DNA of 35,183 nucleotides from NCBI GenBank assembly GCA_011371305.1, contig DRQW01000198.1, positions 1-35,183 of the forward strand. The letters run 5' to 3'. The position numbers were made by a program, and so were the translations under genes. Positions 1-35,183 of the stretch are shown here, piece after piece. This DNA comes from Anaerolineae bacterium. GTDB lineage: Bacteria > Chloroflexota > Anaerolineae > J102. Under the pieces are notes generated by a model, which worked only from the letters and a program-made list of their open reading frames with translations, was not told where the DNA came from and did not search any database. The stretch's first letter is position 1, and each line of letters opens with the position of its first letter.

Positions 1-1
1 C

Positions 2-373
2 TACGGCTCCGTGCTGGACAACCAGAAAGCCATCACCGTGCCCGGCACCTTCCTGCAGAACCGAGAATACATGGCCGTGTTCTACAAGGAGGGCTACACC
101 GACCTGGAGATGGAAGCGGGCCCCTACATGAGCAGCGTTTACGAAATGTCCCGGCCCAAGGGCCACCCCTACAACGAAATCGTGAACCTGTACGAAGCGC
201 CCTTCCCGGTGGGGATTTTGCACTACGCGTCAGACACACCCTTCAGCAAGGGGCAGAACCTGGGCGCGCAGAACCTCTCCTACTTCGGCATGGACCCCAC
301 CTACGCCACCATGGTCGCCATTCTCCGGCAATTGCTCTCCGCGGAGATAAAGCGAGTTCAAGGCCAGGGGTGA
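2..373 (+). CDS. C-terminal fragment of a conserved protein, truncated by the window edge; family not identified
   Basis: Open frame from the window edge (YGSVLDNQKAITVPGTF...) to TGA at 371-373; coherent protein-like sequence (EAGPYMSSVYEMSRP, ILHYASDTPFSKGQNLG). Confidence 0.7.
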   Translation, partial: YGSVLDNQKAITVPGTFLQNREYMAVFYKEGYTDLEMEAGPYMSSVYEMSRPKGHPYNEIVNLYEAPFPVGILHYASDTPFSKGQNLGAQNLSYFGMDPTYATMVAILRQLLSAEIKRVQGQG

Positions 374-416
374 GCTTTAAGGTTAGCACTGCGCACCCAC
401 ACCTTCTCCGAGGTGG

Positions 417-453
417 GAAGGAGGGAGTCGCGCTCTCCGCCACTCCCTCCTTC
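417..453. terminator. Inverted repeat between convergent genes; possible bidirectional terminator
   Basis: Perfect 12-bp arms GAAGGAGGGAGT (417-428) / ACTCCCTCCTTC (442-453) between the stop at 373 (+) and the stop at 462 (-). No strong T tract. Confidence 0.45.
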
Positions 454-461
454 TCAAGGAT

Positions 462-884
462 TTAGCTCTGCTCCTGCTCCTTCCTGCTACCCCAAATACG
501 GATGATGACGTAGGCGACCAACGCAAAAAGGAAGAACAGGAGCAACATCCAGGCCAGGGCCTGAAGGGTTTCGATGACGGTGCGATAAATCTCCAACACC
601 CAGCGTTCAATCGTCAGCGTGAGCTGAGGGGTGGGAACCGGTTTGCCTTCAGGTGTATATATCTCGGGTTGGGGGAGATAACGCTCCAGGTCGTAGATGC
701 GCACGCCGCCCGAAATGCCCACCACATAAATGGCAAACTTGATGTACTTGGCCCATGCCTGAGCCATATCGGGACCGACAATGCGTTCAAGAATGTGGAT
801 GATGGGCTTATCGAAAGCGCGAGCAACGAGATAGCAGACAACCAGAGCAACGATCAGGGTGACAATGAGCAAAGCAAAGAACAT
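462..884 (-). CDS. Small membrane protein (140 aa), two predicted TM segments, hypothetical
   Basis: Complete ORF with N-terminal hydrophobic MFFALLIVTLIVALVVCYLVA and C-terminal ALAWMLLLFFLFALVAYVIIRIW segments; GGAGG-like RBS just upstream on the minus strand. Confidence 0.7.
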   Translation of the reverse strand: MFFALLIVTLIVALVVCYLVARAFDKPIIHILERIVGPDMAQAWAKYIKFAIYVVGISGGVRIYDLERYLPQPEIYTPEGKPVPTPQLTLTIERWVLEIYRTVIETLQALAWMLLLFFLFALVAYVIIRIWGSRKEQEQS

Positions 885-1102
885 GGTGGCCTCCTGGGTT
901 AATACTCAAGGTGGTCATCGAAGCTGAACCTCGGAGCTACGTGCGGAGCCTTGCGGGCTGCAGAAGTAGCCTCGAAGGGGCCTGGTGGCCCATAGCCCAA
1001 GGGGACAGTCTCGGACGTAAGGAAGCGAAAAACCCGGGTCTCGAAAAATGCCTTTGGCTTAATTTTAGCGCAATTGGATGATTTCTTCCACTCAATCAAG
1101 TC

Positions 1103-2647
1103 TTATCGAACCACGACGCCCCAATCAAAGCCAGCTTGCTGCCAGTTGGGCAAAGTCGGTCCAACGGGCAGCAGCCGTTCGGTGGTGAGATCATCCAGGT
1201 GCCAAAGGTAAATCGCCCAGTCCCCCTCCCGGTTTGAAAGTATCCCCAAAGTTCGACCATCGGGCGACCACACCGGTAAGCCGTCCTCCGCGGGGTGGAG
1301 CGTGGTGGGAATCACGATACCCGCCTGGACATCCAGAATAAACACATCCCAACTGTTGCTGCGCCCCCCCGACATAAACGCCACCAAGCGGCCATCGGGG
1401 GACCAGGTTGGGGAATGATCGGAGGGATTATCGGTAAGCTGGGTGCGTTGCAGAGTCATGGGATCGAGCAACCAGAGGCCGCAGTTTTCTCCCCCGCTTT
1501 CGCAGCCATGGAAAACGATCCGCCCATCCCGCGACCAATCGCCCTGCTGGCCCGGGCCCAGTTCCTCCACCGATCGGCTGGCTACATCCACCAGATAGAG
1601 ACGTGGGGATTGGTCCGCGCTTCGTTGGGAGGATGAGAAGAGCAACTGGCGTCCATCGGGGCTCCATCGCGGTCGGCTGTCATCCCCGCCCTTGGTAATA
1701 CGGCGAATCTCGCCATCGTTGAACCTGACGTAAAGGCCCGGTGCTTCGACGTCGTCCCGGCGGAACGCGATCTCACCATGCATGCCCCAGGCGGGTTGCA
1801 TGGCCTGGGGAATGAACGGCGCGCCCGGCGTGCGCTGTCCCAGGGTCCAGGCATGGATGGCATAGTACCCCGTAGTGACATCATAAACGGTGTAGAGGAG
1901 AACCTGAGAAGCTGCCGGCGTGGGCAGGGGCGATGGACTGACCATTTCCTGACACTGGGCCATCAGTTCCTGACGGCGACGCTCGATATCGGGCGTATCG
2001 GCCAGGGCCAGGACCTGGGCCATGCGTTCGGCCGCGGCGCAAGGGTCAGCCTGGGCCAGAGCTTCGGCTTCCTGCAACCATGCGGTCACAGTGGCTTGGA
2101 TGTGGGGTGAGGGCGTAGGGATAGGCGTGGGCGAGGGGGTGATGGGAGGCGTCGCGGTGGACGGGGGTGCGGGCGTCGCCTGCACAGACGCCGGTGTGGC
2201 GGGCGGCATGAGAGTGAGGAGATGTATCCGGCCGAATCCAGGTGGTATGGGCGTCGGGGTGGGGGAAGAGTTGAGCAGCAGGTGAAACATGGTCTCGAAG
2301 TGGGTTTGGGCTTGGGGGACATTCCCTGCCTTCAGTCGTTCTACGCCCTGCACATACTCCCCATAAGCTTCCTGGCCCAGATAAGCTTCCCACCTGCGCT
2401 GCGTCCAGTTCAGATTCCAGGCCCAAACCAGGGCCGCGCTCAGCCCCAGGATGAAAAGGAAGCCCAACAACATGGCCCGTCGCCGCGCCCGCCGCCGCTG
2501 GGCCGCGGGCCGGTAATCAATGTGGACAACGCGGCCTACGGCCTTCTCCCAATCGATCTCTGACCCGCAATGGTGGCAACGATTTTGCGCGGGCGAGATG
2601 GGCTTTCCGCATTGACTGCAAACGTACCGATGAGACACGAGCTTCAA
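1103..2647 (-). CDS. Zinc-ribbon / TM / PD40 (TolB-like) beta-propeller protein
   Basis: N-terminal CSQCGKP...CHHCGSEI zinc ribbon, TM segment AMLLGFLFILGLSAALVWAWNL, Pro/Thr-rich linkers, repeated W-SPDGR motifs (RWSPDGRQLLFSS, TWSPDGRLVAFMS, VWSPDGRTLGILS). Confidence 0.8.
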   Translation of the reverse strand: MKLVSHRYVCSQCGKPISPAQNRCHHCGSEIDWEKAVGRVVHIDYRPAAQRRRARRRAMLLGFLFILGLSAALVWAWNLNWTQRRWEAYLGQEAYGEYVQGVERLKAGNVPQAQTHFETMFHLLLNSSPTPTPIPPGFGRIHLLTLMPPATPASVQATPAPPSTATPPITPSPTPIPTPSPHIQATVTAWLQEAEALAQADPCAAAERMAQVLALADTPDIERRRQELMAQCQEMVSPSPLPTPAASQVLLYTVYDVTTGYYAIHAWTLGQRTPGAPFIPQAMQPAWGMHGEIAFRRDDVEAPGLYVRFNDGEIRRITKGGDDSRPRWSPDGRQLLFSSSQRSADQSPRLYLVDVASRSVEELGPGQQGDWSRDGRIVFHGCESGGENCGLWLLDPMTLQRTQLTDNPSDHSPTWSPDGRLVAFMSGGRSNSWDVFILDVQAGIVIPTTLHPAEDGLPVWSPDGRTLGILSNREGDWAIYLWHLDDLTTERLLPVGPTLPNWQQAGFDWGVVVR

Positions 2648-3501
2648 AACCGCCGAAGGATGTGTTGGACCGCCCCGACATAGCCCCCACCAAACAGGCG
2701 CACATGCACCAGGAGAGGATAAAGGTTGTACAGGTCACGCCGGACTTCCCAAAAACCGGGGCGAATGCCATGCAATTCATCGTAGCGGCGAAAAAAGACA
2801 TCCCCGAAGGTGTGGAAGAGCGTGATGAACGCCAGTTCCATCTCCGGATCCGCGAAATAGATGGCCGGATCGAGGAATCCGGTAATGCGACCATCCTGCG
2901 CCAACACATTGCCGCTCCACACATCTCCGTGGATCAGCGCGGGGCGGGGAGGTTCATCCAACCAGCGATCCAGGTTTCCCGCCAACCGTTCCACCTCTCG
3001 CAAGGTTTCAACAGGCAATCGCCCGGCTTCATAGGCCGCCCGGGCCATGTATCGCAGTCGGTGATCACGAAAGAAAGCGATCCAGCTTTCGGTCCAGGGG
3101 TTCGGTTGATGCAACCCGCCGATGAGGGTATCGCGTTCCAGCCCGAAAGCGGGGGCCGTGATGGCATGTAGCTCGGCCAAGAGCTCGGCCGCATGGGCTT
3201 CGCTGCGCGCGTCGAAATGGCTGCTTCCGGGCAAAAAGGTCATCACCAAAAGGGACGCGTCGCTGTAAACGACCTCGGGCACGGGCAGGCGGGTGTGTTC
3301 GGCCAGATAGCGCAACATCCAGCCTTCTCGCTCCAGCACAGGCGAACTGGCCCGATCCACTTTCACCACAAACGCACGTCCGTCGCTGAGCTCCGCGCGA
3401 TACACTTCGCCCACACACCCCCCGCTGAGGGGGCTCAAATGGCTCACGGGCGTATCGAAAATCGTTGTAAGCCTGGTGCTCAGTTCTGCGTTGCTCGACA
3501 T
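2644..3501 (-). CDS. Fructosamine kinase / aminoglycoside phosphotransferase-like protein
   Basis: Start taken at MSSNAEL (3501). Kinase-like motifs LIHGDVWSGNVL and FLDPAIYFADPEMELAF typical of the fructosamine kinase family. 4-nt overlap with the downstream ORF. Confidence 0.8.
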   Translation of the reverse strand: MSSNAELSTRLTTIFDTPVSHLSPLSGGCVGEVYRAELSDGRAFVVKVDRASSPVLEREGWMLRYLAEHTRLPVPEVVYSDASLLVMTFLPGSSHFDARSEAHAAELLAELHAITAPAFGLERDTLIGGLHQPNPWTESWIAFFRDHRLRYMARAAYEAGRLPVETLREVERLAGNLDRWLDEPPRPALIHGDVWSGNVLAQDGRITGFLDPAIYFADPEMELAFITLFHTFGDVFFRRYDELHGIRPGFWEVRRDLYNLYPLLVHVRLFGGGYVGAVQHILRRF

Positions 3502-3507
3502 AGTGGG

Positions 3508-3513
3508 ATTATT
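3508..3513 (-). promoter_or_regulatory. -10-like box 6 nt from the kinase start codon (possible leaderless transcript)
   Basis: Minus strand reads AATAAT cccact ATG. Confidence 0.35.
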
Positions 3514-3523
3514 CCACGCCACG

Positions 3524-3571
3524 ACAAAAGTGGCAAGTGTAGCCGAGTCAGGCCGACCACACTTGCCACTT
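3524..3571 (-). terminator. Intrinsic-terminator-like hairpin downstream of the 1105-aa surface protein gene
   Basis: Perfect 13-bp inverted repeat AAGTGGCAAGTGT (3528-3540) / ACACTTGCCACTT (3559-3571); on the minus strand it is followed by a short T run (CTTTTGTCG). Confidence 0.6.
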
Positions 3572-3593
3572 CCAGACTTGTCATGGGGTGCGG

Positions 3594-6500
3594 TTACCAG
3601 GCGTCGATGATCATCCGCACAATATCCGCACTGCGGTTGCTTATGTACACTCGGTTCGTAGCAGGATTCACGGCCACATCGCCGGGATCACCATCCATGG
3701 CCAGGGTAGCCAGGGGTAGCAGGGTGGCGCCATCAAAGACGCTGAGGCTATTATCCGCGCTGTTGGAGACGAACACATGGCCCGTGGTGGGATTGGCCGC
3801 GAGGCCCACGCCACCTTGCGGCCCGGCTTCACCAGCCATGCGAGGCGCACGCTTGCCGAAGTCATATCCGGGCTTCACCTCGAAGGTGATGAGCACATTG
3901 GGATTCGGGCCTTCTTGCGTGAAGAGGTTAGGAAGCGGGAGATAAATGGGCTGATCCGCGAACAACGCCAAGGGATTGTCCGGATCGATCATCACATAAA
4001 GCTGTTTGAGGGTGGGATCGAAGGCCATGGCGAAGGTTTCGCCACCGGGGAATAGCCTGGTAACTTCCGCATCCGTCGCACCATTGAAGACCCGGATGGT
4101 ATGATCATCCCGGGTGCTGACATAGACCTGATTATCAGGCACATTCACCACAACATCAAACGCGCCCGGCAGATCGGGGATCGTTTTAAGAATCGCGGAA
4201 GTCGCACCATCGAGGACAGCCAGCTGGTGGGCGTTATGCAGGGTCACATACACCTTATTCGTGTTGGGATTCACCGCGACCTGGGCGGGCATACTGCCCG
4301 GCGGGAAGTTGACCGTGGCGATAACCGCGTTGGTATTGATGTCAATCACCGAGAGGGTATCGTCCGCGGTATTGGCTACATACGCCCGCTTGGTGGTCGA
4401 GTTCACAGCCACGCCATAGGGTTCCTGCCCCACCGGGACCTGAGCCAGGATCGTGTTGTCGCCGCCATTCACCACATAGAGACGATGGGTCGTACGGCTG
4501 GCGATGTAGAGACGGTTGGAAATTGGATCCACATCGATGGTCTTGGGATGGGGCACCGGGATACGGGGCGCCGGGGGCGTAGGCGTGGCCGTAGGCGTGG
4601 GTGTAGGCGTGGGCGTGATGGTGGGTGTGGGCGTGTTGGTTGGGGTCGGGGTCGGCGTGGGCGTAGGCGTGGGAGGAGGCCAATCACGCCAGACGATGGG
4701 CAGATAGATCATGCACCGATAGCCGAAATCGAGGTAGGTTGTCTGTGCATAAAGGACGTTATCGATCACAGGATTTGCGGTGGTCGCGAAACACCCGTTG
4801 GCCAACGCCAGGGTCGTGGTATAGGTCCCGATGGCGAGATCCTCCCACAAGATCTCGCCCGCGGCGTCAGTGACGCCCGCGCCCGATTCACCAAACTCAT
4901 TGATGTAGGTCACAGTGAACCCGGGCTGGTCCGGCTCGCCCGGCCCTTGGAGGCCGTCACCATCGATATCCCAGAACACATGAGGCGAAAGCGCTCCCAG
5001 GCGTCGGTTGGCAAAGGTCACTGTGCTGGTCATGGCATATTGGATGGTGGTATGCATGACCTGGCCGGATACCGCGACGGCATGAGGAGGCAGGGTTTCG
5101 GTCACCGTATAAACGCCGACGGGCCGACGGAGGAACAGACATTGACCGCTGGCATCGGTGGTACAGGTGTCCACATCGCCAAACTGGTTGGTCACTGTCA
5201 TGGCGACACCAGACCAGGGAGGTTCACCCGCATCCCGCACGCCATTGCCATTGATATCTTCGAATTTGAGGATTTCCAAATCGCCCAGGCGTCGATTGGG
5301 AATGACCACCCGGCCCATGCCGCTGTGGGGTACGGTGGTAGTGAACGTTGTGCCGGCCACGCCCTCGGCATAGGGTGGGAGGGTTTCGGTGACGGTATAA
5401 ACACCGCGCGGGAGATCCAGCAACATGCATTCGCCATCTGCATCGGTGGTGCAGGTGTCCACATCCCCGTACGCGTTGGTGATGGTCATAGCCACGCCCG
5501 ACCAGGGTGGCTCGCCCGCATCGCGTACTCCATTCCCATTGACATCTTCAAACTTGAAGATTTCCAGAAATCCGAGCTTGCGATTGGCAAAGGTCACCGT
5601 CACCGTCTGAAGGGGCTGGACCATCGTAGTATAGGTGTCATGGCTTGTGGGGATGCTGTTGGGAGGCAGGATTTCGGTGACGGTGTACAACCCCTCGGGC
5701 ACAAGCTCAAACAGGCATTGGCCGTTTTGATCGGTGGTGCAGCTATCGGTATCGCCGTATTCATTCTCATAAACCACGTTGACGCCGGCCCAGGCCTCTT
5801 CACCCGGGTCCTGCACGCCGTTGCCGTTGATGTCTTCGAATTTGAACACAGCCAGGTTGCCCAAACCCTGGTTCCCAAAGAGGACCGTACTCGTCACATT
5901 CGAAGTTACGACCACGGTTTGGACGCCAGGCGTTGTCAACCGATAGTTGATCGGCTCTGTTTCGGTAATCGTCCAGGTTCCCACACACACGCCAGGCCAT
6001 TGCACCGTGCCATCCGCGGCAGAAACACCCGTGCGGGTCATGCCACAGGGGGCGCTGGCGTCAAAACGGAAGCCAGCCAGCGGGTCTTCGCCCGGATCGC
6101 GCACGCCATTGCCATTCTTATCATGAAACTTGAGTACCTCGATGCCACCGGGGATGACTGCATTCCCAAACAGCACGGTGGTGGTCATGTTCTCCTCAAC
6201 CGTAACTGATTGGGTGTAGGGGGTCGTGGGGATGGTGCCATTGGGCACCACCTCGATCACCACATAACCGCTGGCCGCGCCCAACTGATGATAAAGGATT
6301 TCCCCTGTGCTGTTGGTTTGGGTAAGCAAGATGGTATCGGTGAAAGGTGGCGGGAATTGTAATCGGAAAATCACATCGGGCACGGGCGGCTCGCCGGGGT
6401 CCCTTTGTCCGTTCAGGTTGAGATCGTTGTATTTAAGGATGCGCAGCGCGCCTGTTTTGTCGCTTACGAAAAAGGTCACATACGCCCCGATCTCCTCACC

Positions 6501-6911
6501 CGATCCAGAGGAATAATCCACCTGGGCGATGTATTTCTCGAAAGGCACGTGGGGAGGGACGGTGTAGGTCACAGGTAAAGTATAAATGTACGTAAAGGGC
6601 CCCAATAACTCAGGCTGGGCGGTATAAGTCTCCTGAACAATGACATCGTTATCTTGATTGACAATGCTAAACACTGTCTCCATGGGCGGCGTTTGCGTAT
6701 CCGGCGTGATGATCCAAGTAATATATTCCTGTTCACCAGGCCGGATAAACACGGCCGGACCGGGCTTCACAGTCATCGTAATGACAGCATTCGGTTTGGC
6801 TAAGCTCACATACCCGATGCCAAACAATATTGCCATCATTCCGAACGCCAAGAGCACGCGTCCAAACGTCTGAAAGGGAGCGAATTTGCTTAACTTTGGG
6901 GGAATCATCAC
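3594..6911 (-). CDS. Large secreted or anchored surface protein: about six SdrD-B-like repeats, Pro/Thr linker, YVTN-type beta-propeller
   Basis: N-terminal hydrophobic segment; repeats of the form LEIFKFEDVNGNGVRDAGEPPWSGV...TCTTDADGEC...GVYTVTETLPP; (PT)n linker; C-terminal YVVNGGDNTILAQVPVGQEPYGVAVN / VYISNRSADIV YVTN-like blades. Confidence 0.85.
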   Translation of the reverse strand: MMIPPKLSKFAPFQTFGRVLLAFGMMAILFGIGYVSLAKPNAVITMTVKPGPAVFIRPGEQEYITWIITPDTQTPPMETVFSIVNQDNDVIVQETYTAQPELLGPFTYIYTLPVTYTVPPHVPFEKYIAQVDYSSGSGEEIGAYVTFFVSDKTGALRILKYNDLNLNGQRDPGEPPVPDVIFRLQFPPPFTDTILLTQTNSTGEILYHQLGAASGYVVIEVVPNGTIPTTPYTQSVTVEENMTTTVLFGNAVIPGGIEVLKFHDKNGNGVRDPGEDPLAGFRFDASAPCGMTRTGVSAADGTVQWPGVCVGTWTITETEPINYRLTTPGVQTVVVTSNVTSTVLFGNQGLGNLAVFKFEDINGNGVQDPGEEAWAGVNVVYENEYGDTDSCTTDQNGQCLFELVPEGLYTVTEILPPNSIPTSHDTYTTMVQPLQTVTVTFANRKLGFLEIFKFEDVNGNGVRDAGEPPWSGVAMTITNAYGDVDTCTTDADGECMLLDLPRGVYTVTETLPPYAEGVAGTTFTTTVPHSGMGRVVIPNRRLGDLEILKFEDINGNGVRDAGEPPWSGVAMTVTNQFGDVDTCTTDASGQCLFLRRPVGVYTVTETLPPHAVAVSGQVMHTTIQYAMTSTVTFANRRLGALSPHVFWDIDGDGLQGPGEPDQPGFTVTYINEFGESGAGVTDAAGEILWEDLAIGTYTTTLALANGCFATTANPVIDNVLYAQTTYLDFGYRCMIYLPIVWRDWPPPTPTPTPTPTPTNTPTPTITPTPTPTPTATPTPPAPRIPVPHPKTIDVDPISNRLYIASRTTHRLYVVNGGDNTILAQVPVGQEPYGVAVNSTTKRAYVANTADDTLSVIDINTNAVIATVNFPPGSMPAQVAVNPNTNKVYVTLHNAHQLAVLDGATSAILKTIPDLPGAFDVVVNVPDNQVYVSTRDDHTIRVFNGATDAEVTRLFPGGETFAMAFDPTLKQLYVMIDPDNPLALFADQPIYLPLPNLFTQEGPNPNVLITFEVKPGYDFGKRAPRMAGEAGPQGGVGLAANPTTGHVFVSNSADNSLSVFDGATLLPLATLAMDGDPGDVAVNPATNRVYISNRSADIVRMIIDAW
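4570..4680 (-). repeat. Low-complexity GGCGTAGGCGTGGG repeats encoding the Pro/Thr linker
   Basis: Hexamer-like GGCGTG/GGCGTA repetition; translates to PTPTPTPTNTPTPT. Confidence 0.8.
4940..6450 (-). repeat. Coding tandem repeats (about 290-bp period, six degenerate copies) encoding SdrD-B-like modules
   Basis: Recurring 'gcatcccgcacgccattgccattgatatcttcgaattt...'-type segments near 4.95, 5.23, 5.52, 5.81, 6.10 and 6.39 kb. Confidence 0.75.
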
Positions 6912-7095
6912 ACAGCCCTCCTGTGGGGAAACGGGAACATGGAAATGCGGTTATGGCTCCACTGAATATCGTATCTCACGCAAGTCCGTAAAGACGCCAA
7001 GGAGCATGCAAAATGGCAGGGAACCTCTTTTTTCCCGGATCTACACTCTCGACATCTCGGCAGTGAGTATTTTTTCAGCGAAGCCAATTATCGAT

Positions 7096-7135
7096 AAAAA
7101 ACGCTCATCAAAAGTTTCGGGGGACGTGATGAGCG
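7096..7135 (-). terminator. Rho-independent terminator for the ABC exporter gene
   Basis: Minus strand: CGCTCATC - 18-nt loop - GATGAGCG followed by TTTTTT. Confidence 0.75.
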
Positions 7136-7203
7136 ATTGATTCGGGCGTGTTCTTGCAGAAATCCTTGCATGTGATGACGGATAAGGGACGAAAAAGTTG
7201 CGA

Positions 7204-9018
7204 TTAAACCTGGATCGGGGTACGGCTACCTGTCTGTACCTGCCAGAGGGCTGCATAAAGCCCATCCGCGACCAGGAGTTCGTCATGAGTGCCTTGTTCC
7301 ACAATCCGGCCCCGGTCCATGACAAAGATGCGATGGGCATTCCGCACGGTAGAGAGTCGGTGCGCGATGATGATGGTCGTGCGGTTCCGGGCGATCACGT
7401 CCAAGGAGCGCTGGATGGCTGCCTCCGTCTCATTATCCACAGAAGACGTGGCTTCGTCCAACACAAGGATGGGTGGATCTTTGAGCACTGCCCGGGCCAG
7501 GGAGATGCGTTGGCGTTGTCCACCCGATAGCTTCTGGCCGCGCTCCCCCACAACCGTCTCATACCCTTGCGGCAGTGCCATGATGAAATCGTGGGCCTCC
7601 GCGATTCGCGCGGCCTGGATGATCTCGTCCATACCAGCGCCGGGGCGCCCAAACGCGATGTTTTCTCGCACGGTTCCATGGAAGAGATAAACCTCCTGGC
7701 TCACCAATCCAATGGCCTGTCGTAGATCGCGCACTCGCAACGCGCGAATATCGATGCCATCCAACAGGATTCGCCCCCGTTGCACGTCGTAAAAACGTAG
7801 TAACAACTTAACCACTGTGCTCTTTCCCGCGCCCGTGGGCCCTACCAGTGCCACCGTGTGGCCCGCAGGAATGTGAAGGCTCAGGTCTTCGATGGTGGGC
7901 GGAACCGGGCGATCCGAGGATGCCTTCAAAGGATATTCGAAATGCACATGGTCAAAAACAATTTCCCCTCGTACTTGTTCCAGGGGTAAGGGAAAATGCC
8001 CATCGCGGATCTTGGGCTGCGTATCCAACAGATCAAAAATACGTCGCGTGGAGGCCATAGCCCGCTGATAAAGGTCCAGTGTGGCGCCCAACCGGGTCAG
8101 AGGCCAGAGCAAGCGTTGGGTCATGAACACAAGCACACTATACGCGCCAACCGCCAGCTCCCCATTCAAGGCCATTTTGCCCCCGTACACCAAAATCGTG
8201 ATGAACCCCACCACAATGATCATACGAATCAGCGGAATAAACGCGCTGCTAAAAGTAATGGCATCGCGATTTCGTTGCCGATAGCGATCACTTGCCGCGG
8301 CCAACCGGTTGCGTTCGATCTTTTCGGCCGTATAGCTTTTGATCACCGCAATCCCGCTGAGATTATTGGAAAGCATGGCCCCAATCAGGCCCACCTCCTC
8401 CCGCACTCGGGCATAACGTTGGGTCAGCTTTTTCTGGAAGGTAATGGACCCAAAGATGATAAATGGAATGGGCAACAATGCCAACCACGCGGCCTCTGGG
8501 ATCATGATAACGAACATGCTCCCCACCACCAACACCGTGGTCCCGATCTGAATGATGTCATTGGCCCCCACATCCAGAAAACGCTCTAACTGATTCACAT
8601 CGTCGTTGAGCACCGCGATGAGATCACCGATGGAACGATCCTCGAAATAGCTTAATTCCAAATGCTGGACGTGATCATACGCATCGATACGCAGCTCATG
8701 TTGGATATTTTGGGCCAGATTGCGCCACTTGACCTGATATAAATATTCGAACACTGATTCCAGCGCCCACAAGACCAGTGTCAACACGCCCAAGGCCAAA
8801 AGCTGCGCATCAACATCCACCACCCCTAATCCTGCCAAAAAGGAATCTTCCCGATTGACCACCACGTCCACGGCCATCCCGATGAGCACGGGAGGGGCCA
8901 GATCGAAAATTTTATTTAAAATCGAAAAGAGAACGGCCAGGACAACATCCCCGCGATAACCGCGGGCATAGCGCCATAAACGGCGTAAAGGGTGCAGGGT
9001 TGGGGTGGAAAAAGCCAT
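7204..9018 (-). CDS. ABC transporter, fused permease and ATP-binding protein (MsbA/LmrA-like exporter)
   Basis: Walker [18 protein letters not shown], signature [15 protein letters not shown], Walker [14 protein letters not shown]-terminal TM domain. Confidence 0.9.
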
Positions 9019-9024
9019 AAAAAG

Positions 9025-9030
9025 AGTATA
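9025..9030 (-). promoter_or_regulatory. -10 box (TATACT) 6 nt from the ABC exporter start
   Basis: Minus strand TATACT ctcttt-type spacer then ATG at 9018; 5/6 match to TATAAT. Confidence 0.55.
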
Positions 9031-9047
9031 TCAAATCCCGATTTGAT
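9030..9047. promoter_or_regulatory. Perfect palindromic operator candidate between divergent genes
   Basis: ATCAAATC-CC-GATTTGAT, 8-bp arms, in the 43-bp gap between divergent starts 9018 (-) and 9062 (+). Confidence 0.6.
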
Positions 9048-9049
9048 GA

Positions 9050-9055
9050 TAAAAT
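9050..9055 (+). promoter_or_regulatory. -10 box (TAAAAT) 6 nt from the glycosyltransferase start
   Basis: TAAAAT gcggcc ATG; 5/6 match to TATAAT. Confidence 0.55.
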
Positions 9056-9061
9056 GCGGCC

Positions 9062-10162
9062 ATGCACGTCGTCATGCTCTCGAAAGCCTGCATCGTAGGC
9101 GCGTATCAGAAAAAACTGGAGGAACTGGCCCGTTTCCCTGACCTCCGACTTACAGTGATCGTGCCCCCAAGCTGGAAAGATGACCGGGGAGAACAACGGC
9201 TGGAGCGCGTCTTTACTCAGGGATATGTCTTGCGGGTGTCGCCCATCGCGTTCAACGGCCATTTTCACTTCCATTTTTATCCTCGATTAGCCGCTGAACT
9301 GGACGAGCTGCAGCCTGATCTCTTGCACATCGATGAAGAACCTTACAATTTGGCTACCTGGCTGGCCATGCGCCAGGCCGTCCGACGCAAGATCCCAGCG
9401 ATCTTTTTTACCTGGCAAAACCTGTATCGCACGTATCCCCCGCCCTTCCGCTGGTGGGAAGGCTACAACTATCAGCATGCTGCGCATGCCATCGCGGGAA
9501 ATCATGACGCGGCCGAGGTGTTGCGAGCCAAAGGCTTCCGTGGCCCCATCGCCATCATCCCCCAATTCGGCGTGGACCCCGACCTGTTCGCGCCGTCCGA
9601 TGCACCGCGCGCTTCCCACCTCCCTTTCACCATCGGTTATGCAGGAGGGCTAGTCCGGGCCAAAGGCGTGGACCTGTTGTTGCGGGCCTGCGCCCAACTT
9701 GCTCTCCCGTGGGAACTTCATCTGGCCGGGACGGGACCGGAAGCGGATTCTCTCAAGACATTGGCCGCGTCCTTAGGGATCGGCGAGCGGGTGCGCTGGT
9801 TGGGCAAGCTCTCCTCCCTGGCCATGCCCGAATTCCTTCGCGGCCTCGACGTGCTGGTACTTCCCTCACGCACCATGCCCAACTGGAAAGAGCAATTCGG
9901 ACGGGTGTTGGTCGAGGCCATGGCCTGTAAAACGCCCGTCATCGGCTCCGACAGCGGCGAAATCCCCCACGTCATCGGCGATGCCGGCCTGATCTTTCCG
10001 GAAAATCATGTGGACGCCCTGGCCGGGCACCTACGCCTCCTCGCGACGGACGCGACGTTACGAAAGACCTTGGGCCAACGCGGGCGTGCCCGCGTCCTAC
10101 AGCGCTTTACCCAGGCCCAAGTTGCACGAGCTACCTATCAGGTCTATCAGGCACTGTTCTGA
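9062..10162 (+). CDS. Glycosyltransferase, GT4-like
   Basis: FTIGYAGGLVRAKGVDLLLRA, LHLAGTGPEADSL, VLPSRTMPNWKEQFGRVLVEAMACKTPVIGSDSGEIPHVIGDAGLIF. Confidence 0.9.
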   Translation: MHVVMLSKACIVGAYQKKLEELARFPDLRLTVIVPPSWKDDRGEQRLERVFTQGYVLRVSPIAFNGHFHFHFYPRLAAELDELQPDLLHIDEEPYNLATWLAMRQAVRRKIPAIFFTWQNLYRTYPPPFRWWEGYNYQHAAHAIAGNHDAAEVLRAKGFRGPIAIIPQFGVDPDLFAPSDAPRASHLPFTIGYAGGLVRAKGVDLLLRACAQLALPWELHLAGTGPEADSLKTLAASLGIGERVRWLGKLSSLAMPEFLRGLDVLVLPSRTMPNWKEQFGRVLVEAMACKTPVIGSDSGEIPHVIGDAGLIFPENHVDALAGHLRLLATDATLRKTLGQRGRARVLQRFTQAQVARATYQVYQALF

Positions 10163-10306
10163 AAATAGAGTTGGTAAACCGAGAAACCAGTAGGCCGGGT
10201 GGGGGAGCGAATCGGCCCGGTTTCCCTGGTTTCCCTGGTTTCCTGGTTTCCAGGTATCCCGGGCTACCGCCCACGATTTTCGTTCGTATCGGCGCGCGGC
10301 CGCGCG
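10160..10306 (+). repeat. Dispersed intergenic repeat, copy 1 (full length, ends in a hairpin)
   Basis: TGAAAATAGAGTTGGTA...CCGGTTTCCCTGGTTTCCCTGGTTTCC...CCGCCCACGATTTTCGTTCGTATCGG then CGCGCGG|CCGCGCG palindrome; closely matches the reverse complement of 35031-35177. Confidence 0.85.
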
Positions 10307-10332
10307 TGGTGCCTGCTCGCCCTCGGCAACCA

Positions 10333-10566
10333 TCACACCACTGGTTCAGGAGGGGTATCGGGCAATGCATCGATGGGCGCGTTTTGCCAACGATCCCCTT
10401 CCTCGATCAACATGACCGGGATATCGTCTCGGATAGGATACTTGCGCGCACAGGTCTGGCAAACCAGCCATGTACCCTTGACCAATTCCAAATGCCCCGC
10501 AGTATCATCCTCCTGCACACATGCGGGACATCGTAAAATCTCCAGGAGTTCGGGAGCAATGCTCAT
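10333..10566 (-). CDS. Trm112-like zinc-binding protein
   Basis: [53 protein letters not shown]: two CxxC pairs and the [11 protein letters not shown] motif. ORF could extend to 10632. Confidence 0.8.
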
Positions 10567-10788
10567 CAGGGATACCTCGTTAAAGTGGGGTTCAAATCGA
10601 TGACATCCTGGGCAAGTATAGCCCGAACCCATTAGGAAGGCAAACGCTCATCTACGTTGAAAAGGGGTAGCTTCTAAGTCTCTTGGGCGTTTTCCCAGGA
10701 AATATCCACGCTTCCCAAAATCCCTCATCTGATCTACAATCGTGGCAAATGCTTTCGCGTTCCCAACGAATGAAGGAGATTCCCGTCC

Positions 10789-11937
10789 ATGGCTGAAGCC
10801 TACATCATTTCCGCGGTACGTACTCCGATTGGACGCCGGCGGGGGATGTTCAGCGACATCCTGCCCCTGACCCTGGCTACAGTGGCAGTGAAAGAAGCGG
10901 TTGCACGGGCCGGGATTGAACCGAATCTGGTGGATGATGTCATCATGGGATGTGTGACGCCCCTGGGCGAACAGGGGGCGAACATCGCCCGCTTGACCGT
11001 CCTCAACGCCCGCTTCCCTGTGACTGTGCCCGGTGTGACCATTAACCGCATGTGCGGGTCGAGTCAGCAGGCTTTGCACTTCGCGGCCCAGGCAATCCTG
11101 GCAGGGGATATGGATATCGTCGTGGCTGCCGGGGTAGAACACATGACACGCGTGCCCATGATGTCCGACTATCCCCAGACCTGGCCCGAGGACTTCCCCT
11201 ACCAGCTGGTGCATCAAGGCATCTCGGCCGAGCTCATCGCGGAGAAATGGGGCCTTACACGTATGCTGCTGGATCAGTTTGGTTTTGAGAGCCATAGGAA
11301 AGCAGCGCGGGCCACCCGTGAAGGGTGGTTCAATAGCGAGATCATCCCCATGGAAATCCCTTATGATAGTGGCACGCGTACTGTGACCATCGACGAAGGC
11401 ATCCGCTTCGACACAAGTTTAGATAAAATGTTGGCCCTGAAACCTGCGTTCAAGGAGGATGGGGTGATCACCGCGGGCAACAGCAGCCAGATCAGCGACG
11501 GGGCGGCCGCGCTGGTGGTGGCCTCGGAAGATGCAGTGAAGCGGTTGGGGCTGAAGCCGATGGCTCGATTGGTGACTCGCGTTGTGATCGGGGATGACCC
11601 CGTGCTCATGCTGGCAGGTGTGATCCCGGCCACGCGACAAGTTCTGGCCCGCGCGGGCCTGCGTGTGGAGGATATCGATGTGTTTGAGGTGAATGAAGCT
11701 TTCGCATCGGTGGTATTGGCGTGGATGGCTGAGATTCAACCTCCCGATCCAGACAGGGTGAACCCGCGCGGGGGTGCTATCGCGCTGGGGCATCCCTTGG
11801 GCGCTAGCGGTGCACGCATCATGACTACCCTGGTCCACGAATTGGCCCAAATCGGTGGACGTTATGGCCTACAGGTCATGTGCATCGGGCACGGCATGGC
11901 CACCGCAACCATCGTGGAAAATCTGATGGATAGATAA
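10789..11937 (+). CDS. Acetyl-CoA acetyltransferase (thiolase)
   Basis: [70 protein letters not shown] upstream. Confidence 0.92.
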
Positions 11938-11940
11938 GTC

Positions 11941-13518
11941 TCAACTCCCTATCAAAGCTTCAATGGTTTCCAGGGTATCCTCCAGGGCCAGGATACGCTC
12001 GTGCAGGGAAAAGATGTCGTTTTTTAGATCATAAGGAACATACTCGCCCGCGTCTTCCAACGCATTCCGCTCCGCTTCCTTTTGGGCGACTTGCTCGCGC
12101 AACCGTTCCAGCTCCCGACATGCCTCGGATGCACGCCACTGCAACACGTCGGCCATCTCATCCAGTTCCCTCTCCAGTTTATCACGATTTCGTTCGTATC
12201 GACGCAGACGCCATGCCTCTGGGCCAGTGGCATCCGCGGCCAGACCATCGAGCTGAAGAAGAATCCGTTGGAGCCGGCTATCCAGCAGATGGTAGCGGTC
12301 GAGGAGAGTCGTGGTGTCGGCATTACGATAACGATAAAGGAGATGACGGGGAGGTTCAGGCGCTTCGGGGCATGGATGCCTGGTCGGGGCTTTTTCGATT
12401 GCGGACGGATCAAAGATGACGCCATCCTTGGACCGGAGATAAAGGACCGGGGTAGCGAATCCACGATCATCGGGGAAAGCCAGGAGACAGGCATTGCGGG
12501 CCAGGGTAACCGCAAAATCCACATGCCCAGCCCACTTCCCTGTGCAAAGCCGTCGGTAGAAGGTTTCGGCAAACTGAATGGCCACATCGTCACGGATGGG
12601 GTACTGCATGGCCACCACCGCTGGAATGCCCGCCCGCAACAAAGCCGGGACCACGCCCCAAAAGCCCTCGCCCTCAGGCCGTTCACTCACCTCTCCCACC
12701 TCGCACCCATTGAGCACCACCAGCCGCAGGCTCTTGTGATTGCCCAGCAGGCTTTGCAATTCGATTTCCGAAATCCAATCCTCATCCTCCCCCGATTGAA
12801 GAGGCCCCCCGGCCGCATTCAACCGCAAACGCCCGTGCATCGTTCCATCCGCATCTTCCTCAAAGACGCCATGCCCGATGAAATGCAAAATGGCATAACG
12901 ATCCTCCGCAAGCGCGTCATCCAGGGCCTGCCGCGTGACGCGCCCCTTGAGTACCCGGTAGGGTATCTGAGCTGCATCCAGGGCCTGGGTGATCACGCGC
13001 TCCTCCCGGGCGGTGTCCAGGTTCCCCACCTCGGGGATGACGATGAGCGTGGGGGGCAAACCATCTAACTGCAAGCTCTCGATGTTGCCATATTCCAGGT
13101 TGAGCAACTGGCGCGTCAACAGGGTGTCGATTTGCGTGGCCAGGAAAACGTCCTGATGGTGCATGAATTCCCAGGGCAGGGTGGCCAGTTCCATGGCCTC
13201 ATCGTCGATGTTCAGACGTAGCCGCAGGCTCGCGCCTTCTTCCCCCTTCACCCGTTGGGAGAACAGCGCGAAGAACAGATCTTGCACCTGGCCTTGGAAC
13301 AACGCCCGAAAGAGTGTATTTCCTATTTCCCGAAAGAGTGCTCGCGAAGTGGTAAAAGGCTCTTCCCGGACCTGCGTCAATTTCTCTTGAAATGCCGAGG
13401 CGAAGAGCGCGTGGGAATCCAGATGGGCTTCGGCCAGGCCGCTCTCGGGCGCCTGGGCTGTGACGCGAAATCCATCGGAGGCTTTCGTAATGCGGATGTC
13501 GAGGTCGATAACCATCAT
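11941..13518 (-). CDS. CHAT-domain protein (caspase-like) with C-terminal coiled coil
   Basis: YAILHFIGHGVF (His motif) and LRLVVLNGCEVGE (Cys motif), followed by GIPAVVAMQYPIRDDVAIQFAETFYRRL; Glu/Arg-rich C-terminus. Start uncertain (13515/13518; ORF to 13569). Confidence 0.85.
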   Translation of the reverse strand: MMVIDLDIRITKASDGFRVTAQAPESGLAEAHLDSHALFASAFQEKLTQVREEPFTTSRALFREIGNTLFRALFQGQVQDLFFALFSQRVKGEEGASLRLRLNIDDEAMELATLPWEFMHHQDVFLATQIDTLLTRQLLNLEYGNIESLQLDGLPPTLIVIPEVGNLDTAREERVITQALDAAQIPYRVLKGRVTRQALDDALAEDRYAILHFIGHGVFEEDADGTMHGRLRLNAAGGPLQSGEDEDWISEIELQSLLGNHKSLRLVVLNGCEVGEVSERPEGEGFWGVVPALLRAGIPAVVAMQYPIRDDVAIQFAETFYRRLCTGKWAGHVDFAVTLARNACLLAFPDDRGFATPVLYLRSKDGVIFDPSAIEKAPTRHPCPEAPEPPRHLLYRYRNADTTTLLDRYHLLDSRLQRILLQLDGLAADATGPEAWRLRRYERNRDKLERELDEMADVLQWRASEACRELERLREQVAQKEAERNALEDAGEYVPYDLKNDIFSLHERILALEDTLETIEALIGS

Positions 13519-13600
13519 ATCGCGTGGACAAAAAGACAGAGGAAGATGCGTTCGGTGGTTGATGAACAAGAGGAAATTTGCTCTTCAGAATGGGTGAAGC

Positions 13601-13606
13601 TAGAAT
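13601..13606 (+). promoter_or_regulatory. -10-like box TAGAAT 7 nt from ATG 13614
   Basis: TAGAAT ggccggg ATG. Confidence 0.4.
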
Positions 13607-13613
13607 GGCCGGG

Positions 13614-14420
13614 ATGAAAGTCTACCGCGATCATCTTAGCGTTACCACATGGATCGTCCTGGCTTCGCTGACGATGGGCCTGTTGCTCCAATGGCCCGAA
13701 CGGGTTTACACCCTCTGGGCCTTTGGTTCCCCCATCGATTTGCGGATATCGGGGGCGTTTGTGGCCGGGCTCGTGGCGTTGGCTGCGACTTGGGCGGGCA
13801 CGGAAGCGGTTTTACGCACCCATCCGCGTGCGGCGCGGCTCAGACACACCTATCGCTTCTGGGGCTTGCCTTCGGCCATGACCCTGACCGGCGCGACCTT
13901 GCTCCCTACCATCCAGAATCCTAGCCTGTGGTTGCTGATCCTCGCCGCGGTGGGGACAGGGCTGGCGGTGAGCATCGCGGGGGAATATCATACCGTGGAT
14001 CGAGAAGAGGCCGCATACACCAAGGCCCGCTGGTTACTGAACATCCTGGCCTACCTGTTGGCTGGGATTACATTTGTGCTTATCTATCTTGCCCGCAGTC
14101 GGTCATTGGTTTCGGCCACACTTATCGCCCTGGTGGCGGGCATGTTAGCGATGGACCTATTGCGAGATAGTAGCAGAGGCACAGGTGAGGTTATGCTCTC
14201 CAGCGGACTGATCGCGTTCCTTTTGGCGCAAATCACGGTCCTCCTCAACTACTGGCCGTTCCCCACCCTGCGGGTGGCACTTCTGTTACTGATGGCCTTT
14301 TATCTGATGGTGGGGCTTGTTCAGACGCATTTGCGCGGCCATCTGACTTTCAGGCGGGCACTGGAATATTTAACGATCTCGGGGGTGGTGGTAGCGATCA
14401 TCGTGCTCTTTCCAAAATGA
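13614..14420 (+). CDS. Polytopic membrane protein, hypothetical
   Basis: Several hydrophobic segments; start taken at MKVYRDH because TAGAAT lies 7 nt upstream. ORF extends to 13578 if an earlier ATG is used. Confidence 0.7.
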   Translation: MKVYRDHLSVTTWIVLASLTMGLLLQWPERVYTLWAFGSPIDLRISGAFVAGLVALAATWAGTEAVLRTHPRAARLRHTYRFWGLPSAMTLTGATLLPTIQNPSLWLLILAAVGTGLAVSIAGEYHTVDREEAAYTKARWLLNILAYLLAGITFVLIYLARSRSLVSATLIALVAGMLAMDLLRDSSRGTGEVMLSSGLIAFLLAQITVLLNYWPFPTLRVALLLLMAFYLMVGLVQTHLRGHLTFRRALEYLTISGVVVAIIVLFPK

Positions 14421-14462
14421 GAAAAAAATCGACAAATTTTCAAAATTTCCTGATTTTACCCG

Positions 14463-14698
14463 TAACCTTTCAGCCACATCTTCGTCTTGAGGTTATAGCC
14501 AGGATAAATGAAGGCAAGGACGGGAAGGGGGAACCTGTTCTTGCTGGATATCCTGGCAACCGCCGCAAGCGCGACTTGCGGCCGACATGAGCACCACACG
14601 AGATTTGTCGGGGGACGGATCTCAAGCAATGCGCTTGTGTGCTCAGTCGCTTCTCTGGCAGGGACGTCGTTAAATCGGCGTCCCTGCTTTTTTGTTTT
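14463..14698 (+). ncRNA. Structured RNA candidate with intrinsic terminator, family not recognised
   Basis: Stems read by eye: 14498-14506/14549-14557 (GCCAGGATA/TATCCTGGC), 14514-14524/14534-14544 (11 bp with two G-U), 14562-14569/14575-14582 (GCCGCAAG/CTTGCGGC), 14583-14594/14639-14649 closing an inner multibranch (GAGAT/ATCTC and AAGC/GCTT), then the terminator at 14658-14698. 5' boundary uncertain. Confidence 0.6.
14658..14698 (+). terminator. Rho-independent terminator
   Basis: GCAGGGACGTCG-TTAAAT-CGGCGTCCCTGC followed by TTTTTTGTTTTT. Confidence 0.85.
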
Positions 14699-14714
14699 TC
14701 AAGACGTCGAGGGG

Positions 14715-15650
14715 TTACTTGCCGACCGCGGCCCGAAGGAAAAAGAACAAATTGGCCGGGCGTTCGGCCAGTCGCCGCATGAAATAGGGGTACCACGATT
14801 CGCCATAGGGGACATACACGCGCATGCGATGGCCTGCGGCTACCAAACGGCGCAATTCATCCCGACGGATGCCGTACAAAAACTGGATCTCCCAAGTATT
14901 GGGATCCACTTCTTGTTCCGCGGCATAGGCGATGACCTGATTGTAAACCACATCATCGTGAGAGCCCAACGCCAGCCGCGCCCCTTTCGCGCGGGCCTCG
15001 GGCGTAAGCATGGTTTTGGACAGGGCAATCAGCTCTTGCTGAATCTTTTCCCGTTTTTGCCATGCGATCTCGGGCGGTTCATCATAGGCACCTTTCACCA
15101 GCCGCAAGTCCGCAATACCTTCATCGATCAATGTTTCCAGGTCCGCGCGGGTGCGATGCAAATACGCCTGCAGCACGGTGCCCACATTATCGAACTCCTG
15201 GCGCAATTCCCGATAGATACGCAAGGTCGTATCCACCAGGGCAGATTCTTCCATATCGATACGCACAAACCGTTGCTTCTCCCGAGCAAGCGCCACAATC
15301 TCTCGCACATTCTCATAACAAAAGGTTTCGTCGATATGCACGCCCATGGCAGATAACTTCAACGAAACACCGCTCTTCAACCCCAAGTCCCCAATGGCTT
15401 GTAATACCGTTTTGTATTCCTCCACACTGGCCCGAGCCAATTCACGATCGGTCACATGCTCCCCCAGATAATCCAAGGTCACCAGTACCCCAGCATCATT
15501 CATCTTTTGGATGACCTTCAATGCGTCCTCCCGTTTTTCCCCTGCCACAAAGCGTCGTGCCATCCGCCGAGCGGGAGGGAAATCCACCGTCATCCGTTGC
15601 ATGGTGCCGCTGTGCGAGAGGGCAATAAGTAGATGCCGTAACATCTTCAT
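14715..15650 (-). CDS. Proline dehydrogenase family protein
   Basis: LVTLDYLGEHVTD, VSLKLSAMGVHID, FVRIDMEESALVDTTL, LQAYLHRTRADLE, LRLVKGAYDEPPEIAW, ALGSHDD, EIQFLYGIR, RVYVPYGESWYPYFMRRLAERPAN. Start 15644 or 15650. Confidence 0.9.
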   Translation of the reverse strand: MKMLRHLLIALSHSGTMQRMTVDFPPARRMARRFVAGEKREDALKVIQKMNDAGVLVTLDYLGEHVTDRELARASVEEYKTVLQAIGDLGLKSGVSLKLSAMGVHIDETFCYENVREIVALAREKQRFVRIDMEESALVDTTLRIYRELRQEFDNVGTVLQAYLHRTRADLETLIDEGIADLRLVKGAYDEPPEIAWQKREKIQQELIALSKTMLTPEARAKGARLALGSHDDVVYNQVIAYAAEQEVDPNTWEIQFLYGIRRDELRRLVAAGHRMRVYVPYGESWYPYFMRRLAERPANLFFFLRAAVGK

Positions 15651-15741
15651 TTCTCCAAGGTTTGTGAGCAATGGGAACTACCAACAAGGTCGGATGAACT
15701 GGCGTTTCCAGCATGCACGCAATCACAAGACAGGATACGCC

Positions 15742-15763
15742 ATTGTACCCTGTATCCAGGGTA
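15742..15763 (-). promoter_or_regulatory. -10-like box plus palindromic operator upstream of proline dehydrogenase
   Basis: Minus-strand TACAAT (15742-15747) overlapped by the perfect inverted repeat TACCCTG-TATC-CAGGGTA (15746-15763). No good -35 seen. Confidence 0.4.
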
Positions 15764-15998
15764 ATCTATCTGCCAAATCAAGTATATCAGATGGGTTGAA
15801 GGAACACCAAGGGAATCTGCAAAGGCCAGGTTTCGTAGGAAGCCACCACAAGCACGAGCAACCGCACAAAGGCACTCACGAGGCAACGTCCCATGGTTTA
15901 CACAGCTCGTAGCATGGTCATTGCCCGGATGAAACACAAAATTTAATACAAATTTCCAAAGTTAGGCGCTGGTAAGGGAAAAACAAGGGGAATTTCCC

Positions 15999-16027
15999 TT
16001 GCGCAATCGCAGTGCGTGAAGTATAAT
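15999..16027 (+). promoter_or_regulatory. Sigma70-type promoter of mraZ/dcw operon
   Basis: TTGCGC - 17 nt - TATAAT (16022-16027). Confidence 0.75.
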
Positions 16028-16075
16028 GTGGAAACAAGTAGCAGAAAGTGGCAATTTTATCTCAGGAAGTGGCAA
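16026..16075 (+). promoter_or_regulatory. MraZ-box array (candidate autoregulatory operator)
   Basis: ATGTGGAAA (16026), AAGTAGCAG (16036), AAGTGGCAA (16046), AAGTGGCAA (16067): 10/10/21-nt phasing immediately upstream of mraZ. Confidence 0.65.
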
Positions 16076-16084
16076 AAATCATTC

Positions 16085-16552
16085 ATGGCATCCCAACCGT
16101 CCCCCACATCGAGCACGCCGGTGCGTAGTTTTTTCGGCCAATACCAGCGCGGCGTTGACAAGAAGGGGCGAGTGATCCTCCCAGCCCGATTTCGGGAACT
16201 CCTGGGTGATGAGCGGATTTTCATTACCAAAGGGTTTGAGAAATGCCTGATTTTGATGCCCACGGAGGAGTATGAGCGACGACGGCGGAAGATGGAATCC
16301 TACAGCCCCACCCAGGCGAAAGCACGACGGTTGAAGAGGCGATTCTTCTCGAACACCGAAGAGGTCAAGCCTGATGGGATGGGCCGTATCAATATCCCCC
16401 AGTTCCTCCGGGACTATGCTGACCTCACCGGTGATGTCGTTTTTATCGGCGTGGATTCCTATATTGAGATTTGGGATGCCGAGCAATGGAAACAACACGA
16501 ACTTGAACTGGATGAAGAAGCGAATCTGGAAGAATGGGAAGGCCTGGAATAG
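16085..16552 (+). CDS. mraZ: Transcriptional regulator MraZ
   Basis: FFGQYQRGVDKKGRVILPARFRELLGDERIFITKGFEKCLILMP and second repeat VKPDGMGRINIPQFLRDYADL; directly precedes rsmH. Start at MASQPSP. Confidence 0.95.
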   Translation: MASQPSPTSSTPVRSFFGQYQRGVDKKGRVILPARFRELLGDERIFITKGFEKCLILMPTEEYERRRRKMESYSPTQAKARRLKRRFFSNTEEVKPDGMGRINIPQFLRDYADLTGDVVFIGVDSYIEIWDAEQWKQHELELDEEANLEEWEGLE

Positions 16553-16654
16553 GATGATTATAGCAGACTTTTGACCAAAAAATCCAGCAAAATTCACATT
16601 CTTCAAAAAAGATCATTCGTCAATATACACCGATCGATGATGAAAGTTTTTTAG

Positions 16655-17629
<975 letters not shown>

Positions 17630-17756
17630 CGCTTCTCGTACCTGACCTTCAGGCGGGATCAAGGGAGTACGGCGGATGGGCCCTGTGCCGGAGCGCAGTA
17701 TGTCGATTTTCTTGAACGGAAACCATTTCTGAGATGTCATCCACCAAGAGAGGAGC

Positions 17757-18149
17757 ATGATGGTCTTTCAGCAGAATGCCATCGCATCAGAGTCGCGTAC
17801 AGCCGCCGCACCCCAGGCTCGCATCCAGTTTCATCGCGCAGTATTGGTGGTGTTGCTCATGATGGGCATCACGATCTTGTTAAGCCTTTATGTCTATCAG
17901 GCATCCGTGAACTACACGGTCGAGTTGCGCATCGAACAGAAGAAAGTCGAATACGCGCGGGAACAGCGGCTGCTCGCGGCTAAATTGCAATTGCTTGGAG
18001 AATCGCAAAATATCACCACCATGGTGGCTCGCGCCCGCGCTGCAGGTTATGGGCCACCGGAGATGACGCAAATACGATACGTTCGGGAAGATGCCAATGA
18101 TCCTCTGACGTTCAACCACCCCACCGCAGTCCTTTCTGCCAACCGGTAA
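17757..18149 (+). CDS. ftsL: FtsL-like bitopic septum protein
   Basis: Position between rsmH and ftsI; single TM (VLVVLLMMGITILLSLYVYQ) followed by a heptad-like helix and a short C-terminal tail. Confidence 0.6.
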   Translation: MMVFQQNAIASESRTAAAPQARIQFHRAVLVVLLMMGITILLSLYVYQASVNYTVELRIEQKKVEYAREQRLLAAKLQLLGESQNITTMVARARAAGYGPPEMTQIRYVREDANDPLTFNHPTAVLSANR

Positions 18150-18152
18150 CGT

Positions 18153-19946
18153 ATGCGCGTCTATCACTACTCGCCCGGCCCATTGCCCCCTCACGACCAG
18201 GAGGGCAAAAAACGCGCGCCCCGACTTTCTATCAAACAACGGCTCGCCATTCTTTTCGCGACCATGGTGGTAGTCAGCCTCATTCTCTCCGCACAGGTCG
18301 TTCGCCATCAAGTGTTCGGCGTGGCCCCCGAAACCACAAGCTCGAAATTGCCTGAAAAATTGCGCCTGCGGGGCGCCATCGTGGATGCGACCGGCCATCC
18401 CTTCGCCATTCAAACCTTCCGTTATGAAGTCATTGCCTCGCCCAATGCCATGCAAGAGCAGGCCATGCCCGCGATTGCGGAGAAAGTGGCGAGCTATTTG
18501 AATCGAGACCCCGCAGAATTGCTTCGCATCTTCCAGGCAAACAAAGATCAACCTTACGTGTTGCTGGACAAAAACGCGCCGCCCGAGGTGGGCGAAGCCA
18601 TGCTCAGCGACCCCGAGCTAAAAACCAATGGCATCGGCATTGACGTCTATCCTGTGCGCTTTCATCCCGAACAATCCCTGGCCGCGCACGTGTTGGGCTT
18701 CGTGGACGTGGACAACAAAGGGCACTATGGTATCGAGGAATATTTCAACAACTTCCTCCTTGCGCCCACCGATGAGATCGTGCCTGGCCCTGACCCCAAG
18801 CTCGAAGCGAGCCTGGGCGCGCCCGTGGCCAACGCGGTGCTTCCGGACAGCCCCTTCATCCCCTCCCCCGCACGGCGGGATCTCATCCTCACCCTTTCCC
18901 GCTCCCTTCAATATATGGCGGAGACCCGGCTGAAGGAAGCCATCGAAACCTACCAGGCCGACAGCGGCGTGGTGATCATCATGGAGCCCAAAACCAGTGC
19001 CATCCTGGCCATGGCAGGTTATCCAAGTTATAACCCCGACAATTACCCCAACTACGACCCCGAACGGTTCGTCAACCCTGCCATCAGCGAAATCTACGAA
19101 CCGGGCTCGGTCTTCAAACTCATCACCTTTGCCGCCGCGTTGGAAAAGCGGGCCATCACGCCCGAAACCCAGTTCAACGACACCGATAAATACGTTTACG
19201 GCGAACAAACCATCCAAAACTGGGACCGGAAAGGGCGGGGCAAAGTCACCGCCCAAACAGCCCTCGCCCAATCATTGAACGTCACCACCGCCAAGATCGC
19301 AGCCCATTATGTGGGTGTGGTGGATTTTTACAACGCGGTTGCCCGATTTGGATTCGGGCAAAACACTGGCATCGAGCTGGCCTTCGAGGCACCGGGCATT
19401 GTCAACGGTCCCAACTCCACCCAATGGGCCTTAGGCAATCTGGCCACCAATTCCTTCGGCCAGGGCATCAGCGTCACGCCCCTGCAAATGGCCAACGCGG
19501 TGGCAGCGATTGCTGCGGGAGGCGTGGTACATCGCCCCCATGTAATCAAAATGTCCATCAATGATGACCTTATCCGGGTGAAGGAACCGGAAGCGGCCAG
19601 CATTGCCATCTCTCCTCAAACTGCACGCACCCTCACGCAGATGATGGTTGCCGCGGCCAACCACACGAAACAGGCCATCATCCCCGGCTATGCCATCGCA
19701 GGCAAAACAGGCACCGCCGAAATCCCCACCTTGGGGGGCTACAAAGAGGACCGCACCATCACGACTTTCGTGGGGTTCTTCCCCGCAGATGACCCCCAGT
19801 TCCTGATTCTGGTAAAATTGGTCAGGCCCAAGACATCTGCTTGGGCGAGCAAAACCGCCGCCCCGACCTTTCGTAAGATCGCCCAAGACATCATCAACAT
19901 CTACAACATCCCCCCGGATGCGATCCGCCTCCAGACATCACCATGA
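18153..19946 (+). CDS. ftsI: Peptidoglycan transpeptidase FtsI/PBP
   Basis: EPGSVFKLITFA (SxxK), SLNVTTAK (SxN), AGKTGTAEIP (KTG); N-terminal TM. Confidence 0.93.
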   Translation: MRVYHYSPGPLPPHDQEGKKRAPRLSIKQRLAILFATMVVVSLILSAQVVRHQVFGVAPETTSSKLPEKLRLRGAIVDATGHPFAIQTFRYEVIASPNAMQEQAMPAIAEKVASYLNRDPAELLRIFQANKDQPYVLLDKNAPPEVGEAMLSDPELKTNGIGIDVYPVRFHPEQSLAAHVLGFVDVDNKGHYGIEEYFNNFLLAPTDEIVPGPDPKLEASLGAPVANAVLPDSPFIPSPARRDLILTLSRSLQYMAETRLKEAIETYQADSGVVIIMEPKTSAILAMAGYPSYNPDNYPNYDPERFVNPAISEIYEPGSVFKLITFAAALEKRAITPETQFNDTDKYVYGEQTIQNWDRKGRGKVTAQTALAQSLNVTTAKIAAHYVGVVDFYNAVARFGFGQNTGIELAFEAPGIVNGPNSTQWALGNLATNSFGQGISVTPLQMANAVAAIAAGGVVHRPHVIKMSINDDLIRVKEPEAASIAISPQTARTLTQMMVAAANHTKQAIIPGYAIAGKTGTAEIPTLGGYKEDRTITTFVGFFPADDPQFLILVKLVRPKTSAWASKTAAPTFRKIAQDIINIYNIPPDAIRLQTSP

Positions 19947-21400
19947 GCCTGACGCTGACAGACATCTACCTTGGCCTCGGCGGCCGGAGCGTGCACCCTG
20001 CTCTGGCCGCTTATCCCGTCTCGGATTTTGTCATCGACTCGCGTCAGGTCACTGAGGACGATTGTTTTATCGCCCTACCTGGTCAACGCGCCGATGGCCA
20101 CGACTTTATCGCCGATGCCATCGCCCGGGGTGCCTTGGCCATCATCGCCCATCGCGTCCCCCCAGGTGTGCAGGCGCAGGTCATTACCATCGCAGAACCC
20201 GCGCCCGCCCAAGTGACGCCTCCCGTCCTGTTTTTGGTCGATGATACGCTGATCGGGCTTCAGCAACTGGCCACTTACTGGCGTGCCCGCCACAACCCCA
20301 CGGTGATCGGCGTCACAGGCAGCGTTGGCAAGACCAGCACCAAGGAACTCATTGCCGCTGTACTACGCCAGCGTCATCCCACCCTGTGGACGCCGGGCAA
20401 CTACAATAACGAGATCGGATTACCCCTGACGCTGCTACGCCTGAAGGATGAACATCGTTTTGTCGTCCTGGAGATGGGCTTTTACACCGAAGGCGAAATC
20501 GCCCAACTGTGTGCGATCGCCCATCCGCACATCGGCGTCATCACAAATATCGGCCCCATCCATCTGGAGCGGGCGGGCAGCATGGAAGCTATCTTTCGCG
20601 GAAAATCCGAATTGATCCGTGCCCTTCCACCTTCCGGCCACGCCATCCTCAACTGGGATGATCCGTGGGTAAGGAAGATGGCCGAATTCAGCCCCGCGCC
20701 CGTCTTCAAATATGGCCTGACCCCTGAAGCTGACCTATGGGCTGATGCCATCGAAAGCTACGGCCTGGCTGGCATCCGCTTTCGGTTCCACTACCATCAG
20801 CAAGATCGAGACGAGACCTATTACGTCCAACTCCCCCTCCTTGGCCGTCACAGCGTCCACACCGCACTGCGCGCGGCTGCGGTTGGCATCCTTGCCGACC
20901 TGACGTGGGAGGAAATCATCCGCGGGCTTAAAGATGTCAACGCCCGCTTGCGGATTGACATCGCGCCCGGCTACAATCGCAGCACCCTCATCGACGACAC
21001 CTACAACGCCAGTCCCCCCTCCACCATCGCCGCCTTAAACCTGTTGGAAGAAATGGAAGGGCGGCGGATCGCCATTTTAGGCGACATGTTGGAACTGGGA
21101 ACCGAAGAAGAAAAAGGACATCGTTTGGTGGGTGCCCGGGCCGCCGAGACCACCGATATCCTCATCACCGTGGGGCCGCGCGCCCACTGGATCGCGGAAG
21201 AAGCCCGCCACCAAGGCATGCCCAAGGAGGCGATTTATGAGGCCGAGGATGCGGACTCAGCTATCTCGTTGGCCAAATCCCTGATTCAACCAGGGGATTT
21301 CATTCTGGTGAAAGGTTCCCGGGCCATGCGCATGGACCGGATTGTCGCTGACCTGTCTGCACCTCGGGCGTCGTCTAACGCCCCGTCCCAACACCCTTGA
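19943..21400 (+). CDS. murF: UDP-MurNAc-tripeptide--D-Ala-D-Ala ligase MurF
   Basis: GVTGSVGKTSTKEL, GNYNNEIGLPLTLL, EMGFYTEGEIAQL, DDTYNASPPS, ILGDMLELG, LVKGSRAMRMD. ATGA overlap with ftsI. Confidence 0.94.
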   Translation: MSLTLTDIYLGLGGRSVHPALAAYPVSDFVIDSRQVTEDDCFIALPGQRADGHDFIADAIARGALAIIAHRVPPGVQAQVITIAEPAPAQVTPPVLFLVDDTLIGLQQLATYWRARHNPTVIGVTGSVGKTSTKELIAAVLRQRHPTLWTPGNYNNEIGLPLTLLRLKDEHRFVVLEMGFYTEGEIAQLCAIAHPHIGVITNIGPIHLERAGSMEAIFRGKSELIRALPPSGHAILNWDDPWVRKMAEFSPAPVFKYGLTPEADLWADAIESYGLAGIRFRFHYHQQDRDETYYVQLPLLGRHSVHTALRAAAVGILADLTWEEIIRGLKDVNARLRIDIAPGYNRSTLIDDTYNASPPSTIAALNLLEEMEGRRIAILGDMLELGTEEEKGHRLVGARAAETTDILITVGPRAHWIAEEARHQGMPKEAIYEAEDADSAISLAKSLIQPGDFILVKGSRAMRMDRIVADLSAPRASSNAPSQHP

Positions 21401-21433
21401 CCACCGACCATCCCTTGCTGTGCTCTCTCCCCA

Positions 21434-22435
21434 ATGTCCTATCCACTGACCCTGGCGACCCTGGCCTTCTTCCTCGCTGTCATCTGGGGAGACCCTCTCA
21501 TCCGCCTGCTCAGGCGCTATCAGTTGGGCAAGCGCATCCGCATGGAGGGCCCCCAATCTCACCTCGCCAAGGCGGGGACGCCCACAATGGGCGGCATCCT
21601 TTTCATTGCCCCAGTCGTGCTCATTAACCTGGGCCTGAATCTGGCCAATCTCCTCGGCTTCAACCTGATCGGAGAATCGGTCCTCGTTCCCGTCTTTGCC
21701 ATGCTCTCCTTCGGTTTTCTCGGTTTTCTCGATGACCTTGCGGGCATTCTCCGCAAGCGCGGCGATGCCCAAGGGCTGCTTGCCCGTTCCAAATTTCCCA
21801 TCCAGCTCATGCTGGCGATCGGCCTGGCTGCGCTCATGTTTTGGCGATTGGATATCCACAGTATCGCCATCCCCACCATCCCTGAACGGCTTGACATCGG
21901 CCTGTGGTGGCTTCCCATCGCGGTGTTCATTATCGTCGGCACAGCCAACGCGGTGAACCTCACCGATGGCCTGGATGGCTTGGCTGGGTCGTTGGCCGCT
22001 GTCAGCTTCGCCTCCTACGGACTTATCGCCTATTTACAAGGCCAGGTGTGGCTGGCTGCTTTTGCCTTCACCACCGTAGGAGCTTTGTTTGCATTTCTAT
22101 GGTTCAATGTATTCCCCGCCGAACTGTTCATGGGCGATACAGGCTCAATGGCTCTGGGTGCTACCCTGGGCGTTGTGGCATTGATGACCGGACAATGGTT
22201 GCTGTTGGCTGTTATCGGCCTGCCTTTCGTAGCCGAAGCCCTTTCCGTCATCCTACAAGTGGCCTCAGCCAAACTCAGCCGCCGCTTTTTGGGCCGAGAC
22301 ATCCGTCCCTTCAAGATGTCACCCCTGCATCACCACTTTGAGCTTAGCGGATGGGCCGAGAACCACGTCACCCAGCGCTTTTTTATCGTCGGCATCCTCT
22401 CGGGGATGATCGGCATCGCGCTGGCGTTGGCGTAG
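21434..22435 (+). CDS. mraY: Phospho-MurNAc-pentapeptide transferase MraY
   Basis: GPQSHLAKAGTPTMGGILF, FLDDLAGILRKR, ANAVNLTDGLDGLAGS, FPAELFMGDTGSMALGATLG, SPLHHHFELSGWAE. Confidence 0.95.
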   Translation: MSYPLTLATLAFFLAVIWGDPLIRLLRRYQLGKRIRMEGPQSHLAKAGTPTMGGILFIAPVVLINLGLNLANLLGFNLIGESVLVPVFAMLSFGFLGFLDDLAGILRKRGDAQGLLARSKFPIQLMLAIGLAALMFWRLDIHSIAIPTIPERLDIGLWWLPIAVFIIVGTANAVNLTDGLDGLAGSLAAVSFASYGLIAYLQGQVWLAAFAFTTVGALFAFLWFNVFPAELFMGDTGSMALGATLGVVALMTGQWLLLAVIGLPFVAEALSVILQVASAKLSRRFLGRDIRPFKMSPLHHHFELSGWAENHVTQRFFIVGILSGMIGIALALA

Positions 22436-22440
22436 GATCG

Positions 22441-24000
22441 ATGCTTTCCGTTCTGCTGTCCTGGTTTACCATGACCGATTTCGCTTCCCAAACCGTCCTC
22501 ATCGTGGGCTTGGCCCGTGAAGGTCGCGTCGCAGCCCAATGGCTGGCCACGCGAGGCGCGCGCGTCATCGCCAGCGATTTGCGCCCGCCCCAAGAGGAGG
22601 TTCGGGACATGCTGGAAGCCCTGGACGTGGAGATAGTCATCGGCCCGCAAACCGAAGCATTGCTGCGTGGCGTGGATGCGCTGGTGGTCAGCCCAGGCGT
22701 ACCCCAGGATATCCCTTTGCTGCGCTCGGCCCGGGCCCGAGGCCTCCCCCTTACCACCGAACCCCGCCTGTTTGCCCAGGGGTGTCCTGCGCCCATTGTC
22801 GGTATCACCGGCAGCAGCGGCAAAACCACCACCACGACGTTGGTGGCCCGCATGTTGGAAGCGTCGGGATATCGCACATGGCTGGGAGGCAACATGGGGC
22901 AGCCACTCCTCAGCTCGCTGGATGACATCCGCCCGGAGCATCGGGTGGTGATGGAGCTCTCTAGCTTTCAACTTCTCTACTGGCATGAAACCGCGGCCTG
23001 GCCTGCCGCGCCCAGGCCCTGGAACGATGGAGGAGGCCTGAGCCCGCACGTCGCAGCGATCCTCAACCTCACGCCCAACCACCTGGACCGTCATCCATCG
23101 ATGGCTCATTATATCGCGGCCAAGGCCAACATCCTGGCGTTTCAATCCCCTACCGATTGGGTCATCCTCAATCGCGAGGATGCCGTCACCGGGGCTTGGG
23201 CTGCTAACGGCCGCGTGACCATCCCTGCGGACAAAGGCCAAACCGCCCTGCACTTCGACATCCCTGGCCAGACCCTCACGTTCGGCTTCCGGCGTCCCGA
23301 AAGGGGCGAAGGCACATGGCTGGAAGATGGATGGGTGATGTTGCGCTGGCAGGGCCAGACCCATCGCGTCTTACCGCAAGACGCCATACGTCTGCGCGGG
23401 AGGCACAATCTGGCTAATGTGCTGGCAGCTACCGCTATCGCCGCGGCTGCAGGGGCCACACCCTCGGGCATGGCTGAGGCCGTGCATAGCTTCTGGGGGG
23501 TATCCCATCGCCTGGAAGAAGTGGCACGCCAGGATGGGGTCCTGTGGATCAATGACAGCATCGCCACGACACCCGAGCGAGCCCTGGCCGCATTGCGCAG
23601 CTTCGACGAGCCCATCATCTTGCTGGCGGGCGGACGGGATAAGCATTTGCCCTGGGACGCATGGGCGGAAGAGGTGCACCGCCGAGTGCGTGTGGTCATC
23701 GCCTTTGGCGAGGCACGTCCCATCATCCAACAAGCCCTTCGCGACCGCCCCCCGCATTCCCGCCTCGAACACCTCCTTCCGGTCCCCGACCTTCCGACCG
23801 CAGTGGTCGCGGCCGCGCGTTTCGCCCGGCCAGGCGAGATCATTCTCCTGGCGCCAGGTGGGACCAGCTTCGATGCTTATGCTGACTTCGCCGCACGTGG
23901 CCAGCATTTCCGTGAACTGGTCGCTGCTTTGAAAACCGATCTCTCACGCAGAGACGCTAAGACGCAAAAGAAAGCAAAAATCTTTAGCGACTTTGCGTAA
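22441..24000 (+). CDS. murD: UDP-MurNAc-L-Ala--D-Glu ligase MurD, with repeat-derived C-terminal tail
   Basis: VLIVGLAREGRVAAQWL, GITGSSGKTTTTTLVARM, VVMELSSFQLLY, NHLDRHPSM, LLAGGRDKHLPW, LAPGGTSFDAYADFAARGQHFREL. Alternative start 22471. Confidence 0.93.
   Translation: MLSVLLSWFTMTDFASQTVLIVGLAREGRVAAQWLATRGARVIASDLRPPQEEVRDMLEALDVEIVIGPQTEALLRGVDALVVSPGVPQDIPLLRSARARGLPLTTEPRLFAQGCPAPIVGITGSSGKTTTTTLVARMLEASGYRTWLGGNMGQPLLSSLDDIRPEHRVVMELSSFQLLYWHETAAWPAAPRPWNDGGGLSPHVAAILNLTPNHLDRHPSMAHYIAAKANILAFQSPTDWVILNREDAVTGAWAANGRVTIPADKGQTALHFDIPGQTLTFGFRRPERGEGTWLEDGWVMLRWQGQTHRVLPQDAIRLRGRHNLANVLAATAIAAAAGATPSGMAEAVHSFWGVSHRLEEVARQDGVLWINDSIATTPERALAALRSFDEPIILLAGGRDKHLPWDAWAEEVHRRVRVVIAFGEARPIIQQALRDRPPHSRLEHLLPVPDLPTAVVAAARFARPGEIILLAPGGTSFDAYADFAARGQHFRELVAALKTDLSRRDAKTQKKAKIFSDFA
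23946..23998 (+). repeat. Imperfect hairpin-type dispersed repeat forming the 3' end of murD
   Basis: ACGCAGAGACGCTAAGA (23946-23962) / TCTTTAGCGACTTTGCGT (23981-23998). Confidence 0.65.
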
Positions 24001-24053
24001 ACATTTCCCCCATAACGGCACAGGCGCGCTGCTATCGGACAGTCCATTACCCT

Positions 24054-25238
24054 ATGGCTTCCCGAACGAAAACTACCACCCCATCCCACATCGATTATGG
24101 CCTGCTCATCCTGATCTTTGCCTTGATCGGGTTCGGCATCGTCATGCAATTCAGCGCGTCCTATGCCATCGACGCAGAAAACCCCTACCGATTTATCACC
24201 AAACATCTGATGTGGATCGGACTGGGCCTGGTGGGCATGTATATCATGGCGGCCATCGACTATCATACCTGGGAGAACCTGGCCATTCCCATTATGTTCC
24301 TCTCCCTGGGCCTGCTGATGGCGGTAATCTTCCTGGGGGAAGAGGGGGTGGCCGGTGCCCGACGTCATCTGTTCGGCGGCTCGATCCAGCCCTCGGAAGT
24401 CGCCAAGCTGGCCATTATCATCTACATTGCCGCCTGGCTAGCTTCGAAGGGGGATAAAATCGGGCAGGTGACCATGGGATTGCTGCCTTTTTCGCTGATC
24501 GTGGGCGTGTTCCTGGTGCTCATCTTAAGCCAGCCCGATGTATCCACCTCGGTGCTCCTTGCCATCATCGCGCTCTCGATGCTCATCGTCGCGGGAGCGG
24601 ATATTCTGCAGATCGGGATCTTGATCCTGGTGATGAGCGGCGTTTTTGCTTTTGCTATTTCCCGATTTTCCTATGCTCAGAGCCGGGTGGATGTCTTTTT
24701 CCAAGCCTTTCTCAGACCCTGGGAAAGTCCGCAATTTCAGGTAAAGACCGGCTACGCGGCATTGCACTCGGGCGGCCTGTTTGGCAAAGGGCTGACCAAC
24801 AGCGAATACAAGTTGGGCATTCTGCCCCTGGTGCACTCCGATCTGGTCTTTGCCGTCATCGGCGAAGAGCTGGGGCTTTTGGGTGCTTTGGCGGTCATCG
24901 CCATGTTCCTCTTCCTGGGCTACAAAGGCACACGCATCGCCCTCCACGCTCAGGATGATTTCGGACGCTTGTTGGCTTTTGGCATCACCACCTGGATCGT
25001 AGTCCAGGCATTTATCAACATCGCCGTGGTCACGGTGACCATCCCCAATACCGGCATGCCCCTGCCTTTCTTCTCTTATGGAGGTACCAGCACGCTGATG
25101 ATCCTGACCGCGCTGGGCATTCTCCTGAACATCTCGAAAGGCGGCGGAGGACGATTCAGACTCGATGCGCATTCTCTTTTCCGGCGGCGGAACCGGCGGT
25201 CACGTGTATCCCATTCTCACCGTCGCGGCCGCGCTTGA
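24054..25238 (+). CDS. ftsW: Lipid II polymerase / SEDS protein FtsW
   Basis: Polytopic; GARRHLFGGSIQPSEVAKLAIIIYIAAW, LSQPDVSTSVLLAII, HSDLVFAVIGEELGLLGAL, NTGMPLPFFSYGGTSTLMILTALGILLNIS. Confidence 0.95.
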   Translation: MASRTKTTTPSHIDYGLLILIFALIGFGIVMQFSASYAIDAENPYRFITKHLMWIGLGLVGMYIMAAIDYHTWENLAIPIMFLSLGLLMAVIFLGEEGVAGARRHLFGGSIQPSEVAKLAIIIYIAAWLASKGDKIGQVTMGLLPFSLIVGVFLVLILSQPDVSTSVLLAIIALSMLIVAGADILQIGILILVMSGVFAFAISRFSYAQSRVDVFFQAFLRPWESPQFQVKTGYAALHSGGLFGKGLTNSEYKLGILPLVHSDLVFAVIGEELGLLGALAVIAMFLFLGYKGTRIALHAQDDFGRLLAFGITTWIVVQAFINIAVVTVTIPNTGMPLPFFSYGGTSTLMILTALGILLNISKGGGGRFRLDAHSLFRRRNRRSRVSHSHRRGRA

Positions 25239-26304
25239 GGCCATCTGGCCCCAACACCGCCCACATCCCGATGAACCCCTGCTGATGCGTTATGCGGGCA
25301 CGCTGGAGGGCGTGGAAGCGGACCTGGCGGCCCGTGCAGGGTTGGATTTCAGCCCCATTTCCGCCGGACAGATCCGCATCCGCAATCCCTTCAAACTAGC
25401 TCGTAATGCGTGGCGGATGGCCCGCGGTAGCCTGCAGGCCCACGAGCTCATGCGCGCCTGGCAGCCCGACGTGGTCTTCGTCACGGGCGGGTATGTGTGC
25501 GGCCCGGTGGTGTGGGCCGCGGCCCGCCATCATATCCCCATCCTGATCTATCTGCCCGATGTCACCCCCGGATTAGGCGTGCAACGCTTGGCCCGTCACG
25601 CCACCGCCATCGCTATTTCCTTTCCCGAGGTGGCAGAACACTTTCAGGGCTACAACGCCCGCATCCTCGATACCGGTTATCCCGTTCGACCTGAGCTGCG
25701 GCGACGCAGCATGACGAAAACACAAGCGCGGCTTACGTTTCACTTGTCCCCCCAACTCCCTACCCTCCTGGTGTTCGGAGGGTCGCGCGGGGCCAGGGCC
25801 ATCAACCAGGCTCTGGCCGCCGCGCTCCCCCACTTGCTGGCGACCATGCAGGTCATTCACATTAGTGGCACCCTGGACTTTGCGGCCGCGCAACGCCGGG
25901 CCGCGAGGCTAGGCCCCGAGCAAAAGCAACGCTACCGGTTGTTTGCCTATCTGCATGACGAGATGGTCGCTGCTCTGCACGCGGCCGATCTGGTCGTCGC
26001 CCGTGCAGGTGCTTCGACCCTAGGCGAGTTTCCCGCGCTGGGGCTCCCCGCCATTCTCGTCCCCCTCCCCATTTCGGGAGGGCACCAGCGCCATAACGCC
26101 CGCTATCTGGCGGACCGCGGTGCGGCTGTGATCATCGAAAACGACGCCATGCCCACCCAACTGCTGCCCACCATCCAGCACCTGATGAGCGATCCCCATC
26201 AGCTCGAAGCCATGGGCCGGGCCAGCGCGGCCTTGGCCCGGCCTCGCGCGGCAGAGACCATCGCTTCGGCCCTGATTCACCTGGCGACTACTTCCGCCCC
26301 ATAA
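25165..26304 (+). CDS. murG: UDP-GlcNAc--lipid I transferase MurG
   Basis: MRILFSGGGTGGHVYPILTVAAAL, VFVTGGYVCGPVVWAA, LLVFGGSRGARAINQAL, VVARAGASTLGEFPALGLPAILVPLP. Confidence 0.95.
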   Translation: MRILFSGGGTGGHVYPILTVAAALEAIWPQHRPHPDEPLLMRYAGTLEGVEADLAARAGLDFSPISAGQIRIRNPFKLARNAWRMARGSLQAHELMRAWQPDVVFVTGGYVCGPVVWAAARHHIPILIYLPDVTPGLGVQRLARHATAIAISFPEVAEHFQGYNARILDTGYPVRPELRRRSMTKTQARLTFHLSPQLPTLLVFGGSRGARAINQALAAALPHLLATMQVIHISGTLDFAAAQRRAARLGPEQKQRYRLFAYLHDEMVAALHAADLVVARAGASTLGEFPALGLPAILVPLPISGGHQRHNARYLADRGAAVIIENDAMPTQLLPTIQHLMSDPHQLEAMGRASAALARPRAAETIASALIHLATTSAP

Positions 26305-26307
26305 ACC

Positions 26308-27030
26308 ATGAACGGCTCTACCCTGGCTGAACTCCAGTCCAACATTCTTTTTTGGATCATCATCGCCCTGTTTGCCTGGCAGGGCTATCAGCGCGGGTTG
26401 ATCGCGGAGCTGGTGAAGATGGGCTTCATCCTGATTGGTTTCTTCGTTGGCAACCGCGAAGTGCTGGGCAAGACCTTGATCAAAGCCCTCAATGGCTTCT
26501 GGCTCGCTTTGCAATTTCTTATCCACGGTGGCTTTGAAGCCATTGTCACGGGCAATTTCAATGCCGAAACCTTGAGTAAGATCTTCGAGGAAATCAATAA
26601 GCTGCCCCCCCTGATCCCCCCGGACAGGATGGAGATCGCCCTGTTTTTGGCGATGCTCTTCCTCATCGGCTTGGGATATCTCATTTCAAAGTTATTCAAA
26701 CCCCAATGGCCCGGCCTGGGCCTGGTCGCAGGGGCCCTCAATGGCTTCCTCCTCTCCTACATCTTCCTGCCCCTCCTGCCCGATGAATTGCCTTTCCAGC
26801 TCGAAGACCTTAGTCCTGCGGGCATCATCCAGCAGATCATCGCTTTCATCAGCTACCTGATCCAACTGTTTTTCAAGGTCCTTTCCGCCATCTTCCAGTT
26901 CCTGGTCGATATCTTCGGCCAATGGACGATCCCGATTCTGCTCCTGGCCATCGTCATCATCGTCCTCATCAGCCTGACGCCTTCGAAAAAGAAGCGCAGC
27001 AGTGGCACTAGCGAGGGAGGAGGAAGCTGA
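26308..27030 (+). CDS. Multi-TM membrane protein with CvpA-like N-terminus, embedded in dcw cluster
   Basis: WIIIALFAWQGYQRGLIAELVKMGFILIGFFVGN resembles the CvpA G-x-x-RG-LI-x-E-L pattern; four to five hydrophobic segments. Confidence 0.75.
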   Translation: MNGSTLAELQSNILFWIIIALFAWQGYQRGLIAELVKMGFILIGFFVGNREVLGKTLIKALNGFWLALQFLIHGGFEAIVTGNFNAETLSKIFEEINKLPPLIPPDRMEIALFLAMLFLIGLGYLISKLFKPQWPGLGLVAGALNGFLLSYIFLPLLPDELPFQLEDLSPAGIIQQIIAFISYLIQLFFKVLSAIFQFLVDIFGQWTIPILLLAIVIIVLISLTPSKKKRSSGTSEGGGS

Positions 27031-27031
27031 T

Positions 27032-27580
27032 ATGGGTCCATTCGAATATCTTTGGCTCACGGTCTTCGTTATCTTCGTCCTCATCGCGCTGGCGAGGAAA
27101 TATCCCAATGAACTAGGCACTACCACCATTATCTTTGTTATCCTATTTCTCATCACCTTTTTCGCCATTCCCAAACTCCCCGGGTTGATCAACGACATCT
27201 ACCGACGCATTTTCAATACCCCCATGCCCAAACGCCAGATGCAACATCTGCTGGCGTCCCTTTTCTCGCTCATATTCATTGCTGCGATCTTTTCCAGCTA
27301 TGCAGGCCGCACTTTTGCATTTCCGGGCAAGGCCGCGCCCGGCTGGCGAGGTACGTTCTACAGCCTGCTGGTAGGCATGATGAACGGTTACCTGATCGCG
27401 GGCACCCTATGGTACTTCCAGGATTTCTACGAATATCCTATTACCGATTTCAAATTATTGTATTTGCCCCTCACAGACCTGGGCGAAAAATTAGCCGCTT
27501 TTTTGCCTCCATACGTGGTCCCACCCATTTTCTGGGCCATTCTCGTCGCCATCATGCTGCTCTTCCGTGTACGCAAATAA
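27032..27580 (+). CDS. Second multi-TM membrane protein, possibly CvpA-related
   Basis: Start MGPFEYLW at 27032, 1 nt after the preceding stop; TM segments; SLLVGMMNGYLIAGTLWY resembles GLVAGALNGFLLSYIFL in the previous protein. Confidence 0.72.
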   Translation: MGPFEYLWLTVFVIFVLIALARKYPNELGTTTIIFVILFLITFFAIPKLPGLINDIYRRIFNTPMPKRQMQHLLASLFSLIFIAAIFSSYAGRTFAFPGKAAPGWRGTFYSLLVGMMNGYLIAGTLWYFQDFYEYPITDFKLLYLPLTDLGEKLAAFLPPYVVPPIFWAILVAIMLLFRVRK

Positions 27581-27630
27581 TCCTCCCAAACAGCATTCAG
27601 CTGACCGCCAGCCAAAATCACAAGAAAAAA

Positions 27631-27697
27631 CACGGATAAAGAGACACGGATGGAATGGCAAAAATTTCTTATCCCTATCCGTGTCCTTTCTTCCGTG
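27631..27697. repeat. Long imperfect hairpin repeat between the membrane-protein pair and murC
   Basis: CACGGATAAAGAGACACGGAT (27631-27651) / ATCCGTGTCCTTTCTTCCGTG (27677-27697), 17/21 complementary. Confidence 0.7.
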
Positions 27698-27759
27698 GTA
27701 TAAATGAACAAAATGCATGCTCATCGCACACAATTTGCTATTTTCAAAGTGACTCATCG

Positions 27760-29196
27760 ATGATGGCCTGGCAAACCATCTTCCAACGCCCATCGCACGA
27801 ACGCAATCGCCATCGCATCCATCTGGTTGGGATCGGTGGCACGGGCCTCGCGCCCATCGCCCGGGTGCTGTTACAGATGGGCTTTCGAGTCAGTGGCAGC
27901 GACCGGGAAGCTAATGAGCGTACGGATGCATTGCAACGGATGGGTGCGCGGACGTTTGTCGGTCATGCCGCCAGGCATTTGCTAGATGACACGCCACCGC
28001 ATCGCCCCGATCTCGTGCTGATCTCTTCTGCCGTGCCCGAAGAGAACCCCGAAGTGCAGCAAGCCCGGATGTGGGATATCCCTGTGATCAAACGCAAGGA
28101 GATCCTGGGACCGTTAACCGCGGGACGGGATGTAATCGCGGTCGCGGGCACCCACGGCAAAACGACCACCACCGGGCTGATCATTCACCTCCTCACCCGG
28201 GCGGGACGCAAGCCCGGATATATCGTCGGCAGTGAGCTCCCCGGCCTGGGGTTCAGTGACGCGGGCGACGAGCCGTTGTTCGTCATCGAAGCAGATGAGT
28301 ACGATCACATGTTTCTGGGGCTGACCCCCTGGCACTTGATCATCACCAACTTGGATTGGGATCATCCCGATCTGTTTCCTACCCACGAACATTATCTCGA
28401 CGCATTCAGACAACTCCTGGCCCGGACCCGAACCGATGGGAAAATCATCTATTATCGGGATGATCCCCTGCTGCGTACATGGGAGCGAGATGGTTTGTTG
28501 ACGGAAGGGCTCAGCTATGGCAGCTATTTAGGCGCCTATGCCCGAGCCGAAGACATCGACATGTCCCCTTCGGGCACGCGCTATCGGTTGGTGACCCCCA
28601 GCGGATCCTATCCTGTTCACCTGACCCTAGCCGGATTGCACAATGTGCTGAACAGCATGGCCGCACTTCTCGCCGTCACCCAGGCCGGACTCTCGTGGCA
28701 AGAAGCTATCCCCCACCTGACCAGTTACCGAGGCGCTGCCCGTCGCTTCGAGTTCAAAGGGGAAGCCGCGGGCGTCATCGTTATCGACGATTATGCCCAT
28801 CATCCTACCGAAGTACAAAGTACCCTCCTCGCTGCCCGAGCCGCTTATCCCCATCGGGAGATATGGGCAGTGTATCAGCCCCACACCTACAGCCGCACCC
28901 GCACCTTCCTCCACCGATTCAACGGCATCTTCAACCCGGCGGACCACGTCATTATTACAGGCATTTACGCGGCCCGGGAGCCAGTCGATCCCAGCATCAC
29001 CCCCGAGCTGGTGGCAGCCGCCAGCCACCATGAACGCGCTCTGGCTATCTCAGAACTGGACGCGGTGATCGACCACCTGGCACGATCGCTTCGTCCCAAC
29101 AGCCTGGTGATCATCTTGAGTGCGGGAACCGCGACGCGGATCGGTCCTGCCTTGCTGAAACGTCTGCGCGGCCAACCCACACCACTAAGTTCATGA
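27760..29196 (+). CDS. murC: UDP-MurNAc--L-Ala ligase MurC
   Basis: HRIHLVGIGGTGLAPIARVLLQMGFRVSGSD, AVAGTHGKTTTTGLI, VIEADEYDHMFLGLTP, FEFKGEAAGVIVIDDYAHHPTEV, YQPHTYSRT. Start 27760 or 27763. Confidence 0.95.
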   Translation: MMAWQTIFQRPSHERNRHRIHLVGIGGTGLAPIARVLLQMGFRVSGSDREANERTDALQRMGARTFVGHAARHLLDDTPPHRPDLVLISSAVPEENPEVQQARMWDIPVIKRKEILGPLTAGRDVIAVAGTHGKTTTTGLIIHLLTRAGRKPGYIVGSELPGLGFSDAGDEPLFVIEADEYDHMFLGLTPWHLIITNLDWDHPDLFPTHEHYLDAFRQLLARTRTDGKIIYYRDDPLLRTWERDGLLTEGLSYGSYLGAYARAEDIDMSPSGTRYRLVTPSGSYPVHLTLAGLHNVLNSMAALLAVTQAGLSWQEAIPHLTSYRGAARRFEFKGEAAGVIVIDDYAHHPTEVQSTLLAARAAYPHREIWAVYQPHTYSRTRTFLHRFNGIFNPADHVIITGIYAAREPVDPSITPELVAAASHHERALAISELDAVIDHLARSLRPNSLVIILSAGTATRIGPALLKRLRGQPTPLSS

Positions 29197-29251
29197 GCAC
29201 GCTGATACCCGTCGATTCACGCCGGAATTTTCTGAGCTCCCCTTCCCATTC

Positions 29252-30322
29252 ATGTCCCATCCTCACCTTACCCTCGTGTCTACCCCCCCTCCTGCGCCCT
29301 CACCTGATCTCCTCGCGCGCCTGGATGCACTGAGTCGAGGCGGATTGCGGCGCCGCGTGGCCCTGGCCCCTTATACCAGCTTCCGCATCGGCGGGCCCGC
29401 GGATTATCTCGCGGTGCTCACTCGTATCGACGATTTGATCCAGGCCCTGAGCCTGCTGCAAGAAGCCCAAACGCCCTACATGATCCTGGGCGGCGGCTCC
29501 AACATTTTGGTGAGCGACGCAGGTATACGCGGGATCGTGCTGCTCAATCAGTGCAAAGGCGTGGTCTGGCCCGAAGCCTCGACCGTGGGACCTGCGGAGG
29601 TCACCGTAGAAACCGGTGCGCCTTTGGCTGGCTTCGCCCGGGAAGCCATCAAACGCGGCTGGGCGGGCCTGAGCTGGGCGGTTAGCATTCCCGGCACGCT
29701 AGGGGGTGCGCTGGTGGGCAATGCGGGCGCGCATGGCCAAGACCTGGCCAGTGTGTTCATCCATGCCCGGATATGGCACCAGGGACGGGTCGAGATGTGG
29801 GACGCGGCGAGGATGGCCTTTGCGTATCGCCGCAGTCGGCTGAAAACCCTGACTGCCAGCACCTCCCATCCCCCTGTGGCCCTCACCGTGACCCTGCGCC
29901 TGCATCCAGATGTGGATGGGCGGGCTGCGGAGGAAGCAGCCCGGTTTATCGACCATCGCCGCCGCACCCAACCCACCGATAAAAGCGCGGGTTCCATCTT
30001 CAAAAACCCGCCCGGCGATTACGCGGGCAGGCTCATCGACGCTGCAGGGCTGAAAGGCCGTTGCGTGGGCGCGGCCTGCATCAGCCGCAAACATGCCAAC
30101 TTCATTGTGAACCAAGGTCAGGCCACCGCCGCGGAGGTGTTGGCCCTCATGTCCCTGGCACGGGAGGAAGTTCAACGCCAGTTCGGTATCCTGTTGGAGC
30201 CGGAAATCCTCTTCGTTGGCGATTGGTCGGGACATGAAGACACGCTTTCCTCATGGATGCCTGCAGCAATGGCCAGCTCACCGCAGCGCGCTAAAGCACA
30301 AGGGAGCAAGATGAAAGACTAA
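29252..30322 (+). CDS. murB: UDP-N-acetylenolpyruvoylglucosamine reductase MurB
   Basis: TSFRIGGPADYLAV, LGGGSNILVSDAGIRGIVL, GLSWAVSIPGTLGGALVGNAGAHG, SAGSIFKNPPGDYAGRLIDAAGLKG, KHANFIVNQGQATA. Confidence 0.95.
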   Translation: MSHPHLTLVSTPPPAPSPDLLARLDALSRGGLRRRVALAPYTSFRIGGPADYLAVLTRIDDLIQALSLLQEAQTPYMILGGGSNILVSDAGIRGIVLLNQCKGVVWPEASTVGPAEVTVETGAPLAGFAREAIKRGWAGLSWAVSIPGTLGGALVGNAGAHGQDLASVFIHARIWHQGRVEMWDAARMAFAYRRSRLKTLTASTSHPPVALTVTLRLHPDVDGRAAEEAARFIDHRRRTQPTDKSAGSIFKNPPGDYAGRLIDAAGLKGRCVGAACISRKHANFIVNQGQATAAEVLALMSLAREEVQRQFGILLEPEILFVGDWSGHEDTLSSWMPAAMASSPQRAKAQGSKMKD

Positions 30323-30372
30323 AGTTCCTGCGCCAATCGGCGTTAGTTACGAAGTATCAGTGAACATCTGCG

Positions 30373-30413
30373 TGCCCATTTTCGTTCGCATCGGCGGACC
30401 GTGGCTCGGTCCG
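30373..30413 (+). repeat. Dispersed intergenic repeat, copy 2 (3' core plus hairpin only)
   Basis: ATTTTCGTTCGCATCGGCG (30378-30396) and hairpin CGGACCG-TGGCT-CGGTCCG (30395-30413). Confidence 0.7.
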
Positions 30414-30459
30414 GCTTATTTCCAATCCCACATGTTGCATCCTGAATCCATCACCAGCC

Positions 30460-31542
30460 ATGACTTCGAAAAAAACCACTGTTGGACTGATCTTCGGCGG
30501 TCAATCGGGCGAACATGATGTGAGCCTGATGAGCGTGCAATCGGTGATTGCCGCGCTGGACCCGGACCGCTATGAGGGCAAACTCTTTGGCATCGACAAG
30601 CAAGGCCGCTGGATGTTCGATCATCCTTTGGAGCGACTGCTGGAAGGGGAAAACGCGCCACCGGACGCACCTCGCTGGCCCTCCCCCGAACAGATCGCGT
30701 CCGTCGATATCTTTTTCCCCGTGCTTCATGGGCCAAACGGGGAGGACGGCGTGATCCAGGGGTTCTTTGAAATGGCCGATGTCCCCTACGTGGGGAACGG
30801 TGTCCTTGCCTCGGCTGTGGCCATGGATAAAGCCTTGGCCAAAAAGGTATTCCAAGCGCATGGTTTGCCCCAGACCCCTTGGGAAACGGTTTCGCGTGCC
30901 CAATTGGAGCACGCGCCCGACTATGTACTGGCCCGTCTGGAAAGCTCGCTGGACTATCCGATGTTCACCAAGCCTGCCAACCTGGGCTCCAGTGTGGGCG
31001 TTCGGAAGGCAACCAACCGTTCCGAACTGTTGGCTGGTCTGCGCGAAGCAGCCGAATATGATATAATCGTTGTTGTGGAAGAAGCTGTACCGTATGCACG
31101 GGAGATCGAAGTCTCGATCTTGGGGAATGAACATCCCAAGGCGTCCGTACCGGGTGAGATCATCCCCAGCAACGAATTTTACGATTACGAGGCCAAATAC
31201 CTCAGCGGCGCCAGCGAAGAACGCATCCCCGCGCCTATTTCTCCCCAGCTCACCGCACGGGTTCAGGAACTGGCCATCGCCGCGTTCAAAGCCATCCATG
31301 GCAGTGGCCTGGCTCGCGTGGATTTCTTGCTGAATGACGCCACGGGCGAATTATTCCTCAACGAGGTCAACACAATGCCCGGATTCACGCGCATCAGCAT
31401 GTATCCGAAACTATGGGCAGCCAGCGGCCTGAGTTATCCTGAACTCATTCATCAGCTCATCCAATTGGGATTTCAACGTCACCGCCAGAAACACGCCCTC
31501 CGCACCACCTATTCTCCCCCGAACCCTTCCCCCACCCCATGA
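30460..31542 (+). CDS. ddl: D-alanine--D-alanine ligase
   Basis: VGLIFGGQSGEHDVSLMS, VFPVLHG-like FFPVLHGPNGEDGVIQGFFEMADVPYVGNGVLASAVAMDK, FTKPANLGSSVGVRKA, LFLNEVNTMPGFTRISMYPKLW. Confidence 0.96.
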   Translation: MTSKKTTVGLIFGGQSGEHDVSLMSVQSVIAALDPDRYEGKLFGIDKQGRWMFDHPLERLLEGENAPPDAPRWPSPEQIASVDIFFPVLHGPNGEDGVIQGFFEMADVPYVGNGVLASAVAMDKALAKKVFQAHGLPQTPWETVSRAQLEHAPDYVLARLESSLDYPMFTKPANLGSSVGVRKATNRSELLAGLREAAEYDIIVVVEEAVPYAREIEVSILGNEHPKASVPGEIIPSNEFYDYEAKYLSGASEERIPAPISPQLTARVQELAIAAFKAIHGSGLARVDFLLNDATGELFLNEVNTMPGFTRISMYPKLWAASGLSYPELIHQLIQLGFQRHRQKHALRTTYSPPNPSPTP

Positions 31543-32390
31543 CGCGACGGACTGTACGCCACCGCAAATCCAAACGATTTCAAGCGCCCAGCATTTCTGC
31601 GCTCCTTCCCGGCACACTAAGCCAAGCCCGTTCCGGCAAAAAGCGCCCACGCAGCAACGCGCGAAAACGAAAAAAGCCGGATGTATGGTCGAAAATCGTG
31701 GCCCGATGGGGCTTTTCCCATTACGTTGCCCTGTTATTGGCGCTTATGGGGCTGGTGGGATTGTTCTTGCTCTTCACCGATACCCGATTCACCATCGAAA
31801 CCCCCACGGTCTTAGGCAACAGCTACGTGGATACCGCGGAAGTTATCCGCTATGCGGATGTGGAGCGGGCCAACATCTTTCTCGTCCACGATGACGAGAT
31901 CGTCCGCCGCCTGTCGTTGCTGCCCCAGGTGAAAGAAGCTCGCGTTCGCCTTGGCCTGCCCAATCGGTTGGTCATCGAAGTCAGTGAACGACAGCCCTCC
32001 TTGAACTATGTACGGACGGGGGAGACCTTTTGGGTGGACGAAGAGGGGCATCTTTTCCCTGCCAACGAATTTCGGGTTGATTTACCCGTGCTGCTGGATG
32101 ACGATGGCACGGCCTCGCCAGATGGCAAACATATCGATGCGGCCTTAAGCCAGGCTGTGCTTTTCCTGGCAGCCACCATGCCTGAAATCGCGGAATTTTA
32201 CTATCGCAGCGATTATGGGCTCTATTTCATCAGCCCGGAAAAATGGCGTGTCTATTTGGGCGACGCCGAGAACATGGAAGGCAAGCTGCGGAAATGGGAA
32301 CAAATTCGCCGCCAACTGTTGCAGGAAAGACGCGCTGTCGAGATCGTTGACCTGCGTTTTGACAATGTTTATGTAACATACAAAAGGTAG
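31539..32390 (+). CDS. ftsQ: FtsQ/DivIB (POTRA-domain) cell division protein
   Basis: Basic N-terminus, single TM, VLGNSYVDTAEVIRYADVERANIFLVH and LPQVKEARVRLGLPNRLVIEVSERQP; position before ftsA; ATGA overlap with ddl. Confidence 0.88.
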   Translation: MTRRTVRHRKSKRFQAPSISALLPGTLSQARSGKKRPRSNARKRKKPDVWSKIVARWGFSHYVALLLALMGLVGLFLLFTDTRFTIETPTVLGNSYVDTAEVIRYADVERANIFLVHDDEIVRRLSLLPQVKEARVRLGLPNRLVIEVSERQPSLNYVRTGETFWVDEEGHLFPANEFRVDLPVLLDDDGTASPDGKHIDAALSQAVLFLAATMPEIAEFYYRSDYGLYFISPEKWRVYLGDAENMEGKLRKWEQIRRQLLQERRAVEIVDLRFDNVYVTYKR

Positions 32391-32396
32391 TTCATC

Positions 32397-33617
32397 GTGT
32401 CGGAACTTATCACCGCCATCGACGTTGGCACCACAAAGATCTGCGCGTTCATTGCGGAACGTACCGATGAAAATACCATCCACCTGCTGGGTTCTGGCTG
32501 CAAACGCAGCCGCGGGCTTCGGCGCGGGGTCGTAGTGAACATCGCCGCCGCCACCGAGGCCATCGCGGACGCCGTTGAATCCGCGGAGGAAGAGGCTGGC
32601 GTCACCATCGAAGAAGCCCATGTGGGCATTGTGGGGGGGCATATCAGCTTCGAGAGCAGTCGCGCGGCCATCACCATCCCCCGAAATCGCCCTATTGACT
32701 GGCCTGCGGTAAACCGGGTGTTGGCCGAAGCCCAGGCTATCCCCATCACCGCGGACCGAGACATCATCCACGTCATCGCCCGCACGTTCACCATCGACGG
32801 GCAGGAAGGTGTGCAGGAACCTATTGGGATGCATGGCCGCCGCCTGGAAGTAGATGCTTACATCGTCACCGGGGCTCGCACAGCCATCAACAATCTGAAA
32901 AAGTGCGTGGAAAACAACGGCATTGTGGTCAAAAGCCTGGTGCTTGAGCCGCTGGCCAGTGGCGACGCAGTGCTATCTACCGAAGAAAAGGAAGCGGGCG
33001 TGGCCGTGGTGGATATCGGTGGGGGCACCACCGATATCGCCATCTATCTCAACGGTACGGTGTGGCATACCACCATCCTCCAAATCGGTGGCAACCATTT
33101 CACCAAGGACTTGGCCACCATCTTGCACACCCCCTATCCTATTGCGGAAAAACTGAAAATTCGTCACGGCCATGCTTTGCCCGAATACATTCCCGATAAC
33201 GAGACCGTGAACGCGCCTGGCTTCGGAGGCAAACCCAACCAGATTTACTCCCGCCAATACATCGCCGAAATCCTGAGCGCCCGTGCCGAGGAATTGCTGA
33301 TCTTCATCCAGCGCGAGATCACCCGTTCCGGGTATGGGGATCTGCTCTCGGCCGGACTGGTGCTGACAGGCGGGGGTGCGCGGCTGCCTGGCCTCGACAT
33401 CTTGGGGCAAGAATTGCTGGGGGTGCCCGTCCGCATCGGCTCCCCCGCGCCTCTGGGCGACATCCCCAGACACCTGCTCACTCCCGAAAACGCCTGCGGC
33501 GTCGGCCTCCTGTTGCAAGCCACTCAGGAAAACCTGTATGAGACCAAACCGGTTTCCTCGGGCGCATCCTTTTCCGCCAAGCTAGCCCAATGGATGCGCA
33601 ATCTCTTACCTGGCTGA
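32397..33617 (+). CDS. ftsA: Cell division protein FtsA
   Basis: ITAIDVGTTKICAFIAE, EEAHVGIVGGHISF, VAVVDIGGGTTDIAIY, GLVLTGGGARLPGL; C-terminal amphipathic AKLAQWMRNLL; GTG start. Confidence 0.95.
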   Translation: MSELITAIDVGTTKICAFIAERTDENTIHLLGSGCKRSRGLRRGVVVNIAAATEAIADAVESAEEEAGVTIEEAHVGIVGGHISFESSRAAITIPRNRPIDWPAVNRVLAEAQAIPITADRDIIHVIARTFTIDGQEGVQEPIGMHGRRLEVDAYIVTGARTAINNLKKCVENNGIVVKSLVLEPLASGDAVLSTEEKEAGVAVVDIGGGTTDIAIYLNGTVWHTTILQIGGNHFTKDLATILHTPYPIAEKLKIRHGHALPEYIPDNETVNAPGFGGKPNQIYSRQYIAEILSARAEELLIFIQREITRSGYGDLLSAGLVLTGGGARLPGLDILGQELLGVPVRIGSPAPLGDIPRHLLTPENACGVGLLLQATQENLYETKPVSSGASFSAKLAQWMRNLLPG

Positions 33618-33625
33618 TAGGCATT

Positions 33626-33654
33626 TTGGACATTTCTAGCACATCAGTTATGAT
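33626..33654 (+). promoter_or_regulatory. Internal promoter upstream of ftsZ
   Basis: TTGGAC - 17 nt - TATGAT in the ftsA-ftsZ gap. Confidence 0.6.
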
Positions 33655-33699
33655 TGAGTATCCAGCTCATTGTATTGAACTATTTCGGAGGAAGGCTCG

Positions 33700-34794
33700 A
33701 TGAGTTCCCGACCTTATGTTGAAAATTTAGCACAAATCAAAGTCATCGGTGTCGGCGGCGGCGGTGGCAACGCGGTCAACCGGATGATCCAGGAAGGCAT
33801 TCAGGGCGTTGAATTTATCGTGGTGAACACGGATGCCCAAGCACTTATGCTCTCCGAAGCGCCCGTCCGCGTCCGTATCGGCGACAAGCTGACCAAAGGG
33901 CTCGGTTCCGGCGGCGATCCCAAAGTAGGAGAACAGGCCGCGGAGGAATCCGCGGAAGAATTAAAGGAAGTGTTGAAGGGCGCGGATATGATTTTCATTA
34001 CCGCGGGCCTGGGCGGTGGCACAGGTACCGGAGCTTCACCGGTCATCGCTCGATTGGCACGCGAAACGGGCGCGCTGACCATCGGCGTGGTCACCAAACC
34101 CTTTAATTTCGAAGGCGCGCGACGCCGTCAGATCGCGGAAGAAGGACACGAGCGGCTCAAAGAACATGTGGATACCCTCATCGTCATCCCCAACGACCGT
34201 CTGCTGCAGATCGTGGACAAACGGGCCAGCGTGCAGGAAGCCTTTGCCACCGCGGATGATGTACTACGTCAGGGCATTCAAGGGATCAGCGAACTCATCA
34301 CCATTCCCGGCCTTATCAACCTCGACTTTGCCGATGTCCGCTCTATCATGAGTGAAGGCGGTGCGGCGCTCATGGCCATTGGCACGGGCCGGGGTGAAAA
34401 CCGGGCCCAGCAGGCCGCGGAAGAAGCCATCCACTCCAAATTGCTCGATATCAGCATTGACGGCGCCCGCGGCATCCTCTTCAATGTGACGGGCGGCGAG
34501 GATATGAGCCTGTTTGAGGTGAACGAGGCAGCCGAGATCATCCGTCGCACCGCACATCCCGATGCAAATATCATCTTTGGTGCGGTAATCGACCCCGCTT
34601 TGAATGACACCCTTCGCATCACCGTGATTGCCACTGGCTTCGACAATGTCATCGAACCTACCATCGCCGCGAAGTCTCCTCGCATTCGTGGCGCCCGTCG
34701 CCAGCCCATGGCGACCGAACCCCCACCCACCGTGCCTGAAAACGAAAACATCGAAATCCCCCCTTTCCTTCGCAATCGTCCCAGGCGAAAATAA
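33700..34794 (+). CDS. ftsZ: Cell division GTPase FtsZ
   Basis: [46 protein letters not shown]-terminal [16 protein letters not shown] peptide; GGAGGA RBS. Confidence 0.97.
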
Positions 34795-34814
34795 CCGAAA
34801 ACCGAGCCTCCTCC

Positions 34815-34850
34815 AAGCCCGCCCGGCAACCTCGCCCGGCGGGCTTTTTT
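34815..34850 (+). terminator. Rho-independent terminator after ftsZ
   Basis: AAGCCCGCC-CGGCAACCTCGCCC-GGCGGGCTT followed by T run. Confidence 0.9.
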
Positions 34851-34928
34851 CTTGTGGTCGGCCCTGACCACCGGTTCCCCAAGTTGCCGCGGGAAGCCGA
34901 ATTCGTGATGCGTCATGCGTAAGTTCTC

Positions 34929-34980
34929 ACGTTTCACACATCACGTTTCACGCCCGTTGGCGCTTCGCGCCACGCGGGCT
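34929..34980. repeat. Intergenic direct repeats and hairpin downstream of ftsZ
   Basis: CACGTTTCAC at 34929 and 34943 (14-nt spacing); hairpin GCCCG-TTGGCGC-TTC-GCGCCA-CGCGGGC (34953-34980). Confidence 0.5.
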
Positions 34981-35030
34981 TCGAGGTGATTTTGCTAATG
35001 AACACAACGTGATTGCAAAACAGTCCAACG

Positions 35031-35177
35031 GCTGGCTTGCCAGCGCCGATACGGACGAAAATCGTGGGCGGTAACCCGGTACACCTGGAAACCAGGAAAC
35101 CAGGGAAACCGGGGCGATTCACTCTCCCACCCGGTCTACTGGTCTACCGGTTTCCCGGCCTACCAAATCTATTTTCA
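35031..35177 (-). repeat. Dispersed intergenic repeat, copy 3 (full length, inverted relative to copy 1)
   Basis: Reverse complement reads TGAAAATAGATTTGGTA...CCGGTTTCCCTGGTTTCC...CCGCCCACGATTTTCGTCCGTATCGGC then GCTGGC-AA-GCCAGC. Confidence 0.85.
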
Positions 35178-35183
35178 TAGCAG

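What the first reader, a model, noticed from the sequence alone, without database searches (positions are those of the whole stretch)
14463..14698. Orphan structured RNA candidate ending in a strong terminator
Seen: the 294-bp gap between convergent genes (stops at 14420 + and 14715 -) holds a dense set of complementary arms on the + strand: TAACCT/AGGTTA; a 9-bp stem GCCAGGATA/TATCCTGGC enclosing an 11-bp hairpin GCAAGGACGGG/CCTGTTCTTGC (two G-U pairs); an 8-bp hairpin GCCGCAAG/CTTGCGGC; an 11-bp stem CGAC(a)TGAGCAC/GTGCTCAGTCG closing a multibranch with GAGAT/ATCTC and AAGC/GCTT; then a 12-bp terminator with T6GT5. Nearly every base between 14498 and 14698 has a plausible partner. Inference: a roughly 200-240 nt stable sRNA. 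No + strand gene follows for 1.4 kb, so it is not obviously a riboswitch leader. I did not see tmRNA, RNase P, SRP or tRNA hallmarks, and the layout is not the single long hairpin of 6S RNA.
Basis: partly seen in the sequence, partly recalled or inferred. Interest (0 to 1): 0.78.

Follow-up and report, generated by a model that had tools for sequence, protein, structure and literature searches.

The report
Stress-sigma small RNA with G-rich loops
A stretch of DNA between two genes of an uncultured Chloroflexota bacterium encodes a small, tightly folded, previously undescribed RNA that seems to be switched on by an envelope-stress sigma factor and displays two identical GGGGGA loops, so it is probably a stress-response regulatory RNA in a phylum where almost none are known.

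Summary
The gap encodes a structured RNA of about 205 nt (about 14493-14697), with folding z-score -7.5 and no Rfam match even at E 10. It is conserved as a single copy in 17 of 20 genomes of the window's order, including all 9 high-quality ones; none of several hundred other Chloroflexota genomes searched has it. Helices show compensatory change while two apical loops stay fixed: AAGGGGGAA (P2) and GGGGGA (P4a). The same motif, always with a 16-nt spacer, precedes an ECF sigma gene with a membrane anti-sigma-like partner, and genes for TetR, subtilase and other secreted proteins. Best explanation: the noncoding arm of an ECF envelope-stress regulon, acting in trans through its two G5A loops on C-rich mRNA sites; Hfq and CsrA are absent. 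The RNA and promoter are well supported; the mode of action is inferred. A candidate target, the ECF mRNA itself (early UUCCCCC), appears in other genera but not in the window's genus. Class: new variant of a known kind (sigma-E-type and C-rich-loop sRNAs), here with G-rich loops.

The parts
14460..14466 (+). -35 element CCGTAAC of ECF-type promoter
   Evidence: Conserved in 17 loci with a fixed 16-nt spacer (G018 fits best at 17); same motif upstream of an ECF sigma gene
14483..14486 (+). -10 element CGTC (16 nt after -35)
   Evidence: CGTC in 16 of 17 loci, AGTC in one
14493..14697 (+). sRNA gene, about 205 nt; start inferred as about 7 nt after the -10, give or take 3
   Evidence: Promoter position, terminator, fold, covariation
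14498..14557 (+). Helix P1 (14498-14506 with 14549-14557), GCCAGG...CCTGGC, encloses P2
   Evidence: Covariation in 14 sequences
14513..14545 (+). Helix P2 (14513-14524 with 14534-14545) with 9-nt loop A AAGGGGGAA at 14525-14533
   Evidence: 7 of 9 modelled P2 pairs show double-sided changes; loop near-invariant and unpaired in the ensemble
14562..14582 (+). Helix P3 (14562-14569 with 14575-14582)
   Evidence: Compensatory changes within the genus; sequence differs in other genera
14583..14649 (+). Helix P4 (14583-14594 with 14639-14649), closes the P4a branch
14600..14623 (+). Helix P4a (14600-14609 with 14614-14623) with loop B; conserved GGGGGA at 14610-14615
   Evidence: GGGGGA present in 16 of 17 loci although stems diverge completely between genera
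14657..14699 (+). Intrinsic terminator, 13-bp stem and U tract
   Evidence: a counterpart is seen in most relatives

Best explanation
The element is a gene for a trans-acting small RNA that forms the noncoding arm of an ECF (extracytoplasmic function) sigma-factor envelope-stress response. When the membrane anti-sigma releases the ECF factor, RNA polymerase starts at CCGTAAC-N16-CGTC and makes a compact RNA of about 205 nt ending at its own terminator. Two separate hairpins display the same GGGGGA motif. These loops base-pair with C-rich (U)UCCCCC sites in mRNAs, most likely near translation starts, to alter translation or stability; the ECF mRNA itself is a candidate (negative feedback). Shown: conservation, covariation, invariant loops, terminator, the promoter motif and its sharing with the ECF gene and secreted-protein genes. 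Inferred: actual transcription, sigma dependence, base pairing, targets and direction of regulation.
For: Fold z -7.5. One copy in 17 of 20 order genomes, 9 of 9 high-quality ones. Compensatory changes: score 0.323 against 0.193 shuffled and below 0.1 when slid; 0.548 against 0.300 shuffled across genera. Loops kept while stems change, and open in the ensemble. Promoter: of 62 CCGTAAC-N15..17-CGTC sites in nine genomes, all 32 that continue with YTTT have exactly 16 nt, against 12 of 30 of the others. The motif precedes a conserved ECF sigma gene (Sigma70_r2/r4) followed by a membrane ORF with DUF5667, and TetR, subtilase and CBM-like secreted genes. Hfq and CsrA absent; Fusobacterium, which also lacks Hfq, has sigma-E sRNAs FoxI/FoxJ whose overexpression lowers rpoE (PMC11005410). 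TCCCCC (TTCCCCC in five) lies in the early ECF mRNA of 7 of 8 non-g1 genomes parsed, with shifting codon register; background is about 2.4% (TCCCCC) and 0-0.2% (TTCCCCC).
Against: No RNA-seq or Northern data. No genome-wide enrichment of TCCCCC upstream of genes: 27 against 14 for the reverse complement in G007, 9 against 14 in G015. In the window's own genus the ECF transcript lacks the C5 site; C5 lies upstream of the -10 there. PspA as a target was not conserved. The early-ECF C5 tract could partly reflect a Pro-Pro codon pair. Loop B is a GGGG tetraloop in most species, with limited seed exposure.
Confidence: 0.58

Rival explanations
1. The RNA is a protein-binding decoy (CsrB/RsmZ- or 6S-like in logic): the two GGGGGA loops are recognised by an unknown RNA-binding protein, and ECF-driven synthesis titrates it.
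For: Two identical short motifs in hairpin loops on covarying stems is the layout of protein-titrating RNAs; no genome-wide C5 enrichment near starts.
Against: CsrA is absent from all 20 genomes above the cut-off, and GGGGGA is not the CsrA consensus (own knowledge). No candidate protein known. Only two sites.
Confidence: 0.25
2. It is a structured 3' UTR, processing product or terminator region of the upstream DUF5656 membrane gene (13578-14420) rather than an independent sRNA.
For: A similar membrane ORF is the left, co-directional neighbour in most relatives across genera.
Against: A conserved promoter lies between the gene and the RNA. The structure is far richer than a terminator. In G015 (L032) no left ORF of that type was found close by.
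Confidence: 0.07
3. It is a cis-acting leader (riboswitch or attenuator).
For: Compact multi-domain structure followed by a terminator.
Against: No sense gene follows; the next gene is convergent and the next + strand gene (mraZ-like) is about 1.3 kb away. No Rfam hit. The downstream gene differs between genera.
Confidence: 0.03
4. It encodes a small protein.
For: A 62-codon frame runs inside the RNA in the window.
Against: No conserved start or frame in relatives and the helices covary.
Confidence: 0.01

Closest known systems
Sigma-E-dependent sRNAs (RybB, MicA of enterobacteria; FoxI, FoxJ of Fusobacterium nucleatum)
   Same: ECF-type promoter shared with the sigma gene, free-standing sRNA with terminator, regulon of envelope and secreted proteins; in Fusobacterium also without Hfq (PMC1804206, PMC11005410)
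   Different: No sequence or Rfam relation; about 205 nt with several domains; twin G-rich hairpin loops instead of 5'-end or C-rich seeds; Chloroflexota
C-rich-loop sRNAs: actinobacterial 6C RNA / mycobacterial B11, Xanthomonas sX13
   Same: Repeated homopolymer tracts in hairpin loops, chaperone-independent (PMC3771888, PMC12395582)
   Different: Here the loops are G-rich (GGGGGA), so targets would be C-rich rather than G-rich ribosome-binding sites; other structure, no Rfam match to 6C
CsrB/RsmZ-type RNAs
   Same: Repeated GGA-containing hairpin loops
   Different: Only two motifs, GGGGGA strictly, and no CsrA in these genomes

Membership tests
ECF/sigma-E-dependent regulatory sRNA (functional class) | ECF-type promoter identical in kind to that of the sigma gene | tested here: met
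   CCGTAAC-N16-CGTC before both the RNA and the ECF gene
ECF/sigma-E-dependent regulatory sRNA (functional class) | Independent transcript with intrinsic terminator | tested here: inconclusive
   Promoter and terminator found by sequence; no expression data
ECF/sigma-E-dependent regulatory sRNA (functional class) | Sigma-dependent expression | not testable with these tools
   No transcriptome at hand
ECF/sigma-E-dependent regulatory sRNA (functional class) | Base-pairs with and regulates envelope mRNAs | tested here: inconclusive
   No global C5 enrichment; ECF mRNA site in other genera only
Any Rfam 15 family | Match at gathering score, or at E up to 10 | tested here: not met
   0 matches
6C RNA / C-rich-loop sRNAs | C-rich apical loops | tested here: not met
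   Loops are AAGGGGGAA and GGGGGA
CsrB/RsmZ sponge RNAs | CsrA/RsmA present in the host | tested here: not met
   0 of 20 genomes over the PF02599 cut-off
Hfq-dependent sRNAs | Hfq present in the host | tested here: not met
   0 of 20 genomes

The most novel reading that the evidence does not exclude
A new class of stress-induced RNA, specific to one Chloroflexota order, that uses paired GGGGGA loops (the mirror image of the widespread C-rich-loop sRNAs) to regulate C-tract mRNAs, including its own sigma factor, without Hfq or CsrA, or through an unknown G5A-binding protein.
Probability: 0.4. Interest if true: 0.75.

Novelty: new variant of a known kind. Interest (0 to 1): 0.6.

Why it matters
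Papers on regulatory RNAs of Chloroflexota were not found in the library searched, and these genomes lack Hfq and CsrA. An ECF-regulon sRNA here would show that the pairing of an envelope-stress sigma factor with a noncoding arm also exists in this phylum. It would also give a case in which G-rich rather than C-rich loops are the fixed functional parts. The invariant loops make the mechanism directly testable by mutation.

Tried and rejected
Rfam scan, strict and permissive: nothing. TAACCT/AGGTTA as an RNA stem: rejected, it is the promoter. Small ORF: rejected, no conserved frame. CsrA sponge and Hfq sRNA: proteins absent. Presence outside the order: none in class and phylum samples, only Chloroflexota MAGs in a pattern scan of 84,980 species genomes, none in viral contigs. 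Target search by TTCCCCC near ATG: too many chance hits; TTCCCCCTT in the genus: counts about equal to control; genome-wide enrichment weak in G007, absent in G015. PspA 5' UTR target suggested by one genome: site not conserved in two orthologues that could be read. The idea that loop B pairs with the terminator 3' arm (antitermination) was examined by eye and dropped because it fails in some relatives. Literature searches on Chloroflexi sRNAs and DUF5667 anti-sigma factors found nothing relevant.

Full report
What is there. The window is a contig of a Chloroflexota genome (G000:C198). In it a CHAT-domain gene (11941-13569, -), a DUF5656 membrane gene (13578-14420, +) and a proline dehydrogenase gene (14715-15671, -) lie just before a dcw cell-division cluster that starts with an mraZ-like gene at 16016 (mraZ and the cluster read from the translations). 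Between the convergent stops at 14420 and 14715 lies the element. The stretch 14463-14698 folds at -111.1 kcal/mol, z -7.46, and the core without the terminator at z -7.65; none of 200 shuffles did as well. A 13-bp terminator with a U tract lies at 14657-14699. Rfam gives nothing at the gathering score for the window, and nothing up to E 10 for 14380-14760.

Conservation. A DNA search found the same gap in seven of eight other genomes of the genus, and a piece in a second genus. A covariance model of the core (R1) found it in 14 of 396 genomes of the class, all in the window's family. A second model made of promoter plus P1/P2 (R2) found it in 17 of the 20 held genomes of the order, always once, and in all nine high-quality ones. 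It found none among the other genomes of 400 drawn from the phylum. A specific P1/P2 pattern scanned over 84,980 species genomes hit only six uncultured Chloroflexota (named Caldilineae, Caldilineales, Anaerolineae, Chloroflexi or Chloroflexota) and no viral contig.

Covariation. On nine sequences, 44 pairs are 91.3% paired, 18 pairs have a double-sided change (8.9 in shuffles), and the covariation score is 0.323 (shuffled 0.193, slid 0.07-0.09). On 14 sequences across genera, P1/P2 score 0.548 (shuffled 0.300, slid at most 0.21). P3 and P4 stems are conserved within the genus; in other genera they are replaced by stems of other sequence. R1 scores in part reflect the sequences it was built from, but the cross-genus hits L028-L032 were not in its training set.

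The fixed parts are loops. Loop A is AAGGGGGAA in 15 of 17 loci and CAGGGGGAA in two; GGGGGA recurs in the tip of P4a in 16 of 17. The exception, G009 (L108), seems to have lost the second domain. In the window both loops are unpaired in the ensemble: 14525-14533 with probability about 1, and 14610-14613. No reading frame is conserved.

The promoter. This is the architecture of ECF promoters: an AAC-type -35, a 16-17 nt spacer and a CGTC-type -10. Streptomyces sigma-E promoter models use spacers of 16 or 17 (PMC6767563); the AAC/CGTC detail is from my own knowledge. Of 62 sites CCGTAAC-N15..17-CGTC in nine genus genomes, all 32 that continue with YTTT have exactly 16 nt, against 12 of 30 others. 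The total number of the loose pattern is not above its reversed control, so it is the YTTT/16 subset that carries the signal. That subset lies before a gene for an ECF sigma factor (Sigma70_r2/r4) followed by a predicted membrane protein with a DUF5667 match, anti-sigma-like by position only. Other members encode TetR regulators, S8 subtilases and a secreted protein with a weak CBM_4_9 match. A related promoter form precedes the sigma gene in most other genera. The RNA's own -35 varies in a few genera (CCGTATC, CCGTGTC, ACGCGAC), the -10 hardly.

How it most likely works. Inferred: an ECF-induced trans-acting RNA whose two GGGGGA loops pair with C-rich sites. Hfq and CsrA are missing from the order, so it would act alone or with another protein. 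Known parallels are sX13, the 6C-type RNA B11, and FoxI/FoxJ, all with C-rich loops or stretches; here the sign is reversed. Target evidence is thin. TCCCCC is not strongly enriched upstream of genes, and one anecdotal target (PspA) failed. The best lead is the ECF mRNA: in 7 of 8 parsed genomes of other genera a UCCCCC (UUCCCCC in 5) lies in the early part of the transcript after the -10, in most at slightly different positions and codon registers, against a background of about 2.4% and 0-0.2% for the first 60 nt of genes. The orthologues are not independent, and a Pro-Pro codon pair may contribute. The window's genus lacks this site and instead has CCCCC within the ECF promoter spacer, which its own transcript would not contain.

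Novelty. It matches no catalogued RNA family. In kind it resembles sigma-E sRNAs and homopolymer-loop sRNAs; hence 'new variant of a known kind'. Existence of a structured RNA gene: about 0.95. ECF control: about 0.85. Antisense action through the G loops: about 0.5; the statement as a whole 0.58 (mechanistic details beyond trans-acting regulation by the ECF-induced RNA are the uncertain part).

Noticed in passing
L072, L075-L079 (ECF sigma gene leaders in other genera): UUCCCCC or UCCCCC sits about 28-32 nt after the -10 GTC in the ECF transcript, with shifting codon register; possible feedback target of the GGGGGA loops. Absent in the window's genus.
   Followed up: partly
L063-L070 (ECF promoter, window's genus): The spacer of the ECF gene promoter ends in conserved CCCCCGTC, and no canonical start codon follows except a TTG directly at the -10; the true translation start of this sigma factor is unclear (CTG/GTG/TTG after GGAGG is possible).
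   Followed up: no
L027-L032, just upstream of the -35: A second conserved element CTTAAACTTTnCGCGCG precedes the promoter in the other genera, replaced by an A/T-rich block in the window's genus.
   Followed up: no
L108 (G009): Natural variant with only domain 1: P1 runs straight into a short U tract and the second GGGGGA loop is missing.
   Followed up: partly
L029, L031 right side: In other genera a DinB-like ORF (by eye) lies between the RNA and the proline dehydrogenase gene or in its place, so the right neighbour is not constant while the left (DUF5656-like) mostly is.
   Followed up: no
window 3594-6911 (-): Large secreted protein with repeated SdrD/B-like stretches and a C-terminal beta-propeller-like part, next to an ABC transporter; read by eye only.
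   Followed up: no
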